DNA of 56,874 nucleotides from a virus, in IMG/VR virus record IMGVR_UViG_3300020472_000030, positions 1 to 56,874 of that record. One strand, given 5' to 3'. Positions 1-56,874 of this stretch are shown piece by piece. The translations under genes were made by a program, and so were the position numbers. Under the pieces are notes generated by a model. That model did not search any database. It worked only from the letters and a program-made list of their open reading frames with translations, and had not been told where the DNA came from. Position 1 is the stretch's first letter; the number at the start of each line of letters is the position of its first letter.

Positions 1-202
1 ACAAAGGCTCTCCACAATGTGGGCAATTATTATCTCGTTTTGCTTGATCAATCACGCTTTGAAGCCATCTAATTTCTCTTATCCAAGACTTTAAATGATT
101 TTTCCTTCTTTCAGATTTAGGTTTTTCAAGCTCTTTTTGAAGAGACTTTTTCAGTCTAGTTACTCGTGCTACAAATACTGGTACAAAGGCTTGAGTTTTC
201 AC
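1..202 (-). CDS. Small zinc-ribbon protein, C-terminus outside window (partial)
   Basis: A GTG-started frame begins at 202, overlaps the stop of the preceding 27-residue membrane protein (GTGA overlap) and runs open to the edge of the window (67 codons). The protein is rich in Lys/Arg/Glu with a probable helical middle, then reaches a CPHCGEPL motif, half of a zinc ribbon, just before the cut. The overlap with its neighbour and the lack of stops support coding. Function unknown; the second Cys pair would lie outside the window. Confidence 0.6.
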   Translation of the reverse strand, partial: MKTQAFVPVFVARVTRLKKSLQKELEKPKSERRKNHLKSWIREIRWLQSVIDQAKRDNNCPHCGEPL

Positions 203-282
203 TTTCTTCTAGTAACTCCAAACCACCATAAAGCTATAAGCCCTACTGTCACCCATATTACTACCCATCCTGTTATTGGCAT
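199..282 (-). CDS. 27-residue single-pass membrane microprotein
   Basis: ATG at 282 lies 5 bases after a strong Shine-Dalgarno (GGAGGT) and overlaps the end of phoH. The product has one hydrophobic segment (about residues 5-22, VVIWVTVGLIALWWFGV) and ends in TRRK, so the C-terminus is probably cytoplasmic. It ends by overlapping the GTG of the next gene. It is one of many microproteins in this phage. The function is unknown; holin-accessory or inner-membrane modulator roles are guesses. Confidence 0.6.
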   Translation of the reverse strand: MPITGWVVIWVTVGLIALWWFGVTRRK

Positions 283-962
283 GGATTACCTCCATATATG
301 CCTTCAATTTGCTGCTTAGCTAAAATATAATCTTTTACGAAGCCACTTCGTACTATATCTGTTACATCAAACTCTATTAAATCAAACGACCCCATCTTAT
401 CTAGTATTCTTAGAAAAGATTTTAACCCGTTTTGCTTTAAATCCGCTTGTTGAAAATCACCGCAGAATATTACTCGACAATTTTCTCCAACTCGTGTTAT
501 AATAGAATCTAACTCATGAAAAGACATATTTTGGCACTCATCAACTAAAATAACTGCATCTCTTAATGTAACTCCTCTAATAAAAGAGGTTGTCATGAAA
601 TGCACTAACCCTTTTGTTGTTAATACTTGATATGCATCCCCTCGTGAAAACAATTCAATAGCAATATCTTTATAGGGTTCCTCATAGACAGATGCTTTTT
701 CCTTTTCACTTCCAGGAAGAAAGCCTATATCTCTAGTAGGTACTGCACTTCGTATTATTACTAGCTTTTCAAATATATTTTTAATCATATCATCAAAAGC
801 TAAATAACATGATATAAAAGTTTTCCCTGTTCCTGCCACTCCATGCAGTACTAGGTGTTTCTCGCTATCAAAAGCTCCTATTTGGTTTTGTGTTAAAGGT
901 TCTATTTCTTCAAGGACTAAACTAGCCCCCTGTAGAGTTTTACTTCTTTTTCCCATAGGCAT
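273..962 (-). CDS. phoH: PhoH-like ATPase
   Basis: PhoH-family P-loop ATPase of 229 residues, a length usual for phage PhoH. Walker A GVAGTGKT is at residues 41-48, the family motif RDIGFLPG at about 77-84 and Walker B VILVDE at 137-142, followed by a Gln in the sensor position. PhoH genes are frequent in marine phages; the biochemical role is unsettled (NTPase, possibly RNA-related), and a link to phosphate stress is historical rather than shown. It is the next-to-last complete gene of the minus-strand replication block in this window and starts 1 base after the stop of the upstream gene. Confidence 0.9.
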   Translation of the reverse strand: MPMGKRSKTLQGASLVLEEIEPLTQNQIGAFDSEKHLVLHGVAGTGKTFISCYLAFDDMIKNIFEKLVIIRSAVPTRDIGFLPGSEKEKASVYEEPYKDIAIELFSRGDAYQVLTTKGLVHFMTTSFIRGVTLRDAVILVDECQNMSFHELDSIITRVGENCRVIFCGDFQQADLKQNGLKSFLRILDKMGSFDLIEFDVTDIVRSGFVKDYILAKQQIEGIYGGNPCQ

Positions 963-963
963 T

Positions 964-1458
964 TTATATTTTTCTTCGAGTGTCCTTGAGTTTTTCTTCG
1001 GAATACTCGTATAACATCCAAGGTATATTATTTAAATGTAATATACCTGCCCAAGTTCTCCCTTCTTCTGGAGGTCTTGGTATTGTGAAAGGAAAATTAA
1101 TTCCTTTTACCCACAATAAAGAGGCAACTTCTTTTCTATCAACCTTTCTGATTTTATAGTATTTGAGTTTACACATTAAGGTTTTGTCATAGATAAAAGG
1201 GTCGCCTTTTGAATCGATAAAGTTTTTTCCAGTTTGCTTTAGTATACCAATATGATTGATTAGTGCTCTTTTTAACGGAAACAAGTTAGTAAAGGGACTC
1301 TGTAATCTACGAACCCCTAATGTTTCTCCGCTCATGTTTTTATCATCAAGTAATTGATCGTCTAAAAACAATAATCCGTCAGAACAGCTCCAGTTGCTTG
1401 TTGGGAGCTGGAACACTGGAAAGATTACGTGTTGAACGTCCTTGTACGTAATGATCAA
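964..1458 (-). CDS. Hypothetical protein (164 aa), TTG start
   Basis: Not recognised. The frame starts with TTG at 1458, preceded by GGAGAG at good spacing, inside the 3' end of the upstream gene (80-base overlap in another frame). The protein is mixed alpha/beta in composition, with many aromatics and a PRPPEEGRTWAG segment near residue 130. No signal peptide or membrane segment. An alternative ATG at the MSGETLG position lacks a ribosome-binding site, so TTG is preferred. It is expressed with phoH and the iscU/iscA genes. Confidence 0.6.
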   Translation of the reverse strand: MIITYKDVQHVIFPVFQLPTSNWSCSDGLLFLDDQLLDDKNMSGETLGVRRLQSPFTNLFPLKRALINHIGILKQTGKNFIDSKGDPFIYDKTLMCKLKYYKIRKVDRKEVASLLWVKGINFPFTIPRPPEEGRTWAGILHLNNIPWMLYEYSEEKLKDTRRKI

Positions 1459-1621
1459 TAAACTCTCCGTTATGATAAATTTTTATGTCCGTACAACCCT
1501 GTCCTTCGAGCATCTGAGCGTAGGTGTAAGGCCCAACGCTGTGCATTTGGCCAGACCTGTGGTCTTTTCCATTTTGATGCATCCACGTTAAACTATATTT
1601 ACTTAAATCTGCTACACCCAT
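1379..1621 (-). CDS. Hypothetical protein (80 aa)
   Basis: Start chosen at the ATG at 1621 (MGVADLSKYS), which has AGGAG about 6 bases upstream; a longer frame reaches 1687 but its extra N-terminus is Arg-rich and lacks a ribosome-binding site. The product is soluble and contains an internal HSVGPYTYAQMLEGQG stretch resembling small all-beta domains. Its last 26 codons overlap the start of the next gene in another frame. No family recognised. Confidence 0.55.
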   Translation of the reverse strand: MGVADLSKYSLTWMHQNGKDHRSGQMHSVGPYTYAQMLEGQGCTDIKIYHNGEFIDHYVQGRSTRNLSSVPAPNKQLELF

Positions 1622-1709
1622 GATAATACTCCTGATTGATGTAAGTCTATTAGAATTTCTAATACGTGTAATCCGATATCTACGCATAGTAATACTAAAA
1701 TTAATGTTA

Positions 1710-2018
1710 TTATATTGTGAAGCTTACTCCGCATCCGCATGCATCCTGTATATTAGGGTTAGTTACTGTAAGGAACGATCCCATCAACTCTTCGTTATAA
1801 TCTATTGTACTGCCCGCAACTGCAAAGGTAGCAGCATCACTAACTACTAGCATGTCCTCTACTATTCTATCAGAATCTGCTGGATGATCGGTATACCCCC
1901 AATCATATTCAAACCCCGCACAGCCACTAGGCTTAAGATGCAAACGTATATATTTTTGTTTCTTTTCAATACGTTTATAGTTAAGATACTTCTTCGCACT
2001 GGCAGTTATGGTCAGCAT
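1710..2018 (-). CDS. iscA: A-type Fe-S carrier protein (IscA/ErpA-like)
   Basis: HesB/IscA-family protein of 102 residues. The three ligand cysteines of A-type carriers are all present: C33 (in PSGCAGFEY) and the C-terminal CGCG pair C94/C96, in the context NPNxxxxCGCGxSF shared by IscA and ErpA. The family receives or delivers Fe-S clusters from the IscU scaffold to client apoproteins. ATG at 2018 has a strong GAGGGG site 4 bases upstream and lies inside the 3' end of iscU (38-base overlap), so the two are translationally coupled. IscS, HscA/HscB and ferredoxin are absent, so host partners would be needed. Confidence 0.92.
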   Translation of the reverse strand: MLTITASAKKYLNYKRIEKKQKYIRLHLKPSGCAGFEYDWGYTDHPADSDRIVEDMLVVSDAATFAVAGSTIDYNEELMGSFLTVTNPNIQDACGCGVSFTI

Positions 2019-2391
2019 TTTTCCCCTCGTAATCGCTTATCGCGGCTTTTATAGCGTCCTCAGCGAGAACGCTACAATGTATCTTTACGGGTGGGAGGCT
2101 AAGTTCTTCAGCAATCTCGGTATTCTTGATTTCACAAGCATCGCTAAGGCTCTTTCCCTTGACCCATTCTGTAAGCAGAGAGCTTGATGCAATGGCGGAT
2201 CCACAACCGTAAGTCTTGAATTTAGCGTCTTCAATGACGCCTTTTTCATTAACTTGTATTTGTAGTCGCATAACGTCTCCGCAAGCAGGTGCCCCAACCA
2301 TGCCCGTACCCACGGATCTAGATTTGTCATCAAGTCTTCCAACGTTTCTTGGTTTTTCATAGTGATCCAGTACTTTTTCAGAGTACGCCAT
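1981..2391 (-). CDS. iscU: Fe-S cluster assembly scaffold IscU
   Basis: Complete IscU (136 aa). Cluster ligands C37, C63 and C106, the neighbouring D39 and H105, and the chaperone-recognition motif LPPVK (99-103) occupy the same numbered positions as in E. coli IscU. The first 124 residues align without gaps to the E. coli sequence as I recall it. The start at 2391 (MAYSEKV) matches the family and overlaps the polA stop by 14 bases. A short extra C-terminal tail carries a CQC motif (NCQCEEVS) not found in bacterial IscU; it coincides with the iscA translation start. The role is assembly of [2Fe-2S]/[4Fe-4S] clusters in the host cytoplasm, probably with host IscS and HscA. Origin by recent transfer from a gammaproteobacterium is inferred. 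Confidence 0.96.
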   Translation of the reverse strand: MAYSEKVLDHYEKPRNVGRLDDKSRSVGTGMVGAPACGDVMRLQIQVNEKGVIEDAKFKTYGCGSAIASSSLLTEWVKGKSLSDACEIKNTEIAEELSLPPVKIHCSVLAEDAIKAAISDYEGKNADHNCQCEEVS

Positions 2392-4648
2392 ATTGTTTCT
2401 CAAATTTGCCCATTGAGTAGTCTTCTCCAATATCGAAGTCACACCCAACTGGAGCTCCTGGAATGTTAATTCCTCTATCTAGTTGAATCCAATGCTGTAA
2501 TTTCTCACAGTATGTATCTATTTCTTCCTCTGGCACTTCTGCAAGAATGGAATCGTGTACTAATGCAAATATACGAGCCTTCATTTTACTAGCTTGTATA
2601 TCTGCGTGCATGTCTATGGCACCAAGTAAGTTAATATCAGAAGCAGCAGACTGGACCAAAAAGTTAAGACCAGACCTAATGCTATGGCTCTTGATGCCCG
2701 CGTCTGAAGATTTGACATTGGGAAGTCTCCTTTTTCTTCCGAAGAAGCTGTAAACGAACCCATTTTGCTCAATGAATTTATGATTCGTGTCAATCCATTT
2801 TTTAAGCGCATGAAAAGATTGAAAATAATCATCGATAACCTCTTTCGCTTCACTTTGACTAAAATATTTACCGGAGTCTTTAGTTACTTGTTCACTAATT
2901 TTCTTCGGACCCGCTCCGTACATAATACCAAAGGTTACTGCTTTTGCAGCTTGTCTTTGAGTAGTGTAATATTCTGCTACATCCTCTACTTCGCAGGGTA
3001 GTTTAAATACTGTTTTCGCAATACTACTATGGAAATTCCCACCTGAGCGAAACACTTCCATAAGTGCTTTATCTTCAGCAAGAACTGCGGCAACATAAAC
3101 TTCTGCTGTAGTTAAGTCCATTGCAACAATTCTATGTCCCCAGGCCGCTCTAATACAGCCTTTTACAGCTGGGTTATCCCGAGGAAGCTGTTGCATATTA
3201 AGCTTACCGCTAGAGCTGAGCCGACCGCTAGTAGTACCATGAAGATTAAACGACGTGCGGAGTCTGCCATCTCTATCCAACTGCGGTATGATTTTGTCCA
3301 AGTAAGTATTCTTAATTTTGGATCGTTGACGTATGTCAAGGATAAGTCCAGGAACTTCGGATTGACTACCGAGCTCTCTGAGTACTTCTGCATCCGTAGA
3401 GTGCGCTCCCGTTCCTGTTTTCTTTCCAGTAGGCTGCAAGCCAACGTGGTCAAAAAGAAGGGAACGTAGCTGCACAGTAGAGTTAGGATTAAAATCTTTA
3501 TCATGGTGTGATTCCCATTGTCTTATAGCTGGATTTTCATATAACTTATCAACTGCTGCATCTATTTGTGTTTGCATAAGTTCTTGTGAGGCATATAACC
3601 TTTTTTTGTCGAAAGGAACACCATTATCCTGTGCGTCTGTAAGAAATCGAGTACCAGGAATAAGTATATTATCATATACCCACTTTAATCTTTTATTTTC
3701 TTTTATCTTTTTAAATTTATCGTAAACAAGATAAGTACATAGAGCATCCATAGCTGCATATGTTTTCATGACTTCAAAAGGAATAGACCCCCATTGAAAG
3801 TCGTTCTTTAAAATACCGTTTTCTTTACGGTAATTGTCCATCCAGTCATACATGGGCTTTTCATAATCCCCATAGGGGGTATACTTAATTGCTAACGTCT
3901 TGAGTCCATGATTTCCTGGGTTCTCATTAACTAAGTAGGATAATAACATAGTATCTTCAAACTTTGGAAATTTAAAGTTAAAATGATACTCAAAAAATGC
4001 CATATCAAACTTAGCGTTATGAAATACTACTGTTTTTGCATAGAAGAGTTTCTGAAGTAGTTCTTCAGTTTCTTCATCAAAGCAATCTGTAGATATATAC
4101 GCTCCTCTGTGACCGTCGTAACAAAGTGATATACCAAGTATATGCCCATCGCGAGGGTACAAGCCAGTTGTTTCACTATCAAGCGCAACAACACTGCCAT
4201 CGTGCTCAATGGCTGCTCGAATGAAATTGTTACAGTCTCCTGTGTCGTCAATACCGAATGCAATCTTTTCATCTATTACCACCTCCTTAATTTCACCACT
4301 AATATACTTAATGATGCTTTCTTTAGATTCATCCCAAGTTTTCCTAGCTTCAGGCTTGAACTTGAGCATAGCCGGATTAATAACAGGCAAGAATTTATCT
4401 TCGACTTTCTTGCCAGAGTACTCTGTCACAGAATTAATTTTTGTAAAGTATTTTAAAGACTCACTACCTACTAGTATAACCCAGTCATATACACTCTGAT
4501 CAATACTAATATCGCAGTCTCGTTTTAATACTTTCTTTATGTTAGGATCAGAACAGAGCTGGTATTGATCAAAATCAAAAGCACCATCGAACTCTTTTCT
4601 GTAGTCCGTCCTACTCGGTTTAGTTTCTACTAAGGCTACTTTAGCCAT
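2378..4648 (-). CDS. polA: Family A DNA polymerase with 3'-5' exonuclease
   Basis: Replicative phage PolA (756 aa). The N-terminal DEDDy exonuclease shows ALDSETTGL, FHNAKFDMAFF and TYAAMDALCTYLVYD. In the polymerase domain motif A is near residues 504-520 but reads DLTTAEVYV rather than the usual DxSxxELR; motif B at about 564-580 is RQAAKAVTFGIMYG, with Phe at the position equivalent to E. coli F762; motif C near 697 is HDS instead of HDE. There is no 5'-nuclease domain. ATG at 4648 has AAGGAAGAA upstream. It overlaps the primase stop by 8 bases and iscU by 14, giving one transcription and translation unit with the replication genes. Confidence 0.95.
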   Translation of the reverse strand: MAKVALVETKPSRTDYRKEFDGAFDFDQYQLCSDPNIKKVLKRDCDISIDQSVYDWVILVGSESLKYFTKINSVTEYSGKKVEDKFLPVINPAMLKFKPEARKTWDESKESIIKYISGEIKEVVIDEKIAFGIDDTGDCNNFIRAAIEHDGSVVALDSETTGLYPRDGHILGISLCYDGHRGAYISTDCFDEETEELLQKLFYAKTVVFHNAKFDMAFFEYHFNFKFPKFEDTMLLSYLVNENPGNHGLKTLAIKYTPYGDYEKPMYDWMDNYRKENGILKNDFQWGSIPFEVMKTYAAMDALCTYLVYDKFKKIKENKRLKWVYDNILIPGTRFLTDAQDNGVPFDKKRLYASQELMQTQIDAAVDKLYENPAIRQWESHHDKDFNPNSTVQLRSLLFDHVGLQPTGKKTGTGAHSTDAEVLRELGSQSEVPGLILDIRQRSKIKNTYLDKIIPQLDRDGRLRTSFNLHGTTSGRLSSSGKLNMQQLPRDNPAVKGCIRAAWGHRIVAMDLTTAEVYVAAVLAEDKALMEVFRSGGNFHSSIAKTVFKLPCEVEDVAEYYTTQRQAAKAVTFGIMYGAGPKKISEQVTKDSGKYFSQSEAKEVIDDYFQSFHALKKWIDTNHKFIEQNGFVYSFFGRKRRLPNVKSSDAGIKSHSIRSGLNFLVQSAASDINLLGAIDMHADIQASKMKARIFALVHDSILAEVPEEEIDTYCEKLQHWIQLDRGINIPGAPVGCDFDIGEDYSMGKFEKQYGVL

Positions 4649-5468
4649 ATAACTTCTTCCTTAATTTATCTACTGAAGTTTGAGTTAATGCACCAGGATC
4701 TGTATCTTTTAGATAAATGTTCCTAGCTACGAGACCAACTTTCTCACATTCACTCACTAATTTTTCTGCAGATACTTGACCTGCATCATCACCATCAAAG
4801 AATACTTCTACATATTCTGCTCCTTGTACTCGGAGCATTGATAGTTTTGTTTCATTATAGTTATTCGTTCCAAAACAACACAGAGCATTTGGAAGACCCT
4901 TGTCATGTAAGTTTATCATGTCAAATATTCCTTCCACTATAATGACTGAGCCTTTTAAAGGCTTAACCACCGGAAAGAAGGGGAGTCTTGCTCCTGCTGG
5001 AGTAAACTTATACTTAGGTTGCCCATCCGCTGTATGTCGTCCTTGAAATGCAACTATTTTACCTGATATATCGGTTATAGGAAAAACTATTCTTCCTATA
5101 AAGTCTTTGTCAGGATGTTGAAATGCTTCAAACTTTCTGTAAGTTTCTGGTTTAATATTTCTCCAGTTTCCTACATAAGGTAATCTATTTTTGGGAAAGG
5201 ACAAACCAATACTTTCAGAGCGCTTCATGTTAAGCTTCTTCTTAAAAAGTTCCCGTCTTTGTTGTAATTGGTTTGCCCTTTCCCCAAAATAATTAAATAA
5301 ACTTCCTTTAAATCCACATGAGAAACAGTTAAAAATTCCAGTAATTTGGTCAATCCGCATACTAGGATTTTTATCATCATGTTCTGGGTTTAGACAACGT
5401 ACTAAAAAATCACCTGCTTTTGGAAGGTAATGAATATTCTTGTCCTGTAGTAAAGTTTCTACATCCAT
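4641..5468 (-). CDS. DNA primase (zinc-ribbon plus TOPRIM)
   Basis: A stand-alone DnaG/T7-type primase of 275 residues. A zinc-binding CHCC set is seen at C25, H30, C48 and C51, then a catalytic core with TOPRIM motifs VEGIFDMIN and FDGDDAGQ. The helicase half found in T7 gp4 is missing; the phage encodes its helicase separately at 6210-7562. It should synthesise RNA primers for lagging-strand synthesis by the adjacent PolA. The ATG at 5468 overlaps the preceding stop (TAATG). Confidence 0.92.
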   Translation of the reverse strand: MDVETLLQDKNIHYLPKAGDFLVRCLNPEHDDKNPSMRIDQITGIFNCFSCGFKGSLFNYFGERANQLQQRRELFKKKLNMKRSESIGLSFPKNRLPYVGNWRNIKPETYRKFEAFQHPDKDFIGRIVFPITDISGKIVAFQGRHTADGQPKYKFTPAGARLPFFPVVKPLKGSVIIVEGIFDMINLHDKGLPNALCCFGTNNYNETKLSMLRVQGAEYVEVFFDGDDAGQVSAEKLVSECEKVGLVARNIYLKDTDPGALTQTSVDKLRKKLYG

Positions 5469-5662
5469 TAATCGTATTGTCCATGATCCCAGTCATCTCC
5501 TCCGAATACGTCTTGGTATTCTTCATATGTCGAAGGCTGCCCATCATCTTCCTCTATAAAGGAGACGATAGACTCCCCGTCACGACCCCGCTCACGATTT
5601 CCATCACCGTTAAGTTCAGTAAGGTCTTGTTGTATTTCTTTATAATTAGGTCCTAATCCCAA
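5468..5662 (-). CDS. Small acidic hypothetical protein (64 aa)
   Basis: Very acidic protein, with many Asp/Glu and Gly near the end (DDGQPSTYEEYQDVFGGDDWD). The start is taken as TTG at 5662: GAGGAG lies 8 bases upstream and the codon overlaps the stop of the preceding gene. The frame extends upstream to a TTG at 5698 without a ribosome site. It sits between two basic small proteins and the primase. No family recognised; DNA mimicry or a replication accessory is speculation. Confidence 0.55.
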   Translation of the reverse strand: MGLGPNYKEIQQDLTELNGDGNRERGRDGESIVSFIEEDDGQPSTYEEYQDVFGGDDWDHGQYD

Positions 5663-5862
5663 AATCGTGTCTCCTCGGCAACCATTCTCGGTGTGCAATA
5701 GGCGGTAATGAGCGCCTGTCCGTGCCTATATCTTCGTTTATAGTGCCCTCGCTCAATTCTATCAGAAAAATAATTACATCTGTTAATATTACGAAAGTAC
5801 ATATTTGCAGTCGGCTCTCTATCTCCGTCTACAATTACAACAAGCAAAAATGCCATTAACAT
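5653..5862 (-). CDS. Hypothetical protein (69 aa)
   Basis: ATG at 5862 immediately follows the upstream stop (TAAATG) with AGGT nearby; a second ATG two codons later is possible. The N-terminus is short and hydrophobic (MAFLLVVIV), followed by a basic body with several Arg/Tyr residues (RGHYKRRYRHG). Position in the replication operon and tight spacing support coding. No homologous family recognised. Confidence 0.5.
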   Translation of the reverse strand: MLMAFLLVVIVDGDREPTANMYFRNINRCNYFSDRIERGHYKRRYRHGQALITAYCTPRMVAEETRFWD

Positions 5863-6147
5863 TTATTTACCTATATCTTTTACGTTATCTCTACTGATTA
5901 CCTGATATGCACCTTTATTATAAGCAGGTGCTATTGTATATTCGGAACTAACTTCTGATTTCCAGTCGTCTCGTGGACGAGGCTTGTAAGGAGTAAGAGG
6001 AGCTGACGGATAGTCAGGTGTCTCTCTACGATACGGCTCTTTCTTAGCATGAAGCTGCATGAACTCGACTCGTCTCTTACCATTGCTAATAATATTTTTT
6101 CTAAGTCTACCACTAGCTGTATATCTCATACTGCCTTTCACAATCAT
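5863..6147 (-). CDS. Hypothetical basic protein (94 aa)
   Basis: First gene behind the promoter at 6172-6200, with GGAGG upstream of ATG 6147. The product is Arg/Lys/Tyr/Pro-rich, with a disordered-looking centre (PSAPLTPYKPRPRDDW). No membrane segment or known domain. It heads the unit leading to primase, polA, iscU, iscA and phoH, so it is probably expressed at the same stage. Confidence 0.6.
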   Translation of the reverse strand: MIVKGSMRYTASGRLRKNIISNGKRRVEFMQLHAKKEPYRRETPDYPSAPLTPYKPRPRDDWKSEVSSEYTIAPAYNKGAYQVISRDNVKDIGK

Positions 6148-6171
6148 AAAGCCTCCACATTTTGAATATAT

Positions 6172-6200
6172 ATTATACTAGAAATACATACAAATGTCAA
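6172..6200 (-). promoter_or_regulatory. Sigma-70 promoter for the primase-polA-isc-phoH unit
   Basis: On the minus strand TTGACA and TATAAT are separated by 17 bases, within the recurrent context TTCTTGACAT...CTAGTATAATATA that is found across this genome. It lies 25 bases upstream of the gene starting at 6147. Confidence 0.9.
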
Positions 6201-6209
6201 GAACTATTT

Positions 6210-7562
6210 TTAGATGTCGTTAATTTCTTCGCCAGTTTTCTGGTCATTGTCCTCTTTCTCGCTTGGCGTAAGTGCAGTATCTGGTCCTATCTTTAGGGTT
6301 TCCCAATCCATGGTCGAGGAAAAATCACGCATAGCGGCTGCTCTCATTTTTACACATTTAAATGTCATACAGGCATCTTCCTGTGACCAAGGTTCCATAG
6401 CATATGCCGCATCAGCAGCATCTAGAATACCTTTGGCAAATCGAGCTTCACCGCTAGCGTCAGTTTGGTATGGCGAGAATACTGGGGTTTCGTACTCTTG
6501 TGCCATACCTTTCAGTGCTTTACTAACTTCTATCTGTTCGGTCCAATCGTATTGACCTCCCCGAGAGGGCATACTTGAACGTTTTACTTGATTGATGTAG
6601 TCGACAATAATGACTCCTACATTCATTTTACTTTTAACTTTCTTATCAAGTTCAGCTCGTATTTTAGCGAGAGTAAGAGAGGGGTCATAAATTACATCAA
6701 GCTGTTGAGTTGGGAGAAGCTCACAACTATTTATTAATTTATCATGGAACTTGTCAAAGTCTCGATGTTCCCGATACTCTGCAAGTCTCTCTTGACTATC
6801 ACTGTATCTTGCGGCTTGCCAGTTAGCAACCTTTTCCCATTCAGTAATACTGAGGTTCTTTGTGCGAAGCCTAGAAAAAGACACGCCCGTAGCAATAGAG
6901 CAACATCTTTGCAATATTGCTCTACTGTCCATTTCAATAGTAAAATAGAGGGCGGATTTACCGGAAGAATATACGTTGTTAGCTATATTAGCACATGTTA
7001 TGGATTTCCCTGCCCCTCTACGACCACCCACAAGGATCAAGTCTCGGGGGGAGAACGTGATCTCATGATCGTGGTCAGCATTTAAGCCGAGGGGCAGGTA
7101 CTTACCTATATCATCATCTGGCTCCCACAAGGGAATACGTTGCATAGTCTCTTGCGGTTCTTGAAGGTCGACTTTTTCTTCAACATCAAGAACTATCTGG
7201 TGCAGATGTTTGACAGACTCTTCTGCATCTTCAAAAGATATAGAATTGTCAACATAGTCCTCAAGTGAGTCAAGGATTTCCTTTTGTGTAAACTCATTCT
7301 TGAGGTACTGTAGAAGCATGTAAGGATCTGCATCTACTTCGACCGAATCTACAGCAAAGAGTAACTCTTTTGTAGATGTGTCACGAATCTCATACTTGAG
7401 ATCCTCAATCGTAGGGAGTCGATGAAATTTTTCACAATGCGTATCAATTACTTTAAAAAGCGTATGGTATGCAGAGGGCAAATAATGCTTACGAGTGTTA
7501 GACCAAGACTCAAAGTCCTGCAGGTCTAATACTTGCTTAATATAAGCACTTGCTATGTTCAA
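6210..7562 (-). CDS. Replicative DNA helicase (DnaB-like)
   Basis: RecA-fold helicase of 450 residues. Walker A GGRRGAGKS lies near residues 178-186 and Walker B VIIVDYIN near 317-324, with a basic C-terminal half. The N-terminal ~150 residues resemble the helical domain of phage DnaB-type helicases. It should unwind the fork with the separately encoded primase. The start is TTG at 7562, with GGGGGAA a few bases upstream; no ATG gives a better fit. No helicase loader was recognised. Confidence 0.9.
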   Translation of the reverse strand: MNIASAYIKQVLDLQDFESWSNTRKHYLPSAYHTLFKVIDTHCEKFHRLPTIEDLKYEIRDTSTKELLFAVDSVEVDADPYMLLQYLKNEFTQKEILDSLEDYVDNSISFEDAEESVKHLHQIVLDVEEKVDLQEPQETMQRIPLWEPDDDIGKYLPLGLNADHDHEITFSPRDLILVGGRRGAGKSITCANIANNVYSSGKSALYFTIEMDSRAILQRCCSIATGVSFSRLRTKNLSITEWEKVANWQAARYSDSQERLAEYREHRDFDKFHDKLINSCELLPTQQLDVIYDPSLTLAKIRAELDKKVKSKMNVGVIIVDYINQVKRSSMPSRGGQYDWTEQIEVSKALKGMAQEYETPVFSPYQTDASGEARFAKGILDAADAAYAMEPWSQEDACMTFKCVKMRAAAMRDFSSTMDWETLKIGPDTALTPSEKEDNDQKTGEEINDI

Positions 7563-7580
7563 CGATTCCCCCGATAGAAA

Positions 7581-7612
7581 TATAGCCGCAATGACCCCTC
7601 ACTACGGCTATA
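7581..7612 (-). terminator. Hairpin between HTH gene and helicase (weak terminator or attenuator)
   Basis: Inverted repeat TATAGCCG/CGGCTATA with a 16-base loop sits in the 63-base gap between the HTH-repeat gene and the helicase. On the minus strand it is followed by only a loose T-rich run (ATTTCTATC), so it may attenuate or mark RNA processing rather than terminate. Confidence 0.35.
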
Positions 7613-7625
7613 AAATCAATACTAA

Positions 7626-8357
7626 TTAAGATGCTGCTGCTTTTTCCTTTTTAGCTGCACCATCATAGTCAGACGCTGTCAAACCTCTTCGGGTCAACAT
7701 AGTCTTAACACCGCGTGCAGTTTTGCCAATCGACTCTGCGATTGCTTCAACTGTCATGCCAGAAACATCTCCAAGTTCCTCAAGAGGATCGCTCTTGTTA
7801 GAGCCCTTGGTGTGCTCCTGACGGGGTATTGCATCAATATCACCAGAACGCAACAGGCTGAGAGCCTTGCCACGTACGCTATTTACGCTACGATCTAGAG
7901 CTTCTGCAATCGCCTCAACGAAAGCACCGTCATTAACCATAGATACGAACTTAGCTTCCTCATCGGGAGAGTAAGTTCTAACAGTCTCCACTTTGGGAGC
8001 TGGCTTAACATGGTCAGTAAGTTCCATAGAAAGGATCTTACCTTGGATAGACTTAGCACTAAATGCTCCGTCTTCGAAGTTAGAAGCAATCTGAGCATAG
8101 GTATACTCACCGCTATTGTCTGTGACAAAAGCAGAAAGGGTAGCTTCTTGAGCTTCAGAAAAAGCACGAGTGCTCTTTGCAGAAGCAAGTTCTACGTCAA
8201 AACCCATTTTTCTCAGTTTGCTAGAAACTGACCGTGTAGTAGTCTCAAGCTGGTCTGCAGCTTCTGCTACAGTAGCTTGTGATACTGGGGATTCATCACC
8301 GACGAAATTAGTGAGCTCGTCGGTACGCTCATCTGTCCACTTAGGCAACGTTGCCAT
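7626..8357 (-). CDS. Multi-repeat helix-turn-helix protein
   Basis: A 243-residue protein built from about four helix-turn-helix-like units. Recurrent pattern: a Trp/Tyr-containing opener, then V/IAEALxxSVxSVRGKxxxL (for example LDRSVNSVRGKALSL and IGKTARGVKTMLTRRG). The C-terminus is Lys/Ala-rich. The single-unit paralogues at 10830, 20316, 22002 and 25134 carry the same core. The family is common in marine phages; DNA binding is inferred from the fold-like pattern only. AGGAG precedes ATG 8357, which overlaps the ligase C-half gene by 17 bases. Confidence 0.75.
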   Translation of the reverse strand: MATLPKWTDERTDELTNFVGDESPVSQATVAEAADQLETTTRSVSSKLRKMGFDVELASAKSTRAFSEAQEATLSAFVTDNSGEYTYAQIASNFEDGAFSAKSIQGKILSMELTDHVKPAPKVETVRTYSPDEEAKFVSMVNDGAFVEAIAEALDRSVNSVRGKALSLLRSGDIDAIPRQEHTKGSNKSDPLEELGDVSGMTVEAIAESIGKTARGVKTMLTRRGLTASDYDGAAKKEKAAAS

Positions 8358-9111
8358 TATAGTCTCCTATCAATTCATTTAGACTTGTAATAATTGTTAT
8401 GCCCTTTTCTCGGGCTTGTTTTGTTTTTGCAGATTCTATGCCTGATTCATTTACTAAGAATATTACATCCTTAGCCATAGTTGCTTTTACTTGGTATCCT
8501 GCATAAGACAGGGCTTTTGTAGCATCTGCTTTAGTTTTGAAACTCGAAAGCTTACCACTAATACATACCGCTCCTTTGGTTTCAGTTGCGACTCTAGAAG
8601 CTTCAAATTCCCAGCTAAAGGGAAGGTCATTTAAACCACATTGAAACTCATCGTAGTACCAGCGAAGTAAGTTTTCCGTTGCTTTCGGCCCTAGACCTGC
8701 TGCTTTACACTTGTCCTCATCAATGTCAATGATATTCTTGAGCTTTGTGGACAATTTAGTTGCTGCCGTCTTTCCTATTAAAGGAATACTAAATGCTGGT
8801 AATAAAACATTCAAACTACTGTTCTTAGAATGATCTATTTCAACTACTAGCTTTTTTGCTAGTTTTTCAGAGGCAAGAGCATATTTACAAGTATTATAGT
8901 CTAAACTATAAATTTCGTGAAAGTTAGAAAGATCCAACTTTTCTATGCTCTTGGGGCCAAGCCCTTTGATCTTTAGGGTCTTTGCAAAATGCTCTATCCG
9001 TTTCTGGATTTGTGCAGGACACAAAGAGTTAACGCAATATAGCAAATCGTTTTGCCACTCAAGTGAGCTTTCACAAGAGGGACAAAATTCCGGTGCTTCT
9101 ATTGCCTGCAT
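8341..9111 (-). CDS. ligB: NAD+-dependent DNA ligase, C-terminal half (Zn finger, HhH, BRCT)
   Basis: The second half of a split LigA (256 aa). It has a four-Cys zinc finger (C10, C13, C26, C31), then helix-hairpin-helix motifs (IKGLGPKSIEKL, IPLIGKTAATKL, AAGLGPKATENLL), and a C-terminal BRCT domain beginning near KGAVCISGKLSSF. It lacks the nucleotidyltransferase core. ATG 9111 has AGAGGA upstream. A dedicated promoter lies in the 59-base gap separating it from the N-half gene. Split ligases with two subunits are known from T5-like phages, so this is a two-subunit enzyme rather than a decayed gene. The symbol follows that usage and is tentative. Confidence 0.88.
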   Translation of the reverse strand: MQAIEAPEFCPSCESSLEWQNDLLYCVNSLCPAQIQKRIEHFAKTLKIKGLGPKSIEKLDLSNFHEIYSLDYNTCKYALASEKLAKKLVVEIDHSKNSSLNVLLPAFSIPLIGKTAATKLSTKLKNIIDIDEDKCKAAGLGPKATENLLRWYYDEFQCGLNDLPFSWEFEASRVATETKGAVCISGKLSSFKTKADATKALSYAGYQVKATMAKDVIFLVNESGIESAKTKQAREKGITIITSLNELIGDYNGNVA

Positions 9112-9137
9112 AAAGATTCCTCTGAAATTGAAAACAT

Positions 9138-9166
9138 ATTATACGAAAATTTAGGTTCCATGTCAA
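9138..9166 (-). promoter_or_regulatory. Sigma-70 promoter between the ligase halves
   Basis: TTGACA, 17-base spacer, TATAAT on the minus strand, directly upstream of the C-half ligase gene. It allows the two subunits to be produced independently. It overlaps no coding sequence. Confidence 0.9.
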
Positions 9167-9169
9167 GAA

Positions 9170-10120
9170 TTATTTTTCCTCAACTCGTCGGACAATACGA
9201 GGAATAATTTCACCGCTTCGTATGACCTCGACTTGGCAACCAATTTCAAGACCTAACTCCTCAATGTGAGCCATATTGTGTAAGGTTGCTCTCTGAACAA
9301 GTGCATCCCCAATCATAACAGGGCTAAGTATTGCTACTGGTGTAACAACACCTGACTTACCTGTTTGCCACTCAACTCTCGATAGCGTGGTTACTACACC
9401 TTCTTTTTGAATTTTAAAGGCAAGCGACCCTCTAGGGTGATGAGAAGTAGAACCTTGTTTAGTCCAATATTCAATATTATCTATTCTGTATACTTCGCCA
9501 TCGGTTGGGTACTGTGACGCATCAACTGAGTTAACAGTTGAAAAACCAAGACTCTCTAACCAATTAAGAAGTACGCTCCAAGACTCGATAAATCCATGCG
9601 GTCTTAGCTCATATGCAACAAACCGTAGTTCATTACAACGAGGTATAAAGTCCCTAACTAATTTTAAGTTAAGCGACCCCGCCGCATAGTTACGAGCATT
9701 AGGTATAGAACTAGGAGCAACTACTTCGCCATCAATTTGTATTTTTTTATGAAAGTTGATGGTCTCTGGAACTAAATAGCTCATCTTATTTGAGATATCT
9801 ACTCCTATTTTTCCGTTTCCACGGGTAGTTGCTCTTACAAATTTCCCCTTATCGTATAATATTGATACTGCCGAACCATCCAACTTTGGACTAGAAATAA
9901 CTTCTTGGCCTTCATGTGAAGCGATCCAAGAACCTAATTCATCCTCGTCAAAAGTCTTTTTAAGTGACAGCATTGGAAATGAATGACGTACTCCATTATC
10001 TGGAGTATAACCTACAATTTCATCCTCATACAAGGCGTCCCACTCGGCGTCAGTTAAGGCACTGTCACCACCTTCGTAGTACATTCTCGCTGCTGATTTT
10101 TTGTTGGTATTCTCATTCAT
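9170..10120 (-). CDS. ligA: NAD+-dependent DNA ligase, N-terminal half (adenylation and OB domains)
   Basis: The catalytic half of a split NAD+ ligase (316 aa). A shortened domain Ia is visible (YYEGGDSALTDAEWDALYEDE; the Tyr/Asp motif contacts NMN), then the adenylated lysine in SPKLDGSA (K79), GNGKIGVDIS, IDGEVV, LAFKI, and an OB fold ending VIRSGEIIPRIVRRVEEK. The usual zinc finger, HhH and BRCT domains are in the next gene. ATG 10120 is only 9 bases after a -10 box and lacks a Shine-Dalgarno, so the message is nearly leaderless. Confidence 0.92.
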   Translation of the reverse strand: MNENTNKKSAARMYYEGGDSALTDAEWDALYEDEIVGYTPDNGVRHSFPMLSLKKTFDEDELGSWIASHEGQEVISSPKLDGSAVSILYDKGKFVRATTRGNGKIGVDISNKMSYLVPETINFHKKIQIDGEVVAPSSIPNARNYAAGSLNLKLVRDFIPRCNELRFVAYELRPHGFIESWSVLLNWLESLGFSTVNSVDASQYPTDGEVYRIDNIEYWTKQGSTSHHPRGSLAFKIQKEGVVTTLSRVEWQTGKSGVVTPVAILSPVMIGDALVQRATLHNMAHIEELGLEIGCQVEVIRSGEIIPRIVRRVEEK

Positions 10121-10129
10121 ATAAGATAT

Positions 10130-10158
10130 ATTATACTAGAAAATAAGGGTTAAGTCAA
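10130..10158 (-). promoter_or_regulatory. Sigma-70 promoter for ligase N-half
   Basis: TTGACT-17-TATAAT on the minus strand in the same CTTGAC...CTAGTATAATATA context as other promoters here. The -10 ends 9 bases before the ATG at 10120. Confidence 0.88.
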
Positions 10159-10170
10159 GAAAAATTTAAA

Positions 10171-10479
10171 CTAATCAGGTAAATAAATTGATTTTATTAA
10201 GTCTTGAAAGTTTTCTTCAATTATTTGTTTCGACTCGGCTAAGGATAGTATCTCAGTGAGGGCACGAAACAGCTCTCTGGTGTTGTTAAAGTCGATGGGC
10301 ATTGCAATTCCATCAGGTGTAGGCTTCCATTCTTCATCAAAATCCATGTAATACTTCCTAAGATGAAGGTACTCAATACCACGAAAAGTACTAACGACCA
10401 CTCGTATTTGGGTTTGTTTTTCTTCGTCATAATGAATTACATGCTCATAGACTGCCGGTGCTTCATATATCTGTATCAT
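10171..10479 (-). CDS. PC4-like ssDNA-binding protein
   Basis: A 102-residue protein whose centre matches the PC4/Sub1 fold signature: VVSTFRGIEYLHLRKYYMD, then a Trp, KPTPDGIAMPIDF and a C-terminal helix rich in Leu/Ala. Members bind melted or single-stranded DNA; T5-like phages carry one. It lies between the ligase and a small conserved gene in the replication block, which suits a replication or recombination role. It overlaps the upstream gene by 4 bases. Confidence 0.75.
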   Translation of the reverse strand: MIQIYEAPAVYEHVIHYDEEKQTQIRVVVSTFRGIEYLHLRKYYMDFDEEWKPTPDGIAMPIDFNNTRELFRALTEILSLAESKQIIEENFQDLIKSIYLPD

Positions 10480-10742
10480 ACTTCATTCTTCAATACAGAT
10501 GACAAGGGCACAACACTGGTCACATTCTTAGGTTTTAACAAACGATAAGAATCCGTATCCCAGCAAAACAACAGCAGGGTTTCTTCGGATTCTTTCGCTC
10601 GATTTTTCTTGCCTTTGATATACTCGGTGCTAAAGTCTAAGGTACATACATTGTACTTTAACTTCTTTGAGTTCTCACTACGATAGGTAATGATTGCATC
10701 ACCACAATCGTTGACAAGATTGGCTAGTTCGTCCTTTTTCAC
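10476..10742 (-). CDS. Conserved small phage protein (88 aa), GTG start
   Basis: GTG at 10742 with GGAG 4 bases upstream. The product ends with a pattern that I associate with many small phage proteins (FCWDTDSYRLLKPKNVTSVVPL), probably an SH3-like beta barrel. Central residues are basic (KGKKNRAKESEE). The biochemical function is unknown. It is coupled to the PC4-like gene by a 4-base overlap. Confidence 0.6.
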   Translation of the reverse strand: MKKDELANLVNDCGDAIITYRSENSKKLKYNVCTLDFSTEYIKGKKNRAKESEETLLLFCWDTDSYRLLKPKNVTSVVPLSSVLKNEV

Positions 10743-10793
10743 GACGCTCCTTAGTCAGGTAGGTAAAATCTTTTACTGCCCTACACATTGGAG

Positions 10794-10823
10794 CAAAAAA
10801 TACCTCGGGGGTTTCACCCGAGG
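10794..10823 (-). terminator. Rho-independent terminator
   Basis: On the minus strand CCTCGGG/CCCGAGG form a 7-bp GC stem with a 7-base loop, followed by TATTTTTTG. It lies 7 bases beyond the stop of the HTH gene at 10830-11174, isolating that gene's transcript from the one downstream. Confidence 0.85.
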
Positions 10824-10829
10824 GAAGCA

Positions 10830-11174
10830 CTAGTCAGCCATTAGGCCCGCAAAGTATTGTGCGGCTTTGCCAGTCATTTTGGATATAATATCCATGTCTG
10901 GCTCTAAGCCCTTGTCTGTAATAGCAGCTACTAATGAGTCTTGTGCTGCCTGCTTAGAAACTCGAGAGCCACCTGTAGAAGCTCCCCCATTCCCAGTTGC
11001 TTGAGCCTTTTTTACATAGACTCCAGCTTTTGTCAAAATCATACGAACCCCGTTTGGGCTTTCCTGAAGTTCGTCTGCTATTTCTTTTACTATCTCCATT
11101 GAAGTTTCAGGAGTTGGATCCTGTGCTTCATACATCTCTACGGCTTGCGCCTTTTTGTCGTCATCCCACGCCAT
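10830..11174 (-). CDS. Small HTH-family protein (114 aa)
   Basis: Member of the phage HTH family amplified in this genome: N-terminal WDDDKKAQAVEMYEAQDP, then VKEIADELQESPNGVRMILTKAGVYVKK, and a variable C-terminal tail. Start set at ATG 11174, with AGAGGA upstream and about 70 bases downstream of the predicted transcription start; the frame opens further to 11279, but that stretch overlaps the promoter. It is expressed alone between promoter 11251-11279 and terminator 10794-10823. Likely a small DNA-binding protein; target unknown. Confidence 0.75.
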   Translation of the reverse strand: MAWDDDKKAQAVEMYEAQDPTPETSMEIVKEIADELQESPNGVRMILTKAGVYVKKAQATGNGGASTGGSRVSKQAAQDSLVAAITDKGLEPDMDIISKMTGKAAQYFAGLMAD

Positions 11175-11250
11175 TTTGCGTTTTCCTCTTGTTTGTTGTT
11201 GCTGGAAATAAAATCGGTCGCCCATTGGTTTCCTCATTTTTAATAGTAGT

Positions 11251-11279
11251 ATTATCTCACGAATTAACGTTTGTGTCAA
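11251..11279 (-). promoter_or_regulatory. Promoter, GATAAT class
   Basis: TTGACA-17-GATAAT on the minus strand with the context CGTGAGATAATA, a sub-class seen again at 19338, 21198, 21511 and 22377. It drives the HTH gene ending at 10830. Confidence 0.85.
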
Positions 11280-11298
11280 GAACTTTTTTTGCTTTGCC

Positions 11299-11949
11299 CT
11301 AGATTTTTTCGAGATTAATTCCGTGTTCTTCTAGGTGAGTTAATTTTCCTAAATCACAGGCTAATGAGGCTGCATAATACCCACCTTTTACAAGTTCCTC
11401 GGTGTTTTCAAGTACATATATATAGTAACACTTACTTGAATACTTTTTCATGTAGTCTATTTCACCTGCTTCTTTTTCTACTAATGCAGGTGAATGATAA
11501 AAAGCAGACCAGACAGTTTCTCCTGCACTAAATTCTTCGGATACACATTGATCTGGTAAAAATGCATAACCTTTTCGATCTTCTATTGCAGCAGGTCGTG
11601 TTGGTACTCCTACTCTATCAAGGATACCTTTTACAAACCCTGCAGAACGATACATACTTTGAGAAATTTCAGAAATAGACTCGCCCCGTAGGTACGACTG
11701 TATTGCGTCTTTTATCTCTCCTATAGTTGCTCTTGTACCTTTTAGTTGTGCTTTTCGTTTGGCTTTGTACTCGTTTCGTTCATTAAACTCATCAAGAATT
11801 TTATTTAGACGGGTCGTGTTGTAGGAGATATTCAAAATCTCGCACGCTTCTTTTTTCGTTATTGGACGTTCCCCTGACAGCAGATTCATAACATGTTGAA
11901 TGTTTTCCTGTGTCAGTTTCTCGTGATCTTTCTTCTTCACTCTTGGCAA
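11299..11949 (-). CDS. HTH-containing hypothetical protein (216 aa), TTG start
   Basis: The N-terminal half shows two HTH-like segments (KKEACEILNISYNTTRLNKILDEF and ISEISQSMYRSAGFVKGILDRVG), separated by a basic linker. The C-terminal half contains KKYSSKCYYIYVLENTEE and may form a separate alpha/beta unit. TTG at 11949 has GGAGGA 8 bases upstream. The first 149 bases overlap the preceding gene in another frame, an unusually long overlap. DNA binding is plausible; no named family recognised. Confidence 0.65.
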   Translation of the reverse strand: MPRVKKKDHEKLTQENIQHVMNLLSGERPITKKEACEILNISYNTTRLNKILDEFNERNEYKAKRKAQLKGTRATIGEIKDAIQSYLRGESISEISQSMYRSAGFVKGILDRVGVPTRPAAIEDRKGYAFLPDQCVSEEFSAGETVWSAFYHSPALVEKEAGEIDYMKKYSSKCYYIYVLENTEELVKGGYYAASLACDLGKLTHLEEHGINLEKI

Positions 11950-12226
11950 TTAATTCATCCTCCAATTTAAATAGTAAACAGCACATAGCATGAGCAAGGT
12001 GTGATAACCCCGTCTCTTCATCGTTTTCTTCCCCGTCTATATGTGCAAAGATATGCCTCAAAGCAGCACTTGTGTATCTGTTTTGTAGATCATCTACTTT
12101 ACGCCAATTTTCGGGATCGTACTTTTCCGCACCATAAGTAAGAACTTTTCCTACTTCTAATATGGATTTAGGAGGTAATAGGTACAACTTCGGTTTATCT
12201 CCATCATACTTTCTACCTTCGCTCAT
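11801..12226 (-). CDS. dATP/dGTP diphosphohydrolase-like protein (DUF5664 type)
   Basis: The first ~95 residues carry the strong family pattern GRKYDGDKPKLYLLPPKSILEVGKVLTYGAEKYDPENW, then RYTSAALRHIFAHIDGEENDEETGLSHLAHAMCCLLF. In the family this domain is linked to dATP/dGTP diphosphohydrolase activity and dNTP-pool control. The last ~45 residues are charged and overlap the next gene. Start taken at ATG 12226 with GGGGG upstream, 3 bases after the previous stop. With ThyX and MazG it forms a nucleotide-metabolism set. Confidence 0.8.
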   Translation of the reverse strand: MSEGRKYDGDKPKLYLLPPKSILEVGKVLTYGAEKYDPENWRKVDDLQNRYTSAALRHIFAHIDGEENDEETGLSHLAHAMCCLLFKLEDELIAKSEEERSRETDTGKHSTCYESAVRGTSNNEKRSVRDFEYLLQHDPSK

Positions 12227-12228
12227 GT

Positions 12229-12468
12229 TTACCCCCAAGGTAACAAGGTCATACCAATCATATTTAGTATAACCTCAATTAAAATAAAAAATATTAAGCC
12301 TACTCCTATCTGCCATGCCCACCACTTCCAGCCTTCTAAATTAGAAGCCCAAGTAGCTAATTTACTTTCTCTGGCTTTGTCATAGGCTCCACTCTTTTCA
12401 CCTATTCTTTCAGCCCAATAATTTGGACTAACTATGTTCTTTAGTCCTTTGAGTATTTTAACTATCAC
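12229..12468 (-). CDS. Small membrane protein (79 aa), GTG start
   Basis: An amphipathic, charged N-terminal half is followed by one clear membrane segment (WQIGVGLIFFILIEVILNMIGM). GTG at 12468 overlaps the stop of the upstream 50-residue gene (GTGA), so translation is probably coupled; no independent Shine-Dalgarno at good spacing. It could be a holin or lysis regulator, as it lies in the same strand unit as the lysis genes, but that is only positional. Confidence 0.6.
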   Translation of the reverse strand: MIVKILKGLKNIVSPNYWAERIGEKSGAYDKARESKLATWASNLEGWKWWAWQIGVGLIFFILIEVILNMIGMTLLPWG

Positions 12469-12617
12469 CTTTTAGGCCGATACCAGTTTCTACATTGAAC
12501 CATATTATCAAATTCACCCGTTGAGACTCCCTGTCTGCAGGTTTCATTCAGTTCTTTATTGCCAGGCTCAAAAATTGCAACCACGGTTAAAACCCCAATA
12601 ATTATTAGATAATCCAT
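12465..12617 (-). CDS. 50-residue protein with N-terminal hydrophobic segment
   Basis: ATG 12617 has AAGGAG 6 bases upstream. The N-terminus is hydrophobic (DYLIIIGVLTVVAIF), then a polar part with two cysteines in CRQGVSTGEFDNMVQC. It is probably a membrane-anchored or exported small protein with a possible disulfide. A 16-base stretch of its coding sequence recurs with one mismatch at about 19930-19945. It is coupled to the next gene by GTGA overlap. Confidence 0.65.
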   Translation of the reverse strand: MDYLIIIGVLTVVAIFEPGNKELNETCRQGVSTGEFDNMVQCRNWYRPKR

Positions 12618-12632
12618 TTGTACTCCTTACTT

Positions 12633-13205
12633 TTACCGAGATATTCGTTGTTGGTAATCTGCTTCATCTTCACGCCACCAAGGTGGCTTGTCTCGGTACT
12701 TCCATGAAGCAAACGTTGCTTTATCTTTGTGATAAAATTTTCGGTATGATACTACTGCATCAACTCCTTTGAGTTCCTCAGGCATAGCTTGAGCGAAAGG
12801 TGTGAGTCCAATTCGTGGTATAGATAAGGGCTCGGGTAGCTTGAGTATGACGTCATGCACTGATCTATGGCTTTTACCGTATCGGTATCCATACTCATCA
12901 TTGAGTGCAGTTGCATAACAGTGTAACCACTCGAAATTATCCATGCTAGTACGACTCCAGATAGTACAAGGATGGTTGTGCATTGTAGGTAAGTAAGGGA
13001 AGTCCCTTGGCTCATTTTGTTTTTTCTCTCTTAATAAAGCTAACTGTTCCTTGGTCAGCTTCTTGGGTACATACCCTAAGTATTTATCAACCCACATATT
13101 TGTACAAAGCATTTGAGCCGCCTCTAAAGGCATTTTGACAATATGTTTGTCAACATGATACTCTGCACATCTATCATGGTTTTGGTCTAATATAAAGATA
13201 TTCAT
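12633..13205 (-). CDS. Conserved phage protein of unknown function (190 aa)
   Basis: Begins MNIFILDQNHDRCAEYHVDKHIVKM, a pattern I recognise from many T4-like and marine phage genomes, with HNHPCTIWSRTSMDNFEWL and a C-terminal FASWKYRDKPPWW. The conserved His/Cys/Asp/Trp residues suggest an enzyme or nucleic-acid-related protein, but no activity is established to my knowledge. It is a full-length family member. ATG 13205 follows the previous stop by 7 bases. Confidence 0.7.
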   Translation of the reverse strand: MNIFILDQNHDRCAEYHVDKHIVKMPLEAAQMLCTNMWVDKYLGYVPKKLTKEQLALLREKKQNEPRDFPYLPTMHNHPCTIWSRTSMDNFEWLHCYATALNDEYGYRYGKSHRSVHDVILKLPEPLSIPRIGLTPFAQAMPEELKGVDAVVSYRKFYHKDKATFASWKYRDKPPWWREDEADYQQRISR

Positions 13206-13212
13206 AAGCTAC

Positions 13213-13689
13213 TTACTTTATTTCCTTAGCTTGACATGCCATTGCTTCAACCATAGGAAGTAAGTTTTTTGCAATTAAATTATGTTCCTTTAAAATATCA
13301 AGCGATACCATACGCATTGAACTTTGTTGCTCATAAATACGCTCTATAACTTTTTCCGTACAGACAGGCGAAGGTTCAATTTGATACGTGTCAGCTATTC
13401 GCTCCTTAATCTCTAATTCGTTAGCTACTGCTATTAGTTTCTTTTTTAGTGCAGCTCCTTTGGTTAATTGCTCTGATACTCTCCAATCTGTTACTTTCTG
13501 AATAAATTGAGTAATAGTAGAATGTTTTTCACCCATCTTTAAATGTCGTTGTACAAGATTCTGCTGTTCATAAGTCCATACTAACTTAAGCATTTCTTCC
13601 AGAGTTACTTTAGAGTAGCCTTCTCTCTCATTCTTTTGTGCGACTGTCAGTGCACCCAACAGTATGTTTAACGTCTCTTCGTGTTTCAC
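13213..13689 (-). CDS. Hypothetical helical protein (158 aa), GTG start
   Basis: GTG at 13689 with AAGGAG 7 bases upstream. The protein is predicted to be mostly helical, with many Glu/Lys/Gln/Leu and coiled-coil-like segments (TLEEMLKLVWTYEQQNLVQRHL). First gene after promoter 13750-13778. No known domain. The start codon lies in an imperfect palindrome (TGTTTCACCGTGAAACT) that may be a protein-binding site or coincidence. Confidence 0.6.
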   Translation of the reverse strand: MKHEETLNILLGALTVAQKNEREGYSKVTLEEMLKLVWTYEQQNLVQRHLKMGEKHSTITQFIQKVTDWRVSEQLTKGAALKKKLIAVANELEIKERIADTYQIEPSPVCTEKVIERIYEQQSSMRMVSLDILKEHNLIAKNLLPMVEAMACQAKEIK

Positions 13690-13749
13690 CGTGAAACTCC
13701 TTATAATAATTCCGTGAAAATTAGATTAAAAATTAATCTTTCAACATAT

Positions 13750-13778
13750 ATTATACGGTAAAATAACCTCAATGTCAA
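13750..13778 (-). promoter_or_regulatory. Sigma-70 promoter
   Basis: TTGACA-17-TATAAT on the minus strand, in the context GTTCTTGACAT...CCGTATAATATA. It drives the unit 13689 to 11299. The ~60-base leader contains a small AT hairpin (AGATTAatttTTAATCT). Confidence 0.9.
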
Positions 13779-13809
13779 GAACTTTTGATAAAGTGGGGGA
13801 GTAGTTTCT

Positions 13810-14484
13810 CTAGTTATTCTCTTTATCTACCGCTTTTCGAACAGTTGGAAAATGTGTTCCTATAACATCCCAGCACTTTTTAGCTATATTAGCGTGTTCT
13901 TGTTGTGTCCCATTAGCCGTTCTCAGCCCACAATAATGGATCCAACTACGTAATGTTCCCGCCATATAGAGAGTAGTACCTGTCATTCCTTCTGGTAATA
14001 CTGCTCTTGCTTGTTCTTTTGCGATACCTGCTTTTAAGGCTGCCTCATATGCTTCTCTAGCAGTTTGCAATACAGCCGCTTGATTCATAGAGAAGTCTTC
14101 ATTAACACGCCTATGGTACTCATCTTCATAGTCTAGTCCGATGCTGTTTTGTCTATTTTTTTCGTCTTGCAGGCGTGATTCTCGTATTTCAAACGTATCA
14201 CTTACAGCATAGCGCTGGCTAAACTCTTGAAAAGAAAAACTTCGGTGACGTACTATTTGGTGGGAAATATCTCTTGTGGTCTGAATCTCCATAGTAAGAG
14301 ATACCATCTCAAAAGGACTCCAATGTCCGTGTTTGATTAAGTACGCTAACAGCTGAGAGGCTGTCTTTTTATTGTTTTGGTTATTAGGATTACTTACTCT
14401 TGCACAGTAAGCTATAAATTCATCAGCCGAAGAACAGTCTGTAATTGCCGACGGCTTGCTTAGAGCTACTAAAGCTACATTCAT
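13810..14484 (-). CDS. thyX: FAD-dependent thymidylate synthase ThyX
   Basis: ThyX of 224 residues, typical length. The ThyX signature RHRSFSFQEFSQRY is at residues 79-92, preceded by HWSPFEMVSLTMEI, and a C-terminal RSWIHYCGLR motif binds substrate. It makes dTMP from dUMP using methylene-tetrahydrofolate and FAD/NADPH, supplying thymidine for phage replication. It begins 3 bases after the lysozyme stop, so the lysis and nucleotide genes share a transcript. Confidence 0.95.
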   Translation of the reverse strand: MNVALVALSKPSAITDCSSADEFIAYCARVSNPNNQNNKKTASQLLAYLIKHGHWSPFEMVSLTMEIQTTRDISHQIVRHRSFSFQEFSQRYAVSDTFEIRESRLQDEKNRQNSIGLDYEDEYHRRVNEDFSMNQAAVLQTAREAYEAALKAGIAKEQARAVLPEGMTGTTLYMAGTLRSWIHYCGLRTANGTQQEHANIAKKCWDVIGTHFPTVRKAVDKENN

Positions 14485-14486
14485 TT

Positions 14487-14930
14487 TTATACATTTTCCA
14501 GTCTAGTCATTAATCTTTCAGCTCGTTTTCGTACTTGACGGTACCACTTAGAGTCTCGTCCTTCAACGGCTGCCCGTGCCCACATTCCTTCTTCTAGGGC
14601 TGCATTCATTTTAATAAATTTACTTAATCTGGGGCGACCCATATTAAACATCATATTTGCCAGGATCTGCTGGACTTCGTCGGGCCACTCATAGAACCTG
14701 TTTCCGTATAAAGTTCCACATTCGAGGATACAGGTTTCAATGTCTCTTTTGAGACACTCATCGACTCTTTCACTACTGACTGGCGTTCCAACTGGTCTGC
14801 CGTGTTCCTCGTCGTCTTTGAGGACAAGATGACCGACTCCAAACGTTGGATAGCCGAGATGGTCATTGTAGATTTCATGCATTACTCCTTCATCATACTT
14901 TAACTGTTCAATCAGTTTTTCTTTATTCAT
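14487..14930 (-). CDS. Endolysin, T4-type lysozyme (GH24)
   Basis: Glycoside hydrolase family 24 muramidase of 147 residues. The catalytic triad E14, D23 and T29 (DEG...YNDHLGYPTFGVGHL) keeps exactly the spacing of T4 lysozyme E11/D20/T26. The C-terminal half has the conserved NMMFNMGRPRLSKF and a RAxRL end. There is no signal peptide, so it needs a holin for release to the periplasm. It lies next to the spanin pair, completing a lysis cassette. Confidence 0.95.
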   Translation of the reverse strand: MNKEKLIEQLKYDEGVMHEIYNDHLGYPTFGVGHLVLKDDEEHGRPVGTPVSSERVDECLKRDIETCILECGTLYGNRFYEWPDEVQQILANMMFNMGRPRLSKFIKMNAALEEGMWARAAVEGRDSKWYRQVRKRAERLMTRLENV

Positions 14931-15223
14931 TAATACACCTTAACTAAGTCCCAATTCATGGGCTCTTCAGATTTTATTTCTATTATCTGATTTTCATCAT
15001 CTTTGAACTTGATAAATTTCGGTTTCAAACTATAAAACTTTGAAGCTTTATAGTGCTTAGGTTCCCTACTATATATCTCATTACCTCTTTCATCAACTAC
15101 TTTAGAAGCAACAAAATAGATTGTCAACTTATATTCTTCATATATAAGTGTTTTCCACCAGCGTACTAGCCAGTTGTCTTTTACTTCATGTTCGATCTTT
15201 TCAAAATCTTCATCAACTATCAT
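14930..15223 (-). CDS. Hypothetical protein in lysis cassette (97 aa)
   Basis: Soluble protein with an amphipathic N-terminus (WLVRWWKTLIYEEYKLTIYF) and a Lys/Asp-rich C-terminal half. It overlaps the spanin gene by 11 bases and the lysozyme start by 1 base. AGAGAC precedes ATG 15223. It is not recognised; the position suggests a lysis accessory role. Confidence 0.6.
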   Translation of the reverse strand: MIVDEDFEKIEHEVKDNWLVRWWKTLIYEEYKLTIYFVASKVVDERGNEIYSREPKHYKASKFYSLKPKFIKFKDDENQIIEIKSEEPMNWDLVKVY

Positions 15224-15725
15224 TGCCGTCTCTGTTAAATATACTCAGAATTCCTGGCTTTTTCATTGACTCAACGTATTCTTGCTTATCAGGTGCTTGT
15301 TCCTGATCTGCTTGTAACGAGGCATTTTTCTCTAACCATTCGTCTGCTTCATCTGCTGCCTCGGTTGCTTTTCTGTAATAAAGTATAATCTCTTTCTGTT
15401 GTCGTATAAACCTACGAATCTCCTGTAGGTTGTAGGCCATTGCCTCGTATCCTGTTGGCGTAAGAGCAAATACTACAAACTCTCCACCTAATAATTTTTC
15501 TACCTTTTCTACTGACTCTTCGAAATTATTTTTGGTTATTACAAACCAATCTACATTTTCCATTTTAATTTCTTGAGGTAAAGGTGGTTGGTAGATATCC
15601 ATCTTTACTTCTTCTGTTATTACCTTTACTGGAGGCGGTGGTGTAAAATCTACTTTCGGAAGTATACTACATCCACTACTCAGTAGTATCGTAAGCGCGC
15701 TCACTAGCGGTATCGTCGGCTTCAT
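15213..15725 (-). CDS. Lipoprotein, probable outer-membrane spanin subunit
   Basis: 170 residues with a signal peptide and lipobox (LLSSGCS, Cys about residue 19), followed by a proline-rich segment (FTPPPPVKVITEE, YQPPLPQ) and helical, charged regions. Its start lies inside the preceding membrane-anchored coiled-coil gene in another frame (50-base overlap), the arrangement of Rz/Rz1-type spanins. It would sit in the outer membrane and connect to the inner spanin for the last step of lysis. It is longer than lambda Rz1, so assignment is by architecture, not sequence. Confidence 0.7.
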   Translation of the reverse strand: MKPTIPLVSALTILLSSGCSILPKVDFTPPPPVKVITEEVKMDIYQPPLPQEIKMENVDWFVITKNNFEESVEKVEKLLGGEFVVFALTPTGYEAMAYNLQEIRRFIRQQKEIILYYRKATEAADEADEWLEKNASLQADQEQAPDKQEYVESMKKPGILSIFNRDGNDS

Positions 15726-16128
15726 CTAATTCCCTACTATCTTCTTCGACCTGGCGGAATACTCTATCCGTCCCTCTGTTAATCTTTGGCTCTATTTTCT
15801 CTGGATTAGAACGCGCCGATTGTGTTAAGTTATGCTTTTTAACCATACTCATATAACTGTTCTTATCAGCTTCTAAAGAGTTATTTCTTTGGGTTAAGTC
15901 GGCAAACGCTTGCGCCTGTGCTTTCATCTGCGTCTCCATCTTACGAATAGTTGCTTCGTTAGTCTGAGCGGCGGTCTGAAGTGCTACATTTTGTTGTGTT
16001 GCTGCTGCAATCTCCATTTGCTGTTGGTTGATGCGGTTATCCTTTTCATTTATTACTACTTTATGATAGGCAAAACCCGCACCCCCAACAACTAGGATGA
16101 TCGGAAGCAATTTAATCATTCCAAACAT
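15676..16128 (-). CDS. Inner-membrane spanin (Rz-like)
   Basis: 150 residues: an N-terminal membrane anchor (IKLLPIILVVGGAGFAYHKVV), then a long Gln/Ala/Asn-rich coiled coil (about residues 28-110), then a conserved-looking KIEPKINRGTDRVFRQVEED segment near the end that resembles i-spanin C-termini of marine phages. AGGGA precedes ATG 16128. Its 3' end overlaps the lipoprotein gene. Together they should fuse inner and outer membranes after lysozyme action. Confidence 0.78.
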   Translation of the reverse strand: MFGMIKLLPIILVVGGAGFAYHKVVINEKDNRINQQQMEIAAATQQNVALQTAAQTNEATIRKMETQMKAQAQAFADLTQRNNSLEADKNSYMSMVKKHNLTQSARSNPEKIEPKINRGTDRVFRQVEEDSRELDEADDTASERAYDTTE

Positions 16129-16142
16129 ACTATGTCCCTAAC

Positions 16143-16421
16143 TTACATAACTGTAAGCATTTTCTCGCCAGAGTACTTATCAAGGGTGCATATAACCTTC
16201 TGTTTCACGCCATCTTCATAGACACGAAACTCAACGTTCCATTCTCCTCCAAAACCTCTGATCTTCTTAAGTCGTGGACGTGCTCCATTGAACTCGTCTT
16301 GGACTAAAACTCTGCAACTGTTAAACGCTTTATTTTTATCAATTACTTTTGCGTTGGCGGGATGCGCGACTAGTAGGGCTAGGGTTCCTATTCCTATTAA
16401 GGATAGATACCTTTTCATCAT
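16143..16421 (-). CDS. Small secreted protein (92 aa)
   Basis: A clear Sec signal peptide (MMKRYLSLIGIGTLALLVAHPANA, cleavage after ANA) is followed by a ~68-residue periplasmic domain with two cysteines (NSCRVL and KVICTL) that could form a disulfide, and several basic residues. GGAGAG precedes the ATG. First large gene of the lysis transcript; it may be a periplasmic lysis or superinfection factor. No family recognised. Confidence 0.65.
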   Translation of the reverse strand: MMKRYLSLIGIGTLALLVAHPANAKVIDKNKAFNSCRVLVQDEFNGARPRLKKIRGFGGEWNVEFRVYEDGVKQKVICTLDKYSGEKMLTVM

Positions 16422-16442
16422 AACTTACTCTCCTGTTAGCTT

Positions 16443-16500
16443 GGCATGGCAATGCCGTTTATGTTTTAGCCATACAACCTTTTATTTGCCCGATAAAAGG
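16443..16500. repeat. Two small inverted repeats in the leader
   Basis: GGCAT-ggca-ATGCC at 16443-16456 and CCTTTTAT-ttgcccg-ATAAAAGG at 16478-16500 lie in the gap between the 49-residue gene and the secreted protein. Neither is followed by a T tract on the minus strand, so they look like RNA processing or attenuation structures rather than terminators. Confidence 0.35.
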
Positions 16501-16522
16501 GTTTAAATATGACTTCAGAATT

Positions 16523-16672
16523 CTACTCGTCCTCTACGTCTAATTGTCCCGAGTCTACTAAATAATCTACTGCATGCTCTATTCCCGCACGTCTACCTAA
16601 AAAATACGAATGTAATCCACACCCAACCAGGCATAATGTAAATACTGCAAAAACTACTAATGATACTTCCAA
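16523..16672 (-). CDS. 49-residue membrane microprotein, TTG start
   Basis: TTG at 16672 with AAGGAGAG upstream. The N-terminus is a membrane segment containing VVFAVFTLCLVGCGLHSYFLG, followed by RRAGIEHAVDYLVDSGQLDVEDE, a pattern resembling small phage proteins with a GxxAGIExxxDxLxxxG motif. First gene behind the promoter at 16712-16740. The LVGC context could be read as a lipobox but the segment is better explained as a signal anchor. Confidence 0.65.
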   Translation of the reverse strand: MEVSLVVFAVFTLCLVGCGLHSYFLGRRAGIEHAVDYLVDSGQLDVEDE

Positions 16673-16711
16673 TTTACTCTCCTTAAAGGTATGATTTATC
16701 CAGAATGTTAT

Positions 16712-16740
16712 ATTATATTCGAATTCACATAAAATGTCAA
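16712..16740 (-). promoter_or_regulatory. Sigma-70 promoter for the lysis unit
   Basis: TTGACA-17-TATAAT on the minus strand. Back-to-back with a plus-strand promoter whose -35 starts only 36 bases away, so the two compete or are co-regulated. Confidence 0.9.
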
Positions 16741-16775
16741 GAAAAATTTTTAGAATGTGGACTAAAAAATAGTTC

Positions 16776-16804
16776 TTGACATGGAGGCTAACTTTTAGTA
16801 TAAT
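16776..16804 (+). promoter_or_regulatory. Sigma-70 promoter for the bS21 operon
   Basis: TTGACA-17-TATAAT on the plus strand. The -10 ends 6 bases before ATG 16811, placing the expected transcription start on the start codon. Confidence 0.92.
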
Positions 16805-16810
16805 ATATGA

Positions 16811-16996
16811 ATGAGAAAATATAAGAAGAAACCTTGGACTATAAAAGAGCGTGGGATATTATCAAATTATTACTACCTCAGGTCTTTGGAAGAAATAATA
16901 CCACTTCTTCCTGGACGTACTCCAAATGCAATAAGAAAGCAAGTTTTATACTTGAGGAAAAGAGGATGGCCATTTAAGCGTGAAAGTAAAGGTTAG
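16811..16996 (+). CDS. SANT/Myb-like small DNA-binding protein (61 aa)
   Basis: A Myb/SANT-like helix-turn-helix is visible: PWTIKERGILSNYYYLRSLEEIIPLLPGRT then PNAIRKQVLYLRKRGW. The pattern (Trp-Thr opener, GRTxxAI before the recognition helix) is typical. Very basic overall. The message is predicted to be leaderless, since the -10 box is 6 bases upstream of the ATG and no Shine-Dalgarno exists. First gene of the short plus-strand operon with bS21; it could be its regulator. Confidence 0.75.
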   Translation: MRKYKKKPWTIKERGILSNYYYLRSLEEIIPLLPGRTPNAIRKQVLYLRKRGWPFKRESKG

Positions 16997-17201
16997 AAAT
17001 AATAATGTGGAGAGCGCAGTACGCGTTTTTAAGAAAAAATGTAACGAGGTGTTGTTTGAGTACCGAGAGCGAGAGTATTACGAGAAACCAAGTGCAAAAA
17101 GACACAAAGCCAGACAATCTGCAAAAGCAAGAGAAAAGCGGAGACAAGAAAAGCAAGACATATTCCAAGGCAGAACAAAAAAATTCAAACCGAATTTTTA
17201 A
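16980..17201 (+). CDS. rpsU: Ribosomal protein bS21
   Basis: A 73-residue bS21 homologue, near the bacterial length of 71. It has the family pattern KVRxxNVESAVRVFKKKC, YREREYYEKPSAKRHKARQSAKAREKRR, with the basic C-terminal helix. In bacteria bS21 joins the 30S subunit near the mRNA exit/anti-Shine-Dalgarno region; virus-encoded bS21 is known from pelagic phages and may bias host ribosomes to phage messages. GTG 16980 overlaps the end of the SANT-like gene by 17 bases; the nearest purine-rich site (AGAGG) is rather far upstream. Confidence 0.9.
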   Translation: MKVKVRNNNVESAVRVFKKKCNEVLFEYREREYYEKPSAKRHKARQSAKAREKRRQEKQDIFQGRTKKFKPNF

Positions 17202-17445
17202 GTCTGCTACACCGAAATACACGGTTGATTGGTATGTTAAGTGGTTTTCATCCGTAACTTTAATTTGTGCAATATCAATAAGATCAGCACAGTTTAATCC
17301 CCTATTAGACTTAATACTTTCATTCGTAGGAATGATAGGTTGGACATATGTGAGCATAGTATGGAAGGACAGAGCACTAATATTACTGAACGGAGTAGCA
17401 ACAGTACTACTCGCAACAGGGCTGTTGAGTCATTTCGCAGCGTGA
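17005..17445 (+). CDS. Small multi-pass membrane protein (DUF6552/SemiSWEET-like), start uncertain
   Basis: The recognisable part is the C-terminal ~76 residues (17218-17445): KYTVDWYVKWFSSVTL, then SFVGMIGWTYVSIVWKDRALILLNGVATVLLA, three short membrane segments like the half-SWEET-like proteins frequent in cyanophages. The only ATG is at 17005, which would overlay two-thirds of the bS21 gene in another frame with a Lys/Ser-rich, probably disordered N-terminus. A rare start (ATT near 17190) is an alternative. The stop overlaps the next GTG. Confidence 0.6.
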   Translation: MWRAQYAFLRKNVTRCCLSTESESITRNQVQKDTKPDNLQKQEKSGDKKSKTYSKAEQKNSNRIFKSATPKYTVDWYVKWFSSVTLICAISIRSAQFNPLLDLILSFVGMIGWTYVSIVWKDRALILLNGVATVLLATGLLSHFAA

Positions 17446-17624
17446 GAAATTTATTTAATCGTAGTCGCAAGAAAGGCTGGAAAGAGCCTGACCCCGACGA
17501 GGTTTCCATAGACAACGCATATAAGACGCGTTGGGTATGGTATCACACAATTCTTGCACTAGAATTACTTATGGTAAATATACTACTAGTTGCAATACTT
17601 ATTGTGTTAGCAATTAAACTTTAG
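17442..17624 (+). CDS. Single-pass membrane protein (60 aa), GTG start
   Basis: GTG at 17442 overlaps the upstream stop (GTGA), the most economical start; a longer frame to 17340 would overlay the previous gene. A basic cytoplasmic N-terminus (FNRSRKKGWKEPDPDEV) is followed by YKTRWVWYHTILALELLMVNILLVAILIVLAI, one long membrane helix. The DNAYKTRW...WYHTILALE pattern recurs in marine phages. Function unknown. Confidence 0.62.
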   Translation: MRNLFNRSRKKGWKEPDPDEVSIDNAYKTRWVWYHTILALELLMVNILLVAILIVLAIKL

Positions 17625-17633
17625 GAGTAAAAC

Positions 17634-18014
17634 ATGGACGGAACTAACTTTGAATTAGTTGGCGATTTTATGGAATCAATGGATCAAGAGGTCCGTATAA
17701 AGCCATCTTTTCCAGACGAGGGGATACAAAGACTTAGGCTAGACTTAATAGAAGAAGAACTAGATGAGCTTCAATATGGTATTGATAACAAGAGTTTAAT
17801 AGAAGTTGCAGACGCACTTACTGATCTACTGTACGTTGTGTACGGAGCAGGACATGCATTTGGAATAGACTTAGATGATTGTTTTCACGAAGTACATCGA
17901 AGCAATTTGAGTAAGCTAGGTCCGGATTTCAAGCCAATAAAAAGGGAGGATGGGAAGGTTCTTAAACCTGCCACATACTCCCCGCCTGATCTTCGTACTG
18001 TGCTATCTCTCTGA
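17634..18014 (+). CDS. MazG-like nucleotide pyrophosphohydrolase (PRA-PH type)
   Basis: 126-residue all-helical NTP pyrophosphatase. The metal-binding pattern EEELDEL (about residues 41-47) and EVADALTDLLYVVYGAG (ExxD) is clear. This family hydrolyses (d)NTPs or ppGpp-like substrates; phage versions may alter nucleotide pools. TAGGAG lies 7 bases before ATG 17634. Its last bases overlap the convergent SleB gene. Confidence 0.85.
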   Translation: MDGTNFELVGDFMESMDQEVRIKPSFPDEGIQRLRLDLIEEELDELQYGIDNKSLIEVADALTDLLYVVYGAGHAFGIDLDDCFHEVHRSNLSKLGPDFKPIKREDGKVLKPATYSPPDLRTVLSL

Positions 18015-18458
18015 ATAGAACAAGTGATCGCCTATTGTCGTTTTATGACTATAGGCGGAAGCCCAGTAGGGATTTACTTTATTATTATGATACCAATAGA
18101 TATCATCATCTAGTACTGGTTTGTCCTTATTCTTTATTCTTACATATGCTATCATGTAGCATAGATTATATACTGCTGCTTGTGCCGGTTTATCACTTAA
18201 ACCGTCGCAAAACCAACTAAACTGACAGATCCACTTTCTTCCCTGTACTCGTTTTCGTTGTTCCACTACTGCACAAATTGTACTCGGCCAGCGCGAATCC
18301 TTTACCCGATTTAAAGTTACGTCGGCGACTGCGTACATGCCTTGCACTGATTGATTCCGTGCTTCCCAATAAATATTCTTCGCTAGACATTTCACTTCGT
18401 CTGCCATTACCCAAGTACTGCTCGCCATCAGTCCGATGGCTAGTATTACTCCTCTCAT
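18003..18458 (-). CDS. Cell wall hydrolase SleB family, secreted
   Basis: 151 residues: signal peptide (VILAIGLMASSTWVMA), then the SleB/Hydrolase_2 domain with catalytic Glu in KNIYWEARNQ, VADVTLNRV, QFSWFCDG and YWYHNNKVNPYW. The family cleaves peptidoglycan as a lytic transglycosylase or amidase. A signal-peptide version next to a separate cytoplasmic endolysin suggests an auxiliary wall enzyme. Four or five cysteines could form periplasmic disulfides. Convergent with the MazG-like gene, overlapping it by 12 bases. Confidence 0.88.
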   Translation of the reverse strand: MRGVILAIGLMASSTWVMADEVKCLAKNIYWEARNQSVQGMYAVADVTLNRVKDSRWPSTICAVVEQRKRVQGRKWICQFSWFCDGLSDKPAQAAVYNLCYMIAYVRIKNKDKPVLDDDIYWYHNNKVNPYWASAYSHKTTIGDHLFYSER

Positions 18459-18482
18459 TTAAAGACTCCATTACAAGTTCAC

Positions 18483-18737
18483 TCACGTATTACTCTCTAT
18501 ATACTTCTCTACTGCTTTTAGAGTTATATCTGTTGTCATATCGTTGAGACGCATAATGGACACTTCAGGAATATAGCGATGACTGTAAGGTTGCATACTG
18601 CGTTTACATTGCTCCAGCTTTCCTGCTAGTACAGCCATTCTTTTCGTCTCAAACAGACCTACGATGTAGATATGATCTCCAAGTCCCCCATTTTTCATTA
18701 ACTCCCGCATAGTGGCTAAATAGAATTTATCATCCAT
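18483..18737 (-). CDS. Hypothetical protein (84 aa)
   Basis: Soluble protein, AAGG before ATG 18737, overlapping the upstream gene by 8 bases. Contains GDHIYIVGLFETKRMAVLAGKLEQCKRSM, an alpha/beta-looking segment with a central Cys. No family recognised; the position in a run of small minus-strand genes suggests a host-interaction or regulatory protein. Confidence 0.6.
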   Translation of the reverse strand: MDDKFYLATMRELMKNGGLGDHIYIVGLFETKRMAVLAGKLEQCKRSMQPYSHRYIPEVSIMRLNDMTTDITLKAVEKYIESNT

Positions 18738-19011
18738 ATATTAACCTTTTGTAGCGGCGCGTTTTACTCGTGGTGAATTTGGCTTTCGCTTTGCACGATA
18801 GCTTCCGTGGGATACGATCTTTTTGCCGTCCCGTCTCATCTTGTTGATCTGATCTCGGGTCAGACCGTCCCGTATTAGTGTTTTCGACATGCTTTTTCCA
18901 CTCCAGTTTTCCATTTTCTACTAAGGATTTTGCGCTTGAGATTTGGTTTTCTATAGTCTCAAGCACAAATTCGTCATAACTTTTTTTCTTGCGCTTTCTA
19001 GGTCTTAACAC
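18730..19011 (-). CDS. Hypothetical basic protein (93 aa), GTG start
   Basis: GTG at 19011 abuts the upstream stop (TAGGTG). Lys/Arg-rich at both ends (RPRKRKKKSYDEF, and a C-terminal SKTRRYKRLIYG), with a probable helix in between. Disordered centre. Nucleic-acid binding is plausible from charge alone. No known domain. Confidence 0.5.
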   Translation of the reverse strand: MLRPRKRKKKSYDEFVLETIENQISSAKSLVENGKLEWKKHVENTNTGRSDPRSDQQDETGRQKDRIPRKLSCKAKAKFTTSKTRRYKRLIYG

Positions 19012-19200
19012 CTAGATAAGTTCTGCCGCCATTTCGGACTTTCTAGTTTGTATCGCTTTCTTACGTTCGATCATCCAAAGAAAGATATGTGTTGGCATTT
19101 CCATTGTATTTCTACACAGTGTCATTGCCTCTTCCCACTTTAGACCATCTGCACACATTCCACCTACAATACAGAACCATTCAAATTGCTCGTCAGTCAT
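19012..19200 (-). CDS. Hypothetical protein (62 aa)
   Basis: Start taken at ATG 19200, with AGGAG 5 bases upstream and overlapping the previous stop (ATGACTGA); the frame opens to a TTG at 19287 without support. The product is helical with three cysteines and several Met (FCIVGGMCADGLKWEEAMTLCRNTMEM). No known family. Confidence 0.6.
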   Translation of the reverse strand: MTDEQFEWFCIVGGMCADGLKWEEAMTLCRNTMEMPTHIFLWMIERKKAIQTRKSEMAAELI

Positions 19201-19330
19201 ACGCTCTCCTGTGTTTGCGATAACCACGCTTCGACCTTTTCTTTCGGTCTGTCTCTTTTCTACTGCGAAAAGGGCTATCCGAATCAAAAAGGATAAAATG
19301 CGATCTTGTTTTGTTTCTCTTAATTTTCAT
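19193..19330 (-). CDS. 45-residue highly basic microprotein
   Basis: ATG at 19330 lies 7 bases after the CATAAT box of promoter 19338-19366, so the message is leaderless. The sequence FILFDSDSPFRSRKETDRKKRSKRG resembles a family of tiny basic proteins (LFxxDSPFxxR...KK) that I associate with marine phages. It overlaps the next gene by 8 bases. Function unknown; RNA or DNA binding is likely from charge. Confidence 0.65.
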   Translation of the reverse strand: MKIKRNKTRSHFILFDSDSPFRSRKETDRKKRSKRGYRKHRRAYD

Positions 19331-19337
19331 ACTGCGT

Positions 19338-19366
19338 ATTATGTCACGATTTAGCTTACAAGTCAA
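19338..19366 (-). promoter_or_regulatory. Promoter, CATAAT/GATAAT class
   Basis: TTGACT-17-CATAAT on the minus strand with CGTGACATAATA context, driving the microprotein and downstream genes to 18003. Confidence 0.82.
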
Positions 19367-19463
19367 GGATTATTTTTTTCTTGTCCCTAGAAAAATGAAA
19401 AATATTTTTGTCAGGAGCAGCGCGCCCAGATACTTTCTTCAACTACATGCTCAAAAATAATAC

Positions 19464-19492
19464 TTGTGTTATGCCAAAAAGTGTGATAAAAT
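19464..19492 (+). promoter_or_regulatory. Possible plus-strand promoter before the structured element
   Basis: TTGTGT-17-TAAAAT on the plus strand, weaker than the other promoters but with the same spacing. Expected start near 19500, about 40 bases before the long stem-loop at 19542-19652. No gene follows on this strand. Confidence 0.45.
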
Positions 19493-19520
19493 AATACTCA
19501 AATCGTAAGATGATCTAGTC

Positions 19521-19541
19521 AATCGACAACTTCTTATAACC
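19521..19541 (+). repeat. Direct repeat, left copy, flanking the structured element
   Basis: AATC-GACAACTtcTTATaACC here matches AATCtcGACAACTaTTATgACC at 19683-19704. The two copies bracket the stem-loop at 19542-19652. The left copy abuts its 5' base. Confidence 0.6.
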
Positions 19542-19652
19542 TATGCTGGCGAAAAGAGTTTGAATATTTATGCAATTGGAGTGGAAGCGGAATTAAGGGA
19601 GCTTCCGTCTCCAAATCCATAATATTATGAAAAGTGCTCTTGAGTCAGCATA
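19542..19652 (+). ncRNA. Candidate structured RNA: long imperfect stem-loop
   Basis: A nested set of complementary segments spans 111 bases: TATGCTG (19542-19548) with CAGCATA (19646-19652); AAGAG (19554-19558) with CTCTT (19637-19641); AATATTtATG (19563-19572 region) with CATAATATT (19618-19626); TTGGAG (19576-19581) with CTCCAA (19609-19614); GGAAGC (19583-19588) with GCTTCC (19601-19606), closing a 12-base loop. Internal loops are small. No credible reading frame covers it on either strand, and it lies in the largest gene-free stretch of the window (19331-19829). Strand is inferred from the weak upstream promoter and downstream hairpin; it could function as DNA or from the other strand. 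Not tRNA or tmRNA. Confidence 0.6.
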
Positions 19653-19682
19653 ATCCCAAATCCTACCGATTCAATTTTAAGG

Positions 19683-19704
19683 AATCTCGACAACTATTAT
19701 GACC
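19683..19704 (+). repeat. Direct repeat, right copy
   Basis: Right partner of 19521-19541. Its 3' half forms the left arm of the perfect hairpin at 19695-19729. Confidence 0.6.
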
Positions 19705-19729
19705 GCGTAAATTCGATACGGTCATAATA
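19695..19729 (+). terminator. Perfect 11-bp hairpin, possible 3' end of the structured RNA
   Basis: TATTATGACCG/CGGTCATAATA, loop of 13. On the plus strand it is followed by ACCCCGCCTTTTATT, a moderate T run. On the minus strand the stem contains an ATG behind AGGAGG, which could start a 20-residue peptide, so a translation-control hairpin is an alternative. Confidence 0.45.
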
Positions 19730-19829
19730 CCCCGCCTTTTATTCCTCCTATTTATCTAAAAATTCGTCTTAATTTTGTCCAATTCGCCACAATTCAAAAT
19801 TTTTTTACCCGTATTCCTTTTCCACAATT

Positions 19830-19931
19830 TTAAAAGATTGTACTTAAGGCCGTTAGCAGGATAAATATAGGTATGGTTATTATAGCGATCAGGGTTAACA
19901 TCTGTAGAAACTGTTCAATAAATTCATCCAC
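19830..19931 (-). CDS. 33-residue hydrophobic microprotein, GTG start
   Basis: GTG at 19931. After a short acidic N-terminus (DEFIEQFLQM) it is one membrane helix (LIAIITIPIFILLTAL). There is no good Shine-Dalgarno. The start region repeats a 16-base piece of the gene at 12465-12617 with one mismatch, so this may be a remnant of a duplicated gene rather than an independent one. Confidence 0.4.
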   Translation of the reverse strand: MDEFIEQFLQMLTLIAIITIPIFILLTALSTIF

Positions 19932-19946
19932 CCGTTGAGACCCCGC

Positions 19947-20030
19947 TTAAAGGTTTGTAAATGCGTGTAAGAATATAGCACCCGCAAAGATTACCAACCC
20001 CGCTACGACTATTAATTGCTCATCCCACAT
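19947..20030 (-). CDS. 27-residue single-pass membrane microprotein
   Basis: ATG at 20030 with GGAGGGG 5 bases upstream, overlapping the stop of the MazG-like gene. Sequence is WDEQLIVVAGLVIFAGAIFL plus a short polar end. The strong ribosome site supports translation. It could be the N-terminal half of a frameshifted paralogue of the 50-residue protein at 12465-12617. Confidence 0.5.
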   Translation of the reverse strand: MWDEQLIVVAGLVIFAGAIFLHAFTNL

Positions 20031-20319
20031 ATTCCCCTCCGTCAAATTCCTCTCCAGAATTTCGATTTTTAACTGTATTGTACCCATTTTCTTCATAAAA
20101 GTACCGTCCGTATTTAGCAATAGTCTGCCACTTTTTCTTTAGAACTGCGTCTCGGTTTACAATACCATGTTCAGTCATTAAGTGTATAAAAGCCATTACG
20201 TCCCCGCACTCTTCTTCTAACCTGCCTATCCATTCTTCGTCTTTGTGCCTTAAAACCTTCGCACAGGCTTGCGTTAGCTCACCACATTCTTCCATGAGCT
20301 TAATATAGACATTATTCAA
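20020..20319 (-). CDS. MazG-like nucleotide pyrophosphohydrolase (99 aa)
   Basis: A second, shorter all-alpha NTP pyrophosphatase. The metal-binding motifs EECGE (residues 10-14) and EEECGDVMAF are intact. Family role: hydrolysis of NTPs to NMP and PPi. It overlaps the upstream HTH gene by 4 bases. It differs in sequence from the 17634 enzyme, so it is not a recent duplicate. Confidence 0.8.
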   Translation of the reverse strand: MNNVYIKLMEECGELTQACAKVLRHKDEEWIGRLEEECGDVMAFIHLMTEHGIVNRDAVLKKKWQTIAKYGRYFYEENGYNTVKNRNSGEEFDGGEYVG

Positions 20320-20630
20320 TTTAATTCCTTAAGAGATTCCTCTAGTTTTTTGAGCGTTGCTTTTGGAGCTTTTTCCAAGCCCGCCAGAGACTCCACTTCG
20401 ATTCCAAGAGAATCAGCGATATTTGAAACGATTTCCACTTTTGTGACAGGTAATTCCCCAGTCTTAGTTTTATAGATTTCACGTCGATATACTCCCTCCC
20501 TTGAAAGTTTTCCTATTATTGATTTTATACTCTTGTTGAGTTCACTAGCCAAAGATTCAACAGTTGCCCTATTAGGGTTGCTTCTATACTCCTTAACTAT
20601 GTGTTGAGTCTGTTCCTCACTGTAGTTCAT
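20316..20630 (-). CDS. Small HTH-family protein (104 aa)
   Basis: Paralogue of the phage HTH family: NYSEEQTQHIVKEYRSNPNRATVESLASEL, NKSIKSIIGKLSREGVYRR, then a C-terminal module KVEIVSNIADSLGIEVESLAGLEKAPKATLKKL shared with the copies at 22002 and 25134. The N-terminal part looks like an HTH and the C-terminal part a small helical dimerisation module. Overlaps the upstream gene by 14 bases. Confidence 0.78.
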   Translation of the reverse strand: MNYSEEQTQHIVKEYRSNPNRATVESLASELNKSIKSIIGKLSREGVYRREIYKTKTGELPVTKVEIVSNIADSLGIEVESLAGLEKAPKATLKKLEESLKELN

Positions 20631-21024
20631 CCATTTGACCTTTTATAAATTTAGTTACGGTTTCCATAAATTGTTGAATTTCTTTCATCTGATCCCCCTC
20701 TCGATTTTTTACTTTTTCTGGTTCAGGAGCAGCAAGCTCAAGCGTAATTTCTTCTACATCGCCTTCGCACTTAGCAATAACTTGTGTACAATACTCTAGT
20801 ACTCCAGCAGGAATATTTTCAGCACCAATGGCAGCTGCATACTCCATTACTAAAGAATCGTAGCGGGTTTGTAGATGTCCACACTCTTGCTCTATTTCCC
20901 GAGAAGTAACAAAGAGTTGAGTTAATGTCTCAAATCTATCCGTTATTTCCTCTTGTAAATTAGTTATTTCGTTTGCAATATGATCTACTTTCCGATCAAT
21001 CGGAAACTTTATTACATTGCTCAT
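20617..21024 (-). CDS. Coiled-coil hypothetical protein (135 aa)
   Basis: Starts SNVIKFPIDRKVDHIANEI, then long Glu/Leu/Gln heptad-like stretches, an AAAIGAENIPAGVLEYC segment and a C-terminal helix. AGGAG precedes ATG 21024. No named family. It is coupled to the HTH gene, so a functional pair is possible. Confidence 0.65.
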   Translation of the reverse strand: MSNVIKFPIDRKVDHIANEITNLQEEITDRFETLTQLFVTSREIEQECGHLQTRYDSLVMEYAAAIGAENIPAGVLEYCTQVIAKCEGDVEEITLELAAPEPEKVKNREGDQMKEIQQFMETVTKFIKGQMDELQ

Positions 21025-21166
21025 GTACTTCTCCTGTTATATCTTTAACCGTTAGCGGTCTAAATTCCCTGTTTGGCTTCTTCGTAAGTAGTGGACAGGG
21101 AATAAACTCCGACTTTTTTCTGTTAAAAATCGGATCGGGCACAAAAGGTGCTTTCTTTTTAAACAT
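20996..21166 (-). CDS. 56-residue Lys/Pro-rich protein
   Basis: Start placed at ATG 21166 (MFKKKAPFVP); a GTG four codons upstream is the alternative. Basic, proline-rich and probably extended (FNRKKSEFIPCPLLTKKPNREFRPL). It is the first gene behind promoter 21198-21226 and overlaps the next gene by 29 bases. A 10-codon frame starting directly at the transcription start (ATG 21191) precedes and overlaps it, perhaps as a leader peptide. Confidence 0.5.
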   Translation of the reverse strand: MFKKKAPFVPDPIFNRKKSEFIPCPLLTKKPNREFRPLTVKDITGEVHEQCNKVSD

Positions 21167-21197
21167 AAAAATTCTCACTTAAAATTTTCATCTGAGT

Positions 21198-21226
21198 ATT
21201 ATCGCACGAATAAGCATCCATGTCAA
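21198..21226 (-). promoter_or_regulatory. Promoter, GATAAT class
   Basis: TTGACA-17-GATAAT on the minus strand, context CGTGCGATAATA. An ATG (21191) follows the -10 by 6 bases, opening a 10-codon leader frame. Confidence 0.85.
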
Positions 21227-21246
21227 GAATTATTTTAACTCACCCA

Positions 21247-21282
21247 TAAAAAAACCGCCATTCGATTGCTCAAATGGCGGTT
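21247..21282 (-). terminator. Strong Rho-independent terminator
   Basis: On the minus strand AACCGCCATT/AATGGCGGTT is a 10-bp stem with a 10-base loop, followed by eight T. It ends the short unit that starts at promoter 21511-21540. Confidence 0.93.
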
Positions 21283-21315
21283 CCAGCTTTCTGCTTTTTT
21301 ATGGGTGTGCCTACA

Positions 21316-21498
21316 TTATGTCGCGGCAGAAGGATCAAACAGAAGTCTAAAACCCAAAACCTTCTAGCTGTCCGAGTTAGCCAACTCCCTAATCGCCTTC
21401 AAATCCGTCCGATTAGGTGACGCCGGTGGGTGTAACCACCTGTAGCAGTACGATGCTAGCTAGACGATTTTATTAGCGAGATCCGTCCAAACTCTCAT
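21316..21498 (-). pseudogene. Frame interrupted by two amber codons, or non-coding RNA
   Basis: From ATG 21498 one frame runs 61 codons to TAA 21316, broken only by two TAG codons (at codons 13 and 45). The three pieces read protein-like: MRVWTDLANKIV, SPNRTDLKAIRELANSDS and KVLGFRLLFDPSAAT. TGG-to-TAG changes would explain both. Alternatively the whole promoter-terminator unit is an untranslated RNA: CCTAATC/GATTAGG and GGTGG/CCACC pairs can form hairpins. The ATG lies 12 bases after the -10 box, again with almost no leader. Confidence 0.35.
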
Positions 21499-21510
21499 TT
21501 TGTAGAACAT

Positions 21511-21540
21511 ATTATCTCACAAATTTAGCACTTATGTCAA
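21511..21540 (-). promoter_or_regulatory. Promoter, GATAAT class, 18-bp spacing
   Basis: TTGACA-18-GATAAT on the minus strand with TGTGAGATAATAT context. It reads into a ~250-base unit without an intact gene, closed by the terminator at 21247-21282. Confidence 0.8.
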
Positions 21541-21560
21541 GAATTATTTTCGCTCAGGTA

Positions 21561-21905
21561 CTATATGTTTTTATTCCACTTATCTACTATCCAGTAACTA
21601 ATTCCTTCTTTGCTATTGGGATTAGCTACTTCAACTCGGGAACGAAACCAGCATCCACAACAATCGTGAGTATGACCGCAAGGCTTTGTTTTTTCAAAGG
21701 ACAAAGCTAGATGTGCTACTATAACGTCACGAGTTATGTTCTTTTTATTGTTAGTAACGTGGAGTTTCCACATGCTGTACATTTCTTCGCCCAGCTCATC
21801 CTGCATGTCCATAAAACCTATAGACACCTGAGCATCTATTGATCTAGCTAGGCTTGCTACTGCCCACCCGTACTTTTCTTTAATCTGGTTGAATTCCCAA
21901 AGCAT
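21561..21905 (-). CDS. Hypothetical protein with Cys/His cluster (114 aa)
   Basis: Contains KPCGHTHDCCGCWFRSRVEV near residue 75, a Cys/His-rich patch that could bind zinc or another metal, in an otherwise ordinary helical/beta protein. AAGGAGAG precedes ATG 21905. The gene has a hairpin in its leader. Given phage IscU/IscA, an Fe-S cluster is conceivable but unsupported. No family recognised. Confidence 0.65.
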   Translation of the reverse strand: MLWEFNQIKEKYGWAVASLARSIDAQVSIGFMDMQDELGEEMYSMWKLHVTNNKKNITRDVIVAHLALSFEKTKPCGHTHDCCGCWFRSRVEVANPNSKEGISYWIVDKWNKNI

Positions 21906-21923
21906 ATTTTCTCTCCTTTCCTA

Positions 21924-21956
21924 CCACGAAAGGGGACATGAAGTCCCCTGAGGTGG
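21924..21956 (-). promoter_or_regulatory. Leader hairpin upstream of 21905 start
   Basis: CCAC-3-AGGGGAC-atgaa-GTCCCCT-3-GTGG forms a nested stem with symmetric 3-base internal loops, ending 7 bases before the AAGGAGAG ribosome site. There is no T tract on the minus strand, so it looks like an mRNA processing or translation-control structure. Confidence 0.5.
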
Positions 21957-22001
21957 TGGGGGCTTTTGTCATCGACAGGGCGCCCCACAGACCTTTTGTG
22001 A

Positions 22002-22319
22002 TTAAGAAATAGCTGCTAAAAGCTTTTCCAAGTCACCGAAGCCAGCCTTGTTTAGGCTTGCGAACTCAACATTGAGTTGCGCTTCGATTTGTGCTACCAA
22101 ATCAGCTTTTCTCACCTGAGGTGGACGCTTGGTAGGCTTAGCTTGGGCAACGTATACACCCAGAGCAGAGAGCTTAGCGATAACACTTCGCTCAGTTTTG
22201 TCAAAGTCCAACGCGAGTTGATTAACAGTAACGCGAGTTGGGTTAGCTTCATAAGCTGAAACCATGCTGTCGATAACTTCCTGAGGGTAGTTATTGCTTT
22301 TGTTTGCTGTCATAGTCAT
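22002..22319 (-). CDS. Small HTH-family protein (105 aa)
   Basis: Paralogue with NNYPQEVIDSMVSAYEANPTRVTVNQLALDF, DKTERSVIAKLSALGVYV and the C-terminal KADLVAQIEAQLNVEFASLNKAGFGDLEKLLAAI module. Start at ATG 22319, which has GGGAGA upstream. A second possible start at ATG 22370 lies 6 bases after the -10 box and would add 17 residues (MKLRATLNKFFGIGRPN) from a leaderless message. Probably DNA binding; targets unknown. Confidence 0.78.
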   Translation of the reverse strand: MTMTANKSNNYPQEVIDSMVSAYEANPTRVTVNQLALDFDKTERSVIAKLSALGVYVAQAKPTKRPPQVRKADLVAQIEAQLNVEFASLNKAGFGDLEKLLAAIS

Positions 22320-22376
22320 ATTAGGTCTCCCGATCCCAAAAAATTTATTTAATGTTGCTCTCAATTTCATAATACT

Positions 22377-22405
22377 ATTATCTCATCAAAAAGCGGTCAT
22401 GTCAA
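22377..22405 (-). promoter_or_regulatory. Promoter, GATAAT class
   Basis: TTGACA-17-GATAAT on the minus strand, inside the 3' end of the SprT-like gene, driving the HTH gene at 22002. The -10 ends 6 bases before an in-frame ATG. Confidence 0.82.
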
Positions 22406-22814
22406 GATATTTTTTCCATTTCCTCCACATTTTTTTCTCCGCTTTTCGTGCTTCCACTTCCCAAGGAGCGCTCCAATAGTCTCCTTGAAACGACTTGCCC
22501 TTGAACATAGCAGGTCTACCTAAATCCAGTCCATCAAACTCATACTGCTTAACGTGAGTCATTTCGTGGAATACGGTCATAAGCGTCAGCCTATCACTAT
22601 AGCGATCAGATATACGAATTACATACTCATCGTCTAGTTGAAACGCATCACCAAATGCACTTTTAAATCGAGTGAGTACAATGGTAAGCCTATCACTAGC
22701 GATTGTTAAATCCCATAATCCGTACTGATCTACTGCCCAACAGGCTGCTCGATTCACGAGATCGCGCCTATGTGACGGCCAATAGCCTTTTTTAAATTTG
22801 GTTTTTATTCGCAT
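22386..22814 (-). CDS. SprT-like zinc metalloprotease
   Basis: 142 residues with the zinc-protease motif HEMTH at 83-87 (VFHEMTHVKQYEF), a downstream WEVEARKAEKKMW that may supply the third ligand Glu, and a basic C-terminus. SprT-like proteases act on DNA-protein crosslinks or unknown targets; small phage versions are frequent and uncharacterised. AAGGAAA precedes ATG 22814. It is downstream of promoter 22839-22867. Confidence 0.78.
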   Translation of the reverse strand: MRIKTKFKKGYWPSHRRDLVNRAACWAVDQYGLWDLTIASDRLTIVLTRFKSAFGDAFQLDDEYVIRISDRYSDRLTLMTVFHEMTHVKQYEFDGLDLGRPAMFKGKSFQGDYWSAPWEVEARKAEKKMWRKWKKYLDMTAF

Positions 22815-22838
22815 GTTATTTCCTTAATTTCTGGATAT

Positions 22839-22867
22839 ATTATATAAGCAACAGCATCTGTTGTCAA
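22839..22867 (-). promoter_or_regulatory. Sigma-70 promoter
   Basis: TTGACA-17-TATAAT on the minus strand, directly upstream of the SprT-like gene, at the edge of the GC-rich control region. Confidence 0.9.
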
Positions 22868-23038
22868 ATAAATTTGCGCCTAATCGTGAAAAAAACGCAA
22901 GGGAATTCCGGGGGGCCGCGCGCGGGGTCGTGAAGTCAAGTAATTTTCGCACATTTGCTGCAATTTTCATCAATTTTCGGCGGGGATGAGCAGACTTCCC
23001 GAATTATAAAGAATTTTGTGCGACCCCGCAAAAATTTC

Positions 23039-23067
23039 TTGACATGCGTCGCTTTTGCACGTATACT
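23039..23067 (+). promoter_or_regulatory. Plus-strand promoter in repeated unit, copy 1
   Basis: TTGACA-17-TATACT, followed by GGCGCGGGG. Points toward the 3' end of PPK2, so it would make a short non-coding or antisense transcript. Confidence 0.7.
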
Positions 23068-23152
23068 GGCGCGGGGACGCTTCGGTTTTGCACTCTGGCG
23101 CAGGAAGACCTGGGAAAGTTAAAAAAATTTGGTCCACACCCGCAAAAAAGAC

Positions 23153-23181
23153 TTGACATTCTTCGCTTTTGCACTTATTAT
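23153..23181 (+). promoter_or_regulatory. Plus-strand promoter in repeated unit, copy 2
   Basis: TTGACA-17-TATTAT, followed by GGCGCGAG. Spacer CGCTTTTGCAC is shared with copy 1, 114 bases away. No gene follows on this strand before 25.9 kb. Confidence 0.7.
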
Positions 23182-23314
23182 GGCGCGAGCAACACCATTT
23201 AAATACTACTTCACTTTCGCACTGGCGCCCGCGCGCCAAAAATCTGGATTTTTCAAGATTTTTCGAGGGGCTGGAGGCCGCATTTTTAAAGGGCTGTAGA
23301 GCAGGGTCGCGGCA

Positions 23315-23330
23315 TGTTTCACGTGGAACA
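23315..23330. promoter_or_regulatory. parS: Perfect chromosomal-type parS site (ParB-binding)
   Basis: TGTTTCACGTGGAACA; on the other strand TGTTCCACGTGAAACA, an exact match to the bacterial chromosomal parS consensus TGTTNCACGTGAAACA. It covers the last codons and stop of the PPK2 gene. No ParB or ParA homologue is present in the window, so a host ParB is the likely binder. With 15 fixed bases, a chance match on both strands of this window is expected about 1 in 10,000 times at even base composition. Confidence 0.85.
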
Positions 23331-23927
23331 AACCGCGCAGAGTAGCTGTAATAATCGCGTGATTCCTTTTTGCTTATCATTGTAGTTGACAGTATGCCAA
23401 TCCTCGCCTACCACGCGCTCTTTTAATAGTGTCATGCGGTCATAGTGAGAAAGCGCATTTTCGTCATTTTGCGAAAATTTCCAGTAAGTAAGCGGTGAAA
23501 TTTTTCGCGCTTGTATTCGCTTTTTTTGTTCCGCTTCAGAAATCGAGAGCCAGAATTTAATGAAAGTGACATCGTGTTGAACCTCATTTTCCCAGTATTC
23601 GTATCTGTCTAAAAAAGCGTTGTATTGGTTTTGAGAGCACCAGCCATTCATATGTTGAACCATCGCGCGGCTATACCATGATCGGTCATAAAAAACGATT
23701 TGACCTTGCGCGGGCATTTTTCCGTTCCACCATTGCCACCAATTAGCCATTGCGGTAACGGATGGCTTTGTTGATGGCACGATGCTATACCATGCCGGAT
23801 TTAAGTATTCGGTAACTGCCCGAATTGTTGAAGATTTTCCGGCGGTATCGCGTCCCTCTAAAACGACAGCGATTTTATTTTTGTTCGCTTCCGCGATTTG
23901 GTTTAATTGTGCTTGTAATTTTTTCAT
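23319..23927 (-). CDS. ppk2: Polyphosphate kinase 2 (PPK2 family)
   Basis: 202 residues. P-loop GRDTAGKS at 25-32 (family GxDxAGKG), Walker B YDRSWYSR at 80-87 (family DRSWY.R), lid region KFWLSISEAEQKKRIQAR and SPLTYWKFSQND, closely following PPK2 order. PPK2 transfers phosphate between polyphosphate and nucleoside mono- or diphosphates, usually generating ATP or GTP. Start at ATG 23927 overlaps the upstream stop (ATGA). The gene ends within the parS site. The Gly-to-Ser change in the last P-loop residue is a variation to note. Codon use is GCG/CGC-richer than in the replication genes, suggesting transfer. Confidence 0.88.
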   Translation of the reverse strand: MKKLQAQLNQIAEANKNKIAVVLEGRDTAGKSSTIRAVTEYLNPAWYSIVPSTKPSVTAMANWWQWWNGKMPAQGQIVFYDRSWYSRAMVQHMNGWCSQNQYNAFLDRYEYWENEVQHDVTFIKFWLSISEAEQKKRIQARKISPLTYWKFSQNDENALSHYDRMTLLKERVVGEDWHTVNYNDKQKGITRLLQLLCAVCST

Positions 23928-24481
23928 AGTGCATAACCTCGTTCCTCTGGATTTTCTAGTGGTAGTGGACAACCGTGTATTCCGGTTTTTCGTTTCCAGT
24001 TTACAATTTCTAAGCCAAGCGCACGATTTGCTTTTCTGTGAGCATTTGCAAATTTTACCTTTGCCAATTTTACCGGCATATTGAAAAATTCGCTGTGACC
24101 TCCAACCGGATTTTTTGTCGTTTTCAAATCGCGGAATAATCCAGCAAGCCGATATTTTTTATTCGCTTTGTGGAAATATTGTTCGCTAGAAAGTGTCTCG
24201 TCAAATGTGCCAGTAGTCAGCGCAAGCAATTCAGCGCGAAGCGAACCTTCCGGCAAATTGTGACATTCTTCTATATTGCGTAATGTCTCAATTAAGCGAG
24301 ATTCAACGCCAGAAAAACCGCCAGCGCGACAGTATTTAGCAAAGCCGTTTTTTATAACGGTCATATTCCGAAACGCTGGAACGTGTTTGCCAAGTCCGTG
24401 TAATTTCCATAGATAGTTAAAACCGAAATCGTCAAATGGCGATCCATCTATTGAGTTTGGTGAGTGTGTAGATTTAAGCAT
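23924..24481 (-). CDS. Unknown protein between HAD phosphatase and PPK2 (185 aa)
   Basis: Not recognised. Contains a mostly helical middle (GFSGVESRLIETLRNIEECHNLPEGSLRAELLALTTG, split here by family-neutral text) and a basic C-terminal part with KLAKVKFANAHRKANRALG. It overlaps the HAD gene by 8 bases and PPK2 by 4 bases, so the three are one tight operon and probably act in one pathway. An N-terminal nucleotide- or nucleic-acid-related role is only a guess. Confidence 0.65.
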   Translation of the reverse strand: MLKSTHSPNSIDGSPFDDFGFNYLWKLHGLGKHVPAFRNMTVIKNGFAKYCRAGGFSGVESRLIETLRNIEECHNLPEGSLRAELLALTTGTFDETLSSEQYFHKANKKYRLAGLFRDLKTTKNPVGGHSEFFNMPVKLAKVKFANAHRKANRALGLEIVNWKRKTGIHGCPLPLENPEERGYAL

Positions 24482-24950
24482 TTTTTTGTGCCTCGTTATA
24501 ATTAGTAGGATTATAGCATCGAATACCGAAACCAGTCAAGCATTGTCGAACGCTATTATTATCATCAAACATATAAGCATTTGAGCGAATCCATGCGAGC
24601 GATTTTCTCATATCAACGCGCAATTTTAAAATCATGCGTTTTTTAAGAATGTCATCCGGTGTAGTGTCACCAAATGCGCGGCTATAAATATAGTCATATT
24701 CTAGCGCGTTATCTTGCAAAAATTTTAAATCTGCTTTTCCGATAACTCTAGCGGTCATGATTGCGATTTGATCCCGTTCGCGGTTAATCGTTTTCCATGA
24801 ATCCGCCAAAGGTAGGAGCGAATCAAGCGCGATTTTTTCGGGCGTGTTATTCTTAATCCAATCCGCGAGATTAAGAGAGCCATCGGGCAGAGTATTCTGG
24901 CGATGGCTTGAGTCGATGGCAGTACCATCTAAGTCAAAAATAAAGAGCAT
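24474..24950 (-). CDS. HAD-family phosphatase (polynucleotide 3'-phosphatase-like)
   Basis: 158-residue HAD hydrolase. Motif I FDLDGTAID (nucleophile D6, acid/base D8), motif II Thr in IAIMTARVIG, motif III Lys in ILKLRVDMRKS, motif IV MFDDNNSV. The compact fold and TAR motif resemble phosphatase domains of phage polynucleotide kinases and 5'-nucleotidases. Substrate not determinable. First of the three-gene unit HAD-unknown-PPK2. Confidence 0.82.
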   Translation of the reverse strand: MLFIFDLDGTAIDSSHRQNTLPDGSLNLADWIKNNTPEKIALDSLLPLADSWKTINRERDQIAIMTARVIGKADLKFLQDNALEYDYIYSRAFGDTTPDDILKKRMILKLRVDMRKSLAWIRSNAYMFDDNNSVRQCLTGFGIRCYNPTNYNEAQKNA

Positions 24951-25137
24951 ATAAGTATCCTATAATTCCAATCGTATTAAGTATCATTAAGTTATATAGC
25001 TTACAGGAGTGCGCTTGCAAAGTCAACAAAGCCAATCCAGATATAGCTAACAATTTTCCGATAGTTGAGTCAATTAGGAAGGGAGCGACTGCCATGCAGA
25101 CAGTCCCAACCCAAGCCGAGAAAGTAATGAGCATCAA
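24934..25137 (-). CDS. Small membrane protein, half-SWEET-like (67 aa)
   Basis: Three hydrophobic stretches (FSAWVGTVCMAVAPFLI, IGKLLAISGLALLTLQ, YNLMILNTIGIIGYLYALYF) with the short loops of a SemiSWEET-type bundle, similar in design to the C-terminal part of 17005-17445. It overlaps the HAD gene by 17 bases and the HTH gene by 4. Transport of a sugar or a membrane signalling role is unproven. Confidence 0.6.
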   Translation of the reverse strand: MMLITFSAWVGTVCMAVAPFLIDSTIGKLLAISGLALLTLQAHSCKLYNLMILNTIGIIGYLYALYF

Positions 25138-25424
25138 GCGATGCTCATTAGTAAGGCAGACAAGGAGCGAGTAGTCGCACCTTCCAAACCATCGAGATTT
25201 TCGCCCTGTAGAGCGTTCTCGATAGCTTCCACCAATTCTTTTTTGGTGGATTTTGCAGAAGCATTTTTTGCTTCTGGCTTCTGGTACAAGCCGAGAAGCA
25301 CAGCTTTTGAGATGACGGAACGAACCGACAAACCAAATTCTGAAGCGAGAGAATCCGCGACAGTGCGAGTGATGGGAGCCGAATCCATCATTTGAGCGAC
25401 CATTTTTTCAGTATAGTTAGACAT
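25134..25424 (-). CDS. Small HTH-family protein (96 aa)
   Basis: Paralogue with SNYTEKMVAQMMDSAPITRTVADSLASEF, GLSVRSVISKAVLLGLYQ and the C-terminal KKELVEAIENALQGENLDGLEGATTRSLSALL module. AGGAG lies 8 bases before ATG 25424. The start of the HTH is shorter than in the other copies. It heads the unit with HAD and PPK2 and may regulate it. Confidence 0.78.
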   Translation of the reverse strand: MSNYTEKMVAQMMDSAPITRTVADSLASEFGLSVRSVISKAVLLGLYQKPEAKNASAKSTKKELVEAIENALQGENLDGLEGATTRSLSALLMSIA

Positions 25425-25437
25425 AAGAGTCTCCTAG

Positions 25438-25551
25438 TTAGTTTAAGATTAGCCAAACAATGCCACCGATGACGATGATGTCAGCGGTCACAGAGTAGAG
25501 CATGTAAGCCCGAATGAGCCAAGTAGTTAATGTTTTATTTTTCATTTTCAT
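25438..25551 (-). CDS. 37-residue membrane microprotein
   Basis: ATG at 25551 lies 7 bases after a TAAAAT -10 box, so it is leaderless. KMKNKTLTTWLIRAYMLYS is followed by a membrane helix ADIIVIGGIVWLILN. The WxIRAYxxYSxTADxxxxGGIxW pattern is one I associate with marine phage microproteins. The function is unknown. Confidence 0.65.
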   Translation of the reverse strand: MKMKNKTLTTWLIRAYMLYSVTADIIVIGGIVWLILN

Positions 25552-25558
25552 AGTGCCT

Positions 25559-25587
25559 ATTTTACAGGGTTCTTTCCCAAATGTCAA
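25559..25587 (-). promoter_or_regulatory. Promoter for the 37-residue gene and HTH-HAD-PPK2 unit
   Basis: TTGACA-17-TAAAAT on the minus strand. It lies within the 30-residue frame at 25562-25654. Confidence 0.78.
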
Positions 25588-25654
25588 CCCTAAAAGCGAC
25601 ATTTTTTTGCCCATTTGCGACATTGGTATTATTACCAAAATCATGCGTTACCAT
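25562..25654 (-). CDS. 30-residue microprotein candidate
   Basis: ATG 25654 with AAGGAAA at good spacing downstream of promoter 25689-25717. The product (VTHDFGNNTNVANGQKNVAF, then RVDIWERTL) is polar, with no membrane segment. The correct promoter, leader and ribosome site argue for translation; the tiny size and lack of a known family keep confidence low. Confidence 0.45.
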   Translation of the reverse strand: MVTHDFGNNTNVANGQKNVAFRVDIWERTL

Positions 25655-25688
25655 ATTATTTCCTTATTTATTTATTTAATATGCGCGT

Positions 25689-25717
25689 ATTGTAGCACAC
25701 CCAGCCGAGAAAGTCAA
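25689..25717 (-). promoter_or_regulatory. Promoter
   Basis: TTGACT-17-TACAAT on the minus strand, upstream of the 30-residue frame. Tandem to the promoter at 25559-25587. Confidence 0.72.
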
Positions 25718-25887
25718 CCCCCAATCATGGAGATATCATGGAAATGTTTGGTAATATTCACAAAATAAAAAAGTCTTTATATATCAATAGGTTAGGGGCG
25801 GTTCCTAGACTTGACATGAGGTCGCGCGGCGGGGCACCCCCTCACGTACAACTTTGGGTTTTTTGAAAACACCTTTAAAAATTGTTC

Positions 25888-25916
25888 TTGACATTTAATG
25901 TCATTTTTAGTATAAT
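25888..25916 (+). promoter_or_regulatory. Sigma-70 promoter opening the plus-strand late region
   Basis: TTGACA-17-TATAAT, context GTTCTTGACAT...TTAGTATAAT. The -10 ends 7 bases before ATG 25924. Confidence 0.92.
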
Positions 25917-25923
25917 TTTTTAC

Positions 25924-27450
25924 ATGGCAACTTATCGAGCGACTTTTACTCTCCCACAATATCAAGGCGGAACTCCTGGGCACTATCCTATAGTAGATGG
26001 AGGTACTTATGACCTCTATGCAGGGAATACTCAAGTTAATAGTGAGGTGTATGCTCCTGGACTAACGATGTATTTCAAAGATAGTGATAGTGTTGGGGTA
26101 ATCGTAAATCATGGAGGAGCAGGTTCTAATACTTCTATAATGTATAATGACACCGGTTTCCAAGACGAGCCCGATCCTACTAGCCCGTCAGGTCTAGGAG
26201 CACAAGCTAGCGGCACTACATGGAGCAGAACTTGGGACGATGAAGATGACTATACCATGAATTGGTGGTGGTGGGGAAATAATGATTCAACCACCGCCTA
26301 CTATACTGGTAGAGCCCAATTTCAAAGAATAGAATGTACTGCCGGCGGCTTAGGAAGTAGTAATGTCGCTCAAGGTTCTACCCTTACAATTACTCCCACT
26401 ATAAAGACTGCATTAAGTGGAAGTTCAATGCTTACTGCTAGTGGTTCTAATGGTCACAAATGTTTTTTAAAGATATGGACTACAACAAGTAATGGCTCGG
26501 TTATAAATTTACCTATTCATACAACAGGTACCAACGGCTTTACTTGGTCTAATAGTGGTAGTTCTACTGGTTTTATCAGAAGCACTAATACATCGGACAC
26601 AGTTACCGTAGGGTCAGGAGTAGCCACAGGAAAGTATAGAGTTACAGTCTGTCACTATAACCCTTTTAGTACTTCAACTTCGGGAGATAAATATACCAAT
26701 CCTTATTATGGTTTAGACCAAAATATGGGTAGTTTTGTTTTTGATGTAGTTGAGCCTAGTGATAGTACTCCTAATGACATTGATTTGCGATATTCTGCTT
26801 CCACCAATAATGTTACAGGGGCTGGGGGCGGAAATACTTTTCAAACAGAAAATGCTCCTTTAACGGGGTTTAACCAAACTGTTACTCCCACCATTACAGG
26901 AGGAGAATACCAAGTTAATAGTGATGGAAATTGGTGGAGTACACAAGGTAATAGAGATACGGTAGTAACAGGCGACTATATTAGAGTTAGGGGAGTTGCA
27001 AGTACTACATATGGAGGTGTAACAAGTGTTGTCCTAACTATTGGTTCTATGACCGAAACATGGACAATAACTACAGAAAGCGATCCAGGTGGTGGGGGCA
27101 CAGGCACAGGGGGCGCAGGTTCAACCAATTACGGGTTAATAGTTTATAATAGCGATGGGGACGAAGTAATTTTTGGGCCTAACCAAAGAGCCATGCATGT
27201 ACTGGGTCATAGTTCTAGTAGTATTAGTATTGGACCTTCTACCACATACGGTAGTTCAACACTTACTCCTGTAGAAGGAATGACAACTAATAATCAAGAC
27301 ACAATAGGAGTCCTTGTAGGAGGTACTCCAATAGTATCTTCATTCGGTCAATTATTAACAATTACCTATTATAATGGGTATTTTACTATTAGAAATAATT
27401 CAACTACTCTTACTTTAGCCGATATAAGATGGTATGCAATAAGGTATTAA
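25924..27450 (+). CDS. Tail-fibre-like structural protein (508 aa)
   Basis: Gly/Ser/Thr/Asn-rich beta protein. Recognisable part, about residues 325-405: a fibre-type beta domain (TITGGEYQVNSDGNWWSTQ, DYIRVRGVASTTYGG, MTETWTITTES). A Gly-rich linker (DPGGGGTGTGGAG) then leads to a C-terminal ~110-residue tip beginning NYGLIVYNSDGDEVIFG, related to the next gene's start. Start at ATG 25924 is leaderless; a longer frame from 25882 begins upstream of the transcription start. Likely receptor-binding or fibre component, followed by a fibre chaperone. Confidence 0.75.
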   Translation: MATYRATFTLPQYQGGTPGHYPIVDGGTYDLYAGNTQVNSEVYAPGLTMYFKDSDSVGVIVNHGGAGSNTSIMYNDTGFQDEPDPTSPSGLGAQASGTTWSRTWDDEDDYTMNWWWWGNNDSTTAYYTGRAQFQRIECTAGGLGSSNVAQGSTLTITPTIKTALSGSSMLTASGSNGHKCFLKIWTTTSNGSVINLPIHTTGTNGFTWSNSGSSTGFIRSTNTSDTVTVGSGVATGKYRVTVCHYNPFSTSTSGDKYTNPYYGLDQNMGSFVFDVVEPSDSTPNDIDLRYSASTNNVTGAGGGNTFQTENAPLTGFNQTVTPTITGGEYQVNSDGNWWSTQGNRDTVVTGDYIRVRGVASTTYGGVTSVVLTIGSMTETWTITTESDPGGGGTGTGGAGSTNYGLIVYNSDGDEVIFGPNQRAMHVLGHSSSSISIGPSTTYGSSTLTPVEGMTTNNQDTIGVLVGGTPIVSSFGQLLTITYYNGYFTIRNNSTTLTLADIRWYAIRY

Positions 27451-27453
27451 AAT

Positions 27454-28125
27454 ATGACATATGGATTAGAAATAACAGGTGCCGATGGCATTTATCAACT
27501 AAATAGTAATACTGCTGGTACTAAATATTTGGGAGTGCATGTAAACACTAGTACAACTGCTTTGAACACTGATGTAACAGGCTTCGGTGCTGGTGATTTT
27601 GTATTTGTAAAGCCCAAAAGTAATAACTCCTCTTATTCTAATATGTCAATATGGAGTGCGGGTTCTGTACTCAAATTTGGAGCTCATGCAGACTATCTTA
27701 TCTTAAAAATTTCAACCTCTTTAAGCGATTCGGGTGGTTCGGATTATGGAATATCAGTTACAAATAACGGGAACACGGAAATTTTTAATACAAAAAAGTT
27801 AAATAAGGGAGGAGTAGAAGTCCTAGCTATTAAAGACGAAAATAGTCTTGATGGAGGCGGTGGTACAAACGGTCCTCCCGCTAGCGGTAATGTTATATAT
27901 CAGGCTCCGTCTGGAGGAAATTTAAATAATGTGTGGTTTGGTACAGGAGCAGGGGCTTCGCTTTATGGTTCTGGGTACACCATAAATAGTTGTTATTATG
28001 ACTATACTAATATGCGCATTCTATTTCAGTCTTGGGTGGATTTAGCAGGGGTTCCAGGAGGCGGCGATTCTTTCGCGCCCTTAGGAAACGGAGGAAAAAT
28101 ACTAATAGGAGAATTACACGAATGA
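27454..28125 (+). CDS. Second fibre-like protein (223 aa)
   Basis: Begins TYGLEITGADGIYQLN, like the C-terminal tip domain of the preceding protein, then a second tip-like unit near residue 92 (SDYGISVTNNGNTEIFN), so it looks like tandem tip domains. Gly-rich C-terminal end (DGGGGTNGPPASG). It starts 3 bases after the previous stop and overlaps the chaperone by 4. Probably a fibre tip component. Confidence 0.68.
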   Translation: MTYGLEITGADGIYQLNSNTAGTKYLGVHVNTSTTALNTDVTGFGAGDFVFVKPKSNNSSYSNMSIWSAGSVLKFGAHADYLILKISTSLSDSGGSDYGISVTNNGNTEIFNTKKLNKGGVEVLAIKDENSLDGGGGTNGPPASGNVIYQAPSGGNLNNVWFGTGAGASLYGSGYTINSCYYDYTNMRILFQSWVDLAGVPGGGDSFAPLGNGGKILIGELHE

Positions 28126-28580
28126 GTGGAAAAATATTAACAAGAGTAAATTCAGAGGGGCATATTATAACGTTTTACAGAACAGGCCCTCTCCCACCTA
28201 TAGAGGAAGGAACTGTTGATGGTATAACAACAGTATATGTAGATCAATCGGAAGCTTCTATTTCAAATTTAAATTTGTGGGTGGATACTCATTACTATAA
28301 AGACGGTGAGTGGAAAGAACGATCTGAGCCCCCAGGCGATTGGTACGATTGGAAGAACGAGGCCTGGACACCTAATACCACTGTTGTATATGAAAAAATT
28401 CGAAGACAAAGACATATACTACTACATGAAACAGATTGGACTCAATTTGCAGACAGTCCTTTGTCCGATGAAAAGAAGGCAGAATGGGCGGCATACCGAA
28501 AAATATTAAGAGATATTCCGGAGGATCAATCAACTCTAGACCACCCCAACGCAGTAGTTTGGCCCTCAAAACCATCATAG
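28122..28580 (+). CDS. Tail fibre assembly chaperone-like protein (152 aa)
   Basis: ATG at 28122 overlaps the previous stop (ATGA). The C-terminal motif DWTQFADSPLSDEKKAEWAAYRKILRDIPE, with VVWPSKP at the end, is the signature of phage tail assembly/fibre chaperones. The N-terminal half (TFYRTGPLPPIEEGTVDG) is variable. Placement directly after two fibre genes fits assistance of their folding or trimerisation. Confidence 0.82.
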   Translation: MSGKILTRVNSEGHIITFYRTGPLPPIEEGTVDGITTVYVDQSEASISNLNLWVDTHYYKDGEWKERSEPPGDWYDWKNEAWTPNTTVVYEKIRRQRHILLHETDWTQFADSPLSDEKKAEWAAYRKILRDIPEDQSTLDHPNAVVWPSKPS

Positions 28581-28591
28581 AAAAATTTTTC

Positions 28592-28620
28592 TTGACTTTG
28601 CATCCTGTTTTGAGTATAAT
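28592..28620 (+). promoter_or_regulatory. Promoter for the packaging/head unit
   Basis: TTGACT-17-TATAAT, -10 box 6 bases before ATG 28627. The message would be leaderless. Confidence 0.88.
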
Positions 28621-28626
28621 TCCCTC

Positions 28627-29091
28627 ATGGCTAAAGAAGTAACAACAATTTCTCCGGAAGGACTTGAAGTAGCGAACTCGTACCTGACTCTTGGTAATAT
28701 TAAGGGAGTATGCCAAGATCTAATGGTTGATGAAAAGAAGGTTGTGGATATACTAAATCGACGAGAAGTTAAAAAGTATATCGATACTGTTTACCTCGAT
28801 ACGGGGTATCGAAACAAAAATAACATCGGATCCTTGTTGGACGAGATGATTAATTCGAAGCTTGAAGAAGCACAGGAAAGCGGTGTGTATTCCAGCAAGG
28901 ACTTAGCTGACTTACTACAGCTGGCACACAAAATGCGTATGGATGAGATAAAAGCTCAAGCAGAGCTAGAAAAGGCATCCGCTTCCAATATTAAAAATCA
29001 GACAAATGTTCAGATTAATGAGGGAGTACCATTCGGTCAGGGTAATTATGGCAAGTTAATGGACAAACTCTTAAATGGAACACCAGCCTGA
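28627..29091 (+). CDS. terS: Terminase small subunit (putative)
   Basis: 154 residues. N-terminal HTH-like half (GLEVANSYLTLGNIKGVCQDL, VDEKKVVDILNRREVKKYIDTVYL), resembling Terminase_2-type DNA-recognition domains, then a coiled-coil oligomerisation part (DLLQLAHKMRMDEIKAQAELEKA). Followed at 31193 by the large subunit with six small genes between. The start has no Shine-Dalgarno, matching a leaderless transcript. Function assigned by fold pattern and position. Confidence 0.72.
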   Translation: MAKEVTTISPEGLEVANSYLTLGNIKGVCQDLMVDEKKVVDILNRREVKKYIDTVYLDTGYRNKNNIGSLLDEMINSKLEEAQESGVYSSKDLADLLQLAHKMRMDEIKAQAELEKASASNIKNQTNVQINEGVPFGQGNYGKLMDKLLNGTPA

Positions 29092-29278
29092 TTTAAATGA
29101 ATTACACACACGTTTTTCAACTCATGAAGCTCAATGCGAGGAGAGATGGAAAACTATCTTTAGCCGGTTGCAGGAAATAGAAAGAAAGCAAGATAGACTA
29201 CAGTTTTTGTTGTTGGGAGCAACAGGAACAGTAATCATCTTTTTAGGGAGTATTATACTTACACTACTTAACGGGTAG
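29075..29278 (+). CDS. Small coiled-coil membrane protein, holin-like (67 aa)
   Basis: An N-terminal amphipathic helix with LHTRFSTHEAQCEERWKTIFSRLQEIERKQ, then one C-terminal membrane segment (FLLLGATGTVIIFLGSIILTLL). The layout is that of XhlA-like haemolysin/holin helpers. It overlaps terS by 17 bases. It could be a holin for the lysozyme encoded on the other strand, but the membrane proteins at 12229 and 30815 are equal candidates. Confidence 0.65.
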   Translation: MEHQPDLNELHTRFSTHEAQCEERWKTIFSRLQEIERKQDRLQFLLLGATGTVIIFLGSIILTLLNG

Positions 29279-29309
29279 TCGACGTTCCCCGAGAACGTAG
29301 AGATAATGT

Positions 29310-29756
29310 GTGGAGCCAATCACAGCTGCAGTGGCAGCTTTTAGTGCTGTTAAAAAAGGTATCCAAGTTGGAAAAGAACTGCATGATATGGCAGGGGATA
29401 TCGGCAAACTCTGGGGCGGAATAGATGCTGCTAGAGGTGCGCACAAACAAAAGAAAGACGGACAGTTTATATCTGTAGAGGAAGAAGCTTTACAAACCTT
29501 TGCGGCAAAAAGAAAAGCGGATGAAATTGAAAAAGAACTAAGGGAGTTCATAATTTATACGCTCGGTGGAGCAGCATGGACTCAGTTAATTGAGATTCGC
29601 GGGCAAGTCAGAAAACAAAGAATAGAAGCAGCTGCGGCAGCCCGACGAAAAAAGAGAAAAGTCATTGAAGCAGGAATCATGGTATTAGTTTTACTATTTG
29701 GATTTGGAGTTCTAGGCTACATGGGCTTTATAGTGGTAACACATGGAAACTTTTGA
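29310..29756 (+). CDS. Conserved phage protein with C-terminal membrane anchor (148 aa)
   Basis: GTG start at 29310. An N-terminal helical part (AFSAVKKGIQVGKELHDMAGDIGKLWGG), EEEALQTFAAKRKADEIEKELREFI, then GGAAWTQLIEIRGQVRKQRIEA and a C-terminal membrane helix (MVLVLLFGFGVLGYMGFIVV). It is homologous in layout to the next gene and to a protein widespread in marine T7-like and T4-like phages. Function unknown. Confidence 0.7.
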   Translation: MEPITAAVAAFSAVKKGIQVGKELHDMAGDIGKLWGGIDAARGAHKQKKDGQFISVEEEALQTFAAKRKADEIEKELREFIIYTLGGAAWTQLIEIRGQVRKQRIEAAAAARRKKRKVIEAGIMVLVLLFGFGVLGYMGFIVVTHGNF

Positions 29757-29780
29757 TGCTGAAAGTTAAGAGAACAATAA

Positions 29781-30233
29781 GTGATTGGAGAGGTAGCAGC
29801 CGTTCTAGGTGCGCTCAAGGCGTTGAACGACGGAATCAATACGATCAAACAATCAGCAGGTCATGCAAGTGATCTACAATCCATCGTAGGTAAATGGGCA
29901 GGGGCAAGCGAAAAATACAGGGAAGTTGAACGAAAAAAAGCTGGTAGAATGTCATATAAAGAAGCTTTGGACATGGAAAGTGCAAAGCGCCAGTTAGATA
30001 ACTTTGATCGACAATTAAAAGACATTTGTTTAATGCAGGGTCAAGGAGACTTATATACGTCAATTAAGAAACGTATGGAAGATTCTCGAATAGCTCATGC
30101 AAAAGAGGTGGCACGTTTACGTGTACAAAGAAAAAAGCTAAAAGAGTATTTTCAGCTAGGTTTAGCAGGAATAGTCTTATGGGGCTTAACAATGATAATA
30201 GTGTGGCTGATAATGGTTGCCACTAAAGTATAG
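29781..30233 (+). CDS. Paralogue of the preceding protein (150 aa)
   Basis: GTG start at 29781. Same layout: VLGALKALNDGINTIKQSAGHASDLQSIVGKWAG, EALDMESAKRQLDNFDRQLKDICLMQ, then basic helix RLRVQRKKLKEYFQ and C-terminal membrane helix (LAGIVLWGLTMIIVWLIMV). Tandem duplication followed by divergence is inferred. Coaxial inner-membrane homo- or hetero-oligomers are possible. Confidence 0.7.
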   Translation: MIGEVAAVLGALKALNDGINTIKQSAGHASDLQSIVGKWAGASEKYREVERKKAGRMSYKEALDMESAKRQLDNFDRQLKDICLMQGQGDLYTSIKKRMEDSRIAHAKEVARLRVQRKKLKEYFQLGLAGIVLWGLTMIIVWLIMVATKV

Positions 30234-30242
30234 GAGAATATT

Positions 30243-30290
30243 ATGTGTGAAGTATGTCTATGTGTACCTTGCAGGTGTAATCATGCCTAA
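30243..30290 (+). CDS. 15-residue cysteine-rich peptide
   Basis: ATG 30243 follows TAGGAG at ideal spacing. The whole product is MCEVCLCVPCRCNHA, with five cysteines in 15 residues plus a His, enough to bind a metal ion. It overlaps the next ATG by 8 bases. Too short for database families; the strong ribosome site is the main evidence. Confidence 0.5.
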   Translation: MCEVCLCVPCRCNHA

Positions 30291-30369
30291 GGGTAGAGGA
30301 ACTTACGGGTCAACCGTTGGACGCCCTAAGAAGAAGAAAAAGAGAAAGAGCCGTGCCAAGAAAAAGTAG
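30283..30369 (+). CDS. 28-residue polybasic peptide
   Basis: ATG 30283 inside the end of the Cys-rich peptide. PKGRGTYGSTVGRPKKKKKR followed by KSRAKKK is a recurrent marine phage microprotein type (PxGxGTYGxxxGRPxKKK). Probably nucleic-acid binding because of charge. It overlaps the next gene by 17 bases. Confidence 0.6.
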   Translation: MPKGRGTYGSTVGRPKKKKKRKSRAKKK

Positions 30370-30649
30370 CAGAGGTTCAAAATTAAAAAGAGCAGGCGTT
30401 AAATCTTATAATAAGCCAAAGCGCACTCCGGGGCATAAAACAAAGTCCCATATTGTAGTAGCTAAAGTAGGTACTAAAACAAAGACTATTCGTTTCGGAC
30501 AACAAGGTGCTAAAACGGCTGGTAAACCGAAGAAAAACGAAAGTGAGGCAATGAAGAAAAAGCGAGCAAGTTTTAAAGCTCGTCATGCTAAAAATATTGC
30601 AAAAGGGAAAATGAGTGCGGCGTACTGGGCTGACAAAGTCAAGTGGTAA
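30353..30649 (+). CDS. Basic conserved phage protein (DUF6321-like, 98 aa)
   Basis: Core KRAGVKSYNKPKRTPGHKTKSHIVVAKVG, TKTIRFGQQGAKTAGKPKKNESEAMKKKRASF and KARHAKNIAKGKMSAAYWADKVKW. This is the DUF6321 pattern; function unknown, very basic (DNA-binding is likely). Start chosen as GTG 30353; the open frame reaches an ATG at 30317 but would overlay the polybasic peptide. Confidence 0.78.
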   Translation: MPRKSSRGSKLKRAGVKSYNKPKRTPGHKTKSHIVVAKVGTKTKTIRFGQQGAKTAGKPKKNESEAMKKKRASFKARHAKNIAKGKMSAAYWADKVKW

Positions 30650-30818
30650 TTATATCATAGTCCGGAAGGAGCAACTAGCGGAAGACCGTGAAAAAGCCTC
30701 GAAGGACTATGATAAACAGTGGTATACACGTCTGATTCAAGAATTGGACTGGGCTGAGCAAGCCCAAAGTAAAACGTATAGCCGTAATTGCTATATGGAA
30801 GGAGAGCGTAAAGTATGA
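30615..30818 (+). CDS. Small hypothetical protein (67 aa or shorter)
   Basis: Conserved-looking part: VRKEQLAEDREKASKDYDKQWYTRLIQELDWAEQ. The only ATG (30615) would overlap the preceding gene by 35 bases; a non-ATG start near 30655 is possible. Helical, charged, no membrane segment. It overlaps the next gene by 4 bases. Confidence 0.5.
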   Translation: MRRTGLTKSSGNYIIVRKEQLAEDREKASKDYDKQWYTRLIQELDWAEQAQSKTYSRNCYMEGERKV

Positions 30819-31183
30819 GTGATATGGATAGATTTCAAGGAGACATGTCCAGAAACGAGGTAGAATTAGACCTCAGTAAATTTATGGAGCTTCTCCAAGA
30901 ACAGTCTGCCTTAAAAGATAGGATTCGTGAATTAGAAGACATGGAAACTCGTAATCCTTGGCAAAAGTTTATATTCATGGCACAAGCTGTAGATAGTTGG
31001 AGAATTTTTCCGCGCTTATTTTTAAGTGTTTACATTTTCCTACTATATTACAGCACTATGTGGTTCATGGCATTACCAGAACCCAGTATGGAGCAATCAG
31101 GACTTATTTCAATTATAGTAGGTGCTGGAGCTGCATGGTTTGGTTTGTATGCCGGAACTAGTAAAGGAAAAACTGACCACTAA
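30815..31183 (+). CDS. Two-pass membrane protein, candidate holin (122 aa)
   Basis: A cytoplasmic-looking N-terminal helical half (LSKFMELLQEQSALKDRIRELEDM) is followed by two membrane helices (FPRLFLSVYIFLLYYSTMWFMA and SGLISIIVGAGAAWFGLYAG). The second contains the small-residue face common in holins. The WRIFPRLFxSVYxFLLYY...EPSMEQxG pattern recurs in marine phages. Just upstream of terL. Class II holin topology is possible. Confidence 0.65.
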   Translation: MSDMDRFQGDMSRNEVELDLSKFMELLQEQSALKDRIRELEDMETRNPWQKFIFMAQAVDSWRIFPRLFLSVYIFLLYYSTMWFMALPEPSMEQSGLISIIVGAGAAWFGLYAGTSKGKTDH

Positions 31184-31192
31184 GAGGTTAAT

Positions 31193-32497
31193 ATGACGAT
31201 TGAAATTAGTAGGAGGGATGTTACATCCAACCAACTATTAGAGTTACAATCTGAGACAAGGTTTCTCAAATTACCAGTAGATCCATATTTGGAACTACTC
31301 GGCGTAACGCCACTTGCTAGTCAGGTGGCGATTATCAACGCGATCAACAATCCGAAATACCGTTTTGTGTGTGCGGCAGTTTCGAGAAGGCAGGGTAAAA
31401 CCTACATCGCAAATATAATAGGGCAGCTGGTATCATTAGTGCCCAACTCTAACATACTCATAATGTCTCCCAACTATGCCTTGTCTCAGATTTCTTTTGA
31501 CTTACAAAGAAATCTGATTAAGCATTTTGACTTGGAAGTTGCGAAAGACAATGCGAAAGATAAGGTTATAGAGCTAACAAATGGATCAACTATACGTATG
31601 GGAAGTGTTAATCAAGTGGATAGCTGTGTTGGTAGGAGTTACGACCTTATCATCTTTGATGAAGCCGCTTTGGCTGATGGAAGAGACGCCTTCAATGTTG
31701 CCCTTCGTCCGACACTCGATAAAGATAACTCAAAAGCAATATTCATAAGCACACCAAGAGGAAAGAACAACTGGTTTTCAGAGTTTTTCTACAGGGGATT
31801 TAGCGATGACTTTTCAGAGTGGGCGTCTATTCGGGCTACTTATAAAGATAATCCGCGTATGTCTGAAACTGATATTGCGGAAGCTAGAAAATCTATGTCC
31901 GAGGCCGAGTTTCGACAAGAGTATGAAGCTGACTTTAATACCTATGAAGGTCAGATCTGGAACTTTAACCATGAAGTCTGTATCGGAAACTTCGATGAAA
32001 TTGACACCTCAAAGATGGATGTCTTTGCGGGACTGGATGTTGGTTACAGAGACCCTACGGCCTTTTGTGTAATTGGCTATGACTGGGACGAAGAAAAGTT
32101 CTACTTGTTAGATGAGTACTTAGATGCAGAACAAACCACAGAAACACACGCACGAGAAATACAAAAACGAATTGATAGGTGGGACATAGATTATATTTAT
32201 ATTGACTCCGCTGCACAGCAGACCCGTTTCGATTTTGCTCAGAACTACGATATATCGACAATCAATGCAAAGAAATCAGTTTTAGACGGTATAGCACAAG
32301 TGGCAGGAATAATAGACAATGATAAATTACTTGTCGAACAGACTTGTAAACAATCTCTTTCAGCGTTAGATCAGTACCAGTGGGACCCCAATCCAAACCT
32401 AGTTAAAGAGAAACCGAAACACAATTATGCATCACACATGGCGGATGCGTTAAGGTATGCATTGTACTCATTTGAGACTTCGGCAATAAGTTTTTAG
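31193..32497 (+). CDS. terL: Terminase large subunit
   Basis: 434 residues. ATPase: Walker A SRRQGKT at 64-70, Walker B LIIFDEAAL near 154-162, coupling motif STPRGKNN. Nuclease (RNase H-like): GLDVGYRDPTAF and a downstream DALRYALY Asp. It packages DNA into the prohead and cuts at headful or cos sites; the ATPase and nuclease motifs are complete. TAAGAGGT precedes ATG 31193. Confidence 0.95.
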   Translation: MTIEISRRDVTSNQLLELQSETRFLKLPVDPYLELLGVTPLASQVAIINAINNPKYRFVCAAVSRRQGKTYIANIIGQLVSLVPNSNILIMSPNYALSQISFDLQRNLIKHFDLEVAKDNAKDKVIELTNGSTIRMGSVNQVDSCVGRSYDLIIFDEAALADGRDAFNVALRPTLDKDNSKAIFISTPRGKNNWFSEFFYRGFSDDFSEWASIRATYKDNPRMSETDIAEARKSMSEAEFRQEYEADFNTYEGQIWNFNHEVCIGNFDEIDTSKMDVFAGLDVGYRDPTAFCVIGYDWDEEKFYLLDEYLDAEQTTETHAREIQKRIDRWDIDYIYIDSAAQQTRFDFAQNYDISTINAKKSVLDGIAQVAGIIDNDKLLVEQTCKQSLSALDQYQWDPNPNLVKEKPKHNYASHMADALRYALYSFETSAISF

Positions 32498-32519
32498 GAC
32501 ACCTACTCAAAAATAATGT

Positions 32520-32548
32520 TTGACATAGTATCCCAAACTAGATATAAT
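32520..32548 (+). promoter_or_regulatory. Promoter between terL and HNH/portal
   Basis: TTGACA-17-TATAAT on the plus strand. Normal-length leader (about 28 bases) to ATG 32583 but without a clear Shine-Dalgarno. Confidence 0.88.
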
Positions 32549-32582
32549 TCTCTTACTGAAAAATTAGAAAATCCGAAACCCG

Positions 32583-32951
32583 ATGGCTGAACTGAAACGT
32601 GATGTTGTAAAGTATGTCAGAGATAAGGCAAAATCTAAGTATGAGAAAGGTTCGGCTTGTGAAATTTGCGACTCAACAGAAGCGCTAGATTTTCACCATT
32701 TCTATTCATTAGCCCCTTTAGTACATAAGTGGCTTCGAGAAAATAAACTAGATCCAAAGTACATTCTCGCAATTCGAGACGACTTTATAGAAGAGCACAA
32801 AGCCGAACTTTATGATTATACTGCTACTCTGTGTCATACACACCACATGCAGCTGCATAAAGTATATGGAAGAGACCCAGGTTTAGGAACAGCAAAGAAA
32901 CAAATGCGCTGGGTCGAGATACAAAGAGAAAAACATAATGGCATGGTATGA
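32583..32951 (+). CDS. HNH endonuclease-like protein
   Basis: 122 residues. Zinc-coordinating CEICDSTEALDFHHFYSL and LCHTHHMQLH give the HNH/beta-beta-alpha-metal layout (His-His at FHH, final His in HTHH). HNH enzymes next to terminases often assist genome cleavage and packaging. Overlaps the portal by 14 bases. Sequence features indicate a structural HNH rather than a homing intron, since no intron boundary is visible. Confidence 0.8.
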   Translation: MAELKRDVVKYVRDKAKSKYEKGSACEICDSTEALDFHHFYSLAPLVHKWLRENKLDPKYILAIRDDFIEEHKAELYDYTATLCHTHHMQLHKVYGRDPGLGTAKKQMRWVEIQREKHNGMV

Positions 32952-34128
32952 CAGGTTCTTAGGCCGAAAAGAAGAGGATATTTATGAAAAACTAAATCCT
33001 GTTCAAGAATATTTTGCCGGACAATCACAATCTTCACGTGAACATACTCAAAGTTATGAAAGATACTATGAAACTCTAGAAATTGTTAACCGTGCAGTAA
33101 ATATGGTTGTTGATGACTGTGCAGAAATACCTGCAATAGTACAACCTATTGGAATGTCAGGAATTGTAAAAGGAATAAAGCGTTCAAAAGTCCATAAGCT
33201 TATTAATGAAGAACCCAACTTATTTCAAGACATTAGCTCTTTCAAGCGTAATTTAATTACTGATTATATTCTTGATGGCAATATTTTTATTTATTACGAT
33301 GGTGCTCATTTTTACCACATCCCTGCTAATGATGTTACAATACACGCAGATGCAAAAACTTTTATCGACAGGTATACATATGCTGAAGTAGACTATTCCC
33401 CTGATGAAATCATACACATAAAAGAAAATTCTTTTCATGATATGTATAGAGGAGTATCTCGATTAAAACCTGCTGTTCGTACTATGGCTTTAATGGCGAA
33501 TATGCGACAGTTTCAGGATAACTTCTTTAAAAATGGAGCGGTGCCAGGACTGGTTTTAAAAAGTCCTAATACTTTGTCTGAGAAAATTAAAGAGAGAATG
33601 CTTCAATCGTGGAGTGTAAGATATCAACCTACAGCAGGAGGTAAAAGACCTTTAATTCTGGACGGTGGAATAGAAATTGATGCTATTTCAAATGTTAACT
33701 TCAGAGACTTAGACTTCCAAAGCTCAATAGCTGAAAACGAAAAAATTATATTAAAAGCGTTAGGGGTACCTCCAATTTTACTAGACTCTGGTAATAATGC
33801 AAATATACGTCCCAATATGAGGATGTACTACTTAGAAACAATATTACCTATAGTAAGAAAAGTTAACTTTGCTTTAGAAAGATTCTTCGGCTTTAGTATA
33901 AAGGAAGATATTACTAATATTCCTGCCCTACAGCCTGAGTTACGAGATCAGTCACAGTATTACACTTCATTAGTAAATGGTGGGATTATAAGCGTAAATG
34001 AGGCCAGAGAGCAATTAGGTTTCGAGATGTTAGAGGGACAAGACGATGTACGAATCCCTGCAAATATAGCCGGAAGTGCGGTTAATCCCGATGAAGGCGG
34101 AAGACCTGTTGAGGAGTCAGAAGAATGA
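32938..34128 (+). CDS. Portal protein (HK97 type)
   Basis: 396 residues. HK97-family portal pattern: VNRAVNMVVDDCAEIPAIV, DYILDGNIFIYYDGAHFYHIP, DEIIHIKENSFHDMYRGVSRL, and a C-terminal KALGVPPILLD, NMRMYYLETILP. Forms the dodecameric vertex for DNA entry and tail attachment. Next to terminase and the protease-capsid gene, as usual. Confidence 0.92.
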   Translation: MAWYDRFLGRKEEDIYEKLNPVQEYFAGQSQSSREHTQSYERYYETLEIVNRAVNMVVDDCAEIPAIVQPIGMSGIVKGIKRSKVHKLINEEPNLFQDISSFKRNLITDYILDGNIFIYYDGAHFYHIPANDVTIHADAKTFIDRYTYAEVDYSPDEIIHIKENSFHDMYRGVSRLKPAVRTMALMANMRQFQDNFFKNGAVPGLVLKSPNTLSEKIKERMLQSWSVRYQPTAGGKRPLILDGGIEIDAISNVNFRDLDFQSSIAENEKIILKALGVPPILLDSGNNANIRPNMRMYYLETILPIVRKVNFALERFFGFSIKEDITNIPALQPELRDQSQYYTSLVNGGIISVNEAREQLGFEMLEGQDDVRIPANIAGSAVNPDEGGRPVEESEE

Positions 34129-34412
34129 CAGAAAAGAAAAAACTACACGAAAAACATAGGATGTTAGCCTTGAAATACTTTGCAGAAACTTCTGTTAAGC
34201 AAGGGTATCTTATAAGCAAGGAAGAGGCATTAAAAACCAAATGGATGGATGCATCTTATCTTGATGATGAGGTTTGGTTTGATACATGGGAAGATATCAT
34301 AAAGTCTATGAAGTCTATCTTTACTGAAACTATGGATCTGAAACCAAAAGCCAAAGCAGCCCCTAAAGTTACAAAGGCTGACTCAGGAGGAAAGGATGGA
34401 AAAAGTATTTAA
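34125..34412 (+). CDS. Hypothetical protein between portal and capsid (95 aa)
   Basis: Charged helical protein with Lys-rich C-terminus (KPKAKAAPKVTKADSGG). Overlaps portal and protease genes by 4 and 17 bases. Unrecognised; the position suggests a head assembly accessory. Confidence 0.6.
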   Translation: MTEKKKLHEKHRMLALKYFAETSVKQGYLISKEEALKTKWMDASYLDDEVWFDTWEDIIKSMKSIFTETMDLKPKAKAAPKVTKADSGGKDGKSI

Positions 34413-36342
34413 TTTAACCTCTACTTTTAAGTCCCATACTGATGAGGATGGAAGTATAAAAATCCGAGGTATGGCTAGTACTGCCGATTTTGATCGCGCG
34501 GGTGATTCTATTTCAGCAGATGCATGGACTAAAGGTGGGTTAAATAATTTTGAAAAGAATCCTATAATTCTTTTCAACCACGACTACAATAGGCCTATTG
34601 GAAGAGCTACTAACGTTAAAGCTACTGATAATGGTCTTGAGTTAACAGCAAAAATTAGTAAGGCGGCTAAAGATGTAGCCGAACTAGTTAAAGACGGTGT
34701 TCTTGGGGCCTTTTCTGTTGGTTTCCGAGTCAAGGACGCTGATTATATCGAGGAAACCGACGGATTGAGAATAAAGGACGCTGAATTGTTCGAGGTATCA
34801 GTAGTATCTGTGCCCTGTAATCAAACAGCTACTTTTTCACTGGCGAAGTCTTTTGACTCTATGGATGAGTACGAAGACTTCAAAAAAACTTTCACTAATA
34901 GTGACGGGGCGCAAGTCCAAAAGGAGATAACGATGTCTGAAGAGACACAACAACCCGTTGACTTGGAAGCTTTTGCTAAAAAAGTAGCTGAGGAAACTGC
35001 TGCTAAAATTGCAATGAAGCAAGCCGAGCAAAAAGCAGCCGATGAGGCTGTACAAAAAGAAGCTGAAGAGAAAGCTGCTGCGGAAGCAGACGCCAAAGTT
35101 CAGCAAGAAGAAGAGGTCAAGACGGCCATTAAAACTGGCGTAGAGTCAGGAGCTGATCGTCTTGTACAAGACATGCAAAAAGAATTCGAAGCTGCAAAAG
35201 CTGAAGAAATCAATGAGCTTGTTAAGAAGTACGAAGCCGACGTTAAAGAGAAGGCTGATGAACTCGAAGCTATGCGTAGCCGTAAGTTTGAATTTGCTAA
35301 GCAAAGCAAGCAAGAAGTTGGTAAAGAAGCTCTTCATGCTAAAGTACTTGGTGCAATTACTAAAAAAGGTTGGGATACTGACCTTGGTAAGGAAGTCATG
35401 GAAAAGCAGGGCTTAGACTTTGGTACACGAAGTTCTGCCGGTAATCTCGATATTACTGTAACTCAAGCGTTCGAAGAAGAAGTTGCACTCGAAACTAAAC
35501 TTGCGGGCTTGTTCCGTGAAATTCCTGTAACTTCTGGAGCCACAGTAATGCCTTTTGCTGCAGATGTTAATGCTGCAACTTTTGGTACCGCTTATGATAT
35601 TGATACTGCTAGCACACGTATGGATACAGTTGGTGGAACTGACGGTCAGTATGATATTACTAATAATGTACTACAAACTGAGCGTTTGGCAGCAGGTACC
35701 TACATTGATAACAATGTAGACGAAACTTCTTTAGTTTCATTCCTGCCAATGATTACCTCAGCTCTTGCACGCTCTCATGCGGTAGCAATTGATAAGGCAA
35801 TCTTATACGGTACTTCTGGACCTACTCTTGGTATCGCTGGTGGAACCGGAAGCGACAAAGGCACTGGTCTTACAGCGTCAACCGCAGCTTGTGCAGCCCA
35901 GCTTGATGGTGCACCTGTATTCGCAGACTCAATGCTTGAAGTTGGTCGTGCAGCTATGGGCAAATACGCAGTTAATCCTGCTGATATTGTCTATGTTGTT
36001 ACTATCGATGCATACTACGATCTACTTGCAGCAGATGGAAACTTCAAGACTGTAGATAAAGTTGGTTCTGATGCGGCAGTTAATATTAACGGTATGATGG
36101 GTTCTGTTTATGGTTCTCCTCTTATTGTTTCAGCAGAACTTGCTCCTGCTAACCAAGGCACAGTTGCTTGTATCATTAATACTAGCCGCTTTGTTGTAGG
36201 AAGACTCAAAGCTGTAAGCATTGAAACTGACTACGAAGTTGGTAAGCAGCGAAATGTTCTGGTCGCTAGCCAGGCATTAGGATTTAAGGCGCTTGAAGGC
36301 ACTTCTGGTGCTCACACCTTAACCCTAGCAGCTAACGCTTAA
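34396..36342 (+). CDS. Prohead protease-scaffold-major capsid fusion
   Basis: One 648-residue polyprotein. Residues ~1-165: HK97-type serine protease (RGMASTADFDRAGD, NPIILFNHDYNRPIG with His, LGAFSVGF with Ser, ELFEVSVVSVPCN). Residues ~180-310: Glu/Ala/Lys-rich coiled-coil scaffold. From about residue 315: HK97-fold capsid (ALHAKVLGAITKKGWDTDLGK, EEEVALETKLAGLFREIPV, AVSIETDYEVGKQ-type end). Cleavage in trans would release mature capsid. Ends just before a double hairpin terminator. HK97-type fusions are known but less common. Confidence 0.93.
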   Translation: MEKVFNLTSTFKSHTDEDGSIKIRGMASTADFDRAGDSISADAWTKGGLNNFEKNPIILFNHDYNRPIGRATNVKATDNGLELTAKISKAAKDVAELVKDGVLGAFSVGFRVKDADYIEETDGLRIKDAELFEVSVVSVPCNQTATFSLAKSFDSMDEYEDFKKTFTNSDGAQVQKEITMSEETQQPVDLEAFAKKVAEETAAKIAMKQAEQKAADEAVQKEAEEKAAAEADAKVQQEEEVKTAIKTGVESGADRLVQDMQKEFEAAKAEEINELVKKYEADVKEKADELEAMRSRKFEFAKQSKQEVGKEALHAKVLGAITKKGWDTDLGKEVMEKQGLDFGTRSSAGNLDITVTQAFEEEVALETKLAGLFREIPVTSGATVMPFAADVNAATFGTAYDIDTASTRMDTVGGTDGQYDITNNVLQTERLAAGTYIDNNVDETSLVSFLPMITSALARSHAVAIDKAILYGTSGPTLGIAGGTGSDKGTGLTASTAACAAQLDGAPVFADSMLEVGRAAMGKYAVNPADIVYVVTIDAYYDLLAADGNFKTVDKVGSDAAVNINGMMGSVYGSPLIVSAELAPANQGTVACIINTSRFVVGRLKAVSIETDYEVGKQRNVLVASQALGFKALEGTSGAHTLTLAANA

Positions 36343-36350
36343 TAGCACTC

Positions 36351-36405
36351 TGATTACTTTTAGTAATCATGGAAACTGGGGGAGGTTCTCCTCCCCTAAG
36401 TTTTT
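36351..36405 (+). terminator. Double hairpin terminator after capsid gene
   Basis: TGATTAC-tttta-GTAATCA (36351-36369) followed by GGGGAGG-ttct-CCTCCCC (36379-36396) and TTTTT. Probably a partial terminator setting capsid over connector expression. Confidence 0.82.
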
Positions 36406-36417
36406 ATTAATTGACTT

Positions 36418-37008
36418 ATGGCAGACTTAATTACACTACAAGACTATAAAACTGCAGAGGGCATTACCGCCCCTAAAGATGATGGTAGGCTTAATGTAAT
36501 TATTCCTTCAGTAAGTCAATTAATAAAAACTTATTGTGGCAATAGTTTTGTTGACTTTTATGCCTCTAACAAAACAGAAACATTTGATATTGACTGGACG
36601 ACTCATGTTGTACAATTAACGGAAAGTCCGGTAACTACTATAGTGAGTGTAGAAGAGCGCGACTCTTATAGTGCTGCTTATACAACACTTACTACAGGAG
36701 CATATGAGTATTCTCTAGATTCTAGTACAGATAGTGTTATGCGTACTTATTCATCAGGAGGATACAGAAACTGGCCCAGAGGAGTAGGAGCAGTTAAGAT
36801 CGTGTATAAAGCAGGGTATAGTGCAGTACCTGCCGATCTTAAGTTAGCAGTATTAGACTTAGTTACCTACTACTTAAAAGACGAGCACAAACAGAGGCAG
36901 TCTATAGCGGGTGCTAGTATACAGAACCAAGGTAGTTCTGGACAATCAAATAACGTCGGATTTCCCGACCATATTAAGAGAGTCTTAGACTTGTATAAAA
37001 ACTTTTAA
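36418..37008 (+). CDS. Head-tail connector (gp6-like)
   Basis: 196 residues, helical bundle start ITLQDYKTAEGITAPKDDGRLNVIIPSVSQLIKTYC, inserted beta region, KIVYKAGYSAVPADLKLAVLDLVTYYLKDEH. This is the HK97 gp6/DUF3168-neighbour connector layout. It seals the portal. The C-terminus overlaps the next ATG by 1 base. Confidence 0.82.
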   Translation: MADLITLQDYKTAEGITAPKDDGRLNVIIPSVSQLIKTYCGNSFVDFYASNKTETFDIDWTTHVVQLTESPVTTIVSVEERDSYSAAYTTLTTGAYEYSLDSSTDSVMRTYSSGGYRNWPRGVGAVKIVYKAGYSAVPADLKLAVLDLVTYYLKDEHKQRQSIAGASIQNQGSSGQSNNVGFPDHIKRVLDLYKNF

Positions 37009-38315
37009 TGGCCACTAGACGATTAGCACAAAAAGTTTTAAAAGAGCTTTTAAAATCTTCTGATCCCATACGTGACACTCTTGTAGCACAAGTAGGGCAA
37101 ATACTTTTTGTAAGTCCAAAAAGATTTAAGGAAGCTTTAGCTGATATTTTTGGTGATAGTTTAGATGCTAAAGCTCTTGATGCCATATGGAAAGAATGGG
37201 ATATTTATTTACAGACACAAAGAAGTAGTAGAAATATAACTAAACAACGTTTACAAGAACTAACAGACGCTTTACATAGAATACCTCCAAGAAGAGGAGA
37301 AAAAGCTTATATAATTGCTTCGTACGAAACAATAAAAAAAGCAAAAGGCGGAAGTGGAAAACTTGGAAGTATAATTAAAACCAAAGGAATTGACGAAAAC
37401 GATAATAGATTAAATTTAATAGGAGGTAAGGGGGATAAATTCGGGTCTCAATTAGGCCATGAAGAAAAAGGAAGAGGTGCTGCTGCTAGTGCCGCAAAAG
37501 TTCTTAAAGCCAAAGGATTAGTTTCTCGTAGCAAGGCAAAGGAAAAAGAGCAAATTTTTGAACTTATTGATGATTATTTAAATGATTTAGATGTTACTAT
37601 AACGCATGAGCAAATGTTTACTGCAAAAGGTAAGTTAAGAAAAAAATATATACCTGTATTAACTTGGCAAAAAGCAGTTGATAATCAAACAATGAAAAGA
37701 ACTGAAGAAGATGCATTAAAATTTTTACAAGCAGAGTTAAGTGAAAACTTAGCTGAAATGGAAGGGTCTACTCCTTTAAAAGATGCGCTAAGTCAAATAA
37801 TGTTTTTTAATGTATCCCCAAAAAAACAAACCAGGAGAGTTAGAACTAAAGGGAAGAAAAAAGCAGTAATAAATGAAAAAAATAAAAGCTCTCAAAAAGG
37901 AAAACAGAAACAGAAAAGAAAAATAAAAGCAGTAAGAGACGGAGGACTTCCTGCTTCTCTTACAAAGTTAAAAGCAAAAAAGAGTTCACAGGGATTCAAT
38001 CAATTAAGCTTATTAGCTTTAATAAATAAAAAACTGCCAAAAACGGTTCAAAAAAATATGAGGCCTCCCGCGCTCCAGAGCCAAACAGGAAGATTAGCAA
38101 GAAGTGTAGAATTAAAAGATGTAACTACAACACGTCAGGGTTTTTTAAGTTTTGGTTACACATATGAAAAAGACCCTTATCAAGTGTTTGAAGTAGGAGC
38201 AGGAGCAGCTCCTTGGGCCAGCCCTCAAAGAGACCCAAGAAGGCTTATTGATAGGTCAGTAAGAGAAGTAGCAGCAGAGTTGGCATTAGGAAGATTCTAC
38301 ACTAGGAGACTATAG
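37008..38315 (+). CDS. Neck/tail-completion-type protein (435 aa)
   Basis: Basic protein with a Lys-rich centre (SSQKGKQKQKRKIKAV) and a C-terminal part shared with many marine phages: LLALINKKLPKTVQKNMRPPALQSQTGRLARSVEL, SFGYTYEKDPYQVFE, RDPRRLIDRSVREVAAEL and RFYTRRL. The position between connector and tail terminator suggests a neck or head-completion protein. The long N-terminal extension is not understood. Confidence 0.68.
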   Translation: MATRRLAQKVLKELLKSSDPIRDTLVAQVGQILFVSPKRFKEALADIFGDSLDAKALDAIWKEWDIYLQTQRSSRNITKQRLQELTDALHRIPPRRGEKAYIIASYETIKKAKGGSGKLGSIIKTKGIDENDNRLNLIGGKGDKFGSQLGHEEKGRGAAASAAKVLKAKGLVSRSKAKEKEQIFELIDDYLNDLDVTITHEQMFTAKGKLRKKYIPVLTWQKAVDNQTMKRTEEDALKFLQAELSENLAEMEGSTPLKDALSQIMFFNVSPKKQTRRVRTKGKKKAVINEKNKSSQKGKQKQKRKIKAVRDGGLPASLTKLKAKKSSQGFNQLSLLALINKKLPKTVQKNMRPPALQSQTGRLARSVELKDVTTTRQGFLSFGYTYEKDPYQVFEVGAGAAPWASPQRDPRRLIDRSVREVAAELALGRFYTRRL

Positions 38316-38767
38316 TGGTAAACGAAAGAAAGTATACGTCTCGTAGGGCTGGAATAACCGCGGCTCTTGCTAATGCTATTTCAAAAATAGACGGCAGAGG
38401 TCTTTATAAGCAAGCAGTAGCAGAGACAAGCCCCCGACTTAAGTTCTGGGATGAAGTGGAAGAATTCCCTGCAGTCCATTTAAATGCAGGATCAGAAACT
38501 CGACAATACCAAACAGCAGGATATAAGGATAGATTTTTAAATGTAACAGTTCGTTGTTATGTTAATCAAGAAGACGCAGTTGAAGCACTAGACGAATTAA
38601 TGGAAGATGTAGAAACTGTATTAGAAGAAAACGGTCAATTGCTTTATACAGATCGAAATGGTTTAGAGCAAAAAACTCAACAGATCACTATAATCAGTAT
38701 TGATACTGATGAAGGTGTGTTAGATCCTCTAGGTGTAGGAGAAATACTAATAGAGGTTCGTTACTAG
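38315..38767 (+). CDS. Tail terminator-like protein (150 aa), GTG start
   Basis: GTG overlaps the previous stop. Pattern RAGITAALANAISKIDGRGLYK, FPAVHLNAGSETRQYQ, TVRCYVNQEDAVEALDELMEDVETVLEE and LDPLGVGEILIEVRY fits lambda gpU/HK97 gp10-neighbour tail terminators. It caps the tail tube and fixes head-tail joining. Ordering before the tail tube gene supports it. Confidence 0.78.
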   Translation: MVNERKYTSRRAGITAALANAISKIDGRGLYKQAVAETSPRLKFWDEVEEFPAVHLNAGSETRQYQTAGYKDRFLNVTVRCYVNQEDAVEALDELMEDVETVLEENGQLLYTDRNGLEQKTQQITIISIDTDEGVLDPLGVGEILIEVRY

Positions 38768-38829
38768 GAAAATTCTGGCACGAACAGACGTTCACGACTC
38801 AGTCTTTTCAAGTTTATAGGAGATAATCC

Positions 38830-40512
38830 ATGGCAGAACAGCTATATTTTAGCCGTGATACTCGAATGTTTGTTCAGTTTAGAAATACAACGGACAATAC
38901 AGAGACAGCGGCTGATTTAGGAAAAGGCGCTCTTTGGGAAATTCCTGTACTTGATGGGTACAGTTTTTCTCAAACCACTAACACTTCGGAAATAACCTTA
39001 GCCGAAATGGAAAGTAGTGCTGGTGTAAGTAGAAGGGGTCGTCGTATGTTTACAGACTCTCTTGCACCCGCAGAATGGTCTTTTGCAACATATATTCGTC
39101 CTTTCGATTCAGTCGGACAAACCGCATTAGGAAATTCTTATGACGGTGCTAAGGGCGCGGAAACAGGAAGCAACACAGGCGTACACGCAGTAGAAGAAGT
39201 ATTATGGGCTTCAATGTTTGGCGCAGATAAGTATACTACTAATTCAAGTGTTCAAAAGTTTCGAAGGAATGTTCAGGCGGTAAGCGGGTCAGAAACTGAC
39301 GTTCTTGCTCCGGGCGGGGATAACATGGTTCTTACTATTCAAGAATCAAATAGATCAGCCTTGCATTCTTTTGTAATATGGTTCTTAATTGATACAGATA
39401 CGGATAATCCACTTGTTTATAGAATGCCTGAATCAATCGTTAATGAAGTTAGTATTGATTTTGATGTTGACGGTATTGCTACTCTTAACTGGAGTGGGTT
39501 CTCAAAAGAAATCATTGATTACTCAGAAAAAGTCGGATTTGCTGCTCATGCCACTAACAGGCCGGCGTGTACTGGTGGACGAAAAGGAGGTGGAAACCTC
39601 ATTCTTGGCGATGTATTAATAAATACAGGCAATAGTCGTCAATTTGGACTTATAAGTACAACAGGTGGTGCAGGTAGTTCTGTTGTTACAGAAGCAATTG
39701 ATGAAGCTACTACAAGTACCAAGAACTTTATTCGTAATCGATTAACGGGTGTTGAAATTGAAACAGCCGATGGAGCAGATAAAGTCGCAGGTACTTTCCC
39801 AGGTTCTCATGTAACAGTAACAGGAATCACTCTAGTAGCAGATCCTGTTGTAACTGCAGCTAGTCATGGCTTTGCCAATGGCGATACTGTGCGAATAACA
39901 GGAACTTGTGGAATTACAAAATCTAGTGTGGATGTTCTTGATGGAATAGACCATGTAATTAGTGGTGTAACTACTAATACGTTTATTATTGCAGCTCTTG
40001 ACCTCTCGTCAGGAACTTCAGGATCCTTTAGTGGAACTCCTGTTGCTGCAAATGGTAAATATAGTTTAACACTAACTGGTGGTAGCTTTAATATTGGAAA
40101 TAATATTACTTATCTTGTACCAGAAGAATTAGGAGCAATTAACAAGCCGCTAGAGCACGTAACAGGTACACGTACTGCTACTGGTAATGCTACTTGTTAC
40201 ATTACTCTTGAAGATGCGGATACTACATCTGGTACTTCTAGACAGTTCTTTAACGATCTAGTAGGTACAAGCGCTATGGCTAAAGTTGTGAATAAGTTTA
40301 AGGTTACAATGCATATTGGTGGTACAGCCGCTACAGGTAATACTACTGATCCTGCATTAAAAATCATATTCCCAACAGCACATATTGAAGTACCAACTCA
40401 CTCAGTAGAAGATATAATATCTCTAGAAACTAACTTTACGGCACTTCCAACTGACTTTGGATCTGCTGATGAAATTACTTCTATCACATATTATCCACCT
40501 TCATCCTACTAA
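38830..40512 (+). CDS. Major tail tube protein with Ig-like insertions (560 aa)
   Basis: N-terminal tail-tube fold (MFVQFRNTTDNTETAADLGKGALWEIP, LDGYSFSQTTNTSEITLAEM, EWSFATYIRPF), then a beta-rich C-terminal part with Ig/fibronectin-like features (VTVTGITLVADPVVTAASHGFANGD, STNT turns). Longer than typical (200-250 aa), so the extra C-terminal ~250 residues are probably surface domains. TAGGAG precedes ATG 38830. Ends at a strong terminator. Confidence 0.85.
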   Translation: MAEQLYFSRDTRMFVQFRNTTDNTETAADLGKGALWEIPVLDGYSFSQTTNTSEITLAEMESSAGVSRRGRRMFTDSLAPAEWSFATYIRPFDSVGQTALGNSYDGAKGAETGSNTGVHAVEEVLWASMFGADKYTTNSSVQKFRRNVQAVSGSETDVLAPGGDNMVLTIQESNRSALHSFVIWFLIDTDTDNPLVYRMPESIVNEVSIDFDVDGIATLNWSGFSKEIIDYSEKVGFAAHATNRPACTGGRKGGGNLILGDVLINTGNSRQFGLISTTGGAGSSVVTEAIDEATTSTKNFIRNRLTGVEIETADGADKVAGTFPGSHVTVTGITLVADPVVTAASHGFANGDTVRITGTCGITKSSVDVLDGIDHVISGVTTNTFIIAALDLSSGTSGSFSGTPVAANGKYSLTLTGGSFNIGNNITYLVPEELGAINKPLEHVTGTRTATGNATCYITLEDADTTSGTSRQFFNDLVGTSAMAKVVNKFKVTMHIGGTAATGNTTDPALKIIFPTAHIEVPTHSVEDIISLETNFTALPTDFGSADEITSITYYPPSSY

Positions 40513-40514
40513 TG

Positions 40515-40536
40515 ATAAGGGGCTTCGGCCCCTTAT
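40515..40536 (+). terminator. UUCG-type terminator after the tail tube gene
   Basis: ATAAGGGGC-ttcg-GCCCCTTAT, a 9-bp stem with UUCG tetraloop, followed by TTCCC. It separates high-level tail tube expression from the tail-tip genes, which have their own promoter. Confidence 0.88.
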
Positions 40537-40562
40537 TTCCCTTCACCCACGAAAAATAATTC

Positions 40563-40591
40563 TTGACATTTTTTGTGATTTACCGTATAAT
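40563..40591 (+). promoter_or_regulatory. Promoter for the tail assembly genes
   Basis: TTGACA-17-TATAAT, CCGTATAAT context. It restarts transcription after the terminator. Confidence 0.9.
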
Positions 40592-40618
40592 TTAGTTTTT
40601 AAATGAGGAATGTTCCCA

Positions 40619-41062
40619 ATGGCAGAAGATAAAACAACTAGTACCAAACCCGAAGTTTCATTAAAGAGTCTCATGACTCCAAGTAAAACAGTATCAGTAG
40701 AGTTTCCAAGGTTTAAAGGTGTGACTATTGATTTATGTTACTTAGCAAGGGAGGAACTAGTTAAACTTCGTAAACGATGTATGAGTACGAAGTGGGATAA
40801 AAAAAGTCATCAACCTTTTGAAGAAATAGATGACGATAAATTCATTGTAGAATATTGTAAAGCAGTTATTAAAGGCTGGAAAGGGCTAAAATTTTCATAC
40901 TTAGAAGAGCTTCTTTTGGTGGATATTAGCGACCTTAACCCTGAAGATTGCTTGCCTTATACTAAAGAAAATGCAGAACTGTTGATGAAAAATGCAACAG
41001 ATTTTGATACTTGGGTTACAGAAACAGTAGGTGACCTTGAAAATTTTACTGGAAACAAGTAG
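40619..41062 (+). CDS. Tail assembly chaperone (gpG-like, frame 0)
   Basis: 147 residues (start chosen at ATG 40619 with GAGG upstream; ATG 40610 has no room for a site). Mostly helical with VDISDLNPEDCLPYTKENAELLMKNATDFDTWV. Produced at a high level; a fraction is extended by -1 frameshift at 41041-41047 into the T part. gpG/gpGT chaperones bind the tape measure during tail assembly. Confidence 0.85.
   Translation: MAEDKTTSTKPEVSLKSLMTPSKTVSVEFPRFKGVTIDLCYLAREELVKLRKRCMSTKWDKKSHQPFEEIDDDKFIVEYCKAVIKGWKGLKFSYLEELLLVDISDLNPEDCLPYTKENAELLMKNATDFDTWVTETVGDLENFTGNK
41041..41047 (+). promoter_or_regulatory. Programmed -1 frameshift site AAATTTT
   Basis: In frame 0 the codons are GAA AAT TTT; the heptamer AAATTTT fits X XXY YYZ. 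The -1 frame has a TGA at 41038-41040, immediately upstream, and is open afterwards; frame 0 ends at 41062. The slip can only occur in this window of 21 bases. Confidence 0.85.
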
Positions 41063-41475
41063 ACAGAATTCGAAGTCTACTTGATGCCTTTGTTCAGCAA
41101 AGTACCCAGGAAATAGACAAAGAAAAGTATCTTCGCATTTGTGAACAATTAGGGCAAGTACCTGACCCAGATAAAATGCCGCTTGATATTTCAGACTTTC
41201 CTTCTGAAGTTCAAGTGGCATTTTTTATGTTCAATTTACTGTCAGACAACTGGGATGGTATGACCGGAACTTACATGGGAAAGGATTGGGCACAATGCAC
41301 ACAACTATTTGAGATATATAGCATTGAGGATCCTACAACTACTATATATTTTATGAAGATGTATGAATCTTTATTGGTCGGGGCAAGAATAGCAGAACAA
41401 AAACGAAAATCAGACGCTCAAAAACGAAAATCAGAACAAGCGGGTAAAAAATACACCCATAATATTAGAGGCTAA
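41047..41475 (+). CDS. gpT-like extension of the tail chaperone (-1 frame)
   Basis: From TAC at 41047 the -1 frame encodes YWKQVDRIRSLLDAFVQQ, KYLRICEQLGQVPDPDKMP and DISDFPSEVQVAFFMFNLLSD, ending with a Lys/Gln tail that abuts the tape measure start. The fusion with the G part would be about 285 residues. No ribosome site precedes the first ATG in this frame (41176), so it is made only by frameshift. Confidence 0.85.
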   Translation, partial: YWKQVDRIRSLLDAFVQQSTQEIDKEKYLRICEQLGQVPDPDKMPLDISDFPSEVQVAFFMFNLLSDNWDGMTGTYMGKDWAQCTQLFEIYSIEDPTTTIYFMKMYESLLVGARIAEQKRKSDAQKRKSEQAGKKYTHNIRG

Positions 41476-44400
41476 TGGCTAAAAATCAAGTATATATTGA
41501 TGTAGTAATTGACGATAAAGGCACGACAAAACGTGTTGCTGTTAATGCAAAAAAACTTGGTATTGAACTAGAAAAATCAGGTGTCGCCGCAGATCGAGCA
41601 GCAACAGGTCAAGATAAGATAGCAAAGTCAGCCAGAGATGTAGACAGAAATATGCGTGGGGCGGCGAATATGACGTCCAACAGCACAAAGCAATACTCAA
41701 AAATGCAGCAAGGTATGGGAGGTCTTGTCGGCGCTTATGCAACTCTTGCTGCTCAGGTATTCGCTGTTTCTGCTGCTTTTCAATTTTTACAAAATGCTTC
41801 AGATTTTAAGAATTTAGTTGCAGGGCAGGAAGCTCTTGGTACAGTTACAGGTGTTGCGTATAAAACTATTACTCATGCAATGATTGAAGCAACAGATGCA
41901 CAATTAAAATATATTGATGCAGCTCGAGCTGCGGCTATTGGTACAGCAGCCGGACTATCTTCTGGTCAGTTAACGGGACTTGCGGAAGCAGCAAAAAATG
42001 CTTCATTTGCTTTAGGAAGAGATTTAACGGATTCAATGAATCGTTTAGTAAGAGGTGTAACAAAAGCAGAACCCGAACTCTTAGACGAATTAGGTATTAT
42101 TCTAAGATTAGAGCCCGCTACAGAAAAATACGCACAAAAAATAGGAAAAGCAAGAGAAGAGCTAAATGCTTATGAAAGAACACAAGCAGTAGCAAATGAA
42201 GTTTTAGGGCAGGCGGAAAGAAAGTTTGGCGCTATAGCTGAGCTAATGGATCCAAGCGCTACCGCTTTAGCTCGTTTTACAAAATCCTTTGATGAACTTA
42301 TAAATATATTTAAAGTAGGTCTTATAGAAGGGTTAACTCCTATTTTAAAATTTCTTACAGATAACACAATGGCTTTAGTAGCTACTTTAACTTTATTAGG
42401 TACTCCAATTCTTAAAGCTATTCTTCCGAATCTTGCTCTCATGAGAGAATCCGCAATAAAATTAGGAAAGGTATATGAAGAGCAAGCAGATAAATTTGAA
42501 GCCGCCATGGACCGACAAACAGCAGCTTTAGAGGGGCAAGTTGCCGCTAGAAAAAAAGCAGTTGCTGGTGCCGAAGCCGATGCAAAAAAAGCTTTAGGAA
42601 AAAGAGACGATGCAGGTACTGGAGGTCTTGGCTGGCTAACAGGGGGTGCCGCTGGAAAAGCGAATAAAGGAGCCGCAACAAGAATCCTTAATAATGCTAG
42701 AAAGGAAATGGATCAGCACGGTAAGATTCTTACTGGAAAACTAGCAGGGTATAATAGACAGCAACTAGCTGATTTAGAAAGGGCATATGCAAAAAAAGTT
42801 CAAGCATCGAAAATAGCAACTGAAAAAATAATTGGCCATTGGCAAAGGGCAGGACTGCAGATAAAAAGAGTCGGTAATTCAGTAATGTTAGGCTGGAACA
42901 AAGCAATGGTAGGAATGCAGACTGCTTCCAGAGTTGCCGCAGTAGCTATGAATTCTATATTTAATGTTATGGCAATAGCTGGTATAATTGCCATGATATG
43001 GGAAGCCGGAAAAGCTTTAATGAATTTTATAAAGCCAGTTAATGAAGCTCTAGAACGGCAGAAAGAAATAGTGGATGAGCTACAAAGGAAGTATAACCAG
43101 TTGGGCGTAGAAATGGGAAATGCTCAAAAAGCCCGAAAAACTTTATTAACAGGAACGGAACAAGCTTCTTCTAGAGGTCAGTCTATGGCTAGTTTTGATA
43201 TGCCTGCCTTTCTTGAAAATATAGATACGCTGTCAAACATGACAAAAGGTAGTGAAGAATTTAATAAGCTGCAAGGAACGTTAATGAAGGCGCTTCTTGC
43301 TGCTAGCAAACTAGATACACGATTTGTTGCCCTTGCTGACAACATTAGAAACGGGGAGCAAGTAACAAAAAGTCAAGCAGAAAGAATGACACAGTTAGCT
43401 AATGAGATTATTAATACTGGTCAAATTATTGATCGACTTCCTGAGACACTGCAAGCAGCAGATGCTGCTTTTGTATCTTTAACATCAAACTTCGTAAAAA
43501 CTACCCCCATGCAAGAATATTTAGAAATTCAACAAAAAGCTATAGACGCTCAAATAGTTAATTTACAAGAAGCTGATAGAGGCCAGCAAGCCCTCGGAAA
43601 AGAAATCGCCAAGCAGATAAAAATTAGACAAGAGCAAGCAAAAATAGATACAGAGTACTGGAATAATAATAAGAGTCTAGTAGCGCGGGCTGTAGGAGGC
43701 CTGAACAAATTTAATAAGTTAACCGACGCGGCACAAAGTAAATGGAGAGATCTTTTTGGTATAGAAGACTTAACTAAAGGTAGTTCGTATTTAAGTGACG
43801 AAGAGTTAGCTAATACCAAAAAAACACGAATTGAAGCTGTAGATAGGGTTAATGATGAAATCAAGGCACTGGGGAAATTGCGGACGGAACAACAGCAGAT
43901 TCAAAAACACGAAACTCAGCGTTTAAACATACAAAAGGAAAGAATAAGACTTGAAAAAGCCGCCAGTGATCTTGCAAGTCTTGGAATTACTAAGCAAGGC
44001 GAATTAAATAATCTTGCACAACAAGAGTTTAATATTTCTAAGCCGTATCTTAAAGCTCAAGAGGACTTGAATAAAGCTCAAACAGCAATAACTTTGAATA
44101 AAATAAAAGGAGTTAAAGCAGGAAGTGATGAGGATAAGCAAGCCCAAGAAGTATTAAGAATAAATACAGAACAGCATCGAGTAGCTAAATTAAGATATGA
44201 TTTAGAAATGTTGCGTCACAACTTTTTAAAAGCAGAAATCGAACTACAAGAAAAATTATTAGCTGGAAAAATAAGAATACATGAATTAGATAGAGATACT
44301 CGAAGGAGTGAAGAGCGCTCTAAAGATTTAAGCGTCTTTGGTTCAGGACGAGGAAATCCTATAGTTGCTCAAGCAGAAAGAAAAGAAAAACTAAGGCGCC

Positions 44401-45473
44401 TGCAAAACGCGGTTGATACTGCCAAAGAAGAAGCAGATGCAGCAGCTCATACTTATTTATTAGAGTATGACAAAATAATGACAGCAACCGAAGATGCCTA
44501 CAGAAAAGACCGGGGTATAGCAAAAGATACGGCTTTAACAAGAGAACAAAAATATGACGTAGGTGAAATAGCTGGAAAAGAATTAGCGGGCCCAGGAGCA
44601 GCTTTTGATACGGCTCTGGACGACGAAACAGCAGCTAATAATGCTTTAACGAGAGAACAAAATAAATTTCAAGCAATTATTGGGCAAAACGAAGAAAAAA
44701 TTAAACAGCTCACGATAGACCTAGAAATGGTTGCTATAGGGGATCGTAATAAAATTTTAGCGCAGTTAATTGCAGAGGCGAAAAAGGATGGTTTAACTGC
44801 AGATGAAATGGATATCGAAGCTCTTAAAAAACAAGCAGATGAAATGAATAATTTAGCCACTTTAGCAGAACAGAAACAATCGCTTTTTGATAGCATTGAA
44901 GGTAGTATGGAAGGAGCTTTTGCAAGTATAATAGAAGGGTCAAAATCAGCAAAAGACGCTTTTGCTGATATGGCAAAATCTATTATTAAACACATTATAA
45001 AAATGGTTGCAGAAATGATGGTTGCAAAAATTCTGTCAAGTAGTATGTTCTCTTGGCTAGCCCCTGCTGGAAAAGACGGAGGAATAAGTCCTGGCCTTAA
45101 AAAGGGCGGAATTATGCCAGCTTATGCAGGCGGAGGCTACTCAGCAGGACCGAAAAGAAATTTTAGTAGGGGAGGAACCGCAAGAGGCCCTAATTCAGGC
45201 TATAATGCTATTCTTCACGGAAATGAAGCAGTAGTTCCTTTACCTGACAATAGACATATTCCTGTAGAAATGAAAGGTGGAGGAGGACAACAAAATAATG
45301 TTACTGTTAATGTTACTATGAACGGTGACAGCGCGGGAAATACTACATCATCTACAGCAGGAGATAGTGCACAAGCAAGTAAGCTAGGAGATATGGTTGC
45401 AAAAGCAGTTCAAGAAGAGTTGCAAAATCAAAAACGTTCGGGCGGAATACTTAGCCCATATGGAGTGGCATAA
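41475..45473 (+). CDS. Tape measure protein (1332 aa)
   Basis: Starts at the last base of the T part. N-terminal region with AANMTSNSTKQYSKMQQGMGG, hydrophobic segments (YATLAAQVFAVSAAFQFL, AMNSIFNVMAIAGIIAMIW), then long coiled coil, and a C-terminal AFADMAKSIIKHIIKMVAEMMVAKIL typical of tape measures. Length sets tail length: about 1330 residues corresponds to roughly 200 nm by the usual 0.15 nm per residue. Part of the protein may form the DNA channel in the inner membrane at ejection. Confidence 0.93.
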   Translation: MAKNQVYIDVVIDDKGTTKRVAVNAKKLGIELEKSGVAADRAATGQDKIAKSARDVDRNMRGAANMTSNSTKQYSKMQQGMGGLVGAYATLAAQVFAVSAAFQFLQNASDFKNLVAGQEALGTVTGVAYKTITHAMIEATDAQLKYIDAARAAAIGTAAGLSSGQLTGLAEAAKNASFALGRDLTDSMNRLVRGVTKAEPELLDELGIILRLEPATEKYAQKIGKAREELNAYERTQAVANEVLGQAERKFGAIAELMDPSATALARFTKSFDELINIFKVGLIEGLTPILKFLTDNTMALVATLTLLGTPILKAILPNLALMRESAIKLGKVYEEQADKFEAAMDRQTAALEGQVAARKKAVAGAEADAKKALGKRDDAGTGGLGWLTGGAAGKANKGAATRILNNARKEMDQHGKILTGKLAGYNRQQLADLERAYAKKVQASKIATEKIIGHWQRAGLQIKRVGNSVMLGWNKAMVGMQTASRVAAVAMNSIFNVMAIAGIIAMIWEAGKALMNFIKPVNEALERQKEIVDELQRKYNQLGVEMGNAQKARKTLLTGTEQASSRGQSMASFDMPAFLENIDTLSNMTKGSEEFNKLQGTLMKALLAASKLDTRFVALADNIRNGEQVTKSQAERMTQLANEIINTGQIIDRLPETLQAADAAFVSLTSNFVKTTPMQEYLEIQQKAIDAQIVNLQEADRGQQALGKEIAKQIKIRQEQAKIDTEYWNNNKSLVARAVGGLNKFNKLTDAAQSKWRDLFGIEDLTKGSSYLSDEELANTKKTRIEAVDRVNDEIKALGKLRTEQQQIQKHETQRLNIQKERIRLEKAASDLASLGITKQGELNNLAQQEFNISKPYLKAQEDLNKAQTAITLNKIKGVKAGSDEDKQAQEVLRINTEQHRVAKLRYDLEMLRHNFLKAEIELQEKLLAGKIRIHELDRDTRRSEERSKDLSVFGSGRGNPIVAQAERKEKLRRLQNAVDTAKEEADAAAHTYLLEYDKIMTATEDAYRKDRGIAKDTALTREQKYDVGEIAGKELAGPGAAFDTALDDETAANNALTREQNKFQAIIGQNEEKIKQLTIDLEMVAIGDRNKILAQLIAEAKKDGLTADEMDIEALKKQADEMNNLATLAEQKQSLFDSIEGSMEGAFASIIEGSKSAKDAFADMAKSIIKHIIKMVAEMMVAKILSSSMFSWLAPAGKDGGISPGLKKGGIMPAYAGGGYSAGPKRNFSRGGTARGPNSGYNAILHGNEAVVPLPDNRHIPVEMKGGGGQQNNVTVNVTMNGDSAGNTTSSTAGDSAQASKLGDMVAKAVQEELQNQKRSGGILSPYGVA

Positions 45474-46069
45474 TGGCAATTGGATTTACCGTAACAGGGG
45501 TAACTGATAGAAAAATTGTTCCTGATAAAAATTTCTCAATTTCTAGTACTCCTAGGGTTAGGTTACAGAGGTTTGGAGACGGTTATGAACAGCGTTTAGC
45601 TGAAGGAATAAATAATAGAGTAGATACTTTTTCGCCAACTTTTACAAATCTTCCAAAAGCAGAAATAGATGATATACTTGCTTTTTTTGATACACAAGGG
45701 GGAATTACAGCTTTTAACTTTACATACCCTGATACTAACTCAACGAGTACTGCCACGGCAGTAGTAAGTGGAGCTGTAAGCAATACAACAGCTATTACTC
45801 TTACTTCTTCAACAAATAATTTAGATATTACTGTAGGAGCATCTATTACAGGGACAAATGTTACAACAGGCCCGGCTCCCACAGTTGAAAGTATTTCAGG
45901 AACAGCTTTAGTTGTTAATACGGCACAGAATAATGTTAGCGGCACTTTAACTTTTACAAATCCAAATGAAAGAACTGTAAAAGTAATTTGTGAAACTTGG
46001 AGTACAGCTTACACGAGTAGTGACTATTATTCTCTTCAAGCAACATTTAGGAGAGTGTACGAGCCATGA
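45473..46069 (+). CDS. Minor tail protein, M-type (198 aa)
   Basis: Starts PDKNFSISSTPRVRLQRFGDGYEQRLAEGIN, the lambda gpM-like pattern, with an inserted beta segment (SGAVSNTTAITLTSS...VSGTLTFTNP) before the C-terminal STAYTSSDYYSLQATFRRVYEP. Part of the distal tail/tip ring. Overlaps L by 4 bases. Confidence 0.85.
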   Translation: MAIGFTVTGVTDRKIVPDKNFSISSTPRVRLQRFGDGYEQRLAEGINNRVDTFSPTFTNLPKAEIDDILAFFDTQGGITAFNFTYPDTNSTSTATAVVSGAVSNTTAITLTSSTNNLDITVGASITGTNVTTGPAPTVESISGTALVVNTAQNNVSGTLTFTNPNERTVKVICETWSTAYTSSDYYSLQATFRRVYEP

Positions 46070-47265
46070 GCCAAGAACTGGGAGTAGATACTCTAAAGCA
46101 AGAAATCAATAGTGGGTATTTAGAATTTTATGAGTTAGTTGTAGGGGAGGGCTCTAATAATACGCTATATTTTCATGACGGTAAAAATGAAAATGCTGCA
46201 GATATACAGTATGATGGTAATACTTATATAGCAATACCAATTTTAATAAACGGTATAGAAATAAAAGGAGACGGAGCAATTGCTAGGCCTTCTCTTACTG
46301 TTGCTAATGTTGAGTCCTTAATAAAATCTAGTTCAAAATTCAAAACACAAATGGCGGATGGTACTTGGGGAGCTATAGTTGATGGAGTTCCTATTACAGC
46401 AAATGATTTCAAACTTGATGATTTAATTGGGTCAAGAATAACTAGAAGGCGGACTTTAGAAAAATATTTAACTAGTGACCCACTAGTTGAGTTCCCCAAA
46501 GACATATATATTATTGATAGAGTTGCACAGAAAACTAATCAATTCGTTACGTTTGAATTAGCGCCCCCACATGACCTAGGAGGAGTACGTCTACCTACTA
46601 GAAATGTTATTGGCAAATATTGTCCGTGGCGATATCAAGCAGCAAGAAATGGTATAGTTGCTTCTGATCGTTCTGGAGCATGTACTTGGGGAGAAGTAGA
46701 TCAAATTAAAAAAAGCGACGGTAATACTGTAAGTGTTTTTGTAACAGTAGATGATGAACCAATAGTAGGCAAGGCTACTATAGAAGGTTTAGGTTCTTAC
46801 TCTTCTAGTTGGTCTTCAGGCAACTCTAAAGCCTTGAACGATTTTGTAAAACATAATGGAGTTTATTGGCAGTCTAAAAGCGCCAGTAATACAGCAGAAC
46901 CAAGTGAAGCTAATTCGGTGTTTTGGCAAATATGTAGAGTACATACAACTTGGGCAGCGGATTCAGGAAGTACTAATTATACAGTAGATACCGATCCTCG
47001 TAAAAATAGCTATGTATATCATAATAATACTATTTGGAGAGCTACTACTGCACATACTAAAACTGCAACTTATACTCCTGAGCTAGGCTCAACACACTGG
47101 GCTCGTGCAGATGTTTGTGGAAAGTTATTACAATCCTGTAAAATGCGATATCAAGCCAAAGGAGTAAATACTAGCACAGGATTGTCTTTCCTTGCTTCTA
47201 CTGAATACGATTCAAATGTTACTCTTCCTTTTGGAGGTTTTCCTGGAAGCAGAAAGTTCAGTTAA
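46066..47265 (+). CDS. Tail-tip protein L with conserved Fe-S cysteines (399 aa)
   Basis: Lambda gpL-like: GGVRLPTRNVIGKYCPWRYQ, GACTWGEVDQ, DVCGKLLQSCKMRY and the C-terminal LPFGGFPGSRKF. Cysteines C186, C206, C351 and C358 correspond to the four that in lambda gpL bind a [4Fe-4S] cluster. Between the pairs an insertion (about residues 240-345) has two carbohydrate-binding-like repeats (ALNDFVKHNGVYWQSKSASN and NSYVYHNNTIWRATTAHT). Possible client of phage IscU/IscA. Confidence 0.9.
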   Translation: MSQELGVDTLKQEINSGYLEFYELVVGEGSNNTLYFHDGKNENAADIQYDGNTYIAIPILINGIEIKGDGAIARPSLTVANVESLIKSSSKFKTQMADGTWGAIVDGVPITANDFKLDDLIGSRITRRRTLEKYLTSDPLVEFPKDIYIIDRVAQKTNQFVTFELAPPHDLGGVRLPTRNVIGKYCPWRYQAARNGIVASDRSGACTWGEVDQIKKSDGNTVSVFVTVDDEPIVGKATIEGLGSYSSSWSSGNSKALNDFVKHNGVYWQSKSASNTAEPSEANSVFWQICRVHTTWAADSGSTNYTVDTDPRKNSYVYHNNTIWRATTAHTKTATYTPELGSTHWARADVCGKLLQSCKMRYQAKGVNTSTGLSFLASTEYDSNVTLPFGGFPGSRKFS

Positions 47266-47966
47266 TGGATTTTTTAGAAGAAATAAGAAAGCATTTTGAA
47301 GAGGCCTACCCCAAAGAAGGGTGTGGTATACTAGCAGTTGTAAAAGGAAAACAGAAATGGTTTCCTTGTACAAATATAGCAGACGAAAATAGTCACTTTA
47401 TAATTGATACACAAGAGTATTTAAAAATTGCCAGAACTTCAGATATAATAGGAATAGTACATAGTCATCCTGATGAGTCTTCAAAGCCTTCTGAGTTGGA
47501 TATTAATACATGTAATGCAATGGGTAAAAAGTTCTATATTTTTAGTTACCCAGAAATGGATCTAACTATCGTAGAGCCCGAAACTGATACTGCGAATCTT
47601 TTTGGACGAGAGTATGAATTTGGTAAGGCTGACTGTTTTGAGGCAATGAGAGACTATTTACTTACTCAAAATATAGAAATACCTCCTAGAGCTATGTTTG
47701 TTGAAGATTATTGGGATAAAGGTATTGATTATTTTTACGAAGATATGATAAAAAATTGGGGCGGTTATCCGGTGGATATAAATACAGATTTACAAGTAAA
47801 TGATGTTTTAATTTTTAAAGTATTTTCGGAGTTAAATAATCATTGTGGAGTTTATTTAGGTAAAGATATATTTTATCATCATGCAGAAAATCAATTGTCT
47901 TGTAGGGAAAATATTTATCCAAGATGGCATAAATGGTTAGTAGGAGCTTATAGATATGCAGCGTAA
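47265..47966 (+). CDS. Tail-tip K protein: JAMM peptidase plus NlpC/P60 domain
   Basis: 233 residues. N-terminal JAMM-like motif GIVHSHPDESSKPSELD (HxH...S..D) with upstream Glu, then a C-terminal NlpC/P60 part with Cys in KADCFEAM, His in NNHCGVYLG and final HHAE. Lambda gpK is the same two-domain protein. It may cut peptide cross-links in the wall at infection and process tail proteins. Starts 1 base after the L stop. Confidence 0.9.
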   Translation: MDFLEEIRKHFEEAYPKEGCGILAVVKGKQKWFPCTNIADENSHFIIDTQEYLKIARTSDIIGIVHSHPDESSKPSELDINTCNAMGKKFYIFSYPEMDLTIVEPETDTANLFGREYEFGKADCFEAMRDYLLTQNIEIPPRAMFVEDYWDKGIDYFYEDMIKNWGGYPVDINTDLQVNDVLIFKVFSELNNHCGVYLGKDIFYHHAENQLSCRENIYPRWHKWLVGAYRYAA

Positions 47967-48642
47967 TGTTTACTTAGAGGGAGAATTAGGAGAGCGTTTT
48001 GGTACTCAAATGTGTTTTGAGGCGCCCACAGTTAAAGACGCGCTAAAACTAATAGAAGTAAATAATCCTAGTTTTCGAAAATATTTAATAGATTGTCATG
48101 AGAAAGGTGTTCAATTTCATATAGATGTAGCAGGAGAAGAACTAGAATATAACGAAGAACTTTTACTCCCTTTACATGAAGGAGATATTACTATTACTGC
48201 CGTACCTGAAGGGGCTGGCAGCGGGTTTAAAAAATTATTATTAGCAATAGCAATTATAGTGGTGGTAGTGGCTACAGGGGGCTTTGCAGGTCTTGGCGCA
48301 GCTGCTCCAGCCACCACTGGTTGGGCAGTCGGTGCCGCAGGGGCTCTCTCAATTCCAGGAATGATACTAGTTGGTTTTACAATGAGTCTTGCTATGGCGG
48401 GCTTGACAGAAATGATGGCTCCAGATCCTTCTGTCGATTCTGATCAAGAACAATCATATCTATTTAATGGAGCAGAACAAAATATTATTGAAGGGGACCC
48501 TGTACCTGTACTATATGGTCAATTACGAGTTCCTGGTAGACCAATCGGGTTTTCCATAAAAAATGCTGTTCCAAACTACGGAGGAATGGGAGCAAATGGA
48601 GTGCCCGGAGCAGGTAGACATGGCTATATTTTTCCTTTTTAA
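47956..48642 (+). CDS. Tail assembly protein I (228 aa)
   Basis: Ubiquitin-like N-terminal half (NVYLEGELGERFGTQMCFEAPTVKDALKLI, VDIxDGDxxITAVPEGAGSG-type end), then a Gly/Ala-rich hydrophobic middle (LAIAIIVVVVATGGFAG) and QEQSYLFNGAEQNIIEGDPVPVLYGQLRVPG. This is lambda gpI-like; required for tip assembly in lambda. Overlaps K by 11 bases. Confidence 0.9.
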   Translation: MQRNVYLEGELGERFGTQMCFEAPTVKDALKLIEVNNPSFRKYLIDCHEKGVQFHIDVAGEELEYNEELLLPLHEGDITITAVPEGAGSGFKKLLLAIAIIVVVVATGGFAGLGAAAPATTGWAVGAAGALSIPGMILVGFTMSLAMAGLTEMMAPDPSVDSDQEQSYLFNGAEQNIIEGDPVPVLYGQLRVPGRPIGFSIKNAVPNYGGMGANGVPGAGRHGYIFPF

Positions 48643-48645
48643 ATT

Positions 48646-51600
48646 ATGAGTACTCAAGCAGGAATAAAAGCAAGCGATAGACGAGCAGGACAACCTACTA
48701 AAATAAATTTAGTGGGAGGCGGTGCTACGTATCAAGAAATTTCTATCACTGATATGATCTCAGAGGGAGAAATTGAAGGATTAGTAGAGTCTGGTTCTAG
48801 TATCTTTATGAATGAGGATCCTTTATTTGATATAAGTGAAGTTCCTAATGCTAATAACTCCGGAGTGGTAGCTACTGGTACTTCGGGAGCCTCTACTTTA
48901 ACATTAAATAAAGCTATCTCTCAAGTTAAAAGTGATTCTTCCGATTTATTTATAGGAGTAACATTCAGAGCGAATGTCAGGCTTTCCAATAAACAGTATA
49001 TTGATAACGGCGACACCGTTCCTGTAGGGCTAAAGTGCGACATGGTAGCTAGTAGTAACCACTTTTATTCCACTATGGAATTTGATTCTAGTGAAGGAAA
49101 AGTCTTTTCTTTTTCAAACTTTCATCACGGGGTTGCAGGGATAACATTAACCCTTGATAGTGGAGCGGTACTGCATGGTCATATGTCAGACTATACTAAT
49201 GCTACAACGGCTGAATTTACTTGTCTGTACGTAAACGGTGTAGACTCTTTCATTAATGACTCAGATTTTGTTCAGAGTCCTCCAAACCAGCATATACTAG
49301 ATATTACTTCATGGTATAAAGTACAGTCAATATCTGGCACCACCGTTACATTAGCAGCCGCATTACCAATGTCCTATGATAAGAAACAAATAATAGTATC
49401 TGGTGATTTTGAGGTTGAAAATGCTGAGAGTAAAAAACATCCCGGAGCAAGTTTTCATTTTAGAACAGGAACTTTAATACAGCCTCCCGTAGGAAAAGAG
49501 GGAAATGTAGGTAATACTACAACCGGTCTGACTTTACCGGCGGGAAATCTGGTAAAAAATAGTGCAAAAACTATAACTACTGCGGCCCTCACGGGCGCGC
49601 AAAAAAGAGAAACAGATTCAGTAAGATTTAGTATTCGATACCCTTCTGGTCTTTATGGTTATGATGACTCAGATGGCGATGAGTTCCAAACAAGGACTGC
49701 ATATAGAGTTGAGCTAGGAATTAAGCGAAGCGGTCAAAGTATGCAGTATTTTAAAATTGATGGAAATATTTCTGCTTCAACTTCTAGTTATCTTTCTGGT
49801 AACTCTACAGAGGCTCTTTTAGGTCATTGGGCATTAAAAAAATCTGCAATTTCTTTTCAGCATGAATTAGACTTAACTCCATACCAGCCTTTTGAAGATT
49901 TTGCAATACGTATAACTCGATTAACAAATCATGGAACTATTGATGATGGAGCAGATTATCAACGCCCTCATAGATATGACTTACGACCAGAAACAAAAAG
50001 TAAGTATAAATTAGTAGGCGGAGCAGTAATTGATTCTGCTGTAGCTATCATACAAGAAAAGTTAAATTATCCTTATACTTCTGTTGCAAGTATTAATTTT
50101 AACTCTAAGGTGTTTGCCGCTGTTCCTAAACGCTCATATGAAGTAAAAGGCTTAAAAATAGAGGTTCCTTCTAATTATATAACAAGAGACGAATATCGAT
50201 CTACAAGCACAGTTCCAGGAGGTGTTGAAGCGGTATATCAAAGAAACCTTACTACTGGAGCAGATGCGGGCTCAGAACAAGCATGGGACGGCAACTTTAG
50301 GGATGAAAAAGTATACTGTAATAATCCGGCATGGGTTTTCTATGATATTTTAACTAATAATCGATACGGTTTAGGTGCTTGGTTAAAAAAGCAAGAAATT
50401 GATAAATATTCTCTTTATAAAATTGGAAGATACTGTGATGAACTAGTTTCCGATGGAAAAGGAGGAAAAGAGCCTAGATTTACTGCCAATCTTTATTTAA
50501 CTAAAGCAACGGATGCTTACAAAGTTCTTAAAGACATGGCAACAATTTTTAGGGGTATGTTGTACTGGCTTGATGGAACTCTTATACCTGTAATTGACGA
50601 AAAAAGAGAGCCGGTTTATAACTTTTCAAAATCAAATGTAATCAACGGAGCATTTAATTATGAAAGCACGGGCAGTAAAACCCGAGCAAATCAATATATA
50701 GTAACTTGGAATAATCCAGAATCCCAATATAAGTTAGAACCTATAATTGTAGAAGATCGCGATAATATTATTAGAACAAATAAAATTATAAAAGAGACAG
50801 CGGTTGCATTTGGCTGCACTTCAGAAGGACAAGCACTTCGTTATGGTCGTTGGAAACTTTGGACAGCCATTAATCAAACAGAAATAGTAACTTTTCAAAC
50901 AGGAATTAATGCGTCTTTTTTAACTCCTGGAGATATTATAAATATTACAGATGATAGTGATTATAATATTCCTTTTAGTGGTCGAGTAAGCTCTTATACT
51001 GAAACAGGAGGAAATCTATTAACTCTTGATAGAGATATAGATGGGCATTTATCTACTTCGGGGTATACTTATACGCTATCTTTAATAGTACCAAAAGATA
51101 CTGCTGTACTTAACCAAGCATCTGCAACAATTAATTCCTCCTCTTATTCTAGAGGGGATATTGTTACTACAGCAAGAACTGTGCATAATGGGTCACAAGT
51201 TACTTTAATTGATACAAGTGATACCGCACAAACCGAATTAAATCTTGTTAGCGCTTTAGATGATTCTAACGAACATATTAATTTATTACGAAATACTTCC
51301 ACTATTGTACAAGAAAGAACCTTAACAGGGAGTACAACTATTAATGGTGTTGGCTGTACAGTTCCTAGTGCTGCCACGGAGGGAAAAACTACTCTTAGTC
51401 TTACTGTTGCTTTGGACGAAGTTAGTGCGGCTGATTTGAAAGAATCAATTTGGGCAATAAAACAAATAGATACAGGGGCAGGTAAAGAAACAGCCTCTTC
51501 CCCAAAAGAATATAAAATTCTAAGCATAGCTCAGGATGACAATGGTGCTTTTACAATAACATCAGTAGAATTTTATAATGAGAAATTTGATGACATAGAA

Positions 51601-54219
51601 AACGATTTTAATCTAGCGGTTGACGATCCTGTAACTCCTCCCGAGCCTGATACAGCTCCTCCCGTACCTTTAGGACTACGCATTCTTAGAGTTCCGGACA
51701 GAAGAAAAGCAGGGGAAGAAATATTAATTGAGTGGGATGAGCCAGCAAATTATGATTATTTAGCAGGATACGAACTTAGGCACAATTTAAGCGAGGATTC
51801 TGAATTTCAAGATGTATTTATACCTGTAACGGGTTCTCGATCTAGAAAATTTACAGGTATTGCTGATGGTGTATACGAAATTTATGTAAGATCTATTAGT
51901 AACTTTAATAAAAGATCTAAGCCCGCTGAAACTAAATTAAAGGTCACAGATTATTTTGGTGGAGGGGTACGAACTCGCGGAGTCCTAATAGGGGGATTGT
52001 GCTCCCAAGCTTTAGAAGTGAATACAACTACGGGTGCGGTATCTTTTGCAGCAAATTATAATATAAGTCCTCCTGAGGGCTCCTCTACAGAGGACGATAC
52101 TGCGGCTTTTAAATCAAATAATACTTCAAATGCTTCTTCTCGCACTCATACTGTAACAGGACTAGCCAGTGGTAGTTGGCCAGGATGGAAAAATGCCAGC
52201 AATGTTAGAGGGGCTAAGCTGCTTTATGATTACTCTAATGCAGACCATGCAAGTAATGATCCAATTAGACTTGTTGCTTGGAAAAGAGATGATGATTTAA
52301 ATGTTGAATACTTTTATGACGCAGATAAATATATTGCAAATGCGGCTAGTATATGGACAAATCTATCCGGTACAGTAGCAGTTGCAGCAAATTCAAATAA
52401 AGTAGTAGGATCAGGAACAAGTTTTAATAGTTTAGATATAACTAGAATATTAAAGTTTTCGTCAACTAAAGCGGCACGGATAGCTTATATTGAAAACGAT
52501 ACAACATTATATATTGATAAGGTTTTTGATTCAGCAGTTAGTGCAGGTACTACGGCAGCAGCAGATGAGTTAGCTATAGATTATTTACAGGACTTCTTTA
52601 TTGCAGATGTAACATATAATCCTGCAAATAGTAAGTATGCTATGAAGTCTCATGTTACTCAAACAGATTCTTTAATAGGGCTATCGGGAAAAACAGTAGT
52701 TTTAACATCGGATGATTTTTCTATAATATATGATGAAGAGGGTGGAAGTCCTGTATATACAAGTAGTGGAAGTAGTCGAATTATATTAACAGCAACTCCT
52801 TATAATTTTACAGATCCATTGTTTAGGTTTACTTTTGCAGGAACAGCAGGTAATTGGGTAGATACTACAAATACCGATGCTGCTACTTATACATTCTATG
52901 AGCCTGGAGGATCAACTCCAAGCATTCCTGCCACTTACAATAAAGCAGACTGGCCCAAAGTAGTAAAAGTAGAAGCGGGAGAAAAGCCTGCGGGCTGGAG
53001 TTCTGGGGCTCCTGATGAAGTTTCTGCAATAGATAGTGTTTCTCTTATCGGTGTTAAAGTAGGTAGTGGTGGTGTTGCCCTTTCAAATCCCAATTCAGCA
53101 CATACATACTCTGTTCCGGCAGGGGGTGCCGCAACAGGCGTCTCTATAGAGGGAACAACTCTTGAGTTAATTGTCGGAGGAGTAGTATATGACTATATAG
53201 GAAAAACAAGTGGATGGAGTTCAGGGGACCCTCTTGCGTCTGGACAGAGCCTTGATAATAAAGAATGGTACATTTCAGGAATAGATATTACTACAGGAGG
53301 CTCGGGAAATTTAACCCTTGGAACCCCTACAAGCGAAGCAAATGATATAGTTACTATTGGTAATCATACAGGAGTTTCAGGAACTCCTAGTGTAGTTGTT
53401 GTAACGTATACAATAACTTATAAACAGGCTGGAGTACAAAAGACAATAAAAACTACCCAGTCTTTAACTAAATCTATTACTGGAAATACTGGCGTTGGAA
53501 CTAATGGGTTGGATGGAACTAATGTTACTTTAACGCCTTCCTCTCCTGCGGTTACTTATACTTATGATGGAACAAACTGGGATGCTTCTGTTGCTTCCGT
53601 TACAATAACGGTAACTCCAGACGGAATAACAAGTCCTAGTTACAGTTGGTCTGGTGCAGGGTCAGGTACAGGAGCTGTAAGAACTATTTCTTTTGCCAGT
53701 AATCTAGCGGAAGGAAATATTCCAGCAGCTCAAACCGCATCCGTAACAGTATCAGGAACAAAATCAGACGGAACTACTAACTTTAGTCAAGCTCATAGTA
53801 TGACAATTCCTGTTGCAAAAGCACATAAAGGTACAGACGGAACACCAGGAGGACCCGGGTTTTTCTTCTTAAAAAGATCAGGAACAGGAACAGCAACGGG
53901 AACACCAGGACAAGAACTAGGCGAACCATCTAGTAGTGAAATTGCAAGCCCAGCAGACGGACATATAGCTATTGTAGAAAATAGTGCAAGCCCTCCTGCT
54001 CAAAAAGCATATAAACACGATGGGTCTAATTGGGGTTCATCAGGAACTTTTATTTTTGCTGACATAATAGGTGCAAATGCAATCGGAGCCAGTCAACTAG
54101 CAATTTCTAATGCTTCAGCAGGATCTGCAGGTATTTATATGAATACCAATTCTGGAAACCCACTAATCGAAATACATGATGGCCAAAACTACCGCGTGAA
54201 ACTTGGTTATTTAGGCTAA
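48646..54219 (+). CDS. Central tail-tip protein J (host-specificity, 1857 aa)
   Basis: N-terminal ~900 residues follow lambda gpJ: ITDMISEGEIEGLVESG, PRFTANLYLTKATDAYKVLKDMATIFRGML, VIDEKREPVYNFSKSNVING, and the HDII insertion. A fibronectin type III domain occupies about residues 1000-1105 (APPVPLGLRILRVPDRRKAG...EIYVRSISN). The distal ~700 residues are Ser/Thr/Gly-rich repeats ending YMNTNSGNPLIEIHDGQNYRV. It is the receptor-contact protein of siphovirus tips. A promoter follows. Confidence 0.93.
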   Translation: MSTQAGIKASDRRAGQPTKINLVGGGATYQEISITDMISEGEIEGLVESGSSIFMNEDPLFDISEVPNANNSGVVATGTSGASTLTLNKAISQVKSDSSDLFIGVTFRANVRLSNKQYIDNGDTVPVGLKCDMVASSNHFYSTMEFDSSEGKVFSFSNFHHGVAGITLTLDSGAVLHGHMSDYTNATTAEFTCLYVNGVDSFINDSDFVQSPPNQHILDITSWYKVQSISGTTVTLAAALPMSYDKKQIIVSGDFEVENAESKKHPGASFHFRTGTLIQPPVGKEGNVGNTTTGLTLPAGNLVKNSAKTITTAALTGAQKRETDSVRFSIRYPSGLYGYDDSDGDEFQTRTAYRVELGIKRSGQSMQYFKIDGNISASTSSYLSGNSTEALLGHWALKKSAISFQHELDLTPYQPFEDFAIRITRLTNHGTIDDGADYQRPHRYDLRPETKSKYKLVGGAVIDSAVAIIQEKLNYPYTSVASINFNSKVFAAVPKRSYEVKGLKIEVPSNYITRDEYRSTSTVPGGVEAVYQRNLTTGADAGSEQAWDGNFRDEKVYCNNPAWVFYDILTNNRYGLGAWLKKQEIDKYSLYKIGRYCDELVSDGKGGKEPRFTANLYLTKATDAYKVLKDMATIFRGMLYWLDGTLIPVIDEKREPVYNFSKSNVINGAFNYESTGSKTRANQYIVTWNNPESQYKLEPIIVEDRDNIIRTNKIIKETAVAFGCTSEGQALRYGRWKLWTAINQTEIVTFQTGINASFLTPGDIINITDDSDYNIPFSGRVSSYTETGGNLLTLDRDIDGHLSTSGYTYTLSLIVPKDTAVLNQASATINSSSYSRGDIVTTARTVHNGSQVTLIDTSDTAQTELNLVSALDDSNEHINLLRNTSTIVQERTLTGSTTINGVGCTVPSAATEGKTTLSLTVALDEVSAADLKESIWAIKQIDTGAGKETASSPKEYKILSIAQDDNGAFTITSVEFYNEKFDDIENDFNLAVDDPVTPPEPDTAPPVPLGLRILRVPDRRKAGEEILIEWDEPANYDYLAGYELRHNLSEDSEFQDVFIPVTGSRSRKFTGIADGVYEIYVRSISNFNKRSKPAETKLKVTDYFGGGVRTRGVLIGGLCSQALEVNTTTGAVSFAANYNISPPEGSSTEDDTAAFKSNNTSNASSRTHTVTGLASGSWPGWKNASNVRGAKLLYDYSNADHASNDPIRLVAWKRDDDLNVEYFYDADKYIANAASIWTNLSGTVAVAANSNKVVGSGTSFNSLDITRILKFSSTKAARIAYIENDTTLYIDKVFDSAVSAGTTAAADELAIDYLQDFFIADVTYNPANSKYAMKSHVTQTDSLIGLSGKTVVLTSDDFSIIYDEEGGSPVYTSSGSSRIILTATPYNFTDPLFRFTFAGTAGNWVDTTNTDAATYTFYEPGGSTPSIPATYNKADWPKVVKVEAGEKPAGWSSGAPDEVSAIDSVSLIGVKVGSGGVALSNPNSAHTYSVPAGGAATGVSIEGTTLELIVGGVVYDYIGKTSGWSSGDPLASGQSLDNKEWYISGIDITTGGSGNLTLGTPTSEANDIVTIGNHTGVSGTPSVVVVTYTITYKQAGVQKTIKTTQSLTKSITGNTGVGTNGLDGTNVTLTPSSPAVTYTYDGTNWDASVASVTITVTPDGITSPSYSWSGAGSGTGAVRTISFASNLAEGNIPAAQTASVTVSGTKSDGTTNFSQAHSMTIPVAKAHKGTDGTPGGPGFFFLKRSGTGTATGTPGQELGEPSSSEIASPADGHIAIVENSASPPAQKAYKHDGSNWGSSGTFIFADIIGANAIGASQLAISNASAGSAGIYMNTNSGNPLIEIHDGQNYRVKLGYLG

Positions 54220-54243
54220 TAGTAACCACCGAAAAAATAAAAC

Positions 54244-54272
54244 TTGACTATTAATGTCCTTTGAGATATAAT
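54244..54272 (+). promoter_or_regulatory. Promoter for the fibre-gene run
   Basis: TTGACT-17-TATAAT; GGAG precedes ATG 54292 with a ~13-base leader. Confidence 0.88.
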
Positions 54273-54291
54273 TTCAAAATGGAGAAAATAC

Positions 54292-54630
54292 ATGAGCGCA
54301 GGAACATATAACTTAGTAATCGACCAAGGCTCCGACTTTGCTCTGGACTTGGTGATTAAGCAAGCAGGAACAGCTCTAAACTTGACCAATTACTCAGGTC
54401 GAGCACAGCTGCGAACTTCCGTGGCGGCTAGTTCTGCGTCGGCTACGTTTTCTGTAACTGTAACTAATGCGACCAATGGCGCATTAAAAATGCAATTACC
54501 AGCAGCCACTTCTGCGGCTTTAACGGCTGGACAGTATGTTTATGATCTAGAGATTTATACAGCGAATGATTCTATTGTTAAGCGTATTGTACAGGGGAAC
54601 GTGACTATTACACCTGAGGTAACAAGATGA
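54292..54630 (+). CDS. Baseplate/fibre adaptor protein (BppU-like, 112 aa)
   Basis: YNLVIDQGSDFALDLVIKQAGTALNLTNYSGRAQLRT, ATFSVTVTNATNGALKMQLPAATSAALTAG and YVYDLEIYTANDSIVKRIVQGNVTITPEVTR fit the beta domain found at the base of fibres and in BppU proteins. It probably links fibres to the tip. GGAG precedes the start. Confidence 0.78.
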   Translation: MSAGTYNLVIDQGSDFALDLVIKQAGTALNLTNYSGRAQLRTSVAASSASATFSVTVTNATNGALKMQLPAATSAALTAGQYVYDLEIYTANDSIVKRIVQGNVTITPEVTR

Positions 54631-55037
54631 GTCACACCACATTAGAAGTAACAGAAGAAGTTACAGATGTAACTGCGTCAGGAGATACAATTACTGTAGA
54701 TATTACCGATGATGTAACAACTGTACAGGCTTATTCTTTGGCAGTACCCTTTGAAGTTCCAGGACAGATAACAGCCGCAAATGTTACCGTTGTCCCATAT
54801 GGAACAGTTACAGCTACTAATTTAAGAGATGCATTAAAAGAATTAGCAGACCAAGATTTTAGAGGTGCAGCCACTCCTTCAGGAAGTTATATTTCGGAAG
54901 GGGATACTTGGTATGATACCGATGATGACCAATTTAAAGTCTATAGAGAAACAAGTTCAGGAAATTTTGAGTGGGTCCCCATAATAGTGGGTGCAGCTGC
55001 AGGCGATTCTGATACAATAGACGCGGGATCCTATTAG
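54627..55037 (+). CDS. Fibre-associated beta protein (136 aa)
   Basis: Starts 4 bases before the previous stop. Thr/Val/Asp-rich first half, then LRDALKELADQDFRGAATPSGSYISEGDTWYDTDDDQFKVYRETSSG, the EGDxWYDTDxxxxKVYRExx pattern common in phage fibre proteins. Probable fibre component. It starts at ATG 54627 overlapping the previous stop. Confidence 0.68.
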   Translation: MSHTTLEVTEEVTDVTASGDTITVDITDDVTTVQAYSLAVPFEVPGQITAANVTVVPYGTVTATNLRDALKELADQDFRGAATPSGSYISEGDTWYDTDDDQFKVYRETSSGNFEWVPIIVGAAAGDSDTIDAGSY

Positions 55038-55054
55038 GATATTTGGAGTTATAA

Positions 55055-56188
55055 ATGGCTCAAACAATTAAAATTAAACGAAGTACGGGTGTTGGTAAAC
55101 CTGCCAGTGTTGCCCAAGGAGAGCTATTTTATGCCTATGATTCCTCTGACTCTGGGGGAACGTATTCTAAGCGTCTGGCAATAGGTAATGTAAATGGTGG
55201 AGGAAATACTCCGGAAATTATTGGCGGAAAAGTATTTATGGATATGCTTGACCATACCGCCGGCCAACTCACTGCTAGCAGCGCACTACTTGTCGATTCA
55301 AATAAATATATAGATGAGTTGTTACTTGGTGATCAAGGTCAAGTCAAACTTCATGAAACTACTGCTAATGGTTCGAATTATATTGCTTTAAGAGCACCAG
55401 CCAATGTTACTACCACTACTACTTATTTACTTCCTGAAGATGGAAGTAGTGGGCAAGTTCTATCCACAAATGGATCAGGGGCTCTTAGCTGGACCGCGTT
55501 AGGCGGAACTCTTACTGTAGATGGTGATACTGGCACTCAAGATGTAAGTTTAGCGTCAGATGACCTACAAATTATAGGTACAGCAAATGAAATTGAAGTT
55601 GCAGTAACTAAAACTGGAACAGATGTTAAAGCAACTATTGGACTTCCTGATAATGTAACAATTTCTGGAAATCTAACGGTTTCAGGTACAACTACTACTG
55701 TTTCTTCCACGACTATAAATGTTGCGGATCCTTTACTTGCTTTAGCAACTACTAATAACTCGGCTGATAGTGTTGATATTGGTTTTTATGGACTATATGA
55801 CGATTCCGCATCACAAGACGAGTATACAGGACTTTTTAGAGACTGTAATGATCAAAAATGGAAACTCTTTAAAAACTTACAAGCTGCTCCAACCACCACT
55901 GTAAATACAAGCGGCACAGGATATGCTGTAGCAACACTTGTTGCCCATCTTGAAGATACTAATACTACTATTACTGGTGGGTCAATAACAGGAATTACTG
56001 ATCTTGCTGTTGCAGACGGTGGAACAGGACTTTCAGCAGTTGCACAAGGTTCGGTACTTGTTGCAAACTCAGCCAATACTCTCTCAGCTTTAGACGGAGG
56101 CGGTTCGGGTGATGCTATGTTATTTTATACCAATGCTTCAGATACTATTTCTTGGTCAACAACTGTAGACGGCGGAACGTATACCTAA
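55055..56188 (+). CDS. Tail fibre protein (377 aa)
   Basis: N-terminal QTIKIKRSTGVGKPASVAQGELFYAYDSSD pattern typical of marine fibre proteins, with a glycine-rich, repetitive body (NVTISGNLTVSGTTTTVSSTTINV), a DSVDIGFYGLYDDSASQDEYTGLFRD unit and TGLSAVAQGSVLVANSANTLSAL at the end. Likely trimeric fibre. Ends with two closing repeats before the next fibre gene. Confidence 0.8.
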   Translation: MAQTIKIKRSTGVGKPASVAQGELFYAYDSSDSGGTYSKRLAIGNVNGGGNTPEIIGGKVFMDMLDHTAGQLTASSALLVDSNKYIDELLLGDQGQVKLHETTANGSNYIALRAPANVTTTTTYLLPEDGSSGQVLSTNGSGALSWTALGGTLTVDGDTGTQDVSLASDDLQIIGTANEIEVAVTKTGTDVKATIGLPDNVTISGNLTVSGTTTTVSSTTINVADPLLALATTNNSADSVDIGFYGLYDDSASQDEYTGLFRDCNDQKWKLFKNLQAAPTTTVNTSGTGYAVATLVAHLEDTNTTITGGSITGITDLAVADGGTGLSAVAQGSVLVANSANTLSALDGGGSGDAMLFYTNASDTISWSTTVDGGTYT

Positions 56189-56200
56189 TAGGACAGAACT

Positions 56201-56874
56201 ATGGCGGTAGTAATTAAAGTAAAAAAGAGTGAAACAGCTCTTTCTAAGCCCACGGCAAGTGATATAGCTGTAGGCGAAGTTGCACTTAATGCTAAAGACC
56301 AACGAATTTTTGTCCGTGATGCCAGTGGAGATATTATTACTGTTGGAGAAGCCGGAGGAATTCGTCATGAAAGTTCTGCGGTTACTTTTAAAGTTACAGT
56401 AGCTACAAAAGATGCTACTCACAGATATAACGGTTCTGGTTCAAGTTCTGGGTATAAGATAGATGGATCATTTTCTCCAACACTTATACTTGCTCCTGGA
56501 AACACATATAAGTTCGATCAGGCAGATAGTTCAAATAGTGGTCACCCGCTTCTTTTTTACTATGAAGCAGCAAAAACCACAGCTTATTCTACTGGAGTAA
56601 CAACCAGTGGTACTCCTGGATCTTCAGGAGCATACACACAAATTGTAGTATCAGACTCTACACCATTAGTATTGCACTATCAATGCTCTTCCCACGGTTT
56701 AATGGGAAATCAAATCGTTACAAATACAAGAAATTATACAGGCACAGATACAGATGATATTAGTGAAGGCTCAAGTAATTTATACTTTACAAATGCTAGA
56801 GCTGATGCGAGAATAACAAATGCATTAAAAGATGAAGACAATATGGCTTCAGATAGTGCAACTCATGTTCCTTC
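56201..56874 (+). CDS. Tail fibre protein with cupredoxin-like domain (N-terminal part; runs off the window)
   Basis: ATG 56201 with AGGA upstream; 224 codons without a stop to the edge. N-terminal IKVKKSETALSKPTASDIAVGEVALNAKDQRIF anchors it to the previous fibres. Residues ~65-172 form a cupredoxin-like domain: beta strands (YKIDGSFSPTLILAPGNTYKF, STPLVLHYQ) with H115 in NSGHPLLF and the loop C162-x2-H165-x2-M168 (QCSSHGLMG), the type-1 copper ligand set. A SSNLYFTNARADARI unit follows. Copper binding is inferred, not shown. Confidence 0.8.
   Translation, partial: MAVVIKVKKSETALSKPTASDIAVGEVALNAKDQRIFVRDASGDIITVGEAGGIRHESSAVTFKVTVATKDATHRYNGSGSSSGYKIDGSFSPTLILAPGNTYKFDQADSSNSGHPLLFYYEAAKTTAYSTGVTTSGTPGSSGAYTQIVVSDSTPLVLHYQCSSHGLMGNQIVTNTRNYTGTDTDDISEGSSNLYFTNARADARITNALKDEDNMASDSATHVP

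What the first reader, a model, noticed from the sequence alone, without database searches (positions are those of the whole stretch)
19464..19729. Structured non-coding element with flanking direct repeats
A 111-base long stem built of five nested pairings, bracketed by 21-22-base imperfect direct repeats, followed by a perfect 11-bp hairpin and preceded by a weak plus-strand promoter. It lies in the largest gene-free gap. It could be a new phage RNA, a translation or packaging element, or a small mobile element with duplicated ends.
Basis: seen in the sequence. Interest (0 to 1): 0.7.

Follow-up and report, generated by a model that had tools for sequence, protein, structure and literature searches.

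The report
New structured RNA of marine phages
The stretch is a gene for a roughly 300-base structured RNA, not a protein, that a group of uncultured ocean phages related to phage T5 keeps at the same place in the genome; its shape is preserved while its sequence changes, no known RNA family matches it, and its function is still unknown.

Summary
The element belongs to a family of structured RNAs with 84 distinct sequences in hand, all from uncultured, mostly marine phages distantly related to T5. The 111-base stem (P2, 19542-19652 +) has decisive covariation: 31 of 35 pairs show changes on both sides, 94.7% of cells are paired, covariation score 0.784 against 0.211 shuffled. G-U cells exceed A-C cells 52 to 2, so the RNA is read from the + strand. 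A conserved promoter with an extended -10 (19464-19492) precedes nearly every member. A short closing helix makes a three-way junction with P2 and a second hairpin. The gene is syntenic: of 74 testable loci found through a neighbouring protein alone, 65 carry the RNA and the other nine have a similar promoter at the same place. No Rfam match, no match in sequenced isolates, no conserved open frame, no downstream + gene. The flanking direct repeats are not conserved, so the mobile-element reading fails. Best reading: an early, trans-acting RNA that works by binding a protein; the partner is unknown, expression is unmeasured and the 3' end is uncertain.

The parts
19464..19492 (+). Promoter of the RNA: -35 TTGTGT 19464-19469, 17-nt spacer, extended -10 TGA-TAAAAT (19487-19492)
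   Evidence: Exact pattern GCCAAAANGTGTGATAAAAT found in 20 viral contigs, all 20 followed by this RNA; looser pattern found about 62 members among 73 contigs
19498..19541 (+). 5' leader of the RNA (start inferred about 19498-19500), with conserved GTCAATCG; 19518-19520 is the 5' strand of closing helix P1
   Evidence: Alignment; P1 found by an all-column scan: 97% paired, 6 compensatory, 0 of 300 shuffles
19542..19652 (+). P2: long stem of five helices with conserved internal loops and a variable upper helix, apical loop GGAATTAAGGGA
   Evidence: 35 pairs; 26 of 35 compensatory in the seed, 31 of 35 in 29 distinct sequences
19668..19686 (+). P3: small hairpin (GATTC/GAATC) next to P2 in the three-way junction
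   Evidence: Counterpart hairpin in other subfamilies with partial covariation
19689..19691 (+). 3' strand of closing helix P1 (GAC, pairs with GTC 19518-19520)
19695..19729 (+).
   Evidence: conserved in the nearest relative
19761..19806 (+). Conserved 3' tail AATTCGTCTTAATTTTG..CAATTCGCC and T-run; probable 3' end region, terminator not proven
   Evidence: Alignment; motif unique in the window; T-runs not above shuffle, no standard terminator
19338..19366 (-). Divergent early-type promoter (TTGACT, 17, CATAAT, extended -10) for leftward genes; neighbour, not part of the RNA
20316..20630 (-). Convergent neighbour gene F0: 104 aa, helical, possible helix-turn-helix; syntenic with the RNA
17634..18014 (+). 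Upstream + strand neighbour F2: MazG/PRA-PH-like nucleotide pyrophosphohydrolase, frequent neighbour of the RNA

Best explanation
A gene for a trans-acting structured non-coding RNA, about 300 nt (about 19498 to 19806 on the + strand), made from its own promoter, probably early in infection. The RNA folds as a three-way junction: short closing helix P1 (RRUC with GAYY), a rigid long arm P2 with conserved small internal loops, and hairpin P3, followed by hairpin P4 and a conserved tail. Shown: the family, the strand, P2, at least one covarying pair of P1, promoter conservation, synteny. Inferred: transcription timing (its promoter resembles the phage's leftward early promoters) and mechanism. 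Most likely mechanism: the internal loops on a sequence-variable arm, plus conserved single strands around the junction, bind one or more host or phage proteins, so that the RNA acts as a scaffold or decoy during takeover of the cell. Covariation without sequence conservation fits recognition of shape by a protein better than base pairing to one target. Probability that it is a conserved functional RNA gene: about 0.97; that it works by protein binding: about 0.55.
For: Relative L002: element about 93% identical while neighbouring genes are about 80%. The promoter pattern alone retrieves only members, 20 of 20 contigs. Seed of 11: 26 of 35 pairs compensatory, 95.6% paired, score 0.581 v 0.199 shuffled, 0/500. 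The covariance model finds diverged members outside the seed at the expected place; 29 distinct rows: 94.7% paired, 0.784 v 0.211. GU 52, AC 2: + strand RNA. P2 found by independent folding in 44 of 48 members, about 45 nt after the inferred start. P1 by unbiased scan. Synteny not biased by the RNA: 65 of 74, the other 9 with a similar promoter at the same place. 84 distinct sequences. No coding frame, no Rfam match.
Against: No expression data. No protein partner identified; neighbour F0 looks, weakly, like a DNA-binding protein. 3' end uncertain. Nothing yet separates protein binding from base pairing with host mRNAs, since the host is unknown. A recurring purine-rich apical motif is only modestly above shuffle (29 v 18.5 of 52).
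Confidence: 0.55

Rival explanations
1. Base-pairing small RNA: conserved unpaired segments (5' leader, tail, CCTCC-like stretch near 19745) pair with host or phage mRNAs; P2 only stabilises or presents them.
For: Unpaired segments are conserved in sequence; an anti-Shine-Dalgarno-like CCTCC is present in the window and several members.
Against: No convincing target in the phage's own genome: only scattered 11-mers. The detailed selection on internal loops and helices of P2 is more than a stabiliser needs. CCTCC is not universal.
Confidence: 0.25
2. RNA that imitates a host regulatory RNA such as 6S RNA, holding RNA polymerase.
For: Long irregular hairpin, early-type promoter, broadly similar size (and own knowledge).
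Against: No 6S match in Rfam even at relaxed thresholds. P2 has no large central bubble; the three-way junction and P4 have no counterpart in 6S (own knowledge).
Confidence: 0.1
3. DNA-level element (origin, packaging or recombination site) whose inverted repeats matter as DNA.
For: Long inverted repeats at a fixed genomic place.
Against: G-U pairs tolerated 52 times against 2 A-C: selection sees + strand RNA. A conserved promoter points into it.
Confidence: 0.04
4. Small mobile element with duplicated ends.
For: Imperfect direct repeats bracket the stem in the window.
Against: Repeats not conserved; fixed place next to F0 in every testable locus; no empty site found.
Confidence: 0.01
5. Cis-acting leader or attenuator of a + strand gene, or mRNA of a small peptide.
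For: Own promoter and structure are compatible in principle.
Against: No + strand gene downstream; the nearest conserved gene F0 is convergent on the - strand. The longest + frame starting in the RNA is 29 aa and runs past its end; indels of all lengths between relatives.
Confidence: 0.03

Closest known systems
6S RNA (bacterial RNA polymerase-binding RNA)
   Same: Long irregular hairpin, 200-300 nt, own promoter
   Different: No Rfam match; no central bubble; three-way junction and extra hairpin; carried by phages
phi29 pRNA (packaging RNA)
   Same: Phage-encoded structured RNA with conserved shape and variable sequence
   Different: No Rfam match; unrelated phage group; gene far from the terminase
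Large structured RNAs of unknown function found by comparative genomics, some in phages (GOLLD, ROOL; from own knowledge)
   Same: Discovered by covariation; stand-alone genes; function long open
   Different: No match in Rfam 15; much smaller; different hosts and architecture
manA and wcaG motifs (marine metagenomes and cyanophages; PMC2864571)
   Same: Structured RNAs of marine phages
   Different: Those are leaders of metabolic genes; here there is no downstream gene and no Rfam match
Retron/DRT RNAs and type III toxin-antitoxin RNAs
   Same: Long variable stem in the RNA
   Different: No reverse transcriptase in the record; no defence protein among the ten neighbours tested, apart from one weak coiled-coil-type hit

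Membership tests
Any Rfam 15 family | Covariance-model score above the gathering threshold | tested here: not met
   No match in the window; only chance-level T-box and SCARNA7 scores on the element at E up to 10; none on the RNA in ten relatives at E up to 1
tRNA / tmRNA | ARAGORN detection | tested here: not met
   None in the window
6S RNA | Rfam 6S model match; large central bubble in a closed hairpin | tested here: not met
   No Rfam match; P2 has only small internal loops
6S RNA | Binds RNA polymerase | not testable with these tools
   Needs a pull-down
Retron / DRT non-coding RNA | Reverse transcriptase encoded in the same record | tested here: not met
   RVT_1 search of the whole record negative with working controls
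Mobile element with target-site duplication | Conserved terminal repeats and empty sites in relatives | tested here: not met
   repeats not conserved; place occupied in every testable locus
The new RNA family as defined here | Promoter, P1, P2, P3, P4 and tail on one strand, convergent with F0 | tested here: met

The most novel reading that the evidence does not exclude
A core, early-made RNA of a whole uncultured group of marine T5-related phages: a new RNA class that works as a ribonucleoprotein scaffold or decoy against a host factor, with the arm's sequence drifting in an arms race while its shape is fixed.
Probability: 0.35. Interest if true: 0.88.

Novelty: categorically new. Interest (0 to 1): 0.72.

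Why it matters
Stand-alone structured RNAs conserved across a whole group of lytic phages are rare, and the known ones have unusual jobs. Here is one with decisive covariation, its own promoter and a fixed genomic place, absent from Rfam and from the sequenced isolates searched. It gives a search model for metatranscriptomes and a concrete question: which protein or RNA of marine bacteria does it act on?

Tried and rejected
Nucleotide similarity in phage isolates with three members: no match. Covariance model on three T5-like isolates: no match. Pattern scan of 84,980 prokaryote genomes: nine promoter-like hits, none matched by the covariance model; taken as chance. Antisense targets in the own genome: only scattered 11-mers. 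Long-range helix between the 5' end and the P4 loop: perfect 7-9 bp in some subfamilies, but 34 of 500 permutations as good overall, so not claimed. Terminator at the 3' end: T-runs not above shuffle (30 of 48 v 28.9 expected), no standard terminator. Apical purine motif: weak. RT and defence genes nearby: none, save one weak coiled-coil-type PADLOC hit. The predicted structure of F0 (pLDDT 90) gave no significant fold match, only weak DNA-binding-type hits. Three longer relatives without an RNA match either end near the expected site or lack the marker genes, so they are uninformative.

Full report
What was checked. The stem at 19542-19652 is 111 nt and folds at -40.7 kcal/mol, z -5.4. The 11-bp hairpin is there, and so are the imperfect direct repeats and a weak + strand promoter. 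The gap 19288-20019 lies in a block of leftward genes. The record is a viral contig with a siphovirus gene set (TerL, portal, capsid/protease, tape measure, PolA, primase, DnaB, D5-like regulator, split NAD ligase). Its nearest isolates are T5-like phages of Vibrio, Aeromonas and others at 43-49% protein identity. That the source is marine is inferred from the sample numbers and the relatives, from own knowledge.

Relatives. One contig with genes about 80% identical keeps the element at about 93%. Fifty related records gave further, more distant copies, some recognisable only at the promoter and the 3' end. The promoter pattern alone, scanned over 2.9 million viral contigs, hit 20 contigs, and every one carries the same RNA downstream. 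A looser pattern gave 73 contigs, about 62 of them members. A pattern from the other end, the P4 loop, gave 15 contigs, all members, three of them with a different promoter sequence. In total 84 distinct RNA sequences are in hand.

Structure. On a seed of 11 members, 26 of 35 pairs of P2 change on both sides and 95.6% of cells are paired; the score is 0.581 against 0.199 in shuffles and at most 0.139 when partners are slid. A covariance model from that seed finds subfamilies that were not in it, at the same distance from the promoter. With 29 distinct rows 31 of 35 pairs change on both sides, 94.7% of cells are paired, score 0.784 against 0.211. This second alignment was fitted to the structure, so the seed figures and the independent folds carry weight: P2 appears by plain folding in 44 of 48 non-redundant members, about 45 nt after the inferred start, with 30 to 47 pairs. 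G-U cells number 52 and A-C cells 2, so the + strand RNA is what selection sees. A scan of all 5' columns against all 3' columns, with no prior structure, found a pair with 97% of sequences paired, six compensatory, 0 of 300 shuffles; reading the sequences shows it as part of RRUC with GAYY, a 3-4 bp helix that closes a junction around P2 and P3. The four-letter print-out in that call is one base out of register on the 3' side, so only the column statistic is used. P3 and P4 have partial support. A further long-range helix is not established.

A gene, not a leader. The RNA has its own promoter, related in layout to the phage's leftward promoters. No + gene follows; the next conserved gene, F0, faces it from the other strand. 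Loci found through F0 alone, without any use of the RNA, carry it in 65 of 74 testable cases, always convergent with F0. In the other nine a similar promoter stands at the same place; of the three kinds folded, L242 has a clear long stem (z -7.4), L267 and L234 less clear ones (z -4.0 and -2.4). So the RNA appears to be a core gene of this group.

Function. Shown: a conserved, structured, + strand RNA with a promoter. Inferred: early expression, and action through protein binding. The case for protein binding is that small internal loops in P2 recur while the helices change. The case against is that no partner is known. Base pairing to mRNAs and mimicry of a host RNA remain open. The 3' end is uncertain: the tail 19761-19806 is conserved in sequence but is not a standard terminator.

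Novelty. No Rfam family matches, no isolate in the phage collection matches, and five paper searches found no description; that library holds open-access papers only. Phage RNAs as such are known; this family is not. 'Categorically new' refers to the RNA family, not to the idea of a phage RNA.

Noticed in passing
window 22880-23340: GC-rich, probably non-coding stretch with four copies of CTTCGCTTTTGCACT-like 15-mers, a 66-nt repeat pair (79%) each holding a strong + promoter, and a 14-nt inverted repeat: candidate origin or regulator array.
   Followed up: partly
window 6200, 9166, 11279, 13778, 16740, 19366, 21226, 21540, 22405 (- strand) and 16776, 25888, 28592, 32520, 40563, 54244 (+ strand): Dispersed near-consensus sigma-70 promoters in two flavours: leftward ones with a GTGnGATAATA extended -10 and others with GTATAAT; likely two promoter classes.
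   Followed up: partly
window 10830-11279, 20316-20630, 22002-22370, 25134-25424 (all -): Four members of one clustered family of small, possibly helix-turn-helix proteins (F0) in one phage; the copy beside the RNA is very conserved (KSIIGKLSREGVYRRE). tblastn with one member finds none in sequenced isolates.
   Followed up: partly
window 8341-10120 (-): NAD-dependent DNA ligase split over two adjacent genes (adenylation plus OB domain, and C-terminal part).
   Followed up: no
window 12235-13217: A 983-bp stretch 96% identical to relative L002 while the neighbouring DNA is about 80%: strong conservation or recent exchange.
   Followed up: no
window 1981-2448 (-): NifU-like Fe-S cluster assembly protein, an auxiliary metabolic gene.
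   Followed up: no
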